A DNA stretch of 64,000 bases. It comes from Luteolibacter yonseiensis (GTDB lineage: Bacteria > Verrucomicrobiota > Verrucomicrobiia > Verrucomicrobiales > Akkermansiaceae). Shown here piece after piece: positions 1 through 64,000 of this stretch. Below the pieces are notes generated by a model. It was not told the origin of the DNA. It saw only the letters and a list, made by a program, of their open reading frames with translations, and searched no databases. How positions within the stretch are numbered: position 1 is the first letter of the stretch; every line of letters starts with the position of its first letter. The stretch is from positions 682,001 through 746,000 of the forward strand of contig NZ_JAENIK010000004.1 in assembly GCF_016595465.1 (NCBI RefSeq). Direction: 5' to 3'. The position numbers and the translations under genes are program-made.

Positions 1-1268
1 CTTTCGAGCAGATCCTGGAAGGCCGGGATTTCGACTACGACCAGATCGAAAACGGCGAGGATGAGGCCAACGTCATCGACAATGACGACGACGAGGAAGC
101 CTCGGTTGTGAAGTTCGTGAACCAGATCCTCCGTGAGGCTCTGGACCAGCGGGCGACGGATATCCACGTCGAGCCGCTTGCGACGAATCTCCGCATCCGT
201 TACCGGATCGACGGTCGTTTGATCGAGGTCGCCGTGCCGGAAAACATCAAGGCGTTGCAAAGCTCGGTCATCGCCCGTTTGAAAATCATGGCCCGCCTCG
301 ACATCGCCGAGCGCCGGGTGCCGCAGGACGGACGGATCAACCTCCAGTTCGAGGGCGCGACCATCGACGTCCGCGTCGCCACCGTGCCGACCGTCGAGGG
401 CGAGAGCGTCTCCCTGCGTCTCCTCAACCAGGAAAAATTCAACATCGCCAAGCTCGGCATGGAATCGTTCGTCCTGAAAAAGATCGAATCCATCCTACAC
501 CTGCCGAACGGCATCATCCTGATCACCGGTCCGACCGGATCGGGTAAATCGACCTCGCTGTATTCCTTCCTCACCGAAGTGAACCACCCGGAGCGGCGGA
601 TCGTCACCGTGGAAGACCCGGTGGAAAACAAGCTCACCGGCGTCATGCAGATCGCCGTGAAGAACGAGATCGGCCTGACCTTCGCCACCGCGCTGCGTTC
701 CATCCTGCGGGCGGACCCGAACATCGTGATGATCGGGGAAATCCGGGACCTCGAGACCGCGGAGATCGCCATCCGCGCCTCGCTCACCGGTCACTTGGTT
801 TTCTCCACGCTGCACACGAACGACGCGATGGGCGGCATCAGCCGTCTGGTGGACATGGGGGTGGAACCCTTCCTCGTCTCCGCCGCGGTGCGTGCGTTCC
901 TCGCCCAGCGTCTCGTTAGAAAACTCTGCCCTGCGTGCAAGGTTCCGCGCGAGGTGAGCGAGCAGGACCGCCGCGATCTCGGCATCCCGCTGCACATCAC
1001 CGGACAACCTTACTCGCCGAAAGGTTGCGACCGCTGCCGGAATACCGGATTCGCCGGACGACTCGCCATTTACGAAGTCATCCTTCTGACTCCGCCGATG
1101 CAGGAGCTGGTCGCCCATCGCGCCCAGGCAGTCGAACTCCGAGCCCAGGCGGTGCGTGATGGCTACGTCCCCATGCGCGAATACGGCTGGCACAAGGTGA
1201 TGAAGGGTGAGACGACCATCGAGGAGGTCATTTCCGTCACCTCCTCCGACATCGGCGGCGCGGAATAA
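1..1268 (+). CDS. GspE/PilB-type secretion ATPase (5' end outside window)
   Basis: Cytoplasmic hexameric ATPase that powers type II secretion or type IV pilus assembly. The reading frame is open from the first base, so the N-terminal domain lies outside the window; the visible part begins in an acidic stretch (VIDNDDDEEAS). The core follows in order: the 'DQRATDIHVEP' start of the N2 domain, Walker A GPTGSGKST near bases 529-552, the Asp box, Walker B (VMIGEIRD near 727-750), the His-box (STLHTNDA) and a tetracysteine zinc motif (CPAC ... CDRC, about 926-1038). The gspF-type gene starts 51 bp downstream and is its usual partner. The sequence alone does not separate GspE from PilB, since the distinguishing N-terminus is missing. 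Confidence 0.93.
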   Translation, partial: FEQILEGRDFDYDQIENGEDEANVIDNDDDEEASVVKFVNQILREALDQRATDIHVEPLATNLRIRYRIDGRLIEVAVPENIKALQSSVIARLKIMARLDIAERRVPQDGRINLQFEGATIDVRVATVPTVEGESVSLRLLNQEKFNIAKLGMESFVLKKIESILHLPNGIILITGPTGSGKSTSLYSFLTEVNHPERRIVTVEDPVENKLTGVMQIAVKNEIGLTFATALRSILRADPNIVMIGEIRDLETAEIAIRASLTGHLVFSTLHTNDAMGGISRLVDMGVEPFLVSAAVRAFLAQRLVRKLCPACKVPREVSEQDRRDLGIPLHITGQPYSPKGCDRCRNTGFAGRLAIYEVILLTPPMQELVAHRAQAVELRAQAVRDGYVPMREYGWHKVMKGETTIEEVISVTSSDIGGAE

Positions 1269-1319
1269 AAACCGATCATCGGAACCACGGCTCACTGATC
1301 CCCCGGCACTTTCCCAACC

Positions 1320-2606
1320 ATGCCTCTCTTCGCATACAAAGCCCTCGCTGCAAACGGCTCCGTCACCACCGGAGAAATCGATGCGGCGGATCGCCCGGAA
1401 GCCTTGCGTGTCCTGGATAAAAAAGGACTCCAGCCGGTCAATCTCAAGGAGACCGCCGCACCGGCGGCTCCCAAGAAGGCGGCCCAGGGGGCGAAGTCGA
1501 AACCGGAGCCAGCGGAAAAAGCAAAGCCCAAGGCCGAAGACAAGGAAGCGCCGATCCCGGACGGACCGATCAAGCTCAAGCGTGCGGAAGTCGTGCTCTT
1601 CACCGAGGAACTTTCCGACATGCTCGGTGCCGGCCTCCAGCTTGAGCCGGCCCTCAAGTCGATGGAAAGCCGCCAGGAACTTGGAAACCTCAAGGCCGTG
1701 TCTTTCAAGATCCGCCAGATCGTGCGGGATGGTGTGAATTTCTCCGTTGCCCTGAAAAAAGTCAGCCCCAGCTTCGGCCCGTTGTACTGTTCGCTGGCGG
1801 CGGCGGGCGAGGCTTCCGGCGCTCTGGACGACATTCTGAAGCGCCAGGCGCACTACCTCAAGACCCTCGCGGAACTGCAGGCCCGCCTGATCCTTGCGAT
1901 GATCTATCCGGCGTTCCTCATTCTCGCGGGCATCGGCGTTTCGATCGTTTTCGTCACCACCCTCATTCCGCAGCTCACCCAGCTTATCAAGAGCAGCGGC
2001 GGGGAAATCCCTCTGGGCGCGGCCATCCTCATCGGCGTATCCAACTTCCTCAGCAAGTGGTGGCTCGTGGTGCTGCTGACCGGCATCGCCAGCTTCATCT
2101 TTTTCAAGGCCTGGAAGGACAACGAGGCGAACAAGCCGACATGGGACCGCATCAAGCTCAAGCTGCCGCTGGTCGGTGCCGTCATCACCAGCCGGTTCTA
2201 TGTACAGTTCCTGGAGACGATGGCCAACCTCGTCGGAAACGGACTGCCGCTCCTCCGCTCGCTGGAACTCTCGCGCGACGCCACCCAGAACCGTTCGCTG
2301 CGTGGCGCGCTGGACCAGGTCATCGCCCAGGTTGGTGACGGCCGCTCGTTCTCCAAGGCGCTCATCCGGAACGGCACCTTTCCCGCCCTGCTCATCGACA
2401 TGATTTCAGTGGGCGAGCAGACGGGAAAAATCGACCAGTCCCTGCGCCGCGCCGCAGAGAGATATGACAAGGAGCTTGATAAGAGCCTGCAGCGCATCAT
2501 GGCGCTCGTCATGCCGGCGGTGCTCATCGTCATGGCGGTGCTCATCGGCGCGATGGCCTATCTGATGATCACGTCCATCTTCCAGACGATGTCGAAGATG
2601 CAGTGA
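1320..2606 (+). CDS. GspF/PilC-family inner-membrane platform protein
   Basis: Polytopic membrane protein of the type II secretion/type IV pilus platform, the docking partner of the upstream ATPase. It opens with the family's 'FAYKALAANGSVTTGEIDA' signature, then has an unusual Ala/Lys/Pro-rich low-complexity insert at residues about 47-80. Two T2SSF domains follow, each ending in hydrophobic segments (residues about 190-225, about 240-265 and about 400-425). At 428 residues it is slightly longer than usual because of the insert. The start ATG is the only one compatible with the conserved N-terminus. A hairpin terminator lies just after the stop, so the two genes probably end the transcript. 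Confidence 0.92.
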   Translation: MPLFAYKALAANGSVTTGEIDAADRPEALRVLDKKGLQPVNLKETAAPAAPKKAAQGAKSKPEPAEKAKPKAEDKEAPIPDGPIKLKRAEVVLFTEELSDMLGAGLQLEPALKSMESRQELGNLKAVSFKIRQIVRDGVNFSVALKKVSPSFGPLYCSLAAAGEASGALDDILKRQAHYLKTLAELQARLILAMIYPAFLILAGIGVSIVFVTTLIPQLTQLIKSSGGEIPLGAAILIGVSNFLSKWWLVVLLTGIASFIFFKAWKDNEANKPTWDRIKLKLPLVGAVITSRFYVQFLETMANLVGNGLPLLRSLELSRDATQNRSLRGALDQVIAQVGDGRSFSKALIRNGTFPALLIDMISVGEQTGKIDQSLRRAAERYDKELDKSLQRIMALVMPAVLIVMAVLIGAMAYLMITSIFQTMSKMQ

Positions 2607-2621
2607 TTCCGGCCTGTCAGG

Positions 2622-2651
2622 GGCCGTTCTCGGGAAGAACCGCCGTTTTTT
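2622..2651 (+). terminator. Rho-independent terminator after gspF-like gene
   Basis: GGC-c-GTTCT pairs with AGAAC-c-GCC around a CGGGA loop, with one internal C:C mismatch, followed at once by a run of six T. It lies 15 bp after the stop codon. Confidence 0.75.
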
Positions 2652-2797
2652 GAAATTTCGGAAAGACAAAGTGTTCCGACGCACGTTATATCCGGCCCGG
2701 GACGAGCATAACCCGCCCTTTCCCCAACAACCACCGGGCGGATCCGACGATGGAATCTAACACATTCTAACGGATCATCCGGTGTCCCGACCCGCAC

Positions 2798-3184
2798 ATG
2801 CACCGCCTACCTTCCCAACACGCTGTCACCCGTTTCAAGGTCGCCTCCTGGCTGATCGTTCTTCTCTTCCTGCTGCTGTTGGCGACCTCCGGCCTCCTCG
2901 TGCATTCCCTCGTCACGGCGGACAGGGAACTGGCCTCCCTCGCGCTCGGGCTGATGGGCGGCACCGTCGCCGTCGGCATCACCCAGTGGGCCGTGGCCAT
3001 CCGCGCGCGCTGCCCGCTGTGCCATGCCAAATCCATCGCGCGGAACGGTTGCTCGAAACACCGGAACGCGCGCGCGCTTCTCGGCAGCTACCGCCTGCGC
3101 GTGGCTCTGAGCATCATTTTCCAGAACAAGTTCCGGTGCCCGTATTGCGGCGAATCCACGGCGGCGAAGGCGAGGGGCCGGTGA
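2798..3184 (+). CDS. Small membrane protein with a zinc-ribbon-like tail
   Basis: Not recognised as a named family. A protein of 128 residues with two hydrophobic segments (about residues 17-37 and 46-66), followed by a cytoplasmic-looking tail holding two CxxC pairs (CPLC at about 72 and CPYC at about 113), which suggests a zinc ribbon. The stretch between the pairs is basic. It stands alone between a terminator for the secretion genes and a hairpin facing the efflux operon. An alternative reading frame over the same DNA (2782-3231) has no family features. Confidence 0.6.
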   Translation: MHRLPSQHAVTRFKVASWLIVLLFLLLLATSGLLVHSLVTADRELASLALGLMGGTVAVGITQWAVAIRARCPLCHAKSIARNGCSKHRNARALLGSYRLRVALSIIFQNKFRCPYCGESTAAKARGR

Positions 3185-3187
3185 AGT

Positions 3188-3229
3188 CCGCCGGACCGGG
3201 CGGTGGCCCGCCGCGGTCCGGACGGTTTT
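3188..3229. terminator. GC-rich hairpin between convergent genes
   Basis: A long imperfect inverted repeat (CCGCCGGACCGGGCGG against CCGCCGCGGTCCGGACGG) followed by TTTT on the plus strand lies between the stop of the small membrane protein and the stop of the outer-membrane channel gene. It probably terminates the plus-strand gene and may act in both directions. Confidence 0.6.
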
Positions 3230-3240
3230 GAGGATCCCGT

Positions 3241-4614
3241 TTACCAACCTCCTCCGAGAGCCTTGTAGAGGCCCACCGAGTTGATGTTCCGCGCGAGGCG
3301 GAGACGGATGAGGGATTGTTGCGCGGTGTAGTAGTCCAGCGTCGCGGTGAGGACCTCGAAGTAGCTGTCCACGCCCTGGGTGTAGCGGGCCTTGGAAAGA
3401 TCGGCGCGCTTCTGCTGCGCCTTGACGAGGCTCTGGGTGGCGCTGATCTGTTCATCCAGGCCCGTGCGTGAGGCGAGGCTGTCGGCCACCTCGCGGAAGC
3501 CGGTCTGGATGGATTTCTCATAGTTGGCGATCTCGATTTCCTTGCGGATCTCCGCCACGTCGAGGTTCGCCTTGTTGCGGCCGCCGTCGAAGATCGGAAC
3601 GTTGATGGCGGGGGAGAACAACCAGGTGGCGGTCCCGTTCGAGAACAGGTTCGACAGGCTGTTGCTGGCGGCTCCGACGTTGGTGGTGAGGGTGATGCTC
3701 GGGAAAAACGCGGCGCGGGCGGCTCCGATGTTCGCATTCGCGGCACGGAGCTGGTGCTCGGCCTCGCGGATGTCCGGGCGGCGGAACAGCAGCTCGGAAG
3801 GAACCCCGGCACGGACATTCGCAACCAGGATCTCATCCAGCGAGCGCCCGGCGGGAAGGTTCGCCGGCAATGATCCGCCGCAAAGGAAGGTGAGCGAGTT
3901 GTTCACTTCCTGAATGCGCTGGCGGAAGGCCGCCAGGTCCGCCTTCGCCGTCTGGCGCTGGACCTCGATGGAGCTGAGATCCAGTTCCGAGATGGCACCG
4001 GCGTCGAACCGCTGTTTCACGATGTCATAGGCGGAGTTGAAGCCCTCGAGACTTTGCTCGGAAAGAGCGACCTGCTCATGCAGCGCGCGCTCCGCGAGGT
4101 ATTGGTTCGCGATCTGGGCGACCAACGAGATTTGCGCGCCGACGCGGGCGGCGTCGCTGCCGAAGTAGCTCTCCAGCGCGCTGCGGTTCAGGCTCCGGAC
4201 ACGGCCGAAGAGGTCCAGCTCGTAGGAGGAGAGCCCCACGCTGACGTCATAGTTGCCGGAAGCGGAACCGCCGCCGCCATCCGCATTGACGCTGCGCCTG
4301 CGCTCGGTGGAGGCACCCGCGTAGATGGTCGGGAAGAGATCGCTGCGGGAAATGCCGTATTGGGCGCGGGCTTGTTCCACATTCAGCGCCGCGATGCGGA
4401 GGTCCCGGTTGTTTTCCAGCGCGGCCTGCACGAGTTTTTTCAACCGGGGATCGGTGAAGAACTTCTGCCATGCGATGTCACCCGGGACTTCCCCGCCGGT
4501 TTTGCCGGGGAACTTGCCGGAAACAGGGGAATTGATGGGGTCGAGCGCGGGGATGAAGGAACAAGAGGTCGTGAGCAGACCGGTGGCCAAGATGGTTGCG
4601 AGTGAGTTACGCAT
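3241..4614 (-). CDS. RND efflux outer-membrane lipoprotein (OprM/NodT family)
   Basis: TolC-like outer-membrane channel of the tripartite pump encoded just upstream. The chosen ATG at 4614 gives a lipoprotein signal ending in the lipobox LLTTSC, so the mature protein starts at Cys18 and is anchored in the outer membrane. Two OEP repeats follow; family words include '[22 protein letters not shown]' (only this part noted), '[20 protein letters not shown]' and '[16 protein letters not shown]'. The 457-residue length is normal. The gene overlaps the pump gene by 8 nt, which suggests translational coupling. A longer reading frame to 4827 exists but runs into the pump gene and lacks the signal peptide at its start. 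Confidence 0.93.
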
Positions 4615-7600
4615 GGTGAATTTCTCCTTTTTGAGTTGCTGCAGGGGGAGCTTCGGCGGCGGGACGGCCAAAGAAGCGGGTGACGACTTTGCTGACGACC
4701 ACAAAGAACACCGGGACGAGGAAAACCGCGAGGATTGTTCCTGAAACCATGCCGCCGGCGACTCCCGTGCCGATGGCGTTCTGGCTACCGGAACCCGCGC
4801 CCGAACTGATGACCAGCGGGACCACACCGAGGACGAAGGCCATCGAGGTCATGAGAATGGGACGCAACCGGAGACGCACGGCCTCCAGGGTGGCGGGGAT
4901 GAGTTCCTTGCCCGCCTTGATCTCATCCAGCGCGAACTCGATAATGAGGATCGCGTTCTTGGTTGAAAGGCCGACGGTGGTGAGAAGGCCCACCTTGAAG
5001 AACACGTCGTTCGGCAGATCGCGGAAATGCGCGGCGAGCAGGGCACCCAAAATGCCGAGCGGGACCACCATGATGACGGCCACGGGGATGGACCAGCTTT
5101 CATAAAGCGCCGCAAGGCAGAGAAACACGATGAGAATGGACACCGCATAGAGGATGGGAGCCTGGCCCCCTGAAATCCTTTCCTCCAGCGACTGGCCGGA
5201 CCATTCGAAGCCGAAGCCCTCCGGCAGCTTGCCGGCCATGGCCTCCATCTCGCTCATCGCCTCGCCCGAACTGAGGCCGGGGGCGGCCATGCCCTTGATG
5301 TTCACCGCCGGCACGCCGTTGTAGCGCTGGAGCTGTGGCGAGCCGTAGGTCCAGCTGATGTTCGTGACTTCTGAAAGGGCGACCATGCCGCCCTGCTTGT
5401 TCCGGACGTAAACGTTGCCGATATCCTCCGGTTTCATGCGGAAGGGTGCGTCCAGTTGGATGATCACGCGCTGCACGCGCGTGCCGTTGACGAAGTTGTT
5501 CACGTAGCTGGAACCGAAGGCGGTCTGCATGGTCGTGTTGATGTCCGCAAGCGACACGCCGAGCGCGCTCGCCTTGTCCTGGTCCAGCTCGATCTTCATC
5601 TGGGCGGCGTCGGAGAGGCCTTCCGGCCGGACGCCGGCGAGCTTGGGATTCTGCGCGGCCATTCCAAGGAGCTGTCCTTGGGCGGCGACCAATGCCTCGT
5701 GACCTTTTCCACCGAGATCCTGCAGCCAGAAGTCGAAACCGGACGAGGTTCCGAGTTCCGGGATGGCGGGAGGGTTGATGGGGAACACGATGGCGTCCTT
5801 GATCCCGGAGAATCCCGCGAAGGCGCGCTGGATGACGGCCTGCACCTTGTGCTGGGATCCCTTGCGCTCTTCCCATGGCTTGAGACGGATGAAGGCGAGG
5901 CCCGAGTTCTGCGCACGACCGGCGAAGCTGAATCCGGCCACGGTGAAGAAATGCTCCACCTCCTCCTGTTTCGCGAGATATTCCTCCGCCTGCTTGAGCA
6001 CGGCGACGGTGCGCTCGTCGGTGGCGCCCTGTGGCAGCGAGAACAGCGTCAGGAAATAGCCCTGGTCCTCCTCGGGAAGGAACGAGGACGGCATCTTCTG
6101 ATAGTAGTAACCGACAGCGGCGCAGATGAGGACGAGCGCGGCCATCCCTGAAGCCGAGTGCCTGACGAGGCTTCCGACCCAGCCTTGGTAGCGGCGGGTG
6201 GTGGCGTCGAAGGTGCGGTTGAACCAACCGAAGAATCCGCGTTTCTCATGGTGATGACCCGCCTCCACCGGCTTGAGAAGGCTGGCGCAAAGCGCGGGCG
6301 TCATCGTGAGCGCCATCAGGATGGAGAAGAACATGCAGGACACGATGGACATCGTGAACTGGCGGTAGATGGTGCCCACCGAGCCACCGAAAAACGCCAT
6401 CGGCAGGAACACCGCGGTAAGCACCAGCGTGATGCCGATGAGCGCGCCGGTGATCTGGCTCATGGCCTTGCGGGTGGCCTCCTTGGGAGACAGGCCTTCC
6501 TCGCTCATGATCCGTTCGACGTTTTCAACAACGACGATGGCGTCGTCCACCAGAATGCCGATGGCGAGCACCATGCCGAACATGGTGAGCACGTTGATGG
6601 AGAAGCCGAACGCCGCCATGACGCCGCAGGTGCCGAGGAGGGCCACCGGCACGACCAGTGTCGGGATGAGGGTGGCACGGAAGTTCTGCAGGAACAGGTA
6701 CATCACGAGGAACACCAGGATGATGGCCTCGATGAGCGTCTTGATGACCTCCTCGATGGAGATCTTGACGAAGGTGGAGGTGTCCAGCGGGAAAACAACC
6801 TTCACTCCCGGCGGGAAGAATTTCGAAAGGCGGTCCACCTCGGTGCGGACTGCGTTGGCGGTGTCCAGCGCGTTGGCGGTGGGGGACAGCTTGATGGCGC
6901 AGGCACCGGTGGGCTTGCCGTCGATGTTCGCCTTGATGGAATACTCCTGGCCACCCAGCTCCACCCGGGCGACATCCCGCAGATACACGCGGGAGCCGTC
7001 GGTGTTGAAGCGCAGGACGATGTCTTCGAACTGCTTCACCTCTCGGAGGGTGGAACGACCTTGAAGGATCACGTTGAGCTGCTGGCCTTGGACCGCGGGG
7101 AGCTGGCCGATCTGGCCGACGGGCACCTGGGTGTTCTGCGCGGCGACGGCGGCGGAGACGTCTCCGGGTGTGAGCGCGTAGCTGTTCAGCTTGTCAGGAT
7201 CGAGCCAGATGCGCATGGCGTACTGGGTGCCGAACTGGATGACCTCGCCGACCCCCTGCACGCGGCGGAGCGGGTCGAGCACGTTCGAGGCCAGATAGTT
7301 CCCGAGACTGATGGCATCCATGCTGCCGTCATCGGTCGTGAGGGCGATGAACATCATGAAGTTGCGCGTCGCCTTGGCGACAACCACGCCCTGCTGTTGC
7401 ACGGTCGCGGGAAGGCTGGGCGTCGCCAGCTGCACCTTGTTCTGCACCTGCACCTGCGCCACGTCCGGATCGGTGCCGGGCTTGAAATACAGGGTGATGG
7501 TGGCGGTGCCGTTCGCATCACTGGCGGACGACATGTAGAAGAGGTTGTCGATGCCGTTGAGCTGCTGCTCGATGACCGAGGTCACCGTGTCGGTAAGCGT

Positions 7601-7765
7601 TTCGGCGGAGGCTCCGGCGTAGTTCGCCGTGATCGAAATGGATGGCGGAGCGACGCTGGGATACTGGGCGACGGGCAGCCGCGTGATCGCGATGCCCCCC
7701 AGGAGACAGATGAGGATGGAGATCACCCAAGCGAAGACCGGGCGGTCGATGAAGAAACGGGCCAT
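4607..7765 (-). CDS. RND multidrug efflux pump permease (AcrB/MexB, HAE-1 family)
   Basis: Proton-driven inner-membrane transporter of the tripartite pump. At 1052 residues it has the full HAE-1 length. The N-terminus '[17 protein letters not shown]' is canonical. The proton-relay residues are present: the DD pair in '[18 protein letters not shown]' of TM4 and the Lys in '[14 protein letters not shown]' of TM10. Two large periplasmic loops and about 12 hydrophobic segments follow the standard plan. It sits second in the operon: the fusion protein ends 21 bp before its start and the channel gene overlaps its end. The substrate cannot be deduced from sequence. Confidence 0.96.
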
Positions 7766-7786
7766 GTTGTTAGAAAGTTGGAGGGA

Positions 7787-8923
7787 TCAGTGTGCCTTCG
7801 GGTCGGAGCTTTTTTCCTGCGGCGGAACATACGGCTCCGGTACCACGGGAGCACCGGGCCTGGCCTTGAGCTGGCCTTCCATGACGAGGCGTTCGCCGCC
7901 TTCCAGGCCGGACTCCACCACCCACTTGTCACCTATCGCCTCGGCGGTCCGGATCATGCGCAGTTCCGCATGGTCCTTGTCATCCACCAGCAACACGCTG
8001 CTCATGCCGGCCGTGGCGCGGGTGACCGCCCGCTGGGGCACCGTCACCACGTTTTCCTTGACCGCCTGCACGACGCGGGCGCGGGCGAACAGGCCGGGAA
8101 GCAGATCACCCTTGGGATTGGGAAACTCCGCGCGGAGCGTCACCATGCCGGTGGTCTGATCCACCGACACCTCGGAGAAAAGCAGGCGGCCGTGATGTTC
8201 GTAGGCGCTGCCGTCCTCCAGCAGCAGGCTGACCTTGCTTTCATCGGTGCCGGCCTTTTTCAGCGCGACGAGGTCGGCGCTCGATTGGGTGAAGTCGAAA
8301 TAAATCGGGTCCAGCTGTTGGATGACCGCCATCAGGGTCGCGCTGCCCTGGCCAACAAGCGCTCCTTCCGTGACGACCGCCTTGCCGATGCGGCCCGAAA
8401 TGGGCGCCGTCACGGTGGCATAGCCGAGGTTCAGTTCGGCGGTGGTCAGCGCGGCCTTCGCCGCGAGCAATTCCGCCGACGCAACGGCCACGGCGGACTC
8501 GGAATCATCGGCCTCCTTCCTGCTCACCGCGTTCACCGCGACCAGCTCGCGGAAGCGTTTGTCGTCGTTTTGTGTCTGCTTCGCGTTTGCCTCGGCACGC
8601 ACGTAGTTGGCCTGCGCGCTGTCGCGGGCGGCTTGGAGCGGTGCGGGATCGATTTGGAAGAGCACGTCGCCCGCCTTGACCTCCGCACCTTCTTCGAAGG
8701 TTTTCTTCAGGAGAATGCCCGCGACACGCGCCCGGACTTCCGCCACGCGCACCGCATCGATGCGTCCCGGCAGATCCCGCGTGATGGTGACGGTCTCTTT
8801 CGTCACAGGCAGGAACGACACGTGGGCCGGCGGCATGGCAGGCGGTGCGGCGGCGGTCTTTTTACCGCAGCTCGGCAAACACAACCAAATGACAGAGAGG
8901 GGCAGGAATAAAATCGGGCGCAT
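7787..8923 (-). CDS. RND efflux periplasmic adaptor (AcrA/MexA family)
   Basis: Periplasmic membrane-fusion protein linking pump and channel. It starts with a lipoprotein signal (lipobox CLPSC, Cys19). The order is then the barrel-sandwich start 'GRIDAVRVAEVRARVAGILLK', an alpha-helical hairpin (about residues 95-160), the lipoyl return 'GYATVTAPISGRIGKAVVTEGALV', and the beta-barrel and membrane-proximal domains. It is the first gene of the operon and its start faces the LysR gene across a 121-bp shared control region. The 378-residue length is typical. Confidence 0.95.
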   Translation of the reverse strand: MRPILFLPLSVIWLCLPSCGKKTAAAPPAMPPAHVSFLPVTKETVTITRDLPGRIDAVRVAEVRARVAGILLKKTFEEGAEVKAGDVLFQIDPAPLQAARDSAQANYVRAEANAKQTQNDDKRFRELVAVNAVSRKEADDSESAVAVASAELLAAKAALTTAELNLGYATVTAPISGRIGKAVVTEGALVGQGSATLMAVIQQLDPIYFDFTQSSADLVALKKAGTDESKVSLLLEDGSAYEHHGRLLFSEVSVDQTTGMVTLRAEFPNPKGDLLPGLFARARVVQAVKENVVTVPQRAVTRATAGMSSVLLVDDKDHAELRMIRTAEAIGDKWVVESGLEGGERLVMEGQLKARPGAPVVPEPYVPPQEKSSDPKAH

Positions 8924-9014
8924 GGGAGATGGCGTGGAACCCTCAAACGAACGTTCGAGTGGATTAGGTATCGCCTATTTTTTTAAAACCGGAATGACTT
9001 TGATGTTTCCATGC

Positions 9015-9033
9015 TGGTAACTTTAGATTACCA
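9015..9033. promoter_or_regulatory. LysR-type operator (T-N11-A inverted repeat)
   Basis: TGGTAA-N7-TTACCA is a perfect 6-bp inverted repeat that contains the LysR-family core T-N11-A (T at 9018, A at 9030). It lies in the divergent control region and ends 11 bp before the LysR ATG, so it could mediate autorepression as well as efflux control. A second palindrome, CGAACGTTCG at 8948-8957, lies nearer the efflux side. Confidence 0.65.
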
Positions 9034-9044
9034 CTCTGGCCGGG

Positions 9045-9953
9045 ATGGAACTCAGACATTTACGATATTTCGTGGCGGTTGCTGAGGAACTTAGCTTCCG
9101 CAAAGCCGCGGATCGCCTGAACGTGAGCCGCCCCGCCTTGAGCAAACAGATCAAGGATCTGGAGAATGAGATCTCCGTAAAACTGCTCCACCGCGACACG
9201 GTGAATGTCTCCCTGACCAAGGCGGGCGAGATTTTCCTGGAGGATTCGCAGCAGCTCCTGGCTTTGGCAGGCAACGCCATCGAGCGGGCCCATGACGCGC
9301 AATCCGGCCACCGGGGCAAACTGCGCATCGGCAGCGTCGGCATCATCGCCACGGATTTCCTGCCGAAGACACTCAAGATTTTTCATCAGAAATATCCGGG
9401 CGTGGAAGTGGAGTTCGTGGAGATGCTTCCCACCGAACAGCTTCGTTCGCTGCCATCGGGCAAGATCGACATCGGCTTCGCGTACGGCAAGGAAGTCGAG
9501 AGCTACCCCTACCTCCGCAGCCTCTGCGTGGTCCACTCCATCTTCGGCGTCGCCGTCTCCCGCCAGCACCCGCTGGCCACACGTGAATCGGTCGCGCTCA
9601 AGGATCTCCGTTGGGAAACCCTCCTTTGCGTGGGAGGCGACGGAAAGTCCGGGCATAAGGAAGCCATTTGCCAGATCTACACCGCGGAAGGCGCCAAGCC
9701 CACCAAACACCGGAAGATCGAAGGCTTCGACTCCATGGTCACGCTCATCGCCGCCGACCAAGGCATTTCCTTCCTCCCTCATGTACTGGATCTGGGCAAC
9801 CAGGACGTGGTCATCCTGCCGCTGGATTCCACCGCCAACCTCGACTTCCACATGTGGGCCGTCTGGCAGGAAAATTCCGCGTCCCATCACGTGAAACACT
9901 TCATCGAGCTGCTGGAAGGCCGGGAACTCGTGACAAGCAGCCACGTGGCTTGA
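9045..9953 (+). CDS. LysR-family transcriptional regulator
   Basis: DNA-binding regulator, probably of the divergent efflux operon. The N-terminal winged helix-turn-helix is clear ('MELRHLRYFVAVAEELSFRK' and 'LNVSRPALSKQIKDLE'), followed by the linker helix and a periplasmic-binding-like effector domain starting near residue 90 ('GKLRIGSVGI'). The 302-residue length is normal. The effector domain does not identify the ligand. Confidence 0.93.
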   Translation: MELRHLRYFVAVAEELSFRKAADRLNVSRPALSKQIKDLENEISVKLLHRDTVNVSLTKAGEIFLEDSQQLLALAGNAIERAHDAQSGHRGKLRIGSVGIIATDFLPKTLKIFHQKYPGVEVEFVEMLPTEQLRSLPSGKIDIGFAYGKEVESYPYLRSLCVVHSIFGVAVSRQHPLATRESVALKDLRWETLLCVGGDGKSGHKEAICQIYTAEGAKPTKHRKIEGFDSMVTLIAADQGISFLPHVLDLGNQDVVILPLDSTANLDFHMWAVWQENSASHHVKHFIELLEGRELVTSSHVA

Positions 9954-9978
9954 ACAGCATTTTTCCTGCTATCTCCCC

Positions 9979-10377
9979 ATGAAGTTCCTGCTTGTCCTCC
10001 CGCTTCTGTTGGTTTCGTGCGCCGCCATTCCCGGTGGTGGCGGCAAAGTCACCTACCGCTACGTCAACTCGCTCGACTTCGGCAACGACAACACCCTCGA
10101 TGCCGTGACCGTCACCGGCTACGACGAGCAGAACAACGGAGAGGCCACCCGTCTCGATCTAACGGTAGGCGGATCCCGCCTCACCCTCCGCGATCCCTAC
10201 GGCGACGGCAATGGCGGTGGCTACATGTACAACCCGGCCGTCGGCCTTGGCTCCGACGGAGCGCTCGTCATCACGTGGAGCCGGATCGGGGAGGTCCTCT
10301 GCCGTGCGGAAATCACCTCCGGCCCGCAAGGCCAGCTCATCGAACGGAAGCGGAGCGTGAAGGATCTCTCGCGATAG
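9979..10377 (+). CDS. Small secreted lipoprotein, unknown function
   Basis: Not recognised. A protein of 132 residues with a lipoprotein signal (LLLVSC, Cys13) followed by a Gly-rich linker and a beta-rich, Asp/Asn/Gly-rich domain without cysteines. It begins 25 bp after the LysR stop on the same strand and may be co-transcribed with it. Confidence 0.65.
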   Translation: MKFLLVLPLLLVSCAAIPGGGGKVTYRYVNSLDFGNDNTLDAVTVTGYDEQNNGEATRLDLTVGGSRLTLRDPYGDGNGGGYMYNPAVGLGSDGALVITWSRIGEVLCRAEITSGPQGQLIERKRSVKDLSR

Positions 10378-10421
10378 GGGATCCGTTGTGTCCACCATGT
10401 CGAAGCCTGTTATCAGGCCCG

Positions 10422-10778
10422 TCAGCGGATCGGCAATCCGAGCCACAACGCCACCCTCGCACAATCTGCCTGCGTAAAACCTGCCAGATCATTCGCCCCC
10501 ATAAGGTGCAGGCAAGCCGCTCCGAATCGATCCTGCATCATGTAGGGCCATACATCATCCAGCCGCTCAAACAGAACATTCCCGCATGCCCATTTTTCAA
10601 ACACCTCCGCTATCCGCATGACCTCCCTCATCAGTTGGTCCATTCCGTTGCAGCAGGCACCGAGGTTCAAGGTCGGGATTCTTTTCTGCTCCGCATGGCA
10701 GGCGGTCCAAAGAGACATCGCCGCTGCAAACACCGCCGCAGAATCCGGTTCGAGCCATGGAATTTGATCAGCTTGCAC
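10422..10778 (-). CDS. Hypothetical protein, second gene of a two-gene unit
   Basis: No family recognised. The GTG at 10778 is chosen because it overlaps the end of the upstream gene by 11 nt (GTG-caagc-TGA), a coupled arrangement; it gives 118 residues. The frame is open further upstream to 10874, but that part is Arg/Ser-rich and is an antisense-type reading of the neighbour. The protein is rich in Cys, Trp and Met and looks helical and cytoplasmic ('LDDVWPYMMQDRFGAACLHL'). Confidence 0.55.
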   Translation of the reverse strand: MQADQIPWLEPDSAAVFAAAMSLWTACHAEQKRIPTLNLGACCNGMDQLMREVMRIAEVFEKWACGNVLFERLDDVWPYMMQDRFGAACLHLMGANDLAGFTQADCARVALWLGLPIR

Positions 10779-11016
10779 CGTTCTGTGCCTCCATTTGCTT
10801 GGAGATGTTGTCGATGATCGAACGGAAATGCTCCGCGACCTTCTCCGCTTCCTCCACATCCGAACATTCCTCAATGAGGAAATCCCCGTTATCCGGAATG
10901 CACCCGTCCCTCAGGTATTCCGCGGTTCTTTCCCATGACTCCATGCGCGCCTCCAAACCGCCAAGCAGCTGCCCGAGATCCAGTTCACCCAACGTAATCT
11001 GATAATTTTTTGCCAT
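10768..11016 (-). CDS. Hypothetical small acidic protein
   Basis: No family recognised. It has 82 residues, is acidic and is predicted helical ('LIEECSDVEEAEKVAEHFRS'), without signal peptide or membrane segment. It is translated ahead of the 118-residue protein, with an 11-nt overlap, and diverges from the HNH endonuclease gene, whose start is 77 bp away. The pair could be an accessory or partner unit of that nuclease, but nothing in the sequence proves it. Confidence 0.55.
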   Translation of the reverse strand: MAKNYQITLGELDLGQLLGGLEARMESWERTAEYLRDGCIPDNGDFLIEECSDVEEAEKVAEHFRSIIDNISKQMEAQNGAS

Positions 11017-11093
11017 ATCTGGCGAGATTACCTGGCCAGGTGATCACCAAACGACAAGCTGGAAATTTTTCCGAAGCCTGGAACACTGACCGC

Positions 11094-11894
11094 ATGGCCC
11101 GGTCACCTTCCGTTCGATGGAAACGCGATGAACTCTTCGTCGCACTCAATCTCTATCACAAACTGACCTTCGGCCTGCTCCACTCCAAACAACCCGCCGT
11201 CATCGCACTGGCGGAAAGACTCGGGCGTGGTGCAAACAGCGTTGCCATGAAATTGTGTAATTTTGCGTCGCTGGACCCCGCGTTGAAGCTACGCGGCATC
11301 AGAGGATTGGAGGGAGCCAGCAATCTTGACCGCGAAGTTTGGAAAGAATTTCATGAGAACCCGGAAGAAGTGGTTCCTACGAGCGAGGAAGCTCTGCGAA
11401 ATCTGCTTGAGGTGTCCGATTCCGATCATTTGGAGGTGCTTCCGAAAGAGGGATTCCGGGTGGTCAAATGCCCTCCGGGTGGTCCCACGGACGTCGTCGC
11501 CACGGTGAAGCAAAGAAGGGGCCAAGAGTACTTCCGGGATGCCGTATTAAACAACTTCGGCGGCCGTTGCGGTATCACCCAACTTGCCGTCCGCGAACTT
11601 CTGGTCGCCTCGCACATTCTGCCGTGGGGAAGGAACGTCTCCGAGCGACTGAACGTCCGCAACGGACTTTCCCTTTCCCGACTCCATGATACCGCATTTG
11701 ATCGTGGGCTGATCACATTCGACGACGATTTGCGTCTTGTGCTATCCAGCGAACTCAAGGGGGAACTTCCTAAACGCGCCGTTGCGGAAAACTTCGGAGC
11801 TTACGAACGGGAAATACTGCATCTGCCGGATGATGCGGTGTTTCCAGAGTTGAAATTTCTTGCGACCCACCGTACGGAAATTTTCCGCAGGTGA
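11094..11894 (+). CDS. HNH endonuclease, COG3440-like (putative restriction enzyme)
   Basis: Predicted metal-dependent nuclease. The N-terminal part ('RDELFVALNLYHKLTFG', 'LAERLGRGANSVAMKL') matches the helical region I know from predicted restriction endonucleases. The C-terminal HNH domain shows 'CGITQ', 'LLVASHILPW', 'NVRNGLSLSRLHDTAFDRG' and 'ITFDDDLRL', with the catalytic His in SHILPW and the Asn/His of the HNH_2 type. The ATG at 11094 is preferred because the longer frame from 11010 overlaps the divergent gene and adds unrelated residues. No methyltransferase lies beside it, so it may be a type IV-like or stand-alone defence nuclease; that is inference. Confidence 0.8.
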   Translation: MARSPSVRWKRDELFVALNLYHKLTFGLLHSKQPAVIALAERLGRGANSVAMKLCNFASLDPALKLRGIRGLEGASNLDREVWKEFHENPEEVVPTSEEALRNLLEVSDSDHLEVLPKEGFRVVKCPPGGPTDVVATVKQRRGQEYFRDAVLNNFGGRCGITQLAVRELLVASHILPWGRNVSERLNVRNGLSLSRLHDTAFDRGLITFDDDLRLVLSSELKGELPKRAVAENFGAYEREILHLPDDAVFPELKFLATHRTEIFRR

Positions 11895-11942
11895 ACTCCC
11901 AAGGTGTCCTTCCCGGTTCTCGCCGGACTGTAGGTGAATCAA

Positions 11943-11980
11943 GGAAACACGACTTCCTCACGGAAACACGACTTCCTCAC
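11943..11980. repeat. Perfect 19-bp tandem duplication over the rseP stop
   Basis: The 19-mer GGAAACACGACTTCCTCAC occurs twice back to back (11943-11961 and 11962-11980). The rseP stop codon (11958-11960, minus strand) lies in the distal copy. Because 19 is not a multiple of three, the duplication shifts the frame, yet the protein still ends ...VVFP-stop as it would without it. Confidence 0.9.
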
Positions 11981-13370
11981 CCTTCGGCGCGTCGTTCCCG
12001 AAGCTGTCGCCGATGTCCTTGCTGGTGACGAAGAGCATCAGGGAGATGAGGGCGAGGGCACAGGCGGTCTGAAGAATTTCCAACGGCTTCGCTTTGACCG
12101 GGCGACCGAAGATCTTTTCCAGAATGGCGAGGGTGATGTGCCCGCCGTCGAGCACCGGGAAAGGCATCATGTTGAGCACCGCCAGGTTCACGTTGAAAAG
12201 CACCATGAAGGCCAGGATGCGGCGCCAGCCGTCGTCCGTCTGGAGCAGCTGGTATTGGAGCTTGGCGATGCCCACGGGGCCGCTGAGGTGGCTTACGCCG
12301 ATGCTGGAATCCCGCGAGAGCACGCTCGTCACGGTGGTCCACATCATGCGCAGGCTGTCGGAAACCTGCGATACAGGACCTGGATGGACGATCTGCTGCT
12401 CGATGTGGGGAGAACCGTAGAAGGAAAGGCCGAGCATGGGACCCTTGCCCGGCGGCGACAGCGGAACCACCGGTGAGACGGTGATCGTGAGCGGTTTCCC
12501 CTCCCGGGTGATTTCGAAGACGATGGGCTGTGTGCCTCCGGCCTTGATGGCCTTCACCACCCCATCCGCATTCTTGTACGACTGGCCGTTCATGGTGACG
12601 AGCCTGTCGCCTTCCTTGAAGCCGGCCTTCTCAGCAGGGCTTCCTTTGACCGCATGCCCCATTTCGATGAACTCGGCTTCCGGACCGATGCCAACCTGGC
12701 GCAGGCCCGAGCGTTGGAACCATTTGGTCTCCTGTGTCTTGAACTCGGATGTGATCTTGAGTGGCTCGGCGACACCCGGGCGGGCGACGGTGAATTCAAT
12801 CTGTTTGCCTTTGCTGAGGACAATGCCCTCGGTGATGCTGTCCAGCGTACCTTGGAAACCGTTCACGGTCTGGCCGTTGATGGCGAGGATCTTGTCCCCC
12901 TCACGGATGCCCGCCTGATGCGCGGGTCCGCCTTCAACGACATAACCCACGACCTGTGTCGGGATGAAATCCTTCGGTTTTCCAATCCCCCAGACCATGA
13001 CGCCGGCCAGCAACGCCAGCAGCATGGAGAAGAGCGGCCCGGCGAAGGCAACGATGATCTTATCCAGAGGGGAAATGGGCGGGAGGGGGTTTCTCTCGTT
13101 GTTCGTGCCTTCGATGGACTCCATAGACGCCATCTGCGGCAGCGCGACGAAGCCACCGGCGGGAATCCAACCCAGCCCGTACTGCACTCCGCCGATGTCT
13201 TTTTTCCAGATGGGCCTGCCGAACCAGATCTGGAAGCGGTCCACCTGGAGGCCGCGCCATTTGGCGGCGAGGAAGTGGCCGAGTTCGTGGACGAAGATGA
13301 TGATGTTGAAGCTCATCACCACGGCGAAGATGAGCAGGATCACCTCAAGAATACTGAAAATGGCGGACAT
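11958..13370 (-). CDS. rseP: RseP-like site-2 intramembrane metalloprotease (M50)
   Basis: Inner-membrane zinc protease that cleaves membrane-spanning segments, typically of anti-sigma factors or signal-peptide remnants. HELGH at residues 28-32 in the first membrane segment and the C-terminal 'NMMPFPVLDGGH' supply the zinc ligands. Two PDZ-like domains lie between them ('GGPAHQAGIREGDKILAING' and 'GSPAEKAGFKEGDRLVTMNG'). The 470-residue length is normal. It is the last gene of a run that starts with the NfeD protease; 74 bp separate it from the preceding gene. Confidence 0.92.
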   Translation of the reverse strand: MSAIFSILEVILLIFAVVMSFNIIIFVHELGHFLAAKWRGLQVDRFQIWFGRPIWKKDIGGVQYGLGWIPAGGFVALPQMASMESIEGTNNERNPLPPISPLDKIIVAFAGPLFSMLLALLAGVMVWGIGKPKDFIPTQVVGYVVEGGPAHQAGIREGDKILAINGQTVNGFQGTLDSITEGIVLSKGKQIEFTVARPGVAEPLKITSEFKTQETKWFQRSGLRQVGIGPEAEFIEMGHAVKGSPAEKAGFKEGDRLVTMNGQSYKNADGVVKAIKAGGTQPIVFEITREGKPLTITVSPVVPLSPPGKGPMLGLSFYGSPHIEQQIVHPGPVSQVSDSLRMMWTTVTSVLSRDSSIGVSHLSGPVGIAKLQYQLLQTDDGWRRILAFMVLFNVNLAVLNMMPFPVLDGGHITLAILEKIFGRPVKAKPLEILQTACALALISLMLFVTSKDIGDSFGNDAPKGEEVVFP

Positions 13371-13444
13371 GTTTCGGGGCTAGAATAGCGGGAACTTAGC
13401 GTTGCCGGACCTTCCGGCAAGTTCATTAAATTTCTTAAAAAATA

Positions 13445-13954
13445 TCAGCGCAGGCTTACGGGCGGGTCGAGAATCTCGCGCATCACGAAGGCGCGCCGGA
13501 GTTCGGCGGGATCCCGAAGCCGGTCGCGGACGGAGAGCGGCCGCATCGGCTGGTTCTTCGCACTTTTTTTCGCGGACTTCGCCTCGACCCGGGCCCGGGT
13601 GGCCGCCGCGCCACCGGTGGTGGTGGCCTTGGTTTCCCGAATCTGGCGCAGGCGCTCGGCGAGATCCCGCTGGTGCTTGAGCGCCCTGGCCCTTTCGTCC
13701 GCCACCGCGGTCTCGTATCCCGGTTCGGGCAGCGGGGGAGGATTGGCCGCGCGTTTTGATGGGCGAGCGGTATCGGCCACCGGCTTGCGGTAGCTTTTGT
13801 CCTCGTCCAACGGGACCTCCGCTTCAGGCCACGGACCTGCCTGATCGTCGCCACGCTTCAGCTTGCCTTCGATGACGGATTTCACCAGCGACCCGATGAC
13901 AAACACCGCGACGACGACAAGTTGGAAGTGATCGAATATCCAGTCCATGGCCAA
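13445..13954 (-). CDS. Hypothetical single-pass membrane protein
   Basis: No family recognised. It has 169 residues with one N-terminal membrane segment (about residues 10-25), then a Pro-rich linker, a charged coiled-coil-like region (about 85-110) and a basic Ala/Lys-rich stretch. It ends in 'RLRDPAELRRAFVMREILDP', the most conserved-looking part. It starts 15 bp after the floA stop and is probably co-transcribed with it. The neighbours suggest a role in membrane quality control. Confidence 0.65.
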   Translation of the reverse strand: MAMDWIFDHFQLVVVAVFVIGSLVKSVIEGKLKRGDDQAGPWPEAEVPLDEDKSYRKPVADTARPSKRAANPPPLPEPGYETAVADERARALKHQRDLAERLRQIRETKATTTGGAAATRARVEAKSAKKSAKNQPMRPLSVRDRLRDPAELRRAFVMREILDPPVSLR

Positions 13955-13969
13955 GAAGGGTGAGGGAGA

Positions 13970-14971
13970 TCAGGCGCCTTCCGTCTTTGAAATGTTCGTC
14001 CGCATCTGGGTGTCGGCTTTGACGTTCTCCATCTTGTAATAATCCATCACGCCGAGTTTTCCACTGCGGAAGGCTTCGGAAATCGCCAGCGGCACCTGTG
14101 CCTCCGCCTCCACGACCTTCGCCTTCATTTCCGCGACACGGGCGACCATTTCCTGCTCCAGGGCGACAGCCGCGGCACGGCGGATTTCGGCCTGGGCCTG
14201 CGCCATGTTCTTGTTCGCCTCGGCCTGGGCCTCCTGGAGTTGCGCGCCGACGTTCTCACCCACGTCCACGTCCGCGATGTCGATGGACAGAATTTCGAAA
14301 GCGGTCCCCACATCAAGCCCCCGGTGGAGCACGACCTTGGAGATGGAATCCGGCGACTCCAGCACCGACTTGTAGCTGGCCGCGGAGCCGATGGTCGTGA
14401 CGATGCCTTCACCGACACGCGCGATGATGGTTTCCTCCTTCGCACCGCCGACGAAGCGGTCGAGGTTCGTCCGCACGGTGACGCGGGCGCGAACTTTCAC
14501 CTGGATGCCGTCCTTCGCCACGCCGTCGATGGTGGTGCGTCCGGAGGCGGGATTCGGACAGTCGATGACTTTCGGATCGACCGATGTGCGGACCGCCTCG
14601 ACCACGCTTTTTCCGGATCCCTTGGTTGCGAGGTCGATGGCGCACGCGCGGTCCCAATCCAGCTCGATACCCGCCTTACGGGCGGCGATGAGCGCCTGGA
14701 TGGTGGGGATGACGTTTCCGCCGGCGAGGAAATGTGCCTCGATATCGTTGATAGGGATCTCAATGCCGGCCTTGCGCGCGGTGATGCGCGAGTCCACGAC
14801 CATGCCGTAGGGCACCTGGCGCAGGCGCATCGCGACGAGATCGGTGAACCCGACATAGGCTCCCGCAAGCCACGCCCGCAACCAGACGTTGAAGAACGAG
14901 ATGACGATGCCGAAGATCAGCAGGCCAAGGATGACGATGACAATGAGGACGATGGTGGATACTTCAAGCAT
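13970..14971 (-). CDS. floA: FloA-type flotillin-like membrane scaffold
   Basis: Bacterial flotillin that forms membrane microdomains. One N-terminal hydrophobic hairpin (residues about 5-27) is followed by the long conserved family core ('[20 protein letters not shown]', '[20 protein letters not shown]', '[17 protein letters not shown]') and an Ala/Glu-rich coiled coil (about 235-295). The 333-residue length matches FloA of Bacillus. Its start overlaps the short NfeD gene by 8 nt, the usual partner arrangement. Confidence 0.93.
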
Positions 14972-15458
14972 GGGAGTGATGGTCGGTTGGATGGGTCATG
15001 GTGACAATGAGGCGGAAATTATCCGCTCCGGTGACTTGTAGAATGGAACCCGCGGGTGCCTGGCCTGACTGGCAGAAAGCTTCGTAACGGGAGCCATCCA
15101 CGAGGATGTAGCCGCTGGGTGACAGCATGGTGAGCGCTTCCGCGGATTTTCCCACGAGTTCCCGGGCTTCCTCTCCCAAGGCGGCTGAAACACCGGTGAT
15201 TTCACTGGTGAGGAACGCGCGCCTGCCCAGTTTCGTCCGGGGCAGGATGCGGAATTCGATGAACAGCGCCAGCCCGCCGATCGTGAAAGCCGTCAGGACG
15301 GCGAGCAGCCCGCCGCTGTTTCCATAAGTGACAAAAGAGACCACGCACCCGGCGAACATGAGCAGACCTCCGATGCTGCCGAGAATCGCTCCGGGAATGA
15401 TGACCTCCACCACAAGGAACAGGATGCCAAGGGTGAACAACAGGATGATGAGGCTCAT
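14964..15458 (-). CDS. Short NfeD-like membrane protein
   Basis: Partner of flotillin. About four hydrophobic segments (residues about 3-85) precede a small OB-fold NfeD domain ('[20 protein letters not shown]', '[18 protein letters not shown]'). The 164-residue length fits the protease-less NfeD class. It overlaps the long NfeD gene by 4 nt (ATGA) and floA by 8 nt, so the three are translationally coupled. Confidence 0.85.
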
Positions 15459-16876
15459 GAAACCACCTCCACTTTCAGGCTGAACTGTTCGACCCGGGTC
15501 ACCCTCACAGGCACCCCTGCATCCACATGTCCGATCGCAACCCGCGCCTCGTAGCGTCGGCCATTGATTTCCACCTGTCCGCTGGGAAACAATCCTGTGA
15601 CGGCCACGCCTGTTTCGCCGAGGAGCGCGGAAGGCGAGGATCCGCCACCGGTAAGGGGGCGCACCCCGCCCGGTTCACCAGCTACCGCGGCATCGAGGAC
15701 CATGTTTCCCCACAATCCTCCACGGGGAAGGAACTTCAAAATCGCGAGGAAAATCACCACCGCCAGGGCGACGCCGGTCACGACATTGACCAGAGGGCGG
15801 ACAAGGGCGCCGCTGGAAAGCGGAATCGGCTCACCCGGCCATAGATCTGTCATGGACCACACAAGCGAACCGAGCATCAATGCGGCACCCACCACGGCGG
15901 GTATCATCATCCCTGGGAAAAAGAACACCTCGACCGCAAGCAACAGCGCTCCCAACAAGAAGAAGATCACCGGTTCATGTCCGGACAAACCCGCCGCGAA
16001 CTGTCCGAAAAAGATGACGGCCAACAGCGAAAGACCCGCCACTCCGAAGAAGCCGAACCCCGGCGTCTTGAACTCGATGAACAGGCAGACCATGCCGAGA
16101 CCAAGCAACAGCGGTGTGATGCTGGTGAGGTACTGGGCGAGCTTTTCCGACCATGTGACTTCCAGCTGGCGGACTGTATAGTTCCCGGCTCCGTGGAGCC
16201 GGTCCAGCAGATCGGTGAGATTTTCCTCAATGCCCACGCCCAAGAGCGGCTGCGCGGGATCTCCATAAGACTTCGTCGCCTCCTGGGCGGTGAGCGAGAG
16301 GAGCTCGCCTTTCGCCTTGATCAGGTGCTCGCCGATCTTGAACTCGGAGTCCACATCGATCATCGAGGAAATGACATCAGCCCGGTAGCCCTTGCCCTCC
16401 GAGATGGAACGCACGCGGGCTTTCAGATAGCTGACAATCTTGTGGCGCATCGTCTCATCGATTTCCCCGCCGGAAGAAAGCACGGGAGCCGCCGCACCGA
16501 TCACCCCGCCGGGCGCGAAATAGATTTCGTCGGTACCTGCGGAAATCAACGCACCTGCGGAGATGGCTTCGCGGTTGATGTAAGTGACGGTTTTTCCGGG
16601 AAATTTTTCCAATGCCTTGAGCATTTCAAACGTGACGTCCAGTTCTCCCCCAGGCGTTTCCATGTCGAGCACGATGGTGTCCACGTTTTGCTCGATGGCC
16701 TCCTTCAGTCCCCGGCGCAGGATGAACAGTTCCGGCTTCGCGATCTGCTCGCGGATCGGAATGACCACGACTTTTTTCGTTGGTGCCGGTTGGGCCTCCC
16801 CATCGGCGGCACGGAGCGAGATGGCCGACAGAAGTACTGTCGCCATCGCCAAAATGCTGAAAAGTCTCCGGCTCAC
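15455..16876 (-). CDS. Long NfeD (NfeD1b) membrane serine protease
   Basis: ClpP-fold protease fused to a membrane domain and a C-terminal OB domain. From the GTG at 16876 it begins with a signal peptide ('RRLFSILAMATVLLSAIS'). The ClpP-like domain (about residues 35-210) has the Ser in 'REAISAGALIS' and the Lys in 'MRHKIVSY' as a likely Ser-Lys dyad. A block of hydrophobic segments (about 260-400) and the NfeD OB fold ('GETGVAVTGLFPSGQVEING') follow. The frame stays open to 16969, but the added residues do not look like a signal. It is the first gene of the cluster through floA to rseP. Confidence 0.88.
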   Translation of the reverse strand: MSRRLFSILAMATVLLSAISLRAADGEAQPAPTKKVVVIPIREQIAKPELFILRRGLKEAIEQNVDTIVLDMETPGGELDVTFEMLKALEKFPGKTVTYINREAISAGALISAGTDEIYFAPGGVIGAAAPVLSSGGEIDETMRHKIVSYLKARVRSISEGKGYRADVISSMIDVDSEFKIGEHLIKAKGELLSLTAQEATKSYGDPAQPLLGVGIEENLTDLLDRLHGAGNYTVRQLEVTWSEKLAQYLTSITPLLLGLGMVCLFIEFKTPGFGFFGVAGLSLLAVIFFGQFAAGLSGHEPVIFFLLGALLLAVEVFFFPGMMIPAVVGAALMLGSLVWSMTDLWPGEPIPLSSGALVRPLVNVVTGVALAVVIFLAILKFLPRGGLWGNMVLDAAVAGEPGGVRPLTGGGSSPSALLGETGVAVTGLFPSGQVEINGRRYEARVAIGHVDAGVPVRVTRVEQFSLKVEVVS

Positions 16877-17012
16877 GAAAACAACATGTCCGGAATGAAC
16901 CGTGTCTACAAGCTCACGCTTGGTGGAAGATCCCGGTAATTTTCCAATCGATAGGTCCGATGGGGACATCGGAAGAGACCTGCTGCGGCCCAGTGGCGGC
17001 TTTGAGCGGGAG

Positions 17013-17762
17013 TTATTTCAACCGCTGCTCGAACAGCCAGCGGATGACCTCGATGTTATCGTACGTCTGGGTCCACGAGTCGTGCTCAACCCCTGGGTAA
17101 TAAGTGACCTTCGGTTTTCCTCCCGCTTTTTCGAGGGCCTCGACCATGGTACGGGTGGTTTTCACCGGCACAACGGGATCCGCTTCACCGTGAAAAGTCC
17201 AAATCGGGGTTTTTTCATAGCGTTTCGCAAGTCCGGGATCACCGCCGCCGCAGATGGGAATGGCGGCGGCGATGTGTTTCGATTCCCGACCCAGCACGTC
17301 CCATGTGGCGAACCCCCCCATGGAAATTCCGGTCACATAGAAACGCTTGGGATCGACTGGAAATTTTTTTTCGGTGTCTTTCGTGAGATCGATCACCGCG
17401 TCCACCAACGCATTCGGTTTGTCCGCTTCGGTGAGTTCTCCGGTTTCGAGGCTCGCGGGGGACCACCAGCGCCCGGGCGGGCACTGTGGCGCGATGAGGA
17501 AGATGGGCTGGCCGAGTTTTTCCGCGCCGTTCAAAATGGCACGGACACCGTGTTTGAGCTGTGCGGAATTATCCGTGCCACGTTCGCCCGCACCATGGAG
17601 GAAAAGTACCAGAGGGTAGGTCTTTCCGGCTTCGATTTTTTCCGGAGCGCTCCAGCGGTACTTCACCACCGTTCCATCCTTCGCCTTCCATTCGAGGGCC
17701 TGAAGGTCCGCGGCGGTGGATAAACAGCAACCTAACAACGAGACGGCGAGGATGGATTTCAT
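17013..17762 (-). CDS. Secreted alpha/beta-hydrolase (carboxylesterase-like)
   Basis: Predicted exported esterase. It has an N-terminal signal peptide (about residues 1-18), an oxyanion region 'LVLFLHGAGERG', the nucleophile elbow GISMGG, a likely acid in 'HGEADPVVPV' and a His in 'GVEHDSW', in the order of the family. It resembles the predicted peptidase/feruloyl-esterase-like group; the substrate is unknown. At 249 residues it is a single-domain enzyme. Confidence 0.85.
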   Translation of the reverse strand: MKSILAVSLLGCCLSTAADLQALEWKAKDGTVVKYRWSAPEKIEAGKTYPLVLFLHGAGERGTDNSAQLKHGVRAILNGAEKLGQPIFLIAPQCPPGRWWSPASLETGELTEADKPNALVDAVIDLTKDTEKKFPVDPKRFYVTGISMGGFATWDVLGRESKHIAAAIPICGGGDPGLAKRYEKTPIWTFHGEADPVVPVKTTRTMVEALEKAGGKPKVTYYPGVEHDSWTQTYDNIEVIRWLFEQRLK

Positions 17763-17770
17763 GACCGGGT

Positions 17771-17808
17771 TTTAAAAAGAAAGCTCCGGACTTTTGAAGA
17801 TCCGGAGC
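17771..17808 (-). terminator. Rho-independent terminator of the 94-residue gene
   Basis: A perfect 8-bp stem (GCTCCGGA at 17783-17790, TCCGGAGC at 17801-17808) with a 10-nt loop. On the minus strand it is followed by CTTTCTTTTT. It ends 17 bp past the stop of the gene at 17825. Confidence 0.8.
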
Positions 17809-17824
17809 CCGTGGGTGAGGTGTC

Positions 17825-18109
17825 TCAGGCTGGCTTGTTCGCGCCGGCGTTGCGGATGCTGTCGAAGGTGCCTTCGATGAGCTGTTTGCCTTGTTCGCCG
17901 ATGTTGTGATAGATGGTGGTCATCGTTTGGATCGTGCTGGCGGCAGGGCCGGCAAACGTGAATTCGCAGTTCACGACCTCGCACTGGTTCAGGGCGAAGG
18001 GACCGTATCCGAGAACAACGAAGCGGCAGTTGGTGAACTGGCAGGATTCGTACTCATGGAAATCAAGCACGACTTCTTCGTTGGCGAAATTGTTGTTGGA
18101 GATTTTCAT
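17825..18109 (-). CDS. Small hypothetical protein (pentapeptide-like start)
   Basis: No family recognised. It has 94 residues, no signal peptide and no membrane segment. The N-terminal half is beta-like with regularly spaced hydrophobic/aromatic residues ('FHEYESCQFTNCRFVVLGYG', 'LNQCEVVNCEFTFAG'), recalling a short right-handed helix of pentapeptide type; the C-terminal half is helical. It has its own terminator. Confidence 0.6.
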   Translation of the reverse strand: MKISNNNFANEEVVLDFHEYESCQFTNCRFVVLGYGPFALNQCEVVNCEFTFAGPAASTIQTMTTIYHNIGEQGKQLIEGTFDSIRNAGANKPA

Positions 18110-18258
18110 CGATGGTTGTCAGGTGTGGTTTTTTGATTTTTTGGTTTTTACCAGGTTTCGCCCGTATCTCGTTTCCTCTTGGAAAAAAATCGTTGGGTTT
18201 TCGAACGTTGGAGCCGCCAGTTAACGCATGGTTTCATGACAGTGCAATACCGATCCCG

Positions 18259-18903
18259 TTACGAAACACGGCTGTCCAACTGGAAAATCTGGCCCGAAAC
18301 CGCCGGGAGGTCGTCATGGAGGTGTCGGATGAATTTGGCGACCGCTCCGGGCGTGTTGAAACAACCGAGCACGTGGTCTTCCAAAATAGCCGATTTGCGG
18401 CGGTCTGTGACGGCCCGGGTCATCCTGGTTTCAAGAAACCCTGGCAGAATGGCGTTCACGCGGATGCCATGCCGACCATTCTCCCGCGCCAGCGAGTTCA
18501 CGAGCCCCAGCAATGCCGCTTTCGCAGTCGCGTACGCCACCTGCCCGACAGGCGGGTGCAGGGCCGAATAACTGGAAATGAAGACAAGATGACCCGCTCC
18601 GCGCCGGATCATCGCGGGAAGAAGGGCCGCCGCACAGTCGGCTGCTCCCTGGTAATTGACCGCCATCACCTCGTCCCACGCATTTTCGTCCTGCCGGAGC
18701 AGGGGAGCGTCCCTGATGATGCCTGCGGAGTGGATGAAAAGATCCGCCGTCCGCGCTGTCAGAATCCGCCTGATGGCTTCTGGATCGCCTACATCGAGCT
18801 CGTCACGGGGTGGTGCGAAGATTTTCCACGCGGATTCCGGAAATTCGGAAAGAATCGCGTTTCCCAATCCTCCGCTGCCTCCGGTGATGACGAGTTGTTT
18901 CAC
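18259..18903 (-). CDS. Short-chain dehydrogenase/reductase (SDR)
   Basis: NAD(P)-dependent oxidoreductase of unknown substrate. The nucleotide-binding motif TGGSGGLG is at the start, HSAG replaces NAG, and the catalytic Ser (FISSYSA) and YxxxK (YATAK) are present. 'RVNAILPGFLETRMT' is the usual post-catalytic segment. The GTG at 18903 puts the motif at the normal position; a longer frame to 18939 adds 12 residues without features. The control region upstream is the AT-rich gap described separately. Confidence 0.88.
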   Translation of the reverse strand: MKQLVITGGSGGLGNAILSEFPESAWKIFAPPRDELDVGDPEAIRRILTARTADLFIHSAGIIRDAPLLRQDENAWDEVMAVNYQGAADCAAALLPAMIRRGAGHLVFISSYSALHPPVGQVAYATAKAALLGLVNSLARENGRHGIRVNAILPGFLETRMTRAVTDRRKSAILEDHVLGCFNTPGAVAKFIRHLHDDLPAVSGQIFQLDSRVS

Positions 18904-18939
18904 TGGAAAAGGGTGTGCGGATCCGGCTCCAGGGAGCAA

Positions 18940-19200
18940 GTATCAAGAAGTCCGGAAAAAGCTGTGAATAACCTAGGAATGATTGGTGGGGAATTTTTTC
19001 AGGTTTGAAAAATGGCGACTCATTGAGAAGTCATACAGGTTGTTCCCCAACTTGTTCTTTCCGTGGAACCCGCATGGTTGAGCTGGGGAACGGTCGTTTT
19101 GGAGAGTTGTTCACAGTATTAAGAAGATGATCTTATAGGTTCAAAAATGAAGAATTCATCAAGAGAAGAGCATGTGGAGGGGTGAACAACTGCTGAAACG
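18940..19200. other. AT-rich intergenic region with DnaA-box-like 9-mers
   Basis: No gene is supported here. GC is about 43% by hand count over 18961-19200, against about 60% for the window. It holds TTATTCACA (minus strand, 18963-18971), which fits TTATNCACA; TTGTTCACA (19107-19115), one mismatch; TTGTTCACC (minus, 19181-19189), two mismatches; and TTGTTCCCC (19040-19048). The core GTTGTTC recurs at 19039 and 19106 and inverted at 19190. It must also contain the promoter of the SDR gene. A replication-origin role is only a hypothesis. Confidence 0.35.
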
Positions 19201-19201
19201 G

Positions 19202-19239
19202 AAAGGTCCCATCAGCCAGATGAGACCGATGGGACCTTT
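19202..19239 (-). terminator. Terminator-like hairpin after the PDH E2 gene
   Basis: Perfect 12-bp arms AAAGGTCCCATC / GATGGGACCTTT around a 14-nt loop, starting 24 bp after the E2 stop on the minus strand. The T-run is short (TTTCCGTTT), so it may be weak or bidirectional. Confidence 0.65.
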
Positions 19240-19263
19240 GATGTGATCTGATGTTCGAACCGC

Positions 19264-20580
19264 TCAGAGAAGCATCAGGGCCGGTTGCTCGATGAGTTTC
19301 TTGATTTCCGACAGGAAGGCGGCTCCCACGGCACCATCGACCACGCGGTGGTCACAGGAGAGGCCGAGGTTCATGCGCAGGCCGGGAACGATCTGGCCGT
19401 TTTTCACGACGGGTTTCTCGATCGCCGCACCCACGGAGAGAATGGCGGCCTGAGGCGGGTTCACGATGGCATCGAATGACTCGATTCCCCAGGCACCGAG
19501 GTTCGAGACGGTGATCGTGCCACCGTCGAACTCATCCGGTTTGAGTTTTTTGTCCTTGGCCCGGACGGCGAAGTCCTTGACCGCACGGGAGATGGCGAGC
19601 AGAGACTTGGACTCGGCTTGTTTGATGACCGGGGTGACGAGACCATCTTCCACGGCGATGGCAACGGAAAGGCCGACGTGCTTGAATTTCACGATGTGGT
19701 CACCGGCGTAGGAAGCGTTCACGGCAGGAACCGCTTCGGCAGCGTTGATGACGGCCTTGAGGATGAAGTCGTTGACGGAATATTTGTTGCCGTGGGTCTT
19801 TTCCGCCTGGGCGTTGACCTGTGCGCGGAGGGCCATGAGCGGTGCCGCGTCGACCTCGAGGTGGAGGTAGAAATGTGGGATCGTCGTCTTGGAAGTAAGC
19901 AGACGCGAGGCGATGACCTTGCGCATGGAGGAAAGCTCGATGCGTTCATCGCCTTCTTTCGCGGTGGGCAGAATGGCGGCAGCGGCGGGTGCCGGCGCGG
20001 CAGGAGCTGCGGTTTTGGATTTTGCCGAGGCTGCGAGAGCGGCGGCGGCGGATGCTTCGGTGGATGCCTTCGCTTTTGGAGATGCGGTGGCGGATTCGAC
20101 ATCGCTTTTCACAATACGTCCGGCTGGTCCGGAACCACTGACGGTTGAGAGATCCACGCCGGTTTCGGCCGCGATCTTGCGGGCGAGCGGTGAGGCCTTG
20201 ATGCGGTCTCCGGAAGGAGTGGCGTCAGGAGTGGTGGTCGCGGGCGAGGCGGCTGTCGCAGGTGCGGGAGCGGATTCGGCGGCGGCCGGTGCGGATGCCG
20301 CGGCTGGTTGTGATGCGGGAGCAGGAGCGGCGGAACCGCTGGAATCCCCATCAAGCACGGCGAGAATTCCGCCGATCACGGCCTTTTCACCCTCTTGAAC
20401 GAGAATCTCGGTGATGACTCCATCATCGAAGGCCTCCATCTCCATGGTGGCTTTGTCGGTTTCGACTTCAGCGAGAATGTCACCAATTTCGACAGTGTCG
20501 CCGACTTGTTTGTGCCATTTGATGAGGGTTCCCTCGGTCATGGTATCCGAGAGTTTAGGCATTTCGATGTTCACAGACAT
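19264..20580 (-). CDS. pdhC: Pyruvate dehydrogenase E2, dihydrolipoamide acetyltransferase
   Basis: Transfers the acetyl group from E1-bound lipoate to CoA. One N-terminal lipoyl domain (lipoyl-Lys in 'EVETDKATMEMEAF', about residue 43) is followed by an Ala/Pro/Ser linker, the E1/E3-binding domain ('ASPLARKIAAETGVDLSTVS'), another Ala-rich linker and the catalytic domain ending in the DHRVVDG active-site motif. The 438-residue length is typical for a one-lipoyl E2. It is separated from the E1 genes by two small lipoprotein genes and terminators, so it is transcribed apart from them. No E3 gene lies in the window. Confidence 0.94.
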   Translation of the reverse strand: MSVNIEMPKLSDTMTEGTLIKWHKQVGDTVEIGDILAEVETDKATMEMEAFDDGVITEILVQEGEKAVIGGILAVLDGDSSGSAAPAPASQPAAASAPAAAESAPAPATAASPATTTPDATPSGDRIKASPLARKIAAETGVDLSTVSGSGPAGRIVKSDVESATASPKAKASTEASAAAALAASAKSKTAAPAAPAPAAAAILPTAKEGDERIELSSMRKVIASRLLTSKTTIPHFYLHLEVDAAPLMALRAQVNAQAEKTHGNKYSVNDFILKAVINAAEAVPAVNASYAGDHIVKFKHVGLSVAIAVEDGLVTPVIKQAESKSLLAISRAVKDFAVRAKDKKLKPDEFDGGTITVSNLGAWGIESFDAIVNPPQAAILSVGAAIEKPVVKNGQIVPGLRMNLGLSCDHRVVDGAVGAAFLSEIKKLIEQPALMLL

Positions 20581-20662
20581 GGTATTGATAGGGAATGGAG
20601 TCGGATTGAGAATGGGAAAAAGTCAGGGCATTTCCAGCCTTTTTACGGGGAGAATTGGAGGA

Positions 20663-20700
20663 CAAAAAAAGCGCGGGGAGTGAGTGTCTCCGCCGCGCTT
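20663..20700 (-). terminator. Rho-independent terminator of the 132-residue lipoprotein
   Basis: AAGCGCGGCGGAGA pairs imperfectly with the CTCCCCGCGCTT arm; on the minus strand a run of seven T follows. It lies about 20 bp after the lipoprotein stop. Confidence 0.8.
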
Positions 20701-20720
20701 GGAAATCGTGCTGGTTCAGC

Positions 20721-21119
20721 TCAAGGAGCGATCGGCTTCATGGTTGGGACCAGGCCGAGGTTCGGGCTGCCGACGGAACCTTGGGCGCTTGCCAACTTGA
20801 GGGTGGACTCGGCAGTGGTGCCGCATGCGCTTTTCTCCGGGCAGTAATAGTGGGTGCAAGCAACGCGCTTGATACCGACGCGCTTGGTGACGGTCTTGTA
20901 GCGTGGCACTTTTTCCTCGATGGTCTGCACCATGCCGCCTTTGCCGTCCTGGCCTGGGACGACGACTTCCTTCGTGACGGTGTCGTAGTGGCAGGTTTTC
21001 ACCTGGCGGGTCTCGGTCCGGTAGCCGGCGAATTGCTTGGTGAAGCCGTAATCGGAGCAGCAGGAGGAGAAACCGAGGGAAACGGCGACAAGTGAGGCAC
21101 AAAGAAGGAGGTTTTTCAT
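20721..21119 (-). CDS. Secreted lipoprotein, unknown function
   Basis: Not recognised. The signal ends in the lipobox GFSSC (Cys20), directly followed by a second Cys. The mature part has several short 'KxVxxxVxV'-like strands ('TKEVVVPGQ', 'IEEKVPRYKTVTKRVGIKRV') and a CTHYYCPEKSAC cysteine cluster (about residues 96-107). It is flanked by its own terminator and by a tiny second lipoprotein gene. Confidence 0.7.
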   Translation of the reverse strand: MKNLLLCASLVAVSLGFSSCCSDYGFTKQFAGYRTETRQVKTCHYDTVTKEVVVPGQDGKGGMVQTIEEKVPRYKTVTKRVGIKRVACTHYYCPEKSACGTTAESTLKLASAQGSVGSPNLGLVPTMKPIAP

Positions 21120-21159
21120 GATGATAAGTTAATTATGGAGAGGGAAATGAGTGGTATTT

Positions 21160-21237
21160 TTAAAACATGCAGCAACAGGAGGCCAGACACAGCGCCGCAG
21201 CTGCCGCAGCGATGAGAGTTGTGATACGTAGGAACAT
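21160..21237 (-). CDS. Tiny lipoprotein (25 residues)
   Basis: The ATG at 21237 opens a 25-codon frame that is almost only a lipoprotein signal: a short basic start, a run 'LIAAAAAALCLASCCCMF' and a TAA. The lipobox LASC would leave a lipid-anchored tail of about five residues (CCCMF). It lies between the E1-beta terminator and the 132-residue lipoprotein on the same strand. I see no strong ribosome site, so expression is unproven. It resembles entericidin-like mini-lipoproteins in design, not in sequence. Confidence 0.45.
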   Translation of the reverse strand: MFLRITTLIAAAAAALCLASCCCMF

Positions 21238-21272
21238 AAAACAGATGCTAGGACGGCATGGTGAGTTGGCAA

Positions 21273-21317
21273 CAAAAAAGACGGCGGGGACCCGGGAAGT
21301 TTGGCCCCGCCGTCTTT
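21273..21317 (-). terminator. Strong terminator after the PDH E1 beta gene
   Basis: Perfect 13-bp arms AAAGACGGCGGGG (21277-21289) and CCCCGCCGTCTTT (21305-21317); the minus strand continues with TTTTTT. It starts 16 bp past the E1-beta stop and closes the DUF6580-E1 alpha-E1 beta transcript. Confidence 0.88.
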
Positions 21318-21333
21318 GTCAGAAACAGATGGA

Positions 21334-22320
<987 letters not shown>

Positions 22321-22368
22321 GGAAAATTTTCGGAATTGGAATTGCGGAGGGTGGATGGAAGAACCGGA

Positions 22369-23445
22369 TCAGTCGTTGAAGAAATGTTGTCCGATTTGCG
22401 AAGCGGGAGTGTTGTTGTCCGACTCCCAGTAAACGTCGGTGCTGATGTCCGCGATGGTTGGGGCGGGTGATTCTTCGGCGAATTTCGCGGAAGCCGCGGC
22501 TTCGGTTTTCGCGGCATCATTGATGGACTTGACCAAGTCATCGTTAAGCACGCCTTCCTCAAGCAGCTTGCGTTCGAAGACCATGATGGGATCATGGTTG
22601 TTCTTGTAGTTTTCGATTTCCTCGGGAGTGCGGTATTTCTTGTGGTTCGCATCCGCCACGCTGTGGCCGTAGTAACGGTAGGTGTCGATTTCAAGGACGG
22701 TGGGCTTGTGCTCCTTGCGCGCACGTTCCATGGCGATGTGTGCCTTGGCGCGGACTTCGTAAACATCGGAACCGTTCACCACATCCCATTCGATGCCGTA
22801 GGCTTCGGCACGTTGGGCGAGGCAGCCATTGTAGGCGGAAGAACGCTTTTGCGAGGTGCCCATGGAGTAGCCGTTGTTTTCAATGACGTAAACGACGGGG
22901 ATTCCGAAAAGCGCCGCGATGTTGAGCGATTCGTGGAAAGCGCCTTGGTTGACCGCGCCATCACCCAGATAGCAGAGACAGCAACCTTCGCGGCCGAGAT
23001 ACTTCAGGCCATATGCAAGGCCGAGGCCGAGCGGAGTCTGACCGGCGACGATACCATGACCACCCCAGAAATTCTTGTCGGGCGCGAAGAAGTGCATCGA
23101 ACCGCCCTTGCCTTTCGAGCAACCGGTTTGTTTGCCGAACATTTCGGCCATGCATTCGTTCATTCCCATGCCGACGGCGAGAGCGTGACCGTGATCGCGA
23201 TATGCGGTGATGAAATGATCGTCAGCTCCACCGAGGGAGATCGTGCCAACGGCCACGGACTCCTGACCGATGTAGAGGTGGAGGAAACCCGCCATCTTGC
23301 CAGCATTGTAGAATTTCAGCGCAGCCTGCTCGAACCGGCGGATACGGACCATTTGCGTGTAGAGCTCGATCTTGCGCTGTGGAGTCAGCGATTGATTGAT
23401 GGGCGAGCTGGCGAAATCGAGTGGAGTTGGACTGGCGCTGATCAT
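22369..23445 (-). CDS. pdhA: Pyruvate dehydrogenase E1 component, alpha subunit
   Basis: Alpha chain of E1. The thiamine-diphosphate motif runs from GDG ('LGDGAVNQGAFHESLNIAAL') to the paired Asn of 'VYVIENNGYSMGTS'; the phosphorylation-loop-like 'YRYYGHSVADANHKKYR' is present. The 358-residue protein has an acidic Ala/Glu-rich C-terminal tail (about 310-358), longer than in many alpha chains. It follows the DUF6580 gene by 29 bp and precedes pdhB. Confidence 0.95.
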   Translation of the reverse strand: MISASPTPLDFASSPINQSLTPQRKIELYTQMVRIRRFEQAALKFYNAGKMAGFLHLYIGQESVAVGTISLGGADDHFITAYRDHGHALAVGMGMNECMAEMFGKQTGCSKGKGGSMHFFAPDKNFWGGHGIVAGQTPLGLGLAYGLKYLGREGCCLCYLGDGAVNQGAFHESLNIAALFGIPVVYVIENNGYSMGTSQKRSSAYNGCLAQRAEAYGIEWDVVNGSDVYEVRAKAHIAMERARKEHKPTVLEIDTYRYYGHSVADANHKKYRTPEEIENYKNNHDPIMVFERKLLEEGVLNDDLVKSINDAAKTEAAASAKFAEESPAPTIADISTDVYWESDNNTPASQIGQHFFND

Positions 23446-23474
23446 GATTGGCTTGGGAAAAGGGGAGGGATGAT

Positions 23475-24038
23475 TTACTTGGCGAGCACCGGTTGGGCGG
23501 CGGCAACCTTTGGTTTGGGCAGGCGGAGCTGGGCTCCGATGAAGATGGCGGTGAAGAGGACGTTCGCCGCCGCGAAATTACGGAGGAAGACCCAGGAAGG
23601 AATCGTGGAACCGGTGGGTCCGGTCCAGAGCGACTGCCAGAGACCCGTGAGGGATTTTTCATACATGGGATCACCGATCCAGGCGGCACCGTTGGTGATG
23701 AGGTGGAAGATGACGGCGGATGCAAGAGACCCCGCAAGAAGCTTTGGGAAACTCTGACCTGACAGTGCCTTACCCATGAAAAATACAGCAACGTATGCCA
23801 GGAGCGTGGTGGCGAAAATGGGGAGATCGGTAACGGGCCCTTTGGCGAAGAAGTAGGTCACGGCCCAAATGCCGAAGGGAATGGCGAAACCACGCCACCC
23901 GGATGCCAGCATGGCACCACAAAAAAACAATGCCGCCAACGGCTGGAAATTAGGCTGGGATTCAGGAAGCGCGCTTCCCAATAACCGGAATGCGATGAGC
24001 AGTCCGACGATCAGACCGAGTGGCAGGTAGCGTTGCAT
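23475..24038 (-). CDS. DUF6580-like membrane protein
   Basis: Polytopic membrane protein with about five hydrophobic segments. The 'NFQPLAALFFCGAMLASGWR' and 'NGAAWIGDPMYEKSLTGLWQ' segments match what I know of DUF6580. The ATG at 24038 is preferred since the family starts close to the first membrane segment; the frame is open to 24119, which would add 27 residues. It is the first gene of the E1 operon; its role there is unknown, though related proteins are often thought to be small-molecule or vitamin transporters. Confidence 0.75.
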   Translation of the reverse strand: MQRYLPLGLIVGLLIAFRLLGSALPESQPNFQPLAALFFCGAMLASGWRGFAIPFGIWAVTYFFAKGPVTDLPIFATTLLAYVAVFFMGKALSGQSFPKLLAGSLASAVIFHLITNGAAWIGDPMYEKSLTGLWQSLWTGPTGSTIPSWVFLRNFAAANVLFTAIFIGAQLRLPKPKVAAAQPVLAK

Positions 24039-24176
24039 GACCCGCAGAGAATTGTGGATTTTTACGGACACGGCTAGACCAAAATCCCGGGTCACAAAAG
24101 GTTTTTTCATGTCTGACATTCTGATTTTTCAAGAGGCTGGAGCAGAGACTCGGTGGGAGGAAGTAGCAATGATCAA

Positions 24177-24192
24177 TGTTCCACGTGGAACA
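24177..24192. promoter_or_regulatory. parS: parS-like ParB-binding site 1
   Basis: TGTTCCACGTGGAACA, a perfect 16-bp palindrome matching the bacterial parS consensus (TGTTNCACGTGNAACA). It lies in the short divergent region before mnmG, 62 bp upstream of the ATG. Confidence 0.85.
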
Positions 24193-24254
24193 TTCGATGA
24201 TTTTTTCGGGGCTTGAGTGTGGCGACCCCGGCGTTACCTTGTGGGTCTCCAAAG

Positions 24255-26129
24255 ATGTTTCGATTCCCCAAGTGCTACGATGTGATTGTGATTGGTGCCG
24301 GTCATGCTGGTGTGGAAGCCGCAATGGCGGCCGCACGCATGGGTGCGGAGGTGGCCGTGCTCACCCAGAACCTCGACACAATCGGCCAGATGTCGTGCAA
24401 CCCGGCCATCGGTGGTCTTGCCAAAGGCCATATGGTCCGTGAAATCGATGCTTTGGGAGGTGTGATGGGATTGAATACGGACGCCACGGGGATTCAATGG
24501 CGCATGCTTAACGCCTCGAAGGGTCCGTCCGTGCGTGCCCCACGCGCGCAGTGCGATAAGAAGGCATACCAGTTTCGCATGAAACGCGAACTCGAGGCCA
24601 TGCCCGGAGTCGAAATCCACCAGGGAAACGTGGCTGAACTTCTGGTGCAGGACGACCACATCACGGGAGTTGTTACTTCACTGGGGATGGAGATTTCCGG
24701 GAAGTCCGTGATTCTCAGCGCCGGGACTTTCATGGGAGGCCTCATGCATGTCGGTCTCCGTAACGAGAAGGGAGGACGGATGGGGGATGCTACCTCTCAC
24801 GTGTCCGAATCGCTTAAACGGCTGGGTTTCGAAGTGGAACGCTTTAAAACCGGAACGCCCTGCCGCTTGAATGCCCGATCCATTGATTTTTCCAAATGTG
24901 AGCGCCAGGATGGTGACACCCCCGTTCCTAGGTTCAGTTTCATGGCAGACACGCTTCAAAAGGGCGAAAATGACCTGTTCACTCTCAATCCTTGGGGGGA
25001 TCCAATGTTCCACGTGGAACAAATGCCGTGCTGGATCACTTACACCAACCCCCGCACCCATGAGATCATCGCGGGAAATCTTCACCAGTCGCCCATGTAT
25101 TGTGGGGTGATTGAGGGAGTGGGGCCACGGTATTGTCCCTCCATTGAAGACAAGGTGGTGCGGTTCGCGGAAAAAGAACGTCATCAGGTTTTCCTTGAGC
25201 CTGAAGGACGTCATACCCTCGAATACTACGTCAATGGCGTATCAACTTCTCTGCCTTACGAGGTGCAGCTCGATTTTCTGCGATCTATCGTGGGGCTGGA
25301 AAAGTGTGAGATCCTCCGCCCTGGCTATGCGGTTGAGTATGATTATTGTCCACCCACCCAGCTCCGCCATACACTGGAGACGAAAAAGATCGAGGGTCTT
25401 TACTTTGCCGGCCAGATCAACGGAACCTCCGGCTACGAAGAAGCGGCCGGGCAGGGGCTTATCGCAGGAACAAACGCGGCGCTTAAAGCCCTTGGAAAAC
25501 CGGAGTTTGTCCTAGGCCGCGACGAGGCCTACCTCGGCGTGATGGTGGACGACCTGGTCACGCGAGGCTGCACCGAACCCTATCGCATGTTCACCAGCCG
25601 GGCAGAATACCGCCTGCTCCTGCGCCAGGACAATGCGGATCTCCGGCTCACTCCGAAAGCTACAGAAATAGGCCTCACCAGCGGTGAACGTGTCCGGCGG
25701 GTGGAGGAAAAACGGGTTGGTCTGGAAAGGGCGGATTCTTATGTCCGCCAGGTAGTGCACGAAGGGGTGAAACTGGATCAATGGTTGCGGCGAAGTGAGA
25801 ATGAGTGGCACACGCTCCCTGAAAACCTGCTTTCAGAGTTCCACGTGGAACTTTGGCCGCTCATTGAGACGAATTTCAAATATGAAGGTCATCTCGTCCG
25901 CCAGCAGGCTCAGATCGATCGCATGACTCGGCAGGAAAGCAGGCGCATCCCTGCGACGCTGGATTACACGACCATCCATGGCTTGAAAAAAGAGGCGCAG
26001 ATTCGATTCAGTGAGATCCTCCCGGCGACCTTGGGTCAGGCGGGCCGCATCCCGGGCATCACTCCGGCGGATCTGGCAATTCTGGTGATATGGTTGGAAA
26101 AACTCGAAAGAGAACCTGCCGTCCGGTAA
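24255..26129 (+). CDS. mnmG: tRNA uridine-5-carboxymethylaminomethyl modification enzyme MnmG (GidA)
   Basis: FAD-dependent enzyme that, with MnmE, installs the cmnm5 group on wobble U34 of tRNAs. The N-terminal FAD motif is '[20 protein letters not shown]'; '[22 protein letters not shown]', 'GTFMGG', 'FKTGTPCRL' and '[13 protein letters not shown]' are signature segments. The ATG at 24255 gives 624 residues, the usual length; an upstream TTG at 24213 is less likely. Two parS palindromes lie inside the gene and are read as FHVE both times. The rsmG/parAB genes that often follow gidA are not here; a DUF885 gene follows after 52 bp. Confidence 0.96.
25006..25021. promoter_or_regulatory. parS: parS-like ParB-binding site 2 (inside mnmG)
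   Basis: TGTTCCACGTGGAACA, identical to site 1, 829 bp from it. It is read in frame as M-FHVE-Q, just before the conserved '[12 protein letters not shown]'. Confidence 0.85.
25837..25852. promoter_or_regulatory. parS: parS-like ParB-binding site 3 (inside mnmG)
   Basis: AGTTCCACGTGGAACT, a perfect palindrome sharing the 14-bp core of sites 1 and 2, 831 bp after site 2. It is read in frame as E-FHVE-L. Only the outermost base pair departs from the consensus. Confidence 0.78.
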
Positions 26130-26181
26130 GGCTCCGCTGTTTTGCCTCGCTCTTGAAAACGTAGGCTGGAAACTTTACCCC

Positions 26182-27891
26182 ATGCGCCTGATCCTCATCT
26201 TCAGCCTGCTTCTCACCATAGTTTCCAATGCCGTAGGTTTGGATCAGATAATCGGTGAATTTGAGATGGATAGCCGTGATGTGGCCATCTCTCCTGCCGT
26301 CTCCTGGAGCGCCGCCCGGTTGGAACGCGAGGATCGCTTCCTGAACGATTGGGAGAAGCACTTGGAATCCATCGACTATGAACCACTGGATAATGTGGCC
26401 CGGATCGACTGGCATCTTCTTCGCAATCTCCTCCGGGAGCGCCGGAATGACCTATTCCTCCAACGCTCGCAACTCCAGGAGATCCATCCGCTGCTTGCTT
26501 TCAGCGAACCTTTACTGGAACTGGCCCGCGGCCTCGGCGATCGCCAGCTTGCCGATTCCGCAGAATCAGCCTCCGCACTGACCCAAGCTTCCGTTGGTTT
26601 GAAGGAACTGCGCAAACAGCTTGATGCCGGTCGTGCGAAGGATGCGCCCGCCGATTCGCTCCGGCCCACCCCCGGCTTGGCCCTGCGCGCGGTGGCCGCC
26701 ATCGATGAGTTGCGGGATAAGATCGACGGTTGGTACAAATTCTACGATGGCTTCCAGCCTGATTTCCGTTGGTGGAACGAACAGCCCTACCGCAAACTGC
26801 TGTCAGACTTGGATGCCCTGACCTCTTTCCTGAAGAAAGACATCGCGGCGCAGAAAGGGGAACCCGACGACCCGCTTGTCGGTGATCCCATCGGTGCGGC
26901 CTCCCTCCGCAGCTCGCTGGACGCCCAGATGATTCCCTACAGCACGGAAGAACTCATCGCCATTGCGGAGAAGGAATTCGCCTGGTGCGAAGCGGAAATG
27001 AAAAAAGCCGCGACCGATCTTGGCTGCCAGACTACTGCTGAAGCCCTTGAGAAAGTGAAAAGTCATCACATCCCGGCGGGTGGCCAGGCGGCACAGACAC
27101 TTGAAATCGCCTCGAAAGCCATCCGTTTCCTGAAAGAACGCGACTTGGTCACCATCCCTCCACTTGCGGAAGAAAGCTGGGGCATATCCATGCTCAGCCC
27201 ACAGGCACAAAAAAGTCTTCCTTATGCGGTGTATGGGCAGCCGCGCATCATGGTGGCGTATGCCCATGAGGCGATGGATCATGTGGACAAACTGGAAGCC
27301 ATGCGGGGAAATGCTTATGCGTTTCTCCATATCGTCACACCTCACGAACTGATTCCGGGGCACCATCTGCAGGCTTTCATGGGGCGTCGGCATTCCGGCT
27401 ACCGTTCACCCTTCCGCACCCCGTTTTTGATCGAGGGCTGGGCGCTTCATTGGGAAATGCTGCTTTGGGATCAAGGATACACCGCCACTCCCGAGGAAAA
27501 AGTGGGGGCGCTTTTCTGGCGTATGCATCGTTGCGCACGTGTCATTGTCAGCTTGAAATTCCATCTTGGTCAAATGAACACTTCAGAGATGATTGATTTT
27601 TTGGTGGAGAAAGTCGGTCACGAACGCAGCGCCGCCACGGCGGAAGTACGCCGTTACGTCGGTCCGGCCTATGGCCCGCTTTATCAAGCAGCCTACATGA
27701 TCGGCGGTCTCCAGCTCCATGCGTTGCAAAAGGAACTTACCGGCCCCGGTTCAAAGGAGGCGATCACTCTCCGTCAATTCCACGATCGGATTCTCACGCA
27801 AGGCCCCATTCCGATCCAAATGATCCGAGCTGCTTTGAAGAATGAATCACTCCCGAAATCGTGGAAACCAGACTGGCGTTTCGCGGATTGA
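26182..27891 (+). CDS. Secreted DUF885 family protein (putative metallopeptidase)
   Basis: Exported protein with a signal peptide (about residues 1-19). The C-terminal half holds the DUF885 zinc signature 'VTPHELIPGHHLQAF' (HExxxHH) with the downstream Glu in 'LIEGWALHWEMLLWD', and 'MIGGLQLHALQKEL' near the end. The 569-residue length is normal. Members of the family are predicted peptidases; the substrate is not known. It follows mnmG by 52 bp on the same strand. Confidence 0.88.
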   Translation: MRLILIFSLLLTIVSNAVGLDQIIGEFEMDSRDVAISPAVSWSAARLEREDRFLNDWEKHLESIDYEPLDNVARIDWHLLRNLLRERRNDLFLQRSQLQEIHPLLAFSEPLLELARGLGDRQLADSAESASALTQASVGLKELRKQLDAGRAKDAPADSLRPTPGLALRAVAAIDELRDKIDGWYKFYDGFQPDFRWWNEQPYRKLLSDLDALTSFLKKDIAAQKGEPDDPLVGDPIGAASLRSSLDAQMIPYSTEELIAIAEKEFAWCEAEMKKAATDLGCQTTAEALEKVKSHHIPAGGQAAQTLEIASKAIRFLKERDLVTIPPLAEESWGISMLSPQAQKSLPYAVYGQPRIMVAYAHEAMDHVDKLEAMRGNAYAFLHIVTPHELIPGHHLQAFMGRRHSGYRSPFRTPFLIEGWALHWEMLLWDQGYTATPEEKVGALFWRMHRCARVIVSLKFHLGQMNTSEMIDFLVEKVGHERSAATAEVRRYVGPAYGPLYQAAYMIGGLQLHALQKELTGPGSKEAITLRQFHDRILTQGPIPIQMIRAALKNESLPKSWKPDWRFAD

Positions 27892-27912
27892 ACCAGTTCC
27901 AGCGGGTTGGCA

Positions 27913-30900
27913 TCAAGGTTGTTCGAGCGGTGCGAGGAGGTGGGACAGCGTTTCCGGGTCGATCCTGAGTTTGCTGGTTTCTTCAGACAGCAAGGCCTCC
28001 ACAAGGGCGGATTTATGCTTCTGTAGCTCCAGAATCCGCTCCTCGATGGTGCCGGTGCAGACCAGCTTGTGGACGAAGACCGGCTTGGTCTGGCCGATGC
28101 GGTGGGCACGGTCGGTCGCTTGATTTTCGGCGGCGGGATTCCACCAAGGATCGTAGTGGATGACCGTGTCCGCAGCGGTGAGATTCAGACCGGTGCCGCC
28201 GGCTTTGAGGGAAATAAGGAAGATCGGCACATCCCCGGATTGGAATTTTTTCACCAACGAGGCCCGATCCTGGGTCTGACCGGTGAGCTTGAGAAACGGG
28301 ATCCGGGCTTCTTGCAAGTGAGCTTCGATGAGCTCAAGCATCGAGGTGAAACTCGAAAAGAGAAGGATGCGGCGGCCTTCCTCAAGCAACGTGGGCAGCA
28401 GTTCGTCCGTAAGATAAAGCAGCTTTGCCGAATCGGTGATCTTGCGGGCCGCAGGGGTCTTCAGAAGCAGTGGATGACAGCAGATCTGCCGGAGCTTCAG
28501 GAGCGCGTCCAGAACGATGATGTGTGACTTGGCGAGTCCCTGAGCGGCGATGGCTTCACGGACGCGCTTGTCCATTGCGGCGCGGACGGATTCGTAGAGA
28601 TCGGTCTGCTTCCTTGCGAGGGTGATGGGGTGGATGAGCTCCGTTTTAGGAGGAAGTTCGGTGGCAACCTGATCTTTCGTACGGCGCAGGATCAGAGGGG
28701 CCACGCGCCGGTTCAGTGAAATCTGGGCGGTGCTTGAGCGGTCACGTTCGATGGGGCGGCGCAAGTGGGTGTTGAAGCTTTTCTCGTCACCAAGGAACCC
28801 CGGCATGAGGAAACGCATGAGGCTCCAAAGTTCGCCGAGGTGGTTTTCCATCGGAGTTCCGGAAAGGCAGAGCCGATGGGAGGCGCGGAACTGGCAGACA
28901 TTCTTCGCGACAATGGAGTTCGGGTTTTTGATGTATTGCGCCTCGTCCAGCACGCAGACGTGCCACTCCTGCGCCGACAGGATTTCGAAATCCCGGGTGA
29001 CCAGCGGGTAGGAGGTGATGACCAGATCCGCCTTTGCGATGCGCTTGTAAGAATCGCCACGTTCCTTGCCCTGAAGCAGGACGACCGTGAGGTGTGGGGT
29101 GAACTTTTCCGCTTCGGCAGCCCAATTGGGAGCGACGGAGGTGGGCGCGATGACGAGAGATGGCTTGCGCGGCTTCTTCGCAGACTCTGCGGCAAGGTGG
29201 GCGAGTGTCTGCACGGTTTTCCCCAGGCCCATGTCGTCGGCAAGGATCCCATGCAGGGAATTCGCTGTAAGAAATTGCAACCAGCGGAAGCCCTCGGCCT
29301 GATAATCGCGCAGCTTGGCCGTGACTTTCCTAGGCAGAGGGATGTTTTCTATTGAACTTATATTCAATAAGTTACTTGCCAGTTTCGCAAGTGATCTGAG
29401 AGTCTCCGAGTCATTCAACGCGAGCGAATGAGCCACGACTGCGGCACCCAGCCTGTCGATGCGCACCGGGCCGTCGCCTTGATGGCTTGAGAAGAGATGG
29501 CGCACCTGATCCACCATTTCCATGAGTGGTCCCGCCGGGAAGCGGATGGAACCCTCTTCAGGCCTTTCGCAGGGAAAAATAAGAAATTCCGGAAACCCCG
29601 GCGATCCGATGGGCGGGATGTTCCGCCGGATGGCTTCAGCGATATAGGGAATGAGATTGAGCTTTTTTCCGTCGATCTCAAACTTCGCGTCGAACCGGAA
29701 CCACTCGATGCCATGGCTCGTCTCCGGCTCGATTTCCGGGAAAAAGGCTCCGGCATCCCTGATGAGCAGACCGGTGGACGGTTCGATTTCAACCGTCCAA
29801 CCATCCTGGCGCATGGCTGCGAGTGCGGGACTCACGAGGAAATCAAACCACGCCTCCATCATCTCGTCCGGTGCGGTGTCTGGAACCGATACCCGGCGAT
29901 CTTCCGGCGTGAGCAGGTTTGGTTGGATGGCCTGCTCGAGAGGGATGAAATTCAAAAGGCGCAGCCGGGATTCCGCATCACTCTCGAAAGCTGGGTCGCG
30001 GGGCTGGACATAACGTATTCCTTCCCGGATCTCATAGTGGACCTGTGCTGCCGCCGGATCGATCTGAGGAAGCGGTTGTCCGCCCGGATACTGAAAAAAC
30101 AAACGTCCGCAAATGATCTCCCGCGCCGAGTAGCGGTAGCCGAAGAGTCTTTTCTGAATGACCAGATGGGGCTTCGGGGTGACGGGAGGCAACTGGACGG
30201 TCCGGACATCCTGTGGCAGTGGCAGGGAAGGGGCGAGCTGTTGCAGCTTTTCCGTGATTGCCGCCACCTGGCGCGCGGGAATCCTCGGTCCTACGGTCCA
30301 GGAGGAAAGCACGTTGGGCGGAGTGTGGCTGGAGAGCAGGCCGATGGTGCCGGTATCCCGTTCCAGATAGCGTGGTGGCAGCGTTGGCAGGATGATGCGG
30401 GGGACACCGTCTTCGAATTCCAAAACGGGCCGTGCGGAGCCATCCGCCAGCATTTCCCACGCGGGGAGTGCGGGAAGATCCGGTCCGGCCCGGGCCGGTA
30501 TCCATTCGCTGTCACCCGATCCCGAGACGTAAAATCGCCCGGTGGCGAAGGTGGCCTGCAGAAGATCCTCCCATCCGTCTCCCGTCAGACCCATCTCATC
30601 CCAGATGCCCTCCTTGCGCCGGCGCTGGTAATAAAGCGAGGCCGGTATGAAATCCTCCGGAACCATGTACTTCGGCGGTTTGCTCGGATCCGCCTGCGCC
30701 ACGGTGTCGCTGATGGTGAAGCCGCCGTCTTTTTGAAAAGTGGCGACGCGGAGCACGAAACGCCAGACGGGAGGCTGACCGTAATAGGTCGTCTGCATCA
30801 GGCAGAACGCCAGAAACCGTTTTTCAACCGTGGGCTTTTTCGGTGGTGAGACGGCGGTTTGCTGCGCGGTTTGGATCTTGTCCAACCAGGATGTCACCGA

Positions 30901-31296
30901 GTGGTCCAGTTGCGCGGGGACCGGCGCGGCTGCGACCGGGGGCGCGATCCGCGGTGGAAGAAGCTTCTCCAACATCAGCAGAATGACGGCCGCCCCATGT
31001 TTGCAGTACATGCCCACAGGGCAGGAGCACACGGCCTCCACCGCCCATGCGCGTCCGGTGCGGAAGAAAACCACTTCCGTGTCGTAGGGTTGTTTCCTGG
31101 TGCCTGTGACCGAGGCCTCGCAGCCCACACGATCGCCCCTGTCATGCCGGACCTGCGTGACGTGGATGCTGCGGTCGTTCGTGTAATCGTCGGACCGTAT
31201 CAGGCTGCCACGGTCGAAGCCCCGCCGCCAGACGTCCGTTTTGAGCCAATCGATGAGGGTTGGCTCGTCCCGGACGGTGGCGACGAAAGCGTCCAT
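27913..31296 (-). CDS. SNF2-family helicase with N-terminal SWIM zinc finger
   Basis: DNA-dependent ATPase/translocase related to Swi2/Snf2 and RapA-like remodellers. The N-terminus carries a SWIM motif ('CSCPVGMYCKH', about residues 80-90). A long middle region of unknown fold precedes the helicase core: Walker A 'DDMGLGKTVQ', Walker B-like DEAQ ('LDEAQYIKN'), 'LSGTPMENHLGELWSL', and the C-terminal motifs 'AGGTGLNLTAADTVIHYDPW' and 'ATDRAHRIGQ'. The ATG at 31296 gives 1127 residues and starts 5 bp after the leuS stop, so it is the second gene of a leuS operon. The frame remains open to 31893 only as an antisense-free overlap with leuS. Confidence 0.92.
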   Translation of the reverse strand: MDAFVATVRDEPTLIDWLKTDVWRRGFDRGSLIRSDDYTNDRSIHVTQVRHDRGDRVGCEASVTGTRKQPYDTEVVFFRTGRAWAVEAVCSCPVGMYCKHGAAVILLMLEKLLPPRIAPPVAAAPVPAQLDHSVTSWLDKIQTAQQTAVSPPKKPTVEKRFLAFCLMQTTYYGQPPVWRFVLRVATFQKDGGFTISDTVAQADPSKPPKYMVPEDFIPASLYYQRRRKEGIWDEMGLTGDGWEDLLQATFATGRFYVSGSGDSEWIPARAGPDLPALPAWEMLADGSARPVLEFEDGVPRIILPTLPPRYLERDTGTIGLLSSHTPPNVLSSWTVGPRIPARQVAAITEKLQQLAPSLPLPQDVRTVQLPPVTPKPHLVIQKRLFGYRYSAREIICGRLFFQYPGGQPLPQIDPAAAQVHYEIREGIRYVQPRDPAFESDAESRLRLLNFIPLEQAIQPNLLTPEDRRVSVPDTAPDEMMEAWFDFLVSPALAAMRQDGWTVEIEPSTGLLIRDAGAFFPEIEPETSHGIEWFRFDAKFEIDGKKLNLIPYIAEAIRRNIPPIGSPGFPEFLIFPCERPEEGSIRFPAGPLMEMVDQVRHLFSSHQGDGPVRIDRLGAAVVAHSLALNDSETLRSLAKLASNLLNISSIENIPLPRKVTAKLRDYQAEGFRWLQFLTANSLHGILADDMGLGKTVQTLAHLAAESAKKPRKPSLVIAPTSVAPNWAAEAEKFTPHLTVVLLQGKERGDSYKRIAKADLVITSYPLVTRDFEILSAQEWHVCVLDEAQYIKNPNSIVAKNVCQFRASHRLCLSGTPMENHLGELWSLMRFLMPGFLGDEKSFNTHLRRPIERDRSSTAQISLNRRVAPLILRRTKDQVATELPPKTELIHPITLARKQTDLYESVRAAMDKRVREAIAAQGLAKSHIIVLDALLKLRQICCHPLLLKTPAARKITDSAKLLYLTDELLPTLLEEGRRILLFSSFTSMLELIEAHLQEARIPFLKLTGQTQDRASLVKKFQSGDVPIFLISLKAGGTGLNLTAADTVIHYDPWWNPAAENQATDRAHRIGQTKPVFVHKLVCTGTIEERILELQKHKSALVEALLSEETSKLRIDPETLSHLLAPLEQP

Positions 31297-31301
31297 CCGC
31301 T

Positions 31302-33839
31302 TCAGTTCGCCACGATATTGAAGATCTTGCCGGGGATGAAGACGATCTTGCGGATCGTTTTTCCTTCGAGATGTTCGCTGACCCTGCTGCTGGCGAAGGC
31401 GGCGGCTTTCGCGCCTTCTTCGTCGATGTCCTTGGAAACCATCAGGCGGTCGCGGAGTTTTCCGTTCACCTGCACCACGAGTTCGATCTCGCTTCTCACG
31501 AGGGCGGATTCGTCGTAAGCGGGCCACGTGGTCTCCGAGAGCATCGTGGTGCCGCCGAGGCGGGCGTTGATTTCCTCCGCAAGGTGAGGGGCGAAGGGAT
31601 CGAGGACGGTGAGGAACCGGGTGAATTCCTTCAACGGCACCACGTCCGCCTGGGTGAAGGCGTTGGTGCAGATCATCATCTGCGAGATCGCGGTGTTGAA
31701 GCTGAGTTTCTCGATGTCCTCGCCGACCTTCTTGATCGTCTCGTGGACCACGCGGAGCAGCTCCTTGTTCGTGCATGGCACGTCCTGGATTTTCGGAGAG
31801 GTCCTGATCCCACCGTCTTCGGTTTCCTCGAAGGCGACACGCCAGACGCGGGCGAGGAAACGTGAGACACCCTCCACGCCCTTCATCTGCCATGGCTTCA
31901 CCTGTTCCAGCGGGCCCATGAACATTTCGTAAAGGCGCAGCGAGTCCGCTCCGTACTCGGAAACGACGTCGTCCGGATTCACCACGTTGCCGCGTGACTT
32001 GGACATCTTCTGGCCGTCCTCACCCAGAATAAGGCCCTGGTTGACGAGCTTCTGGAATGGCTCGGGCGTGCGGACGTGGCCGAGATCGAAGAGCACCTTG
32101 TGCCAGAAGCGGGCGTAGAGCAGGTGAAGTACGGCGTGTTCCGTACCTCCCACGTAGAGATCCACCATGCCGGGCTTTTCACCCGTCCAATAGTCCTCGG
32201 CGGCGTTGGAGATGAATCGCTCCTTGTTACCAGGATCGCAGTAGCGCAGGTAGTACCAGCACGAGCCGGCCCATTGGGGCATCGTGTTCGTCTCGCGGAT
32301 GGAGCCGTCCGGCAGCTCGACCCAGGCGGTGGCCTTGGTGAGGATCGGCTCCGGGGAACCGCTTGGCTTGTAGTCGTCCAGCGGTGGCGCGAGCAACGGC
32401 AGTTCGCTCTCGGAAATGGCGTGGTGATGGCCGTCCTTCCAGATGATCGGGAACGGTTCGCCCCAGTAGCGTTGGCGGGAGAACAACCAGTCGCGCAGCT
32501 TGAACTGCACGCGGCGCTTGCCCTTGCCATCGGATTCCAGCCAATCGATCATTTTCGACTTGGCTTCGGCGGTCGGAAGCCCGTCGAGGAAGCCGGAATT
32601 CACGGCGGTTCCATACGCGGTGTAGCCTTGCCAATCCGAGTCGTCGGTCGGTTGAACCACCTGCGTGACCGGCAGGCTGAATTTTTGGGCGAATTCAAAA
32701 TCCCGTTCGTCATGTGCCGGCACGGCCATGATCGCCCCTGTGCCGTAGCCCATCATCACATAGTCCGCGATCCACACCGGGATCTGCTCGCCGCTTACCG
32801 GATTCGTCGCGTAGGCACCGGTGAAGACGCCGGACTTGTCCTTGTTGAGATCTCCGCGGTCCATGTCGGACTTGGAGGAAATCGCTTTCTGATAGGCCTC
32901 GACGGCGTCCTTTTGTTCGGCGGTCGTGATTTCCGGGACGAATGGATGCTCGGGTGCGAGCACCATGTAGGTGGCACCGAAGAGGGTGTCCGGGCGGGTC
33001 GTGAAAACGGTGACGGCCCTGCCGCCGATGGTGAAATCCACCTCCGCACCTTCGCTGCGGCCGATCCAGTTTTTCTGAAGCATCTTGATGCCATCCGGCC
33101 AATCGAGGGTGTCCAGTTCGTCGATCAGACGCTGGGCGTATTTCGTGATCCGCAGCATCCACTGGCGCAGCGGGCGGCGCTCGACGGTGTGGCCTTTCGA
33201 CTTCCATTCCTCGACTTCCTCGTTTGCCAATACGGTCCCGAGGTCGGGCGACCACCAGACAGGTGTGTTCGCGACGTAGGCGAGACGAACCTCGTCGATC
33301 TCCTCGCGTGTCCAGCCCTTCGCTTCCAGTTCGGCAACCGGCTTCGCCTTACAGGTCTCTTCGCAATAGTACGAGCCGTAGAGCTGCAGGAAAATCCACT
33401 GCGTCCAGCGCACGTATTCCGGGTCAGTGGTTGCGATCTCACGGTCCCAGTCGTAGCCGAAACCCAGTGATTTCAATTGTCGGCGGAAATTCTCGATGTT
33501 CGACGCGGTGGTGATCGCCGGATGCTGGCCGGTCTTGATCGCGTATTGCTCCGCAGGCAGGCCGAACGAGTCATAGCCCATCGGATGCAGCACATTGAAG
33601 CCGTTCATCCGCTTGTAGCGGCCGATGATGTCGGTGGCGGTGTAACCTTCCGGATGTCCCACGTGCAGGCCCGCGCCGCTGGGGTAGGGGAACATGTCGA
33701 GCACGTAGTATTTCGGCTTCGTGGCATCGAAATCCGCATCGCCCGGTCCCGGGGTGCGGAAGGTCTTCTCGTCCTCCCAGCGTTGTTGCCATTTGGGCTC
33801 GAAATCGCGGAAGGGGAATGGTTTGCGGGCGTCTGACAT
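31302..33839 (-). CDS. leuS: Leucyl-tRNA synthetase
   Basis: Class I aminoacyl-tRNA synthetase charging tRNA-Leu. The HIGH-type motif is HVGH in '[19 protein letters not shown]', KMSKS is exact in '[11 protein letters not shown]', and the CP1 editing domain lies at about residues 225-430 ('[20 protein letters not shown]'). The anticodon-binding and C-terminal domains follow. The 845-residue length is normal. The SNF2 helicase follows at once on the same strand. Confidence 0.97.
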
Positions 33840-33906
33840 GGTCTTGAAAGGGCGGCAAGGTGGTGGATTTTCCTTGAGATGAAAAGAAAAACCCGGACAG
33901 GGCGGC

Positions 33907-33943
33907 GAACATCCAACATCGGACGCCCGGCATCGGACGTTGA
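33907..33943. repeat. Short 'CATCGGACG' intergenic repeat
   Basis: Three imperfect copies of a 9-10-mer in a row (ACATCCAACATCGGACG then CCCGGCATCGGACGTT) in the gap upstream of leuS. The pattern resembles the dispersed 'MFDVRC'-type intergenic repeat that I associate with Luteolibacter-like genomes. No gene is supported in this gap. Confidence 0.5.
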
Positions 33944-33984
33944 AAAGAAGAGAAATCGGGAGACGCGGCCCACTCCGGTGTGGT

Positions 33985-34806
33985 TCACCTGGCGTCCAAC
34001 GCCTTCGAAACCCGCTCGATGAACCCCGGCATCACCCCCGCCGCACCGCGTGGCACCGTCCCGTGGTCCAGGTCCTTGATCTCGTGGAACTCGACATCGG
34101 GGTGCTCCAGTTTCTTCAGCGTGGCGAAGAGCAGTTCGTTTTCCTCCACCCGGCACGGCCACTCGATCCGGCGGTCGCCCGTGATCAGGCAGATCGGCGG
34201 CAGATCCTTGGACGAGAACCGAAGCGGCGCGAAGTCATCGATGTAGGGAACCAACGAAGGCCCGGGGATTTTCTCCAGTTCCTTCACGTGGAAATGGGTG
34301 GTGACCTGCGCGCTCACCGGCAGCAGTCCGGCGATGTCACCTGGTGCCAGCCCGTAAGGTTTCAGCCACTTCGCATCCATGCCCACCATCAAGGCGAGGT
34401 AGCCGCCCGCCGAGTGGCCGCCGACGAAGACCTTCTTCGGGTCGCCACCGTACTTCCCGATGTTCTTGATCGTCCAAGCCACCGCCGCCGCCGCGTCCTC
34501 GATGAAGACCGGGCAGGGGACTTGTGGGGAAAGCCGGTAGCCTGCGGAAACAAGCGCCACTCCATCCCCCGGGAACTGCGGAAAATCACGTTTGCCTCCC
34601 GTCAGCCCGCCACCGTGGAACCAGATCAGCGTGGCGAATCCCTCCTTGTCCGCAGGCAACCGCATGTCCAGCGCACAACGGTGTTCCGGGTCCTCCTGTT
34701 TTGTCTCCGCGGGATAATAAGGGATGCTGGCGGCAGGAGCGGCTTCTTTCGCATACGCGGTGACGAAACAGGCTTGGAGGATCAGCAGGGTTTTGAGAAA
34801 CTTCAT
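33985..34806 (-). CDS. Secreted alpha/beta-hydrolase (HSL/esterase-lipase type)
   Basis: Exported esterase of the acetyl-esterase/lipase group. A signal peptide covers residues about 1-19. The oxyanion HGGG ('[15 protein letters not shown]'), nucleophile elbow GGHSAGG, an acid in '[10 protein letters not shown]' and a His in '[10 protein letters not shown]' are in normal order. In relatives this type acts on acetylated sugars or small esters; the substrate is not evident. 273 residues. Confidence 0.87.
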
Positions 34807-34916
34807 GGTGGCGATGCTGCCTTACGGATACCCGGCTGACGATTCAGGAATTTCATCCATGCTTTTCCCATCATTCCTGCTTCCGGATCTGCCATTCCAC
34901 GATTCATTCTCCTGCC

Positions 34917-36872
34917 GTGACGGAGATCCGGGAAATCGCGGAGCGCGTGTTGTTCGCGGAGACGCTTGAGGAAAAGCTGCGGCTGGGGCCGGTCGGCGCG
35001 GTGGATCATTCACCGGGCCCGGCGATCGCCTTGCCGGATGCTCCGGGACGCCCCCGGGAGCTGCGGGTGCGCGGCAATGGGGTGCGGGTGGATTTTCCCG
35101 GGATTCATCGGCTGGACGATGATCGGGAGAGGGGGGTGATGCTGCATTTCCTGGCGAATCACGAACTGTTGGCCGCGGAGCTGATGGCGCTGGTGCTGCT
35201 GCGTTTCCCGGACGCGCCGAAGGAATACCGCGCCGGGGTTTACGAGGCGATGCGCGAGGAGCAGGCTCACGCGCTGATGTACGTGCGGCGCATGAAGGAG
35301 TGTGGCATCGCATTCGGGGAACTGCCGGTGAACGATCATTTCTGGCGGCTCATCGCACCGATGGAGACCCCCTTGGACTTCGTCACGCGGTTGAACCTCA
35401 CGTTCGAGCAGGCGAATCTGGATTTTTCAAAACACTATGCCGGACTCTTCCGCCAGGTCGGCGATACGGCGACGGCGGCGGTGTTGGAAAAAATCCATCA
35501 GGATGAGATCGGGCACGTGGGCCATGGCTTGAAATGGTTCCGCCGCTGGAAGGAGGGCGGGGAAACGGATTGGCAGGCCTTCCGTCGTTGTCTGCATTTT
35601 CCGCTCACCCCGGCGCGGGCGAAAGGGCTGGCTCCGTTCAATGCGGACAGCAGACGGCTCGCCGGGCTGGACGAGGATTTCATCAGCCATCTGGAAGTTT
35701 GCGAGCATTCACGCGGAAGAACGCCGGTGGTGCATTGGTTCAATCCGAACGCGGAATCGCATGCCCGTGCCACGATGATCGGGAAACCCTGGCAGCCGGA
35801 TAAAACGGCGCTGGCACTCGAGCATGATCTTGAGGCGCTCATGCTGGGCTGCTGCCGGCGGGATGATGCCGTGCTGATGCGCGCCGCGCCATCCATCGAC
35901 CATCTCACGAGTCTCAAGAACGCGGGCTATGAGTTGCCGGAAATCATGACGGTTGGCAGCCCCGCCGGTCGCAAGCTCGGCGGACTGAGGCCGTGGGCAT
36001 GGTCGCCGGATGCGGTCGAACGGCTTCGTCCCTATGCGGACGACGTCTCGCCGAACGTGGACCAACCCTGGCGGGAGGCGCTTCCTGCGGAATGGTTTTC
36101 AAAGGAAATCGGCCTGCGTCTGGAGCATGCCATGGGCCCTGTTCCGGAAACCGGATTGTTGTTTCATGAGGTGGAACCTGTCCTCTCGGCGATCCAGCGG
36201 CATCTCGGCTCCGGACAGGCCCTGCTCAAGGCACCCATGTCCTACGCGGGTCGCGGGCATCTGCGGGTGAATGCGGAGAGCGATCCGCTGAAGACACGCA
36301 ACTGGATTTCCAACACCCTCGCCAGCCACGGCTCTGTCGTCGTCGAGCCATGGCTGGATCGCGTGATGGATTTCTCCGCACTCTACGAAATGAAAGCCGA
36401 TGGCGCCGTCCCGCTCATCGGCATGACCCGCATGGAAAACGACGCGGCGGGACGCTTTCTCGGCATCCGGGTGAGTCCGAAATGGGGAACGATCTTGGAC
36501 CCGGAGATCGCGGTGTATTTATTCCGCGAAGCCCGGGTGATGGAGGTCTATCAGAAACAGATTCCGGCGTTGCTGGGTGGATTGCTTCCCGGCTATGTCG
36601 GACCGTTGTGTGTGGATGCGATGGTCCACCGTCGCGCGGACGGTTCGCCCGCGCTCAAGCCCGTGGTGGAGATGAACGTCCGTATGACGATGGGCCGCAT
36701 CGCGTGGGAGTGGATGAAACGCAAGCCGGGCAGCGCGGGTGGCAGGCTTCGTCTGTTGCGCCGGCAATCACTGACGGCTGCTGAATTGGAGGAGCTCCGG
36801 AAGGGGCCCGGAATTTTTCTGAACGATCCGGCATCCGCATTGAGTTTTCTCGCCTTCTGGGAAGAGCGCTGA
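34917..36872 (+). CDS. DUF455 ferritin-like domain fused to an ATP-grasp-like domain
   Basis: Two-domain protein of 651 residues. The first half (about 1-270) is a DUF455-type helical domain with possible di-iron ligands in 'LANHELLAAELMAL', 'MREEQAHALMYVRR', 'FEQANLDFSKH' and 'HQDEIGHVGHGL'. The second half (about 290-640) looks like an ATP-grasp fold: 'ALLKAPMSYAGRGHLRV' (nucleotide-binding Lys and Gly-rich loop), 'VVVEPWLDRVMDFSALYE' and the metal-binding 'PVVEMNVRMTMGRIAWEW' (ExN). The first ATG candidate is the listed GTG/ATG region at 34917. No pathway partner lies beside it, so the reaction is unknown; ligation of an acyl phosphate to an amine is the general ATP-grasp chemistry. Confidence 0.75.
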   Translation: MTEIREIAERVLFAETLEEKLRLGPVGAVDHSPGPAIALPDAPGRPRELRVRGNGVRVDFPGIHRLDDDRERGVMLHFLANHELLAAELMALVLLRFPDAPKEYRAGVYEAMREEQAHALMYVRRMKECGIAFGELPVNDHFWRLIAPMETPLDFVTRLNLTFEQANLDFSKHYAGLFRQVGDTATAAVLEKIHQDEIGHVGHGLKWFRRWKEGGETDWQAFRRCLHFPLTPARAKGLAPFNADSRRLAGLDEDFISHLEVCEHSRGRTPVVHWFNPNAESHARATMIGKPWQPDKTALALEHDLEALMLGCCRRDDAVLMRAAPSIDHLTSLKNAGYELPEIMTVGSPAGRKLGGLRPWAWSPDAVERLRPYADDVSPNVDQPWREALPAEWFSKEIGLRLEHAMGPVPETGLLFHEVEPVLSAIQRHLGSGQALLKAPMSYAGRGHLRVNAESDPLKTRNWISNTLASHGSVVVEPWLDRVMDFSALYEMKADGAVPLIGMTRMENDAAGRFLGIRVSPKWGTILDPEIAVYLFREARVMEVYQKQIPALLGGLLPGYVGPLCVDAMVHRRADGSPALKPVVEMNVRMTMGRIAWEWMKRKPGSAGGRLRLLRRQSLTAAELEELRKGPGIFLNDPASALSFLAFWEER

Positions 36873-36952
36873 GATCCAGTCCTCAGGGATTCCGAAAAAA
36901 AAATTTGATCGACCCGAGGGGTGGAGCGGTTTCGAAGCGTTGGTAGGATGAA

Positions 36953-37645
36953 ATGACCAGACATTCATCCGGCCACACACCGCGCTTCATCAGCACGGTC
37001 TGCTTTTTCCTGTATGCGATTTCCGCCATCGTCCATGCGGTGGAAGAGGTGCCCGGCGGTCGGGAATCCCCGTTGGCGGCTCCATTGAAAATCGCCACCG
37101 TGGACATGCGGGAGCTCTACAAGCAGTATTACCGTAGTACGGAACTGGAAAAGGAGATGGGCGTTCATCAGGCAAGGATCCAAAAAGAGGATGGCGCGCG
37201 CGTGGCCCGGGCGAAGGAACTCGAAGAACGGCTGGGAAAAATCCGCAAGCAGCTTGAGGACCCCTCCCTGAATGACTCGAAAAAACAATCGCTCTTCAAG
37301 ACATGGCAGGCAGGGCAGCAGGAAGCCATCGCCCTTGATCGGGAACGCCGTGAGTTCGTCCAGCGCCGGGCACAGGCGCTCAATGAGGAGATGCGCCTCC
37401 GGATGAAGGCCATTCTTGGAGAAATCCGGGGGATGGTCGAGGAATGGGCGAAATCGGAGGATTTCGACCATGTGCTCGACCGGTCCGGTCTCAGCGGCTT
37501 CCATGTTCCCATCCTTCTCTATGCCAAGGACTCCACCGATATCACCGGAACCCTTCTCAAGGGGCTCAACCGCGGTGCTCCGGCGGAAAATCCCGTGACA
37601 AAAACCGCTGGTGAAGACAGGCTCGAAGTTGAAGCAGGCCGTTGA
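36953..37645 (+). CDS. OmpH/Skp-like periplasmic chaperone
   Basis: Exported coiled-coil protein. A signal peptide (about residues 12-29) precedes the OmpH start 'LKIATVDMRELYKQYYRSTE' and a long charged coiled coil (about 65-165), closed by 'DHVLDRSGLSGFHVPILLYA' as in Skp/OmpH. Its 230 residues are a little more than usual because of both tails. Its stop overlaps the start of the sigma factor gene by 1 nt (TGATG), which links it to an envelope-related regulon. Confidence 0.83.
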   Translation: MTRHSSGHTPRFISTVCFFLYAISAIVHAVEEVPGGRESPLAAPLKIATVDMRELYKQYYRSTELEKEMGVHQARIQKEDGARVARAKELEERLGKIRKQLEDPSLNDSKKQSLFKTWQAGQQEAIALDRERREFVQRRAQALNEEMRLRMKAILGEIRGMVEEWAKSEDFDHVLDRSGLSGFHVPILLYAKDSTDITGTLLKGLNRGAPAENPVTKTAGEDRLEVEAGR

Positions 37646-38187
37646 TGGATGTTGAAATTCCAACGCTGACGCATGGGTTGTCGTGCTGCGACGAAGCCGC
37701 GTGGCGGACATTCCACGATCATTTCTATCCCATGCTCCATGCCTTGGCCGTTTCCCGGGGAGCCGCCGCCTGCGATGCGCCGGGGATCGTCCAAGGCGTC
37801 TACCTGCGGGTCCTGCGGCATGCGAAGGTGTTCGGGAGCGCGGATTCCTTCGACGCCTGGCTCGCCTGTCTCGTCCGCTGCGAGGTCATCGATACCGCCC
37901 GCCGGAGGGGACGGAGGTCCTGGCTGAATGAACGTTTCCAGCAGTGGCAGGAGTCGAGATCAATCGATGGGGACGACGCCGCCCGGAGCCAGTTGGAAGA
38001 CGCGCTGGCTGGTTTGGACGCGAGCGATCTTTCGTTGATCCAACGGCATTATCTGGACGGCTGGTCGCAGGAAAATCTCGCCGAGGAACACCAGATCAGC
38101 GTGAAGGCGGTGGAGTCGAAACTGGCGCGTCTGCGCAAACGTGTCCGCCGGAATTTTGAGAAAGCCGCAACCCATTCATCGATATGA
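37645..38187 (+). CDS. ECF-like sigma-70 family RNA polymerase sigma factor
   Basis: Regulator of transcription initiation. Region 2 is visible as 'FHDHFYPMLHALAVSRG' and 'QGVYLRVLRHAKVF', region 4 as 'LSLIQRHYLDGWSQENLAEE' and 'ISVKAVESKLARLRKRVRR'. Region 2 lacks the usual acidic 'DAEDLVQE' and reads 'DAPGIVQG', so it is divergent. The ATG at 37645 gives 180 residues; a TTG just before it is ignored. It overlaps the OmpH gene by 1 nt and the next gene by 4 nt. Confidence 0.85.
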   Translation: MDVEIPTLTHGLSCCDEAAWRTFHDHFYPMLHALAVSRGAAACDAPGIVQGVYLRVLRHAKVFGSADSFDAWLACLVRCEVIDTARRRGRRSWLNERFQQWQESRSIDGDDAARSQLEDALAGLDASDLSLIQRHYLDGWSQENLAEEHQISVKAVESKLARLRKRVRRNFEKAATHSSI

Positions 38188-38558
38188 ATCCAACGGACGA
38201 GACCGCGAACCAAGTCTGGGTGAGGACACTGCCGCTGGTGCGCAAGGCCCGTCACCGGCGGAGGAGACGGCGCATCATGCTGGCCGGCATCTCGGCATGT
38301 GCCTTGGTCTGCTGTCCCTGGCTGGCATGGAGGCAGTCTCCGGGTGCGCCTTCGGGCCTGCCTATCGGCTTGCCTCCGGGCGAGCGTGGTACGGCGGCTT
38401 TCGTGCCACCGGTTTCCGAAATCCAGGAGACCATCGCCGTGATGAGGGTGGACGAGGAGGGCAGGATGCGGTTGGAGGAACTCCCGGTAGGTGAGTTCGG
38501 ATCCGTCGAGCTGGTGTTCGGCCTGACGCAGCTGGTGTCCGACGACCTGCCAGATTGA
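38184..38558 (+). CDS. Small membrane protein coupled to the sigma factor
   Basis: No family recognised. It has 124 residues with a strongly basic stretch (RHRRRRRR, about residues 22-30), one membrane segment (about 31-48), a Pro/Gly-rich linker and an acidic periplasmic-side domain. It overlaps the sigma factor gene by ATGA, the position typical of an anti-sigma factor, but the zinc-binding HxxxCxxC motif is absent. An anti-sigma role is therefore only suggested by position. Confidence 0.6.
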   Translation: MNPTDETANQVWVRTLPLVRKARHRRRRRRIMLAGISACALVCCPWLAWRQSPGAPSGLPIGLPPGERGTAAFVPPVSEIQETIAVMRVDEEGRMRLEELPVGEFGSVELVFGLTQLVSDDLPD

Positions 38559-38562
38559 AAAA

Positions 38563-38610
38563 ACCCGCCGCGGCATGGAACCGGGGCGGGTGGGTTGAAA
38601 TCTTTTTTTT
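38563..38610 (+). terminator. Terminator after the OmpH-sigma operon
   Basis: ACCCGCC (38563-38569) pairs with GGCGGGT (38585-38591); an A/T-rich tract with eight T (38603-38610) follows. It lies right after the stop and faces the convergent thioredoxin-like gene. Confidence 0.75.
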
Positions 38611-38621
38611 CAGGCAGGCCC

Positions 38622-39080
38622 TCAGTCGAGATCCTTCTTCTCAAGCGCCTTGTCGATGTGCTTGAGGAAATCCTCCGTTTTCGGGAATTCGGAGGCGAAG
38701 AAGCGGGTGAATTCCTTTCCTTCCGGATTGAAAAGGATGACGGTCGGGAAGCCCTCGATCTTGTATTTCTCGGCGTAAGGCTGGTTCTTCTCCTTTACGG
38801 CCTTGTCGCCGTTCGGGTAGTCCAGTTCGACCAAGATGTATTTTTTCGATGCCTCGGAGACGAACTCCTTCTTGGAAAAGACGTTTTTCCGCATGGCGAT
38901 GCATGGCGGGCACCAGTCCGAGCCGGTGAACTCGACGAGCACCGACTTTTTCTCCGCCTTGGCTTGGACAAAGGCTTTTTCAAGATCGGTGGTCCAGCCT
39001 TCCGGGGTGTTGGCGAATGCGGAGGAGGTGAGAGCGGCGACGCCCAGGGTTGCGGAAGCGAGCCAGGTAATTGCTTTCAT
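38622..39080 (-). CDS. Secreted thioredoxin-like protein (CPPC)
   Basis: Exported thiol-disulfide protein. A signal peptide covers residues about 1-23; the thioredoxin fold shows 'VLVEFTGSDWCPPCIAMRKN' with a CPPC active site, and 'KIEGFPTVILFNPEGKE' with the cis-Pro. The 152-residue length fits the thioredoxin_7-like group. The CPPC pair suggests disulfide reduction or isomerisation in the periplasm. Confidence 0.9.
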   Translation of the reverse strand: MKAITWLASATLGVAALTSSAFANTPEGWTTDLEKAFVQAKAEKKSVLVEFTGSDWCPPCIAMRKNVFSKKEFVSEASKKYILVELDYPNGDKAVKEKNQPYAEKYKIEGFPTVILFNPEGKEFTRFFASEFPKTEDFLKHIDKALEKKDLD

Positions 39081-39158
39081 GTTACTAATAAGCGTAGCGA
39101 GCTGGCGGTTTATTCAAAAAAAATCGCCAGATTTCTTTCGAGCCGGTAGCCAGTGGCC

Positions 39159-39749
39159 ATGCAACGCCTCATCCTCGCCACCCGCAACGCCCATAAAACC
39201 GCTGAAATCCGTGCGATGGTCGGCGACCGCTACGAAGTCCTCGATGTGACGGCGTTTCCCGACCTGCCGGAAATCGAGGAAACGGGAACAAAATTTTTAG
39301 AAAACGCGCGGCTCAAGGCCGAGGGCATCAGCCTTCACGTGGAAGGATGGGTGCTTTCGGACGATTCGGGTCTGGAAGTGGACGCCCTCGACGGCGCACC
39401 CGGCGTGTGGTCATCCAGTTATGGTGGGGAGGAAGGGAACCACGCGAAGAACAACGCGCGGCTCCTCACGGAAATGGCGGGGAAATCCGACCGCACCGCC
39501 CGTTTCCGCTGTACCATGGTGCTCGCGAGGGATGGCAGGGAAGTCGCGCACTTCAGCGGCGCCGTGGAAGGTCGCTTGGTTGAAGCCCTGCACGGCACGG
39601 GTGGCTTCGGCTACGATCCGTTGTTCATACCAGACGGCTATGACCAGACCTTCGCGGAATTGGGTGACGGGATCAAAAACACGCTCAGTCACCGCTCCCG
39701 TGCGCTGGCGGAGGTCATCGCGTATCTCAACGACAACGGCATAAAATAA
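39159..39749 (+). CDS. rdgB: Non-canonical purine NTP pyrophosphatase (RdgB/HAM1)
   Basis: House-cleaning enzyme that hydrolyses dITP, ITP and XTP to monophosphates. The family start 'LILATRNAHKTAEIRAM', 'FLENARLKAEG', 'LSDDSGLEVDALDGAPGVWS', 'GFGYDPLFIPDGYDQTFAEL' and 'SHRSRALAEV' are all present. The ATG at 39159 fits the family; the GTG six bases upstream is ignored. The length of about 196 residues is normal. Confidence 0.95.
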   Translation: MQRLILATRNAHKTAEIRAMVGDRYEVLDVTAFPDLPEIEETGTKFLENARLKAEGISLHVEGWVLSDDSGLEVDALDGAPGVWSSSYGGEEGNHAKNNARLLTEMAGKSDRTARFRCTMVLARDGREVAHFSGAVEGRLVEALHGTGGFGYDPLFIPDGYDQTFAELGDGIKNTLSHRSRALAEVIAYLNDNGIK

Positions 39750-39784
39750 TTTACATTTCTTGATAATTTGAAAAACTTTTCATC

Positions 39785-40306
39785 ATGAAACGGTTTTTCC
39801 TGCTCCTTGCCCTCCTGACGCCCGTCATCGGCACATTGGCATCCTGCTCAAGTCAGGTGAAAGCCAAGCACCCGGTTTCGTACCGGTTCGAGAGAGGTCG
39901 CACGGCGATGATCAAGGATGGGGTGGCCTACGCTCCAAGAAACGCCCCCGCTGCAGTGAAACGCGCCATCGCCGCAGGTAACCGGCTCCAGGGGAAACCT
40001 TACAAATGGGGCGGCGGCCATGGGAAATTGCAGGATTCGGGTTACGATTGCTCGGGTTCCGTCTCCTATGTCCTGCGTGAAGCGGGCCTCATGAAAGGCA
40101 GCGGTACTTCCAAGAGCTTTTTCGGCTACGGCAAGAAAGGTGAAGGGAAATGGATCACGCTCTATATCCGGAACGGACATGTCTTCATGACCGTCGCGGG
40201 CCTCCGTCTCGATACCGGTGGCCCGGGGAACGAATCCGGCCCCCGTTGGAAAACCGCGACGCGTCAGGGCCGCGGCCACGTGGTGAGGCATCCCAAGGGG
40301 CTTTAA
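39785..40306 (+). CDS. NlpC/P60-like lipoprotein
   Basis: Probable cell-wall hydrolase anchored as a lipoprotein. The signal ends in the lipobox GTLASC (Cys21). The NlpC/P60-type core has the catalytic Cys in 'GYDCSGSVSYVLREAGL' and a His in 'IRNGHVFMTVAGLRLDTG'. The N-terminal 'GNRLQGKPYKWGGGHG' is the family entry segment. The 173-residue protein carries no recognisable binding domain. Its stop overlaps the stop of the convergent HAD gene by 4 nt. Confidence 0.85.
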   Translation: MKRFFLLLALLTPVIGTLASCSSQVKAKHPVSYRFERGRTAMIKDGVAYAPRNAPAAVKRAIAAGNRLQGKPYKWGGGHGKLQDSGYDCSGSVSYVLREAGLMKGSGTSKSFFGYGKKGEGKWITLYIRNGHVFMTVAGLRLDTGGPGNESGPRWKTATRQGRGHVVRHPKGL

Positions 40307-40944
40307 ACCGCCGCGGCGAGTTCCGCCAGCGTCGGGAAAACCCGATCGGCGGAGGCAAAATCCAGTTCCGCCGTCACCCGGTTCGGAACGACCCATACCG
40401 TCATGCCGGCGGCCTTCGCGGCTTTTACACCATTGAGCGAATCCTCGATGACGAGGCATTCCGCAGGAGGAAGTCCGAGCCGCCTCGCACCTTCCAGGTA
40501 TAGATCCGGCGCGGGCTTGATCCGTGGAGCGTCTCCCCGGCAGACCACCGACTCGAACCGATCGGCAAACGCGAGTTTTTCCAACCAGCCGTCCACCCAA
40601 TGGTGCGACGAACTTGAGACGACGGCCCGCCGGATCGCCTGGGTTGCGAGCTTGTCCAGCAAACCGGTGACGCCGGGCATGAGCCCCTCACCCGCCAGAT
40701 CGCGCAGGATCTCCTCCTGCCGCCGTGCGTCGAGATCGTGCCAGTCGAACGCCAGGCCCGAGAGCTCCTCCAGGTGCGTCTTCGGCGACCACGTGGCGAA
40801 GTCGGAGCCGATGCAGCGGGTATACGTCGCCAGCGGCAGATCGTGCCCGTGTTTCCGGAATGTCCGCAACCACGCCTGGTAGATCGCCCATTCGGTATCG
40901 ACGAGCACGCCGTCGAAATCAAACAACACTGCGGAAAATGCCAT
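40303..40944 (-). CDS. HAD-superfamily hydrolase (beta-phosphoglucomutase-like)
   Basis: Predicted phosphatase or phosphomutase. Motif I is 'VLFDFDGVLVDTE' at the N-terminus, motif II has Ser-Ser in 'AVVSSSSHHWVDGWL', motif III the Lys in 'APRIKPAPDLYLEGARRLGL' and motif IV the acidic pair in 'CLVIEDSLNGVKAAKAAGM'. The alpha-helical cap lies at about residues 16-85. The substrate is not evident. 213 residues. Confidence 0.92.
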   Translation of the reverse strand: MAFSAVLFDFDGVLVDTEWAIYQAWLRTFRKHGHDLPLATYTRCIGSDFATWSPKTHLEELSGLAFDWHDLDARRQEEILRDLAGEGLMPGVTGLLDKLATQAIRRAVVSSSSHHWVDGWLEKLAFADRFESVVCRGDAPRIKPAPDLYLEGARRLGLPPAECLVIEDSLNGVKAAKAAGMTVWVVPNRVTAELDFASADRVFPTLAELAAAV

Positions 40945-41024
40945 GCATTGGGATGGCCCGGCGGTGGTGGCTCTGGCAAGTGTGGATTGACAGGATGGGC
41001 GGCGGATTCACGTTTCCTGCAGAC

Positions 41025-41834
41025 ATGCGCCGCCTCATTGCACTGATTTTTTCCCTGCTCGCCCTTTCCGCCGGAGCGGAAACCAAGCCGCCGAAGGGCG
41101 TGGATGCCACACTCGTTTCGGAAACCGGCGGCATCAGCGCGGGAAAAAAATTCACCGTCGCGCTCAAGCTGCGTCATCACGAGAAGTTCCATACCTATTG
41201 GGAGAACCCCGGTGTGGCGGGTGTGCCGACAAAGATCGTGTGGCAGCTTCCCGAAGGCTTTTCCGCAGGGCCCATCCAGTGGCCATATCCGGAAAAAACC
41301 ATGATGGCGGTCCATCCCGTGCACGGATACGAGCGGGATGTCATGTTGCTGGTGGATATCACACCTCCTGCGGAAATCCCATCTGCGAAAGTCACGCTCC
41401 AGGCCACCGCCACGTGGATGGCCTGTGCCGACGGGTGTTATCCGGGAAAAACCTCCCTCAGTCTCGAACTTCCAGTTTCGTCCGAATCGGGCGTGGATGA
41501 GACGTTTTCCAAGGCACGCCAGGAAATCCCCCGCGCGCTGGAGGATTGGGATGCCAAGCTTTTGTCCGCTGTGGATGCGGAGGAAATCCGCTTCCGCCTG
41601 ACGCCTGCTGATCCCGGTTCGACTCTGCCGGGTGATCTCTATTTTTTCTCCTCGGACGGTCAGGTTTCCTCGGACCAACCGCAGCACGTCGAACAAAAAG
41701 ACGGATCGTACGAAATCACCGTCAGGCGGTCCGAGTTTGGTCCCAAGGGGAAGGCAACCCTGCCGGGAGTCCTGCTATCCAAGTCCCCGCTCGGTAAGGA
41801 TGGGCCGCGTTTCGCCACCATCGAGGCACGGTAG
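41025..41834 (+). CDS. Secreted DsbD N-terminal-domain-like protein
   Basis: Exported protein with a signal peptide (about residues 1-18) and a domain like the periplasmic alpha part of DsbD: 'HHEKFHTYWENPGVAGVPTK', 'WQLPEGFSAGPIQWPYP' and a Cys pair in 'WMACADGCYPGKTSLSLEL', the thiols that exchange electrons in DsbD. The transmembrane and thioredoxin parts of DsbD are absent; the protein ends at 269 residues. The ATG at 41025 is chosen for the signal peptide; upstream codons in frame overlap the HAD gene. Confidence 0.8.
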   Translation: MRRLIALIFSLLALSAGAETKPPKGVDATLVSETGGISAGKKFTVALKLRHHEKFHTYWENPGVAGVPTKIVWQLPEGFSAGPIQWPYPEKTMMAVHPVHGYERDVMLLVDITPPAEIPSAKVTLQATATWMACADGCYPGKTSLSLELPVSSESGVDETFSKARQEIPRALEDWDAKLLSAVDAEEIRFRLTPADPGSTLPGDLYFFSSDGQVSSDQPQHVEQKDGSYEITVRRSEFGPKGKATLPGVLLSKSPLGKDGPRFATIEAR

Positions 41835-41884
41835 GAGTCGCGGGTTGGAGACCCTTGGAACCGGTGGCCAGGCTTCCACCGGTG

Positions 41885-41923
41885 CAAAAAAATCCCCCGG
41901 ACCACGGATGCGGAACGGGGGAG
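41885..41923 (-). terminator. Rho-independent terminator of the azurin gene
   Basis: GCTCCCCCG pairs with CGGGGGAT on the minus strand around a 19-nt loop, followed by TTTTTTT. It ends about 25 bp past the azurin stop. Confidence 0.75.
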
Positions 41924-41948
41924 CGGTGTGGGGAATGATGGTGCCGGC

Positions 41949-42398
41949 TTACTTGGCCTTCACGGTCAGAACACCGGACATCAGGGCGAAGTGGCCTGGG
42001 AAGGTGCAGACGAATGGATAGGCACCGGCTTCGGCAGGAGCGGTGAAAGTGAGGGTCTCCGTCTCGCCGCCGCCCAGAAGCTTGGTGTGGGCGATGACCT
42101 GCTTCTTGCTCTCCTCGTCTTCAGGGACGTAGTCGGTGGTGGTTGCCTTCATCGCCTTGGTTGCGAAGGCAGGAATCGCGGTGCCCGCCTTGAGAAGGAC
42201 GAAGTTGTGGCCCATGGCAGCCTTCGGAAGCTTGCCGATGTGTTTGAAAGTGAGAACCACGGTGTCACCGGCGGTGACTTCCAATGCCTTGGTGCTGAAC
42301 TGCATTTGGTCGTTACCAGTGAGTTCGAGTTTCTTTTCCTCGGCGAGGGCGGGAAGGGCGATACAGGTGGCTGCGAATGCTAGGATCAAATTTTTCAT
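41949..42398 (-). CDS. Azurin-type blue copper protein
   Basis: Periplasmic electron carrier. After a signal peptide (about residues 1-19) the azurin fold shows the ligands His in 'AAMGHNFVLLK' and Cys, His and Met in 'PFVCTFPGHFALMSG', the standard type 1 copper set. The ATG at 42398 gives a clean signal and 149 residues; a longer frame to 42437 adds 13 residues. It has its own terminator, so it is a single-gene unit. Confidence 0.93.
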   Translation of the reverse strand: MKNLILAFAATCIALPALAEEKKLELTGNDQMQFSTKALEVTAGDTVVLTFKHIGKLPKAAMGHNFVLLKAGTAIPAFATKAMKATTTDYVPEDEESKKQVIAHTKLLGGGETETLTFTAPAEAGAYPFVCTFPGHFALMSGVLTVKAK

Positions 42399-42468
42399 AA
42401 TCAATGTCCGTGTTAGAACGTGCGGCAACTGTCGCATCTTTCATTTAGGGAGCAACCGAAAAGCGGCA

Positions 42469-43575
42469 TCACGCATGGAAATCAAAGTCCAACGCAGGAA
42501 ACGCCCGGCCGTTCAGCCGTGGTTCGATGGCGTGCCGGCCCGAATGGTAGACCCGGGTGGTGACCGGTTTCATCGGATGACGGCCGGTGATCTCCCAGAT
42601 TTCCCCGCCTGCCAGCTCCCTGACCCGCCCCTTGAAAACCTTGGGAGTCTGGCTGCCGTTCGCCTTGCGATGCAGGATCGCGTAATCGTAGAGCACCCGC
42701 AGCGGGGCGGGGGAGGTGTTCCTCACCCGCAGGCGGTACTCGAGATGCCCGCCGATTTCCACCGCTGGAGTGAGGAGCGAGAATTCCTCGATTTCCAAGG
42801 AATCCGCGCTGCCGAATCCGTGGTAGGAAAGCGCCTGCGGGTGGCCTTGTTTGATGAGCGTGCGGCAGGCGTGACGGGCGAGTTTCGCAAAACCGGCGTC
42901 CGGCTTTCCCGCATCCCGCCATTTTGCCAGGGTTTCCAATACCAGTTCCGGATGGGATTTGCTGAAATCGTTAAGATGGTTGGAAACGGACAGTCGCACG
43001 TAGTCGCTCTTGTCGCGGTGGAGGATTTCCAACAATGGCATGGCAAGACCGGGATCCGCCATCAGTTCGGGGAGACGCTCGCCCCATGGCAGCAGCGGGC
43101 GGGTGCCTTCGGATACAAGCCGCCGGACATGCTCGTCCGGATCCTTCGCCCATTTCTTCATGTGGCGGAGCGTGCGTTGCCGGTGTTCCCGCAGGAACGG
43201 ACGGATGGCGAACTCCGCGGTGAAAACGCGTGTCATCTCACGCAGCGCGGCCATCGACTCTTCGAAATGATCCAAGCCGCGCCGTGCCACGATGTCGGTG
43301 AGAGGCCAGACGAGGAAACCACGCAGGCCATCCGGATCGTCCTCATTCCGCGCGAGGGTTTTGACAAGGATGGGAAACAGCTCCGGTGATTCCGGAAGAC
43401 CGGCCTCGATACGCAGCGCGATCGACCGCATCCGCTGTTTCAGCTCCAGAGGCTCGAGCTCCTCTTCCAGCCCGCGGCGGAAGGCGGCCATGGGAAATGC
43501 CGGATGAACGTCCAGGATGCGCGTCGCGATGCGGCAGGCGTTCGGATAGGAAAATGCGTTTTTGAAAGGCTCCAT
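42469..43575 (-). CDS. AlkD-like DNA alkylation repair protein (HEAT repeats)
   Basis: Predicted DNA glycosylase-related protein made of ALK/HEAT-like helical repeats. The segments 'LTDIVARRGLDHFEESMAAL', 'KKWAKDPDEHVRRLVSEGTR', 'LLEILHRDKSDYVRLSVSNH' and 'CRTLIKQGHPQALSYHGF' match the family. An additional C-terminal beta-rich domain (about residues 255-368, 'HLEYRLRVRNTSPAPLRVLY') is found in the longer AlkD-type proteins. 368 residues. Catalysis is not proven by sequence. Confidence 0.85.
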   Translation of the reverse strand: MEPFKNAFSYPNACRIATRILDVHPAFPMAAFRRGLEEELEPLELKQRMRSIALRIEAGLPESPELFPILVKTLARNEDDPDGLRGFLVWPLTDIVARRGLDHFEESMAALREMTRVFTAEFAIRPFLREHRQRTLRHMKKWAKDPDEHVRRLVSEGTRPLLPWGERLPELMADPGLAMPLLEILHRDKSDYVRLSVSNHLNDFSKSHPELVLETLAKWRDAGKPDAGFAKLARHACRTLIKQGHPQALSYHGFGSADSLEIEEFSLLTPAVEIGGHLEYRLRVRNTSPAPLRVLYDYAILHRKANGSQTPKVFKGRVRELAGGEIWEITGRHPMKPVTTRVYHSGRHAIEPRLNGRAFPALDFDFHA

Positions 43576-43608
43576 GGTGCGGGCGCTTGCCGGGTCGCAC
43601 CATGCGCA

Positions 43609-43965
43609 TCAGGCGGCCTTCGGATCGAGAATGAAATCGATGAAAATCTGCATGCGCTGGAGAACATCGGCATCGATGAACTGTCTCGCATCCGGGCAAT
43701 GCAGCCAGCTCTGCGCGGTTTCCTCGTCTTTCGAAAAATTTCCGGCAGGGGCGGTTTCGATTCGGGCGAGTTCCGAAAGCATGCTCGTGAGGGCGCGCTC
43801 GCAGCCATGGCGTATGTCGTTGTCGCCGGGCAAGGGGATCTGCGTTTCGCGAAGCTCCTTGAGGATCTGCACGATCAACGGGAAGCGGGTCATTACCCGG
43901 TTGATGTCCCCGGCGCATTGTGTGCGCAGATGGGATGGGTGTGGACTGACGGGTGCGTTTTGCAT
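43609..43965 (-). CDS. Hypothetical small helical protein
   Basis: No family recognised. From the ATG at 43965 it has 118 residues, no signal peptide, and appears helical ('RFPLIVQILKELRETQ', 'LQRMQIFIDFILD'). It may follow the guanine deaminase control region on the other strand; the frame is also open to 44058. It begins 33 bp after the alkylation repair gene in the same direction when read backwards, so it precedes that gene in transcription and could share its transcript. Confidence 0.55.
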   Translation of the reverse strand: MQNAPVSPHPSHLRTQCAGDINRVMTRFPLIVQILKELRETQIPLPGDNDIRHGCERALTSMLSELARIETAPAGNFSKDEETAQSWLHCPDARQFIDADVLQRMQIFIDFILDPKAA

Positions 43966-44130
43966 GGCTGAAATCGAAAGGCTGCGAATATGGGTTAGTG
44001 CGGAATGATTGGCCAGTGACCAATTCGGCATTCTTTCCCTCGAAAAACCGCTCGCCATCCACCCGGATCATGGCCGATTCTGGGGTGTTCGGACCGCTGG
44101 ACGGTCCGACCGGCATATTCAAAAATCACC

Positions 44131-44604
44131 ATGCACGAACCGGCATATTTCATGAAAAAAGCCATCGACCTCGCACGCCGGGGCATGCGTCAGGGAGAGG
44201 GAGGACCATTCGGCGCGGTGGTTGTGAGGGATGGAGCGATTATTGGAGAAGGTTGGAACCGGGTTCTGGCGACGAATGATCCGACGGCACACGGGGAGGT
44301 GTCCGCCATCCGGGATGCCTGTGCGAAACTCGGGACATTTTCACTCGCAGGTTGTGAAATCCACACCACCGGACAGCCATGTCCGATGTGTCTGGGTGCG
44401 ATCCACTGGGCGAGGATCGGCAGGATTTATTATGGTTTCAGCATCGGAGACGCGGCGGAGATCGGATTCGACGATACGGAATTCCACCGCCAGATGCGTC
44501 TTCCCGAGCAAGAGCGCCTCATTCCGTCGGAGGAATCGTGCCGTGAGGAGGCGTTGCAACTCGCCAGGGAATACAGCCGGCTTCCCAACCGGCGGCACTA
44601 TTGA
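44131..44604 (+). CDS. guaD: Guanine deaminase-like cytidine/deoxycytidylate deaminase
   Basis: Zinc-dependent deaminase of the CDA fold. The first ligand motif is 'NDPTAHGEVSAIRDAC' (HGE rather than the common HAE), the Cys pair is in 'TTGQPCPMCLGAIHWARIG'. The C-terminal 'EIGFDDTEFHRQM' matches the Bacillus-type guanine deaminase rather than TadA. At 157 residues it has the right length. The upstream gap holds a GGACCG/CGGTCC hairpin, but I found no purine riboswitch. Confidence 0.85.
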   Translation: MHEPAYFMKKAIDLARRGMRQGEGGPFGAVVVRDGAIIGEGWNRVLATNDPTAHGEVSAIRDACAKLGTFSLAGCEIHTTGQPCPMCLGAIHWARIGRIYYGFSIGDAAEIGFDDTEFHRQMRLPEQERLIPSEESCREEALQLAREYSRLPNRRHY

Positions 44605-44665
44605 GAGAAAATCGCCGCAGACGCTTGCTTGACGGCTGCCCCCGGTCGTGTGGAAGCTCTCCTCC

Positions 44666-45859
44666 ATGGCATGGAGGATCGAAGAAGCGGTCGCCCACGG
44701 TGAAATTGACAACACCGTCGAGGGGCGTACCACAGGGCGCATCTGGCTGGCCGGACGCGACGAGCCGCTGATCCTTTCACTCGATGGTGACTGCTGGCGC
44801 GATCTTGCCGGCACACGGCTGCAATTTGAAAACCCTTCACCGGTGACGGGGCCGGACGCGGAGGCATTGGACATCGATCAAACGGGAATCGTCGGTGACA
44901 TGACGGCCTCCCGGAAAAACAAGATTCCGACGGTCAGCGAGGAGGAGTTCAACACTCTCTATCAGAACCATCAGGAGATACCTTACGAATGGCATAACAC
45001 TCTTTATCTCGAGTGGTTCAGCGAGATCAACGGCCGCGTGGTCATCGAGTCCGCCGGGTACACGCTTACGATCTCGCCGCATGAATGGCAGATGGACGAG
45101 GATGGGGAGGACGCACAGAAGCTCGCGAACCTGAATTCCATGCGGGATTTCATGGCGCAGGTCATCCGCCGCCGTGACCCGGAAGGCCCCGAGCCGGATG
45201 TTTCCGGAGAGCTGGATGAGTTCGCTTGGGAGGAGCGTCTCAAGGAATCCGACCGCCTGACGGACGCCTATCAGGAAGTGCTTGAGAAATACATGGAGGA
45301 CGTGGACAGCGAGCAGAAGGAGGCCTTCGTCATGGGCTGGGACGGTCTGCTGGACGCCCTCGCGGATCGGGATGAAGCAGGGGAAAACGAGTTTTCCAGC
45401 GAAAGCGCTGACTTCGGTCCGGATGATGACGCCCGGGATTTCGAAGACGGCGGAACGGTGGACGATGACTTCGACGATGATGAGGGGTCGTTTGGAAATG
45501 AAGAGGACCACCCGCTTCAGAGGCAGGCTCAGGAACTCGCCATGCGCGCCATGGATGTCGTCCGGAGCGACGGTGGGCCGGGGACGCCGTCCTACCAGCT
45601 TGTTACCAACCTGCTCCAGGTGAGTGGCAAGCTGGCCGGGGTCCTGCACGGTCGTGGGAGCGGCTACGAGCCGGAAGCGGGATTTGTGCTGGCCGTTTTG
45701 AAACGCTGCCTGAACTGGCTCAACGAAGCCGTGGGTTCCTGCCAGGAGCTGATGGAAATCGAGCGGGATCCCGACCAGCGCGCCGCCCTCGAACACCTCC
45801 GGAGTTCCGCATTTGAAATCCGCGACAGCATCGTGGAGCTCCGGCGCGAGCTCAAATAG
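44666..45859 (+). CDS. Hypothetical acidic protein
   Basis: No family recognised. It has about 397 residues and is strongly acidic, with an Asp/Glu-rich run near residues 245-280 ('GGTVDDDFDDDEGSFGNEED'). No signal peptide or membrane segment is seen. The N-terminal 80 residues look beta-rich, the rest helical. The ATG at 44666 is preferred; a GTG at 44648 is also in frame. It is followed by a 40-bp gap and the exporter-associated genes on the same strand. Confidence 0.6.
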   Translation: MAWRIEEAVAHGEIDNTVEGRTTGRIWLAGRDEPLILSLDGDCWRDLAGTRLQFENPSPVTGPDAEALDIDQTGIVGDMTASRKNKIPTVSEEEFNTLYQNHQEIPYEWHNTLYLEWFSEINGRVVIESAGYTLTISPHEWQMDEDGEDAQKLANLNSMRDFMAQVIRRRDPEGPEPDVSGELDEFAWEERLKESDRLTDAYQEVLEKYMEDVDSEQKEAFVMGWDGLLDALADRDEAGENEFSSESADFGPDDDARDFEDGGTVDDDFDDDEGSFGNEEDHPLQRQAQELAMRAMDVVRSDGGPGTPSYQLVTNLLQVSGKLAGVLHGRGSGYEPEAGFVLAVLKRCLNWLNEAVGSCQELMEIERDPDQRAALEHLRSSAFEIRDSIVELRRELK

Positions 45860-45899
45860 GGGGATCCCGCAACATCAGACGCCCTCCACCTGAAAGCCC

Positions 45900-46853
45900 A
45901 TGTCAACCCTGCGTTCCATCATCCCCCTTGCAGCCGGCCTCGCCATCGGAGCCACGGGTGCCATCCTGTTCATCCAGAGCATGCCGCCGCCGGAAGGCTC
46001 GGCGGAGGAACGGGTCGCAAAACTCGAAGCCGAGCTCAAACAATCGAACAACCGTGTCGCTTCGCTGGAAGCCCTGGATCCCCAGGGCTCCAAACGCCCC
46101 GGACGCACGCTGAAGGACGGTTTGCGCAGCATCGCCGACGACTTCCGCGAAGGCCGCCCCGTCACTCCGGAAGATGTCTTCCGCGCGACGCAACCCCTCA
46201 TCCGGGACCTCGCGCCCATCTTCGACCGCATGCGGACCAAGGAACTGCAGCGTCGCTCGGACGAATTGTCCGGAGAACTCGCCCGCAAGTATTCCCTCAC
46301 CCCGGACCAGCAGGAATCCTTGAAAAAATGGTTGGATGTCCGGGCGGAGGAGGAAGCGAAGCGTTTCACCGCGCTCATCTCCCAGAAAGGCGTGAAGATG
46401 GAGGATCTCAACGCCGCCACCAATGACATCCGTATCGAGGACGGCTTGGAATCGTTCATGCGGAACACGCTCAGCCCTGACAAGTACGTGGGCTTCAAGG
46501 CCGAACACATGCGGGAAAAAGTCGAGAGCGTGCAAAAGGAGGCGGACATGAAGGTCGAGCGGCTGGACCAGATCGTCAAATTGGATGACGACCAGCGCGG
46601 GCAGGTTTTCGGCATGCTCGCCCGCGGCGCGCGCGATTATGATCCCGAAATGCGGTTCGAGGGCCAGGGCACGGACAGCACGCTCAGCGGCAAGTCCAAA
46701 CAGGACGCCATCCTGTCCGTGCTCCGTCCCGACCAGCGTGCCTCCTATGAGGAAGCCCGCGCCAAACAACGCGCCGAGACCGAGAAGGAGCTCGGCTCCA
46801 TCGGCCTCAGCCTGCCGGAGGATTTTGACTCCCGCGATTTCCTTGAATTCTGA
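45900..46853 (+). CDS. Hypothetical exported coiled-coil protein
   Basis: No family recognised. It has 317 residues with an N-terminal signal-anchor segment (about residues 9-25), then an acidic coiled coil ('RVAKLEAELKQSNNRVASLE', about 38-60) and a long helical, charged domain ('LTPDQQESLKKWLDVRAEEE'). Its stop lies 3 bp before the ABC ATPase gene, so it is the first gene of that operon and may act with the exporter. Confidence 0.65.
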   Translation: MSTLRSIIPLAAGLAIGATGAILFIQSMPPPEGSAEERVAKLEAELKQSNNRVASLEALDPQGSKRPGRTLKDGLRSIADDFREGRPVTPEDVFRATQPLIRDLAPIFDRMRTKELQRRSDELSGELARKYSLTPDQQESLKKWLDVRAEEEAKRFTALISQKGVKMEDLNAATNDIRIEDGLESFMRNTLSPDKYVGFKAEHMREKVESVQKEADMKVERLDQIVKLDDDQRGQVFGMLARGARDYDPEMRFEGQGTDSTLSGKSKQDAILSVLRPDQRASYEEARAKQRAETEKELGSIGLSLPEDFDSRDFLEF

Positions 46854-46856
46854 CAG

Positions 46857-47804
46857 ATGAGTTCCCCGCCCGCCATCGACATCCGTTCCCTCCGTGTGGA
46901 CTACGGAAATTTCGTTGCCGTGAACGACCTCACGCTGCAAGTCCCGCCTGGCGAGGTCTTCGGCATTGTCGGGCCGAACGGAGCGGGGAAAACCAGCACA
47001 TTCCGTGTCCTGACCACTCTCATGGAGCCCACCTACGGCGAGGTCATCCTGAGTGGCGTGGATGTCTTGGAAGACATCGAGTCCGCACGGCGCATCATCG
47101 GCTACATGCCGGATCTCGCACCTGTTCCGTCCGATTTGAAAGTATGGGAGTTCCTCGATTTCCACGCGAATGCCTACGGCATCGGAAACAGGGCGCAACG
47201 CCGCGACCGGGTCGCCGAGTGCCTGGAGGAGGTGGACCTCACGAACCAGCGCGACAGCTGGTGCAACAAGCTTTCACGCGGCCAGACCCAGCGGGTCGTC
47301 CTTGCGAAAACCCTTCTCCACCGTCCGCGTGTCCTCATCCTGGACGAACCCGCCAGCGGGCTCGATCCGCTGGCCCGGCGGGATCTCCGGCATGCCCTGC
47401 GCAAACTCGCCGCCACCGGAGCCACCGTTTTCGTCAGTTCGCACATCCTCAGCGAGCTCGCGGAGATGTGCACCTCCCTCTGTGTGATGAACCGGGGAAA
47501 ACTCCTTGCCTCCGGCACGGTCGAGCAGGTCCGCGAGCAACTGGGCAGCAACGAACGCACCCTGACGGCCAGCCTGCTCAGCGGCCACGAACAGGCCGCC
47601 GAATGGCTTTCGGCACAGCCCGCCGTGCATGATCTGCAGCGGTCGGGGCAGCAGATCATCTTCGGCTACAAGGGCAGCGACGAATCACAGGCGGACCTCA
47701 TGGCCGGGCTGGTCCGACTCGGAGTGAGGATGCGCGCGTTCGAGGAAAAGCGTTCGTCCTTCGAGGACATCCTCGTGGAGGTGGCAGAAAGCAACCGCAA
47801 CTGA
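46857..47804 (+). CDS. ABC transporter ATP-binding protein
   Basis: Nucleotide-binding subunit of an ABC exporter of the Nod/CcmA-like (ABC-2) class. Walker A 'GPNGAGKTS', a Q-loop region, the signature 'LSRGQTQRV' and Walker B 'VLILDEPASGLDP' with the H-loop 'FVSSHILSEL' are all present. The 315 residues include a C-terminal extension typical of ABC-2 ATPases. The stop overlaps the permease start by 1 nt (TGATG). Confidence 0.95.
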   Translation: MSSPPAIDIRSLRVDYGNFVAVNDLTLQVPPGEVFGIVGPNGAGKTSTFRVLTTLMEPTYGEVILSGVDVLEDIESARRIIGYMPDLAPVPSDLKVWEFLDFHANAYGIGNRAQRRDRVAECLEEVDLTNQRDSWCNKLSRGQTQRVVLAKTLLHRPRVLILDEPASGLDPLARRDLRHALRKLAATGATVFVSSHILSELAEMCTSLCVMNRGKLLASGTVEQVREQLGSNERTLTASLLSGHEQAAEWLSAQPAVHDLQRSGQQIIFGYKGSDESQADLMAGLVRLGVRMRAFEEKRSSFEDILVEVAESNRN

Positions 47805-49471
47805 TGAACACGCAACAACCCATCGTCCATTCCGCATGGAACATCCGGCGCAACCCGATCTTCCTGCGTTATTGCCAATCCCGCCTGCGGCCCCAGGGCC
47901 TCGGCATCGCATTGCTCATCGCGTTGCTCATCTCCGGCTTCATCTATTTCCTGAGCCGGGCCATCGCCCTTCATCAGGGACTTGCCCCCATGGATGCGGA
48001 GCGGGTCACCATCCTCCCGCTGCTGGTTTTCCAAGCGCTCATCCTCTTCATCATGGGCACGGCGCTCGTTTCCGGCGGCATGACCGCGGAGAAGGATGAG
48101 GGCGTGATCGATTACCAGAGGCTGATCCCCATGTCCCCGTTGTCAAAAGTGCTGGGATATCTCTTCGGCCTTCCCGTCCGTGAGCATGTGATGGTCCTCG
48201 CCACGCTGCCCTTCACCATCCGCGCGTTATGGGTCGGGCAGGTGGAGATGAGCTCCTGGCTTCCGCTCTACACCGTTTTCTTCACCTCCGCGCTGACCTA
48301 TCACCTCACCGGCCTTCTGACCGGCACAGTCATCCGCAACCGCCGTTGGGCGTTCCTCGCCTCCATCGGCATCGTGACCAGTCTCTACACCATCGTGCCC
48401 CAGGTGGCGAAGTTCGGCCTGGTGTTTTTCAAATACCTCACCATCCACCCGGTCCTGGCCGAATGCCTGCCCGGCATCCTGCCACGCACCGCCGGCGCCA
48501 TCGTCGCCACCGGCCAGCGCATCGCTCCCACGGTGAAGTTCTTCAATCTCGATTTTCCCGAGACCGCGTTCACGGTCTTCTGCCAGGGCGGGCTGATCCT
48601 CACCTTCATCGTCATGCTCTGCCGCAGGTGGCGCAAGCAGGAGTCCCTGCTGCTCGGCAAGGTCTGGGCCACGGGATTCTTCGTCTGGATCCAGCTGCTT
48701 CTGTTGGGGAACGCGCTGCCGATGATCGACCCTGGCAACCTTTTCCCCTCCCGCGCTCTCGCCGGAGGACTCTTCCGCATCGTTCCCCGCGCCACCAGCA
48801 TCGATTGGGTGCCACAACCCTCGGAAGCCGTCGCCATGTCCGGCATCTACGGCCTGGTGACATTGCTCATCCTCTGTGTGCTCATCTCGATCATCACACC
48901 GGGTGAGGACATCCAGATCCGCGGCTGGCGTCGTGTCCGCAAGGAAGGTGGGAATTCGCTGCCCATCCTCTCGGATGCCGCGACGGCTTCCGGCTGGGTC
49001 ATTCTCATGGCCCTCGCGGGCGCGTTGGGTTGGTATGTTTTCACGCAGGCCCTTGTCGAGTCCCGCTGGTTCCCCGGGCATGAACTCCCATTGCGGGTCC
49101 TGGGCATTTTCACACTGGTCCTGCTGTCATTCGCGGTTTGTTATCATTCGCTGCTGGAGGCGAAGGGCGGAAAAATCGTCGGCCTGGCCGTCATCTTCAT
49201 CGGCGTCGTGCCCATGATGGTTGGCGCGGTGCTCAGCGCGACACACGAGCGTCTGATTCCCGCGGCGTCCTGGCTCTTCGGCCTCTCTCCCTCGAGCGGC
49301 CCCATCTATGCCGCCATCGTGGAGCTCTCCATCTCCGAGCTGCCGCCGAACCTCGCGAAGTCCGTCCCCCGCGCGTTCTACTTCTGGCAGGCCATCGCTT
49401 TTCTAACCGCGGCGTGGCTTGCGACACAGCTGCGCGCGGCGAGAAAGGCCATCGCGACGAAGGAGGATTGA
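47804..49471 (+). CDS. ABC-2 type transporter permease
   Basis: Membrane subunit partnered with the preceding ATPase. It has 555 residues with about 12 hydrophobic segments ('LGIALLIALLISGFIYFLSR' near residue 30, 'GTALVSGGMTAEKDEGVIDY' loop). The early loop after the second segment is the conserved ABC-2 coupling region. It overlaps the ATPase gene by 1 nt. The exported substrate is not evident. Confidence 0.85.
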   Translation: MNTQQPIVHSAWNIRRNPIFLRYCQSRLRPQGLGIALLIALLISGFIYFLSRAIALHQGLAPMDAERVTILPLLVFQALILFIMGTALVSGGMTAEKDEGVIDYQRLIPMSPLSKVLGYLFGLPVREHVMVLATLPFTIRALWVGQVEMSSWLPLYTVFFTSALTYHLTGLLTGTVIRNRRWAFLASIGIVTSLYTIVPQVAKFGLVFFKYLTIHPVLAECLPGILPRTAGAIVATGQRIAPTVKFFNLDFPETAFTVFCQGGLILTFIVMLCRRWRKQESLLLGKVWATGFFVWIQLLLLGNALPMIDPGNLFPSRALAGGLFRIVPRATSIDWVPQPSEAVAMSGIYGLVTLLILCVLISIITPGEDIQIRGWRRVRKEGGNSLPILSDAATASGWVILMALAGALGWYVFTQALVESRWFPGHELPLRVLGIFTLVLLSFAVCYHSLLEAKGGKIVGLAVIFIGVVPMMVGAVLSATHERLIPAASWLFGLSPSSGPIYAAIVELSISELPPNLAKSVPRAFYFWQAIAFLTAAWLATQLRAARKAIATKED

Positions 49472-49907
49472 GAGGGACTACGGGAATCCATCGGCATACC
49501 GCCGGATAATCCTGTGGTGAAAGGGCCGGTGAGGATAGTAAACATGTGAACTTGGAAAAGAGCGGCTACAAGGCGGCTTGAACGATTGGGCTGGACGGAA
49601 TCTTCCTGTTCTGTGACGGATGTTAGAAGTCGGGCAAGCCATGTCTTTTTCGCCAACCTTCCGGAACCCGTATCCCGTGCACCCTCCGCCAAGGGAGCAT
49701 TTCCATGGGAGCATACGCGAACTGAGTGATCGCCACTGGGGGAGTTGGGATCACCCGCCGGCCCGATGCATCGGGCGCAGGTTTTTTCTCCCTCCGATCC
49801 CGGGATTGTGAAATCCTTCCCCAGATCCTGTGACCGTCGTCCCTCCCGTCACGATCTGACTGCCGCAGCTGATCGGATCGGCCGGTAAAAAATAACATTC
49901 TTCAACT
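49472..49907. other. Intergenic region before the RHS gene
   Basis: No gene is supported in these 436 bp. It holds an inverted repeat GTGATC ... GATCAC (about 49728-49753) and the hairpin described at 49761. An AT-rich stretch (GGTAAAAAATAACATTC) precedes the RHS start. I found no match to a riboswitch class I know. Confidence 0.5.
49761..49787 (+). terminator. Terminator-like hairpin upstream of the RHS gene
   Basis: A perfect 16-bp palindrome GCCCGATGCATCGGGC followed by GCAGG and six T. It is 290 bp after the ABC permease stop and 120 bp before the RHS start, so it could end the exporter transcript or act as an attenuator for RHS. Confidence 0.55.
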
Positions 49908-52900
49908 ATGTTTGGTGAAAAATCAATGCTGAGATCCTGGTTCCTGCAGTTCATCGTCACGGTGGTTCTGATCACCTCGATGAATGTCTCCGCGCTGCCG
50001 CCCTCATGGTGGAGTGCGGCGGATTCCGCTGGCAAAAAGGTCATCGACACGTCGGTGACCGATCCGAACAATTACGGACCGGTCAACATCGGCCAGGCGA
50101 AGTTCGTCGCGAAGCGCGCGATCGAGGCGTTGCGGATCCATGCGCCCGTGGTGGCGGACCAGATCGAGTCCGACCTCGTGGGCAGCGGGAAGATCATCCC
50201 CAGTTGGACTGTCCCCGCCGCCGGAACGGAGGAGGCGAAAGACCAGTATTCACCATTGCAGGTCGGCCAGCTCAAGGCGATCGCGGATCCCTTCTACCGC
50301 AGGCTCAACGCCCATGACCCCGCCTGGCTGAACGCCCAGCTGCTGGCGAACATGACCAAGGATCCAGCCGACAGCGCCAACTATTTTCCCTGGACCTCCA
50401 GCACGTCGGACGACGACAACCGCGCCATCGCGACGATCGGACAGTTGAAGGCCGTGTTTTCCCTTCATTTCGATACCGTGACCGATCAGGTGCAGGTCCT
50501 CAACAGCGGCAACATGCGCCGGCTGCAGGTGGCTGGGAACCTGCTGGTGAAGGTGACCGCGCCCGACGGCACCCCGCAGTCCGGGGTCCACCTCCAGTTC
50601 ACCCGGCTGAGCGGTGACGGCGGTTTCCCCGGTGGGATCACCGACACGGACCGCACCACCAACACCTCCGGCGAGGTTTCCGCCGGCGACTATCTTTCGC
50701 CCGAGGGCGACGTCATCCGGGTCTCCCTCCATACCAGCCAGGGAACCCAGACCGTCTGGCTTCCGGCGAACGTGGCCGGTCCCACCTATACCTACGTGGA
50801 AGGCGAGGGAGGGTGGAACTACTCCCCTCCGACATACAGCCATGCCACAGGCAGGGAGCCCGTGGTTCAGAAACCTCCGATAGATCCTCCCGGCGGAGCC
50901 GGGCCTGTGGAATCGATTCTCAAATATATCGATTACGATGCGACGGTGGAAACCAGATGGACATATACGCCAACGGAAGGTGAGCCTTCCTCAGGAGAAG
51001 CTAGCGCTGTGGTCGAATGGAGGCATGGCGGAATCCATAGGGTCATCAAGACTCCGGAGTATGATGAAAATGGCAATGTGGTTTCCACATCGACTGAAAA
51101 TCGTCCGGATATTTTCAAGGAATCACTGAATACGGTCGTGATGGAATTCGGTGCGGCTGCATACCACATCGACGATGACGATGGGGTGTATGATAGCGCT
51201 GGGAGTGTCAGCATGATACTGACCGGAAAGCAGCCGGAAGGTTACACCCTGAAAACAAACCTTGCATATCACTGGAAAGATTACGCCGGGGTGTATGGTT
51301 TTGATCATGGAGTCAATCCTTCGCAAGTGATCGATTTGACGGACGCGGGGACGACCATTGGCATAAATATCGCCAAATCCGGAAGGTCAACTGGATGGAT
51401 CGGTGCAACCATCGGACCGTTCATCAGCAGCGGACCTGGCACCCCTGACCCCGGTGACAGTGGTCTCAGCTGGGATGAACTTGAAAACAATCTGGTCAAG
51501 ATCGATCCTGTGACTCCCAAGAAGCTTAATGCTGAAGTACTCTACAGTATGAGTGTCGATTCCGTCTTTGAGAGTCCACCGCGCTGGGAAATCAGCTCAA
51601 GCAACCCTAATGTATGGGTTTGTCTGATCGGCCCGGATTCGACCAAGAACGATATACAAAGGTGGGATAAAATGCCCAGCTCAAATTCAGATGAATGCGA
51701 CTTTTCATTACGTCCTGGAGTTAAAATCATGAATGCCAATGGCAACGATGGGGAGAGCACGATCACGTTGAAATTTCTCACTTGGGACGGCACAACCATC
51801 GTCGAAAAGAAATTCGACGTGGCGGTCATCGGCAGCTCGGAAGACGAAGACCCTTCCTTCGAATACGGCGAACAGTCCCTGTCAAGCACCATGGCCATCG
51901 AGGAGAGCTCGGGGCCGAAGTACCGCAAAATCGCCCTCAACGGCCGTCCGATATCCGACGAGAAGCCTCAGAACGAAAACGAGAGCGACGAGGAGGATGA
52001 GGAGACCTATGTGGACGCGCTCAGCCGCGAGCTCCACCACTCCACCACGGATGTGTATGTCCCTGTCCCCGGCAGCGACCTGGCCCTGACGGTAAGGAGA
52101 AACGTGACATCGGAGATCTGGAATCCCACCTCGGACCTGCTTCCGAGGGAGGATCCGACGCTGGGCTTCGGTCCGGCGTGGCGTTCGAATTTATCCGCCA
52201 ACATCAGGATCGTCGAGCAGGTCGCGCTTCCGCCCGAGGACCTCGAGGTGAAGCCCGATCCCGGCACGCTGGGTCCTCTCGTCGCACAGGTACCGGTATC
52301 GGAGCGCAAGATGCGTGGGCTTTCCCAACCCGATCCGAACTACGCGTTCGTGACGGATGAAAACGGGGCCACCCACCGCTTCGTGATCGGTTACAACTGG
52401 GGCGCCACCGGCACATCGTTCAGATACTATGTTCCGGCTCCCACCTCGGCGAATGAGAAGGATTCCCATGAGATGTCCTTGGAGGAGGAGGAAGGGAAGC
52501 TGGTTTTCAAAAAACGTCATGGCAACACCCTGGTTTTCCAGGACTGCATCCGCTTTTACACCGAACGCGTGCGGACCTTCGTCAACGGCCTGGGTTCGGG
52601 TGGTTCTCTTGCGCTGGACACCCCGGAAGAAGGAGGGGGCACTCCGAGCAAGAATGGCACCCGGGGTGCCAGGGGCAGTGGCCAGTTGCAGGACTATCGC
52701 TACCTGCGGCTGCTCTCCGTCACGGATCGGACAGGAACCTGCCTGAACTACAATTACGAAGGAGGAAAGGATATCATCCCCACGAGTATCTCCGCGAGCA
52801 TCTCCGCGGCGGACCGTCCCGATCTCGCCATCCACATCAAGGCGGAGAATGGAAAGGTGAAGTCGGTTTTTGATCCTAACGGAAACGAGACCACGTACGA

Positions 52901-55900
52901 CTATCTCACCTCATGTGGCGCGCTCTCGGAGGTGAAGGCCGGCGGGAACAGGATCGCCAAATATGGATACAAACGCTGGTATGAGCCTGACCCGAAAAAG
53001 AACGTCACCAATGCGGAAGGCGCATCGCTGCTGAGCTGGGCGACAGGCTCCGCGGGACCGTTTCAATATGAGGAAGGGACCCAGCATCTGGACGTGTTTT
53101 CCATCACGGACGCCATGGACAATACCGTGGAGTTCACCTACACGCCGGACCGGAGCCACCTGGTGGAGGCGACGAGCCGCTTCGCAGGGATAGCGGCGGG
53201 CGTTCTGTCAGACCAGGGGAAATCCACGTCGATCTATCCCGCCGCCGGCTATCCTCCGGATGTTTCCAGGATCGACCTTCCCAATGGTGGCGTCGTCCGG
53301 ATCGGCAATTCTTCCTCAATCGCCGCAGCACCCGGTGGCACGGTCCTGCCGGATTCCTCGAAACACACGACGGTGCTGGATGCCGGGAACCATCGGCGCA
53401 CCTACTATTGGTCGGAGTGCGTTTCCGCGCAAATCAATCAACTCCAACTTGGTTACGAGCAGCGGATGCCGGTCGGGGGGATTGATCGGCTCATCAACAA
53501 GACTCCGCAAAGCACGGGCACAACCCATAATGTCAACGCCACCGGAACGGCGTCGCTCCACACCTTTTACACGAAGATGGCGATCCTGCATGATGAGGGA
53601 GGCTCCGAGACATTCACATTCGACCATCTTGCGGGATGCGCCGTGAAGTCGGTCAAGGACTTCAGCGGGAACGAGACCCGTTTCGGCTACGGCGAGAGCT
53701 TTGTCCCTGGCGCGCCACCGCTTGCTTTCTCCCCCAAGGACGGAGGCCTCGGCACGCTCTACAGTTCGAAGCCCACCTCGCAGACCGACGCGCTCCTGCG
53801 CAGGAAGAAGTTTGTCTATGGGCAGAAAGGAATGCTCGAGCAGACGCACGACCACAACAACCACATCACGGATTACGGAGTGGATGACATGGGCCGGACG
53901 ACCCGTGAACTGACCACCCACGGCGGAAACACCCTTTCCGAAACGGAGATCGCCTACCACACAAACACATCTGAAACGGTCTCCACCGCCACGGGGTTCC
54001 CCGGATTCGTCATCCGCCGCACGGTGAAAAACACCGGCGTGTTCGCCTCTTCCTCGGACCCCTCCTGGGTCCAGCCGCTGACACAGCTTTACGAGCCGGA
54101 CGCGCAAGGCCGCGTCAGCCGCCAGGCGACGGACATGAACGGCAGCAACACCATCGATGCCGGCGACCTCGTCACCTCGTTCACCTACGACCGGAACGGC
54201 AACAAGCTCTCCGAGACCAATCCCTCCGGCTCCACCACCTGGTTCCGCTACGACGTGCGGAACCGCCTCACCGGCGTGACCCATCCGGACGGCACGGAGA
54301 AGAAGATCATCTACGACATCAGGGGAAAAAAGGTCCTCGAATACGACGAACGTGGCATCGCCTCGGGCTACGTTTACGACGCGCGCGGGCGGTTGACCAA
54401 GACCATCCGCGACATGAACGGCAACCTGGCGCAGACTCCCACCGGACTCACCGGCATCAATCCCGGCGTGGATATCATCACGGAGATGGTCTACAATCAG
54501 GTTGACTCGCTGGAGCAGGTCAAGGACCCGCGCGGGTATGTTTCGGTCACCGAGTACGACCACCTGCAGCGGCCGAAGAAAAAAATCACTCCCGGGCCGA
54601 CGTGGCCGGTCGGCGTGGCCCCGGACGACAGCGCCGCCAACCAGGTCACCCGTCTGTTCTACGACGGACCCAATGCTGGCGCGACGAGCTTCGATGTCTC
54701 CGGCTTCAAGCCGACGAAGATCGTGGACCCGCGCGGCTACGCCAGCCTCTTCGTTTACGACGAGCTCTACCGCCTCAAGGAAAGCCGCGTCCAATACTCG
54801 CTGTCTCCCGAGCGCTATGCTGTCACGGAAAACACCTACGACTCCGTCAGCGGCGGCATCGACCACGTTTATGAGAAACGCCGGCCCGTCACGGCGGACG
54901 GCACGTCCGTCGCCGGCACATGGGGCGACCAACGCCACACCCACACCCTTTACGACGACCTCTACCGTCCCACCACTGTCACTGTTTACGATACAGGCGG
55001 AGACTCGCAAACCGCCACCGCCCGCACCGCCACCGGTCTGGTGAGGCAGACCACCCGCAGGTTGACCGCCACGGACACCGCCGTCACCGACCTGGAGTAC
55101 GACCGCGCGGGACGGCTGGTGAAAACCATCGCCCCCTCAGTCCCGCTCGACGGGACCGCCACCCTCGTGCGTCCCGAGACCACCACGGTCTACAGCCCGT
55201 CCGGCGCGGTGATCGAAACGGTGGACGCCCGCAACATAAGCACTTGGTTCGTCCACGATGCTCGGGACCGCCTGATCCAGACCATCGCCCCCGCCGTTTA
55301 CGATGCGGACAGCCAGCAGGACAACCGGCCCTCCATCAGCACCACCGCCTACGACAAGTCGGGCAATCCGGTGAAAACCACCAACCCGCGCGGCCACTCC
55401 ACCGTCACCACCTACGACGCCGCGGACCGCGCCATCCAGGTGGCCTTACCGGCCTGCTGGGACGCCGCCACCTCCCAGGAGATCACCCCCGTCACCATCA
55501 CCGGCTACGACCTGGCGGGCAACCCCATCAAGGTCAGCGACGCCAACGGATCGGCCACCGTCAACACCTACGATCCGCTCAACCGCGTCACCACCACCAA
55601 GACCAACCCCGTCGTCCCCGCCACTACCAGCACCCACGCCAACGACCAGACCGTCACCTTCGCCTGGGACAAGGTGGGGAACAAGACCACCGTGACCGAC
55701 GGCCTCGGCCAGGTCACCTCGTTCGAATACGACGGAAAAAACCGCCTCATCGCCACCGTCTGGGACTCCAACGACACCACACGCCGCAAGGTCGATTCTT
55801 CCGAATACGACGCGCTGGTCAAAACCGCCAGCGTCGATCCCCGGGCAAACAGGACCGAGTACAGCTACAACGCCCGCCTGCTGCCCACCGGCAGCACCTG

Positions 55901-58124
55901 CGCCCAGATCCCCGACGACAACGAGACCCGCACCTACGACCACGCCGGACGCCTGCTCACGGTGAACCGCACCAGTCCGGCCGACCCGCGCAACGTCACC
56001 TACATCCACGACGCGCTGGACCGCGTGACCCGCGAAACCTCCGCCGGTTCCAATCACGACTACGGTTACGACCGCGCCGGAAACCGCACCCTCGTGCAAT
56101 ATTCCACCGGCCGGAAACTCGTCACCGCCTACGACAACCAGAACCGCGTCACCACCATCGACGAGCAGATCACCGGTGTTTCGGGCGTGCGCCAGACCGG
56201 CTACGAATACGACCTCGCCGGCAACGTCCTCGCCAAAACCCAGGCGAACGGCACGAAGGAATCCAACACCTACGACCCCCTCGGCCGCCGGACCTCCCAG
56301 AGCACGATGAAGGGGGCCACGCCGATCTCCAACTTCCTCTACACCTACGACCGTGTAGGCAACCTCCTCACCATCGGCGAGACCTACAGCTCGACCACCA
56401 TCCCGAACCGAAACCTCACCAACACCTACGACCGTCAGAACCGCCTGCTTACCGAAAAGGCGGACACCCTCAATACCGCGCAGGCCGTCACCAAGTCCGT
56501 CCTCACCACCTACACCTACAACAAGGGGGACAGCCGGCTTACCAAGAACGTCAGGGAAACCCAGGGAGCCACCCAGATCTCCGACGTCACCGAGACCTCC
56601 GTCTACGGAGACGCGGCCAACGGCAAGAACAGCAACCAGCTCCACAGCCACACCAAGAACGGCCAGACCACCACCTACACCTACGACGCCGCCGGAAACC
56701 GCGAGGGCAGATGGGTCGGCGGCTCGCTCAAGGAAAGCTACGGCTGGGACAGCCGGAACCGCCTGACCTCCCTCACCCAGGCCAGCCCCGCCAAGACCTA
56801 CGGCTACGGTTACGACTACCGCGCCCGCCGGGTCATCCGCGACGAATCGGCGGCCGGAGGCGCGAACACCACCATCTCCTTCAGCGGCGGCACCTCGGTC
56901 CTCGAAAAAACCGGCGCCACCCTCGATGTCGAATACATCCGTGGCAGCGACTACGGCGGCATCCTCTACACCATCCGCAGCGGGACGAACTCGTTCAACG
57001 CCTACAACAGCCGGGGCGACGTCGTCGCGAAAACCACCAGCGCGGGCACCGTCTCGTGGCAGGCGACCTACGAAAGCTTCGGCACCCGCACCACCGAAAC
57101 CCCGACCGCCAACCCCGACCGCCAGAAAGCCAACACCAAGGAAGAGGACCCCACCGGCCTGCTCAACGAAGGCTTCCGCTACCGCGATCTGACGACGGGC
57201 TCGTTCATCTCGCGCGACCCCCTCGGCTTCGTGGACGGCCCGAACGTCTACACGTATGTGAGGCAGAATCCTTGGACGATGTTTGATCCAGAGGGATTGG
57301 AGTCCGCGAACGAAAAGAAATGGAAAGACATGGCCCATGATGAGAACCAGCCCATTCTTCCCCGGCTGGGAGCCATCGCTATGGCGGTGGGGGAAAGTCT
57401 CAATCCTTTCCGGTCGGACAGCAGTCTTCGTGAAGCCGGTCGTGGCTTGCAACAAGGTTTTGCCGAGAGCCGAGAGACATTGAAAAGAGACGCACCGCAT
57501 GGGGTTCGGGAGGTTGCCCAGTTTGCGTTGGGTGTGGGCTCGGCTGGAACGGCAATGATCTCCGGCCCTGCAAGTACCGGAGATGTTAAGGACTCGATCC
57601 AACAGCAAGGATTCGTGAAAACCGCCAAGCAGATGACAACAGGTTTGGTGGATCATGCCGTCAACAATCCCGTCGAGTTCGCGGGCGAAATTCTCGCTGG
57701 CGGAGCCATGGGTAAGGCGTTGGCGGGCAAAGGTCCGGTTGCGTCTTCCGCGAGGAATATCGTAGCAGAAGGAGTCGTAGATGCCGCAAATACAGTAGCG
57801 GAGGCTGGAACTGGTTACCGTTCATTCTCCGCTTTCAAACGTGCTGAAGGGGTCGCGGGCGAAGGGCAGGCTTGGCACCACATCGTAGAGCAAACGCCCG
57901 GCAATGTGGAACGATTCGGAGCGGAAGCCATTCACAACACCGAAAATCTCGTAAGGCTACCGCACGGCCCGGGGACCATTCATAATCAAATCAGCGGATT
58001 CTATTCATCCAAGCAGCCTTTTACTGGTGGCCAAACGGTGCGCCAATGGCTTGCCCCTCAATCATTCGAGTCTCAGGCTGAGTTCGGACGAAACATCATG
58101 CAGCAATTTGGAGGAAATCCATGA
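49908..58124 (+). CDS. Full-length RHS repeat protein with C-terminal HNH-like toxin
   Basis: Giant secreted polymorphic toxin (2738 residues). A signal peptide (about residues 7-29) is followed by three 'GQxK' modules ('NIGQAKFVAKRAIEAL', 'QVGQLKAIADPFYRRL', 'TIGQLKAVFSLHF', residues about 50-190), a low-GC variable region (about 325-625), then dozens of RHS/YD repeats (about 730-2400). The core ends in 'RDLTTGSFISRDPLGFVDG' and 'MFDPEGL' (about residue 2460). The last 276 residues are a distinct toxin region: a hydrophobic stretch, then 'GQAWHHIVEQTPGNVERFG' and 'IHNTENLVRLPHGPGTIHNQ', which resembles HNH/EndoVII-type nuclease toxins (WHH/LHH class). The immunity gene overlaps by ATGA. Confidence 0.93.
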   Translation: MFGEKSMLRSWFLQFIVTVVLITSMNVSALPPSWWSAADSAGKKVIDTSVTDPNNYGPVNIGQAKFVAKRAIEALRIHAPVVADQIESDLVGSGKIIPSWTVPAAGTEEAKDQYSPLQVGQLKAIADPFYRRLNAHDPAWLNAQLLANMTKDPADSANYFPWTSSTSDDDNRAIATIGQLKAVFSLHFDTVTDQVQVLNSGNMRRLQVAGNLLVKVTAPDGTPQSGVHLQFTRLSGDGGFPGGITDTDRTTNTSGEVSAGDYLSPEGDVIRVSLHTSQGTQTVWLPANVAGPTYTYVEGEGGWNYSPPTYSHATGREPVVQKPPIDPPGGAGPVESILKYIDYDATVETRWTYTPTEGEPSSGEASAVVEWRHGGIHRVIKTPEYDENGNVVSTSTENRPDIFKESLNTVVMEFGAAAYHIDDDDGVYDSAGSVSMILTGKQPEGYTLKTNLAYHWKDYAGVYGFDHGVNPSQVIDLTDAGTTIGINIAKSGRSTGWIGATIGPFISSGPGTPDPGDSGLSWDELENNLVKIDPVTPKKLNAEVLYSMSVDSVFESPPRWEISSSNPNVWVCLIGPDSTKNDIQRWDKMPSSNSDECDFSLRPGVKIMNANGNDGESTITLKFLTWDGTTIVEKKFDVAVIGSSEDEDPSFEYGEQSLSSTMAIEESSGPKYRKIALNGRPISDEKPQNENESDEEDEETYVDALSRELHHSTTDVYVPVPGSDLALTVRRNVTSEIWNPTSDLLPREDPTLGFGPAWRSNLSANIRIVEQVALPPEDLEVKPDPGTLGPLVAQVPVSERKMRGLSQPDPNYAFVTDENGATHRFVIGYNWGATGTSFRYYVPAPTSANEKDSHEMSLEEEEGKLVFKKRHGNTLVFQDCIRFYTERVRTFVNGLGSGGSLALDTPEEGGGTPSKNGTRGARGSGQLQDYRYLRLLSVTDRTGTCLNYNYEGGKDIIPTSISASISAADRPDLAIHIKAENGKVKSVFDPNGNETTYDYLTSCGALSEVKAGGNRIAKYGYKRWYEPDPKKNVTNAEGASLLSWATGSAGPFQYEEGTQHLDVFSITDAMDNTVEFTYTPDRSHLVEATSRFAGIAAGVLSDQGKSTSIYPAAGYPPDVSRIDLPNGGVVRIGNSSSIAAAPGGTVLPDSSKHTTVLDAGNHRRTYYWSECVSAQINQLQLGYEQRMPVGGIDRLINKTPQSTGTTHNVNATGTASLHTFYTKMAILHDEGGSETFTFDHLAGCAVKSVKDFSGNETRFGYGESFVPGAPPLAFSPKDGGLGTLYSSKPTSQTDALLRRKKFVYGQKGMLEQTHDHNNHITDYGVDDMGRTTRELTTHGGNTLSETEIAYHTNTSETVSTATGFPGFVIRRTVKNTGVFASSSDPSWVQPLTQLYEPDAQGRVSRQATDMNGSNTIDAGDLVTSFTYDRNGNKLSETNPSGSTTWFRYDVRNRLTGVTHPDGTEKKIIYDIRGKKVLEYDERGIASGYVYDARGRLTKTIRDMNGNLAQTPTGLTGINPGVDIITEMVYNQVDSLEQVKDPRGYVSVTEYDHLQRPKKKITPGPTWPVGVAPDDSAANQVTRLFYDGPNAGATSFDVSGFKPTKIVDPRGYASLFVYDELYRLKESRVQYSLSPERYAVTENTYDSVSGGIDHVYEKRRPVTADGTSVAGTWGDQRHTHTLYDDLYRPTTVTVYDTGGDSQTATARTATGLVRQTTRRLTATDTAVTDLEYDRAGRLVKTIAPSVPLDGTATLVRPETTTVYSPSGAVIETVDARNISTWFVHDARDRLIQTIAPAVYDADSQQDNRPSISTTAYDKSGNPVKTTNPRGHSTVTTYDAADRAIQVALPACWDAATSQEITPVTITGYDLAGNPIKVSDANGSATVNTYDPLNRVTTTKTNPVVPATTSTHANDQTVTFAWDKVGNKTTVTDGLGQVTSFEYDGKNRLIATVWDSNDTTRRKVDSSEYDALVKTASVDPRANRTEYSYNARLLPTGSTCAQIPDDNETRTYDHAGRLLTVNRTSPADPRNVTYIHDALDRVTRETSAGSNHDYGYDRAGNRTLVQYSTGRKLVTAYDNQNRVTTIDEQITGVSGVRQTGYEYDLAGNVLAKTQANGTKESNTYDPLGRRTSQSTMKGATPISNFLYTYDRVGNLLTIGETYSSTTIPNRNLTNTYDRQNRLLTEKADTLNTAQAVTKSVLTTYTYNKGDSRLTKNVRETQGATQISDVTETSVYGDAANGKNSNQLHSHTKNGQTTTYTYDAAGNREGRWVGGSLKESYGWDSRNRLTSLTQASPAKTYGYGYDYRARRVIRDESAAGGANTTISFSGGTSVLEKTGATLDVEYIRGSDYGGILYTIRSGTNSFNAYNSRGDVVAKTTSAGTVSWQATYESFGTRTTETPTANPDRQKANTKEEDPTGLLNEGFRYRDLTTGSFISRDPLGFVDGPNVYTYVRQNPWTMFDPEGLESANEKKWKDMAHDENQPILPRLGAIAMAVGESLNPFRSDSSLREAGRGLQQGFAESRETLKRDAPHGVREVAQFALGVGSAGTAMISGPASTGDVKDSIQQQGFVKTAKQMTTGLVDHAVNNPVEFAGEILAGGAMGKALAGKGPVASSARNIVAEGVVDAANTVAEAGTGYRSFSAFKRAEGVAGEGQAWHHIVEQTPGNVERFGAEAIHNTENLVRLPHGPGTIHNQISGFYSSKQPFTGGQTVRQWLAPQSFESQAEFGRNIMQQFGGNP
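56667..57279 (+). repeat. RHS-core segment duplicated downstream (copy 1)
   Basis: This part of the big RHS gene is nearly identical to 59013-59637; the copies differ by scattered bases and a 12-bp insertion in copy 2. It spans the last YD repeats to the end of the conserved core, so the similarity stops exactly where the toxin domains begin. Confidence 0.9.
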
Positions 58125-58471
58125 CCATGACAATTGACGAAATTAAAATTGCATATCGAATGCACGCCACAGCACATGGTAAAGCAACCATGACAGGGGA
58201 TTATAAAGCCGCGAACCGAAGCCACGACGAACTTGTCGCTCTAGTTCCTGTGATGAGATCCTTTGGAGAGGCTGGCACAGCGGCTTTGCGCGAGCTGACA
58301 GAGGATGCAGATGAAGCAGTCGTGTGCTGGTCTGCAACGCACTTGCTAGCATCCGATGAAGGGAAGGCGCTTGGCGCATTAGAGCCCTTGGCTAGAAAAC
58401 CGGGACCAATAGGCTTTAATGCAAAAATGGTTATTCAGCAGTGGAAAAAGGGCGAACTGCCCCTGCCGTAG
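58121..58471 (+). CDS. DUF2019-like immunity protein
   Basis: Probable cognate immunity protein of the HNH-like toxin. It has 116 residues, cytoplasmic and all helical, with the DUF2019 pattern 'HATAHGKATMTGDYKAANRS', 'GTAALRELTEDADEAVVCWS', and 'HLLASDEGKALGALEPLA', ending in 'QWKKGEL'. It overlaps the toxin gene by 4 nt (ATGA), the usual toxin-immunity coupling. DUF2019 proteins are known as immunity proteins in polymorphic toxin systems. Confidence 0.82.
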   Translation: MTMTIDEIKIAYRMHATAHGKATMTGDYKAANRSHDELVALVPVMRSFGEAGTAALRELTEDADEAVVCWSATHLLASDEGKALGALEPLARKPGPIGFNAKMVIQQWKKGELPLP

Positions 58472-58496
58472 TTCCCGATTCGTAGCGCCAATATAT

Positions 58497-58578
58497 GTGG
58501 CAAACACCCGCAGTGAGCATGCCACCCGGTTTCATGCCAAAGCCGGACGGGCTTCTTCGGAAACGGTCCGCGGCGAAG
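58497..58578. repeat. Cassette-end direct repeat, copy 1
   Basis: About 82 bp, roughly 80% identical by eye to 61158-61240, sharing blocks such as CACCCGCAGT, CCACCCGGTTT and CATGCCAAAGCCGGAC. It begins 25 bp after the DUF2019 stop. The rest of the gap to 58739 holds no supported gene, only a short open frame with a Cys-rich and acidic end (about 58624-58767) that may be a decayed fragment. Confidence 0.8.
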
Positions 58579-58739
58579 GCGGCTTGGCTTCCATCCTATC
58601 AATCCTGACGCTTCAACTCAAGGTCCACCCATTCCATGAGCTGTCCTGCCAACCGGAGTCCGCATACCCGGCGTCTTTCGGCCATGCGGAGGATGCCGTA
58701 ACAATGAGAAGCGCGACCTGTCCGGGGATGAGGTGAAAT

Positions 58740-60491
58740 TTGAAAATTCGGACTTTGCCAGCAAGGGGTGATTTGAGAAAAGGTGCCTGTTTGTCACAAA
58801 TCCGTTCCATTTTCCTGAGACTGACGATTTTCCTGCTGTTGGGATTGTCTGTGGCGACCGGCGGGCAGGTTTGCAGTCCTTCGCTGGACCGCGTGACCCG
58901 TGAAGCCTCCGCCGGTTCGGATCACCTCCACACCTACGACCGCCAGAACCGCCTGCTTACCGAAAAGGCGGACACCCTGAGCGCCGCGCAGGCCGTCACC
59001 AAAAGCGGCCTAACCACCACCTACACCTACGACGCCGCCGGCAACCGCGAGGGCAGATGGGTCGGCGGCTCGCTCAAGGAAAGCTACGGCTGGGACAGCC
59101 GGAACCGCCTGACCTCCCTCACCCAGGCCAGCCCCGCGAAGACCTACGGCTACGGTTACGACTACCGCGTCCGCCGGGTCATCCGCGACGAATCGGCGGC
59201 CGGAGGCGCGAACACCACCATCTCCTTCAGCGGCGGCACCTCGGTCCTCGAAAAAACCGGCGCCACTCTCGATGTCGAATACATCCGTGGCAGCGACTAC
59301 GGCGGCGGCATCGGCGGCATCCTCTACACCATCCGCAGCGGGACGAACTCGTTCAACGCCTACAACAGCCGTGGCGACGTCGTGGCGAAAACCACCAGCG
59401 CGGGCACCGTCTCGTGGCAGGCGACCTACGAAAGCTTCGGCACCCGCACCACCGAAACCCCGACCCCCAACCCCGACCGACAGAAAGCCAACACCAAGGA
59501 AGAAGACCCCACAGGCCTGCTCAACGAAGGCTTCCGCTATCGCGATCTAACGACGGGCTCGTTCATCTCGCGAGATCCGCTGGGCTTCGTGGATGGGCCG
59601 AACGTCTACACCTATGTGAATCAGAATCCTTGGACGAAAGTCGATCCGCTGGGACTCCGGACTGCGTGGGGAATTCCAGATGATAGCAAGGAGGCCGACG
59701 ATGATCGGGCAGAGCTTGATCGGCTCAAAAAGGATATTGATAATATAGGTGAAGCAGTTTCCAAGCTCGATCAAAAGGGCCCTGCCAGAGGGCGAGGTGA
59801 AGCCAGTTTCCGGATGCAGAGTCGGAATAAGCTTCTGAAATCGCTGGATCTGAAAAGCTCCCAAGCCATTTTCATCGAAGCCAAGCTGGAAGTCTATGAC
59901 GCTCTCAATACTGCGGGATCCATCGTGGGGCCGAACGCGAAATTCGCGGCGGATTATCGGTTGTTGGGTGACAATCCTTTCAGCAGGGCGTTGTATCCGA
60001 ACCGATTCGGGCCCGGTGATGCCGGAATTCGTGATTTCAGTGGGGAGACGTTTGCGATCGCAACACTTTTTACCCCTGTCGCATCCGTAAGGGGGCTGGT
60101 GGGTAACGCCGCAAGTACGGCAGGGCGTACAAATGCGGAGCTCGTTCAAGACATCGCAACCCGGGCTGAAGCTTGGGGCCAAAGGCAGGGACTACATGCG
60201 GCTGGAGGCGGTCCTGTTCAAGGCACCTTAAAGCACAACTATGCTGCCCGATTACTAGATCGATACCAAAGCATGTATGGCAGCCGGGGCCTACAAACAG
60301 AAGTCTCGTTCCTTAACGGAAATGCGGTTAACTACGGCACCGCTGGAAGTGTTCGCTTGGACGTGTTTGAGGCAGCTACCAGCACCGCGTGGGATTACAA
60401 ATTCACGCTGCACCCCACATTAAGTCCTTCTCGAGTTCAACGTATTATCGATAATTCGCCTGTAAACACCGTAATCCCAGTTGGACCATGA
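58740..60491 (+). CDS. Orphan RHS tip with restriction-endonuclease-like toxin
   Basis: Short RHS protein (583 residues) that carries its own signal-like segment (about residues 22-42) and only the last few YD repeats. These are nearly identical to the big RHS gene but with two internal deletions. The core ends at 'VDPLGL' (about residue 305). The last about 110 residues form a new toxin candidate: 'GTLKHNYAARLLDRYQ', 'TEVSFLNGNAVNYGTAGSVR' and a likely PD-(D/E)xK-type site (RLDVF ... WDYKF). The TTG at 58740 follows an AGGTG; a TTG at 58791 is an alternative start. The immunity candidate overlaps by ATGA. Confidence 0.8.
   Translation: MKIRTLPARGDLRKGACLSQIRSIFLRLTIFLLLGLSVATGGQVCSPSLDRVTREASAGSDHLHTYDRQNRLLTEKADTLSAAQAVTKSGLTTTYTYDAAGNREGRWVGGSLKESYGWDSRNRLTSLTQASPAKTYGYGYDYRVRRVIRDESAAGGANTTISFSGGTSVLEKTGATLDVEYIRGSDYGGGIGGILYTIRSGTNSFNAYNSRGDVVAKTTSAGTVSWQATYESFGTRTTETPTPNPDRQKANTKEEDPTGLLNEGFRYRDLTTGSFISRDPLGFVDGPNVYTYVNQNPWTKVDPLGLRTAWGIPDDSKEADDDRAELDRLKKDIDNIGEAVSKLDQKGPARGRGEASFRMQSRNKLLKSLDLKSSQAIFIEAKLEVYDALNTAGSIVGPNAKFAADYRLLGDNPFSRALYPNRFGPGDAGIRDFSGETFAIATLFTPVASVRGLVGNAASTAGRTNAELVQDIATRAEAWGQRQGLHAAGGGPVQGTLKHNYAARLLDRYQSMYGSRGLQTEVSFLNGNAVNYGTAGSVRLDVFEAATSTAWDYKFTLHPTLSPSRVQRIIDNSPVNTVIPVGP
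59013..59637 (+). repeat. RHS-core segment duplicated (copy 2)
   Basis: Second copy of 56667-57279, carrying a 12-bp insertion (an extra GGIG in the protein). It ends where the coding for the shared 'NPWT' segment stops and the unique toxin begins. Confidence 0.9.
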
Positions 60492-61177
60492 CCACCTTAA
60501 CTGCACCGCTGAAACGCTTGATCACCTCGGACTGGAAGACAAGGTTTGAAAACTTTGGTATCTATCAGCCGATGTGGCTCGGAAGGCTTGTAGGACCTTT
60601 TTTTCAAGGAATCTGCCTTGAAAGAAATTCTGGAAATGCATCATATGTTCCAACCACTCACGTTCATTGCCTTTGTCGTGATTTCCCCGTTGTCAGTTTG
60701 ACACTGGCTCAGCGGCTTCTCTCCTCAAGATCGGGTTCCGAGGAGAAAATCTCCGCACAATTTCACGAAGCACATTTTTCGGAAGCCTCAGAAAATCTAA
60801 GAAAAGCGTCTCTGTTGCCACTCGAAGGCTCGTGGGGGCTGAGAAATTTGATCGAGGCTGTTGATAGCTATCAGAAGATAGGAAATTTTGATGCCAAGTA
60901 TCCCGTATCTCTTTTTGAAAGTATAGTATTGGCGGCTGCCTGGCTCGGTGAGCTTGATCAATCAGATGCTTTATTAGCAAAGTATGAAACGAGTGCCGCC
61001 GTCTGGCCAGATAACATTTTGGCTCGTTGCGGCGGGCATCGGTTGTGGGCTAATAATCTCAGAAGATTAATGGAACATCCAGAGAAGTTGCGAGAAACCG
61101 CTGAGATTAACGCTAGTAAACTAAAGGTTGTCCAATTGCCGAAGATTGATATGATCAGTGGCAACCACCCGCAGTAA
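60488..61177 (+). CDS. Putative immunity protein of the second RHS toxin
   Basis: No family recognised. It has 229 residues, is cytoplasmic, and has a lower GC content than the RHS repeats. The second half is helical ('FESIVLAAAWLGELDQSDAL', 'GGHRLWANNLRRLMEHPEKL'). It overlaps the toxin gene by ATGA, which is the reason for the immunity call. The last codons (GNHPQ-stop) are encoded inside the cassette-end repeat copy 2. Confidence 0.65.
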   Translation: MTTLTAPLKRLITSDWKTRFENFGIYQPMWLGRLVGPFFQGICLERNSGNASYVPTTHVHCLCRDFPVVSLTLAQRLLSSRSGSEEKISAQFHEAHFSEASENLRKASLLPLEGSWGLRNLIEAVDSYQKIGNFDAKYPVSLFESIVLAAAWLGELDQSDALLAKYETSAAVWPDNILARCGGHRLWANNLRRLMEHPEKLRETAEINASKLKVVQLPKIDMISGNHPQ

Positions 61178-61240
61178 GCGTACCACCCGGTTTTCATGCC
61201 AAAGCCGGACCGGTTCTTCGAGAACAGTCGGCAGCGGAAG
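61158..61240. repeat. Cassette-end direct repeat, copy 2
   Basis: Partner of 58497-58578, in the same orientation. The two copies bracket the complete orphan RHS plus immunity cassette. Confidence 0.8.
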
Positions 61241-61279
61241 CGATCATGCTCCTCTTCATGCTTGTTCCGCTTCATTTCG

Positions 61280-61471
61280 CTGCCCTATCTTGACGGACCA
61301 GACCTTGAGAACCTTGAATGCACCGATGGGACGGCGAAATTTTATTGGCTGATCCCGATCACCCAATCGGAACTTGAGTTAAAAAATGCCGAGGGTGTGG
61401 AAGCCCTTGAGGCCCGGTTCGATGCGTCCGGTTTTGACTACGCCGGGCCTGCAAGAGAGGGTGTTGTCTGA
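61280..61471 (+). pseudogene. C-terminal remnant of a SUFU-type immunity gene
   Basis: About 63 codons that read like the end of a Suppressor-of-fused domain: 'AKFYWLIPITQSELELKNAE', 'GVEALEARFDASGFDYAGPA', then REGVV and a stop. The front two thirds of a SUFU domain are missing and the frame runs back into the cassette-end repeat without a domain. SUFU-family proteins are known immunity proteins in polymorphic toxin loci, so this is probably what is left of a third cassette. Confidence 0.6.
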
Positions 61472-61520
61472 GGTCTTCAATTCTCTTTCGACGCCGTGCG
61501 ATGAATGTGGATCGACACAA

Positions 61521-61553
61521 AAAACCCTGCAACCTTGTGAGTTGCAGGGTTTT
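61521..61553 (-). terminator. Terminator of the tRNA-Arg gene
   Basis: Perfect 13-bp arms AAAACCCTGCAAC and GTTGCAGGGTTTT with a 7-nt loop; the minus strand ends in TTTTTT. It lies 6 bp after the tRNA 3' end. Confidence 0.88.
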
Positions 61554-61558
61554 GAGAG

Positions 61559-61637
<79 letters not shown>

Positions 61638-61765
61638 TGCGCCAAGCGCGGGGCGGAAAGAAGCGGTTTTTTTCGGCGGGTGTCAAGATTTTCGGCAGGA
61701 AAAATCGACATTCTTGCAAAATCTCCCCCATGGACGCCCATCCTTGCGTGATGTAGCGTCCGTCC

Positions 61766-62419
61766 ATGCAAGATCGGGTGGAGATGTGGCGCACTTTTCG
61801 GAGGATCATCACCGTCTCGGCCATCATTGGCGGGGTTTGGCTTCTGGTGGTGAAGCCTGCGGAAAGGTTGCTCTCCACCACCACCCACCGGATCGAGCGG
61901 GGGCTGAAGGAAGTGCTGGGGGCGATCACGAACACCGATACCCGTGTGGTGGAGGGACGTGCGGAGATTGTCGAATCCGCCGAGATCTCGGAGCTCGCGC
62001 TGCTGGACATGCGGATGAGCGCCACCCGGACGATCGAAAAATCCGCGGAGCTGTCCGGCATCATCCCGCTCGGGACAAAGAAGCTGATCGTGCGCGGCCA
62101 CTATCAGGTGAAGGGCGGTTACCGCCTCAAGGACGGTGTTTCACTGCGGATGGTGAACGGCAGGCCCGTCGCGAATTTCCCCAAGCCGGAAATCCTGTCC
62201 GTGGAGCTCATCGATTATGACGTCCTGAGTGAGGACAGCGGCTGGTTGAACAAGATCCAGCCGACGGACCGGGCGCAGATTCTCAGGGAATTGCGGAACC
62301 AGATGCGCGAGGAAGCGGAAAGGAGCGGCATGCTCAATACGGTGGAGAGCTCGCTCCGCACCCGCCTGCGCGACCTGATGGGCGCGCAGGATGTCACCAT
62401 CGAGCAATCCCTGCCGTAG
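61766..62419 (+). CDS. DUF4230 family membrane-anchored protein
   Basis: It has 217 residues with one N-terminal membrane segment (about residues 11-28) and a soluble domain with the DUF4230 pattern ('LSGIIPLGTKKLIVRGHYQV', 'KPEILSVELIDYDVLSEDSG', 'RNQMREEAERSGMLNTVE'). The function of the family is unknown. It reads on the plus strand, away from the tRNA. Confidence 0.75.
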   Translation: MQDRVEMWRTFRRIITVSAIIGGVWLLVVKPAERLLSTTTHRIERGLKEVLGAITNTDTRVVEGRAEIVESAEISELALLDMRMSATRTIEKSAELSGIIPLGTKKLIVRGHYQVKGGYRLKDGVSLRMVNGRPVANFPKPEILSVELIDYDVLSEDSGWLNKIQPTDRAQILRELRNQMREEAERSGMLNTVESSLRTRLRDLMGAQDVTIEQSLP

Positions 62420-62440
62420 CAACGGGGTGCCGCCGCAGGT

Positions 62441-62905
62441 TCACCAGTGCGACAACCTCACCACGGCCCTTTGCAAAAGGGTTTCCAGCAGTGCGGCTTC
62501 GCCATGGCTCAGAGGAAGCGTGATTTTCCTCAAGGACTTGTCAGCGGCGTGTTGGCGGGAAATGCCCAGCAGGTAGGGCGCGCGATCGGGATTGTCCTGG
62601 CGGGTCAGTTCGAACGCGCTGTTGGCCCGCTCGGACTGGTGGAACAGCTTCGCCTGCGGCATGCGGCCTTGCAACACAGCGATGATGGTGCCGATGTCCG
62701 CCAGCCCCCATTTCATGGTGATCTTGTTTTCCCAGTCGAACTGCTTCTCGCCGGACTGGTTCGCCGCATCCACAAAAACCGACGCCTTGGCCACGTTCAA
62801 CCCGAAGCGGACGACACCGCCCGTGCCACGGGAGTTTGGCTTGTAAATCGGATATTCCGTGGTGCGTTCGGCGACGGCGGACGAGTCGGAGGCTGGATCG
62901 GTCAT
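62441..62905 (-). CDS. Hypothetical protein, possibly Whirly-fold ssDNA-binding
   Basis: No firm family. From the ATG at 62905 it has 154 residues; the frame is open to 62932. The pattern 'SRGTGGVVRFGLNVAKASVF', 'DWENKITMKWGLADIGTIIA' and 'LPLSHGEAALLETLLQRAVV' is like Whirly/MRP-type ssDNA-binding proteins (beta sheet, then helix). It diverges from priA, which adds a weak hint of a replication or repair role. Confidence 0.55.
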   Translation of the reverse strand: MTDPASDSSAVAERTTEYPIYKPNSRGTGGVVRFGLNVAKASVFVDAANQSGEKQFDWENKITMKWGLADIGTIIAVLQGRMPQAKLFHQSERANSAFELTRQDNPDRAPYLLGISRQHAADKSLRKITLPLSHGEAALLETLLQRAVVRLSHW

Positions 62906-63023
62906 GGGAGCACGGTCTGTTTGATACCTCATGTAAGAGAGATGATTTTACAAAATCCGCAAGCAAAAACTGTTCGCAAGAACATTTTCTAAAGAACAGT
63001 TGGAAGGGCATTTTTTCTGATCC

Positions 63024-64000
63024 ATGAAATCAATCTTGGCCCGTCGCACGCGCCACTCCAAGTTCACCCCAGTGAACGCCCGTGTGCTGATAGACGGACC
63101 CTCGGAGCTCGTCTTCGACTACGCCATTCCGGCGGGTCTCGACGTGCGCCCGGGCTGCCGCGTCCGCATCCCGCTGCGGCGGAAGTCCGCGACCGGCACC
63201 GTGCTTTCCACCGTCGAACCCGAACAGGCGGATTTCGCCCTGCGGGAGCTGGAGTCGCTTATCGACCCCGAGCCGCTCATCACGCCCGTCCTGCTGCGGA
63301 CCGCGGACTGGATCGCCCGTTATTACGGTTCCAGCATCGAGTCCGTCATCCGCTCGGTCCTGCCGGAGGGGGTCCGGTCCGAGGAAAATTCGGCGAAGAC
63401 CCGTCGTGTCGCGGTGGTGGATGGAGCCGCTCCGCCCGAGGTGATGGCGAAGCTGGAAAAGCGTGCTCCGCGCCAGTTCGCCATCCTTTCGTTGCTGGCC
63501 CATGCGCCGGGTTTCCGGTTGGCCGTCGCCGATCTGGGGGATGGCAACGCGGCCGCGTTGAAAGCCATGGAGAAAGCGGGCCTGCTGCGGCTCGAAACAG
63601 AGGAAATCCGCCGCGATCCGGATGCCGACAATGTCGAGGAAATCCTGGAATCCAAACCGCTCTCCCTCAATGCCGGCCAGGCCGCCGCGCTGGATGTCGT
63701 CCTGTCAGCCGTCGCGGATCCGGAGAAGGCCCGGCCCATCCTCTTGTTAGGCGTCACGGGTTCGGGTAAAACCGAGGTTTACCTGCAGGCCGCGCGGCGT
63801 GCCCTCGACCTCGGAAAGACCGTGCTGGTGTTGGTCCCGGAAATCTCGCTGACCCCCCAGACCGTCCGCCGGTTCAAGTCCCGTTTCGCGGCCATGCAGG
63901 ATCAGGTGGCGGTGCTGCATTCGAACCTTTCGCAAGGCGAGCGTTTCGACGAGTGGCACCGCATCCGCAAGGGGAGGGCGCGCATTGTCATCGGCGCCCG
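63024..64000 (+). CDS. priA: Primosomal protein N' (PriA helicase), 3' end outside window
   Basis: Replication-restart helicase. Translation from the ATG at 63024 gives an open frame to the window end. The PriA N-terminal domain ('VLIDGPSELVFDYAIPAG', 'CRVRIPLRRKSATGTVLS', 'DWIARYYGSSIESVIRSVLP') is followed by the helicase core with Walker A 'GVTGSGKTEVYLQAARRAL', then 'VLVPEISLTPQTVRRFKSRF' and 'VAVLHSNLSQGERFDEWHRI'. About 325 residues are visible; the zinc-binding and C-terminal parts lie outside. Confidence 0.95.
   Translation, partial: MKSILARRTRHSKFTPVNARVLIDGPSELVFDYAIPAGLDVRPGCRVRIPLRRKSATGTVLSTVEPEQADFALRELESLIDPEPLITPVLLRTADWIARYYGSSIESVIRSVLPEGVRSEENSAKTRRVAVVDGAAPPEVMAKLEKRAPRQFAILSLLAHAPGFRLAVADLGDGNAAALKAMEKAGLLRLETEEIRRDPDADNVEEILESKPLSLNAGQAAALDVVLSAVADPEKARPILLLGVTGSGKTEVYLQAARRALDLGKTVLVLVPEISLTPQTVRRFKSRFAAMQDQVAVLHSNLSQGERFDEWHRIRKGRARIVIGA

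Follow-up and report, generated by a model that had tools for sequence, protein, structure and literature searches.

Putative parS centromere sites in and before mnmG in Verrucomicrobiota and their apparent imprint on the MnmG protein

Three palindromes in and just before mnmG (Table 1) are very probably parS centromere sites for the single chromosomal ParB of the genome, and the two FHVE tetrapeptides encoded by the copies inside the gene would be set by the DNA site and not by a need of the enzyme. The DNA analyzed is a stretch of 64 kb (hereafter the window) on contig C4 of a genome of 5.73 Mb in 13 contigs (G000). That parS can lie inside a gene is already known; what appears to be new is its residence in one gene across a phylum, together with the imprint on the protein. 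Our literature search found no paper on parS inside mnmG, on phylum-wide residence in a single gene or on such an imprint.

Table 1. Positions in the window of mnmG, the three parS-like sites and the place of a fourth site used in other lineages
Feature	Position	Strand	Remarks
parS-like site 1, TGTTCCACGTGGAACA	24177..24192	.	70 bp upstream of mnmG start codon
mnmG (gidA), tRNA uridine-5-carboxymethylaminomethyl modification enzyme, 624 aa	24255..26129	+	Pfam GIDA E 2.4e-164, SAM_GIDA_C E 3.2e-20
Site A place	24828..24839	+	codons 192-195, FEVE in window; FHVE and parS-like site in other lineages
parS-like site 2 (site B), TGTTCCACGTGGAACA	25006..25021	.	codons 252-255, TTC CAC GTG GAA = FHVE
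parS-like site 3 (site C), AGTTCCACGTGGAACT	25837..25852	.	codons 529-532, TTC CAC GTG GAA = FHVE

The 14-mer GTTCCACGTGGAAC occurs at 24178-24191, 25007-25020 and 25838-25851, and the first-pass annotation was right that it lies within two copies of one 16-mer and one copy of a variant, with centres 829 and 831 bp apart, and that both coding copies are read in the frame giving FHVE. The annotation also stated that the core is absent elsewhere in the window; indeed, no fourth match was found in the 64 kb with up to 2 mismatches, and none of 100 dinucleotide shuffles of the window contained three or more matches. The site A place in the window (FEVE) is without a palindrome. Genome-wide, G000 contains only three exact copies of the 14-mer in its 5.73 Mb, all within 1.7 kb and either in mnmG or 70 bp before it, when about 0.02 would be expected from base composition, so that the motif is not spread over the genome in many copies, an outcome that the annotation had considered. 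Imperfect copies number one with 1 mismatch (on contig C11, L098) and 22 with two mismatches. Because a backward control pattern gave 19 places under the same setting, these imperfect sites are near chance, and we rejected them as additional parS. The 16-mer of sites 1 and 2 is identical to Pseudomonas aeruginosa parS2 and parS3 as listed in Table 1 of PMC4368675, and the third site keeps the 14-bp core of the known parS type. Site 1 also opens, in another frame, an open reading frame of 88 aa (24176-24442) that begins with MFHVEH and overlaps the mnmG start; it is probably not a gene.

The start of mnmG was set at the ATG at 24255, which is aligned with the start in relatives, and the stop codon is at 26127-26129. 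Solved MnmG/GidA structures match the window protein. An AlphaFold2 model (mean pLDDT 82.9) shows coil at sites B and C, the latter between helices, and at site A coil that continues into a strand. Upstream of mnmG are a divergent DUF6580 gene and then genes for a 2-oxoacid (pyruvate-type) dehydrogenase; downstream, Pfam identifies a DUF885 gene and a SNF2 helicase gene. As the annotation had noted, parA, parB and gidB (rsmG) appear to be absent from the neighbourhood: a Pfam scan of 31 window ORFs found no such domain. Further afield, the window contains a FloA flotillin-like gene adjoining an NfeD gene (13970-16966) and, at some distance downstream from an ABC transporter gene, a gene for an RHS-repeat protein of 2738 aa (49908-58124). 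A published PVC signature insert in GidA was looked for in PMC3444138 and dropped, as its text contains none of the terms sought.

The genome is not without ParB, which the annotation had named as an outcome against it. It encodes one ParB, 313 aa long when counted from the listed start. The protein has ParB_N, HTH_ParB and ParB_C domains, and its relatives of known structure are ParB, Spo0J and Noc proteins. At the ten positions defined for Caulobacter ParB as contacting parS or setting specificity (PMC7383237), this protein has, in Caulobacter numbering, Q162, G170, K171, S172, R173, N178, A179, G184, G201 and K204. Thus R173 and G201 are of parS type, there is no lysine at 179 or 184, and K replaces R at 204; judged by these residues, the contact surface is of the parS type rather than the Noc type. 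We infer that this ParB is cognate to the window palindromes.

A parAB pair near the sites, which is usual and not defining for parS, is absent in G000. The parB gene stands alone among FtsX-type, RDD and SecA genes on another contig, C12, and the best of six AAA_31 matches, our ParA candidates (E 1.2e-55 at C12:949267), is about 102 kb away from it and not a neighbour. The palindromes could be true parS whose main role is ParB-dependent SMC loading and folding of the origin, with little ParA-driven segregation. A solitary parB so far from the best ParA candidate favours this, and in S. pneumoniae parB is an orphan and the parS sites lie near the origin (PMC7022226). However, the genome does encode a strong ParA-type ATPase, and a Hi-C study reports ParABS homologues in 12 of 12 gut strains, Akkermansia included (PMC10197239). 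We consider such a restricted role rather unlikely, though far from remote. The reading of the sites as parS is common to both cases.

We then compared mnmG loci within the order. Among the best 80 of 570 mnmG loci, found with six peptide patterns, a palindrome match at position 759/762 of the gene was present in all 80 with up to 2 mismatches, in 78 with up to 1 and in 72 exactly, and 73 had an upstream site within 300 bp (up to 2 mismatches); since one of the six patterns contained FHVE, the peptide may be over-represented among these 80. The whole-genome sets for the order and the phylum were chosen without the FHVE pattern. For the alignment, mnmG was present in 161 of 169 loci, the remaining 8 having been included for their sites outside the gene; together with the window, the 161 made 162 rows, or 158 after removal of 4 identical genes. 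Site B reads FHVE in 123 of the 158 rows and carries the exact 14-mer in 119; ten further rows (9 FHME and 1 FRVE) keep the palindrome there with 1-2 mismatches. The corresponding numbers are 50 and 47 at site C and 13 and 12 at site A. Only L048 has FHVE (at site A) with no near palindrome, and in 7 other FHVE cases the palindrome has 1-2 mismatches. In the order, FHVE is therefore found almost only together with the palindrome, the association that the annotation had proposed to look for. Part of this joint gain and loss is built in, because the peptide is encoded by letters of the palindrome itself. A FastTree tree was built from 154 of the 162 rows, without 8 that were partial or duplicates and without the site columns; on it, the fewest state changes were 5 for site A, 4 for site B and 17 for site C. 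Among 113 genomes of the order, 106 contain exact GTTYCACGTGRAAC in 1-7 copies each, and 112 encode HTH_ParB.

The annotation had also drawn attention to the even spacing of the three sites. The distances stand as measured, but they have no meaning and we rejected spacing as a signal: an upstream site within 300 bp (up to 1 mismatch; 123 of 158 rows) is found anywhere from −6 to −244, with a few further away, the sites at 579 or 1590 are present in some relatives and missing in others, and a total of two or four sites is common. Because of this variation, even spacing in the window is incidental. Several f4 genomes (L166-L170) have an extra MnmG insert near residue 238, before site B, which is then shifted to 801-870, or to 1059 in L169, whose start was set too early. 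L165 (G021) has seven exact sites and one 1-mismatch site in mnmG and up to 1.9 kb after it. Two in-gene copies, at 1556 in L165 and at 757 in L279, lie in another frame and do not read FHVE.

Lineages in which the site was lost or relocated serve as natural controls. Site B has no match with up to 2 mismatches in 25 of the 158 rows. Another site is present in or just after mnmG in 16 of these; the other 9 have none in the mnmG stretch examined, and 8 of these 9 genomes have exact sites elsewhere. In Akkermansia-like genomes (g2, so called by us from their size and kinship), FRMEQ, FRMKQ or other residues stand at site B, and site C is the sole exact copy. Two f2 genomes (L129, L131) read FRIRQ at site B and have site A and two downstream sites. 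Eight small g2 genomes (G001, G028, G035, G044, G052, G064, G102 and G105) carry their exact sites outside mnmG, upstream of argS or intergenic where inspected. The small g2 genomes also have 1-mismatch sites, which encode FHVEQ within an LPG_synthase_C gene and, at the beginning of another gene, FHMEQ. In a small-genome Akkermansiaceae lineage (L176-L183), parS-like sites lie not in mnmG but near argS, within an LPG_synthase_C gene and where another gene begins, and in several stretches they are about 1.9 kb apart. G058 has no exact site, and G061 has only a site C with 1 mismatch.

Over the phylum, exact GTTYCACGTGRAAC was found in 88 of 144 genomes and HTH_ParB in 94, counting strong matches only (13 weak partial matches were scored as none). 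Both are present in 86 genomes and both absent in 48; the ten discordant genomes comprise 2 with parS only (G177, G195) and 8 with ParB only. Fisher's test gives p 3e-27 with genomes counted singly, 24 of the 48 genomes with neither coming from one family, f17; scored by family majority, 30 families have both, 10 neither, 0 parS only and 2 ParB only (p 4.5e-8). The palindrome thus co-occurs with ParB across the phylum, in support of the parS-like identity first proposed from the window. Among the ParB-only genomes (G222, G165, G123, G115, G156, G217, G224 and G141), G141 carries two sites with 1 mismatch in the same loop of MnmG, and G222 (L263) has no site with up to 2 mismatches in its 7.3 kb mnmG stretch.

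Among the places listed, the exact site is inside mnmG in 34 of 35 genomes with a placed MnmG (G116 and G233, with no usable MnmG match, were left out), in 23 of them in the matched span and in 11 in what should be the unmatched N-terminal third. By site, 41 of the 69 listed are in the span, 17 in this presumed part, 6 further upstream and 5 elsewhere. We examined 20 mnmG regions from other orders and classes, in 15 of which the loop preceding the PCWITYTN motif contains an exact site; L280 has only 1-mismatch sites in the loop, and L263, L265, L266 and L281 have none. L265 and L266 belong to 0.9 Mb genomes (G142, G162) without ParB, in which the palindrome has decayed and the loop reads FHVKQ or FHVRQ. 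In all, at least 60 of the 94 ParB-bearing genomes carry an exact copy within mnmG; it lies elsewhere in 5, is missing from 8 and is unplaced in the remainder. Two or three parS copies in the MnmG stretch, often 33-70 bp apart, are common in genomes of other classes.

Codon usage and the flanking base are independent tests of selection on the DNA. The codon test used the 123 FHVE rows and the 318 columns in which at least 90% of rows have one degenerate residue. Residues 252-255 are encoded by one codon in 98-100% of the rows, against a median of 52% over the 318 columns, and occupy ranks 1 to 4 in codon conservation. Q256 is sixth (CAA 0.92), while CAG is preferred in the seven other columns of glutamine among the top 25 listed. 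Ten different amino acids occur immediately before FHVE, and 122 of the 123 rows have G as the last base of that codon; leaving out the Met rows, the count is 90 of 91, when 33% would be expected.

These results bear on the idea that FHVE is a functional motif of MnmG and that the palindrome merely follows from selection on the protein. FHVE is indeed common in the order, as the site B count shows, but its synonymous codons are fixed beyond those of any other position, and the preceding base is fixed across ten different residues. Moreover, many other residues replace FHVE where parS is absent, one copy lies upstream of the coding sequence, the 17-residue stretch at site B is missing from E. 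coli MnmG in the alignment, and the motif is found in unrelated genes where the genome's mnmG is without it. We regard a motif of the enzyme as very improbable. Codon fixation, site turnover and the bond with ParB together favour selection on the DNA. A conserved protein motif usually signifies protein function; here, FHVE is most readily understood as the trace that a DNA site has left.

We give as little credence to the possibility that the palindromes are transcription factor operators for mnmG or its neighbours and not a centromere. The site 70 bp before the start codon would suit an operator, but the others lie 0.6-1.6 kb inside the gene, some lineages have them in other genes, the match to known parS is exact, and the palindrome tracks ParB across the phylum. 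That the palindrome acts as an mRNA hairpin, as a perfect inverted repeat able to pair in RNA might, is scarcely credible for a sequence that also occurs before the gene and at unrelated or intergenic locations and that tracks a DNA-binding protein.

The region of mnmG (gidA), rsmG and parAB adjoins oriC in other bacteria. In E. coli, oriC is flanked by mioC and gidA (PMC4446571). To locate the origin among the relatives, we used GC skew. In G013 (Akkermansia-like, 2.65 Mb, one contig), 20 sampled intervals place it at 0.94-1.07 Mb; R2 is 0.875 with a break at mnmG and 0.36 with a break at parB, and the 0.62 obtained at dnaA requires the other break to be set near mnmG. At a 1-kb scale, the skew changes sign at about 973 kb, beside three DnaA-box-like sequences and 1.9 kb from the mnmG parS at 971,192, and dnaN is at 975.3 kb. 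The dnaA (0.4 kb) and parB (160 kb) genes of G013 are 0.97 and 0.81 Mb from the mnmG site. In G094 (same genus as the window, 4.92 Mb, 40 sampled intervals), the best fit is at 0.38-0.49 Mb, with mnmG at 0.413, and fits within 10% span 0.02-1.47 Mb. With the terminus exactly opposite, R2 is 0.435 for mnmG versus 0.123 for dnaA-dnaN; with a free terminus the gap is modest (0.435 versus 0.387). G219, from another family of the class, shows no clear skew switch and is uninformative. In G000, neither a skew switch nor a DnaA-box cluster was found at mnmG within the 64 kb.

The other usual landmarks are scattered. In G000, dnaA and dnaN are together at C11:466038-467500, on another contig than mnmG, and in G094 they are about 0.65 Mb from it. 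The distance from dnaN to mnmG is 3-4 kb in five Akkermansia-like genomes and in G129, and 0.5-3 Mb in G094, G091, G043, G049 and G005; dnaN was rejected as a general marker of the origin, being far from mnmG in these five genomes and on another contig in G000. Taking single-contig genomes as circles, parB is 0.79-2.4 Mb from mnmG in 11 genomes of the order; in G148 and G174 it is 88-89 kb away.

Our preferred reading, parS sites bound by the single ParB, suggests the following course. ParB is predicted to load at the mnmG sites next to the replication origin, where, by analogy with other ParABS systems, it would bind and spread from the sites by CTP-dependent clamp loading; ParA and/or SMC would then move or organise the sister origins, as in other bacteria. 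An early site may have lain in the MnmG loop before PCWITYTN, where insertions seem to be tolerated. It would have been kept there through much of the history of the phylum; sites in other loops or genes would have been added to it or taken its place, and dnaA, parA and parB would have moved away. With moderate confidence, we extend this to most ParB-bearing members of the phylum: their centromere would be coded in mnmG, the PCWITYTN loop being a parS cassette with residues set by ParB, and this tie would hold origin and centromere by mnmG while dnaA, parA and parB scattered. The mnmG site may offer an easy origin marker for the many Verrucomicrobiota genomes available only as fragments, in which dnaA and parB are not bound to mark it. 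It also raises two testable questions, namely what holds a centromere in one gene over the history of a phylum, and whether ParB loading inside mnmG affects tRNA modification.

The closest known counterpart is P. aeruginosa, where the same 16-mer occurs, parS1-4 form a small cluster near the origin and 9 of 10 sites are predicted in coding sequence (PMC4368675); the location of two window sites within a gene, which the annotation had stressed, is thus in itself not unusual. In contrast to P. aeruginosa, most located copies here are in or next to one gene across the phylum, the same MnmG residues bear the imprint, and parB is far off in most single-contig genomes examined. For Akkermansia muciniphila YL44, the Hi-C study reports ParABS homologues, with parS clusters at the origin defined by skew and contact map, an origin that is not always at dnaA; its account of this strain, in the sections available, names neither mnmG nor a coding imprint (PMC10197239). 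Compared with the mnmG-rsmG-parAB-oriC arrangement, the likeness is that mnmG lies beside the origin by GC skew in one single-contig relative (G013); the difference is that dnaA and parB of that genome are elsewhere and that the window ORFs scanned hold no rsmG domain.
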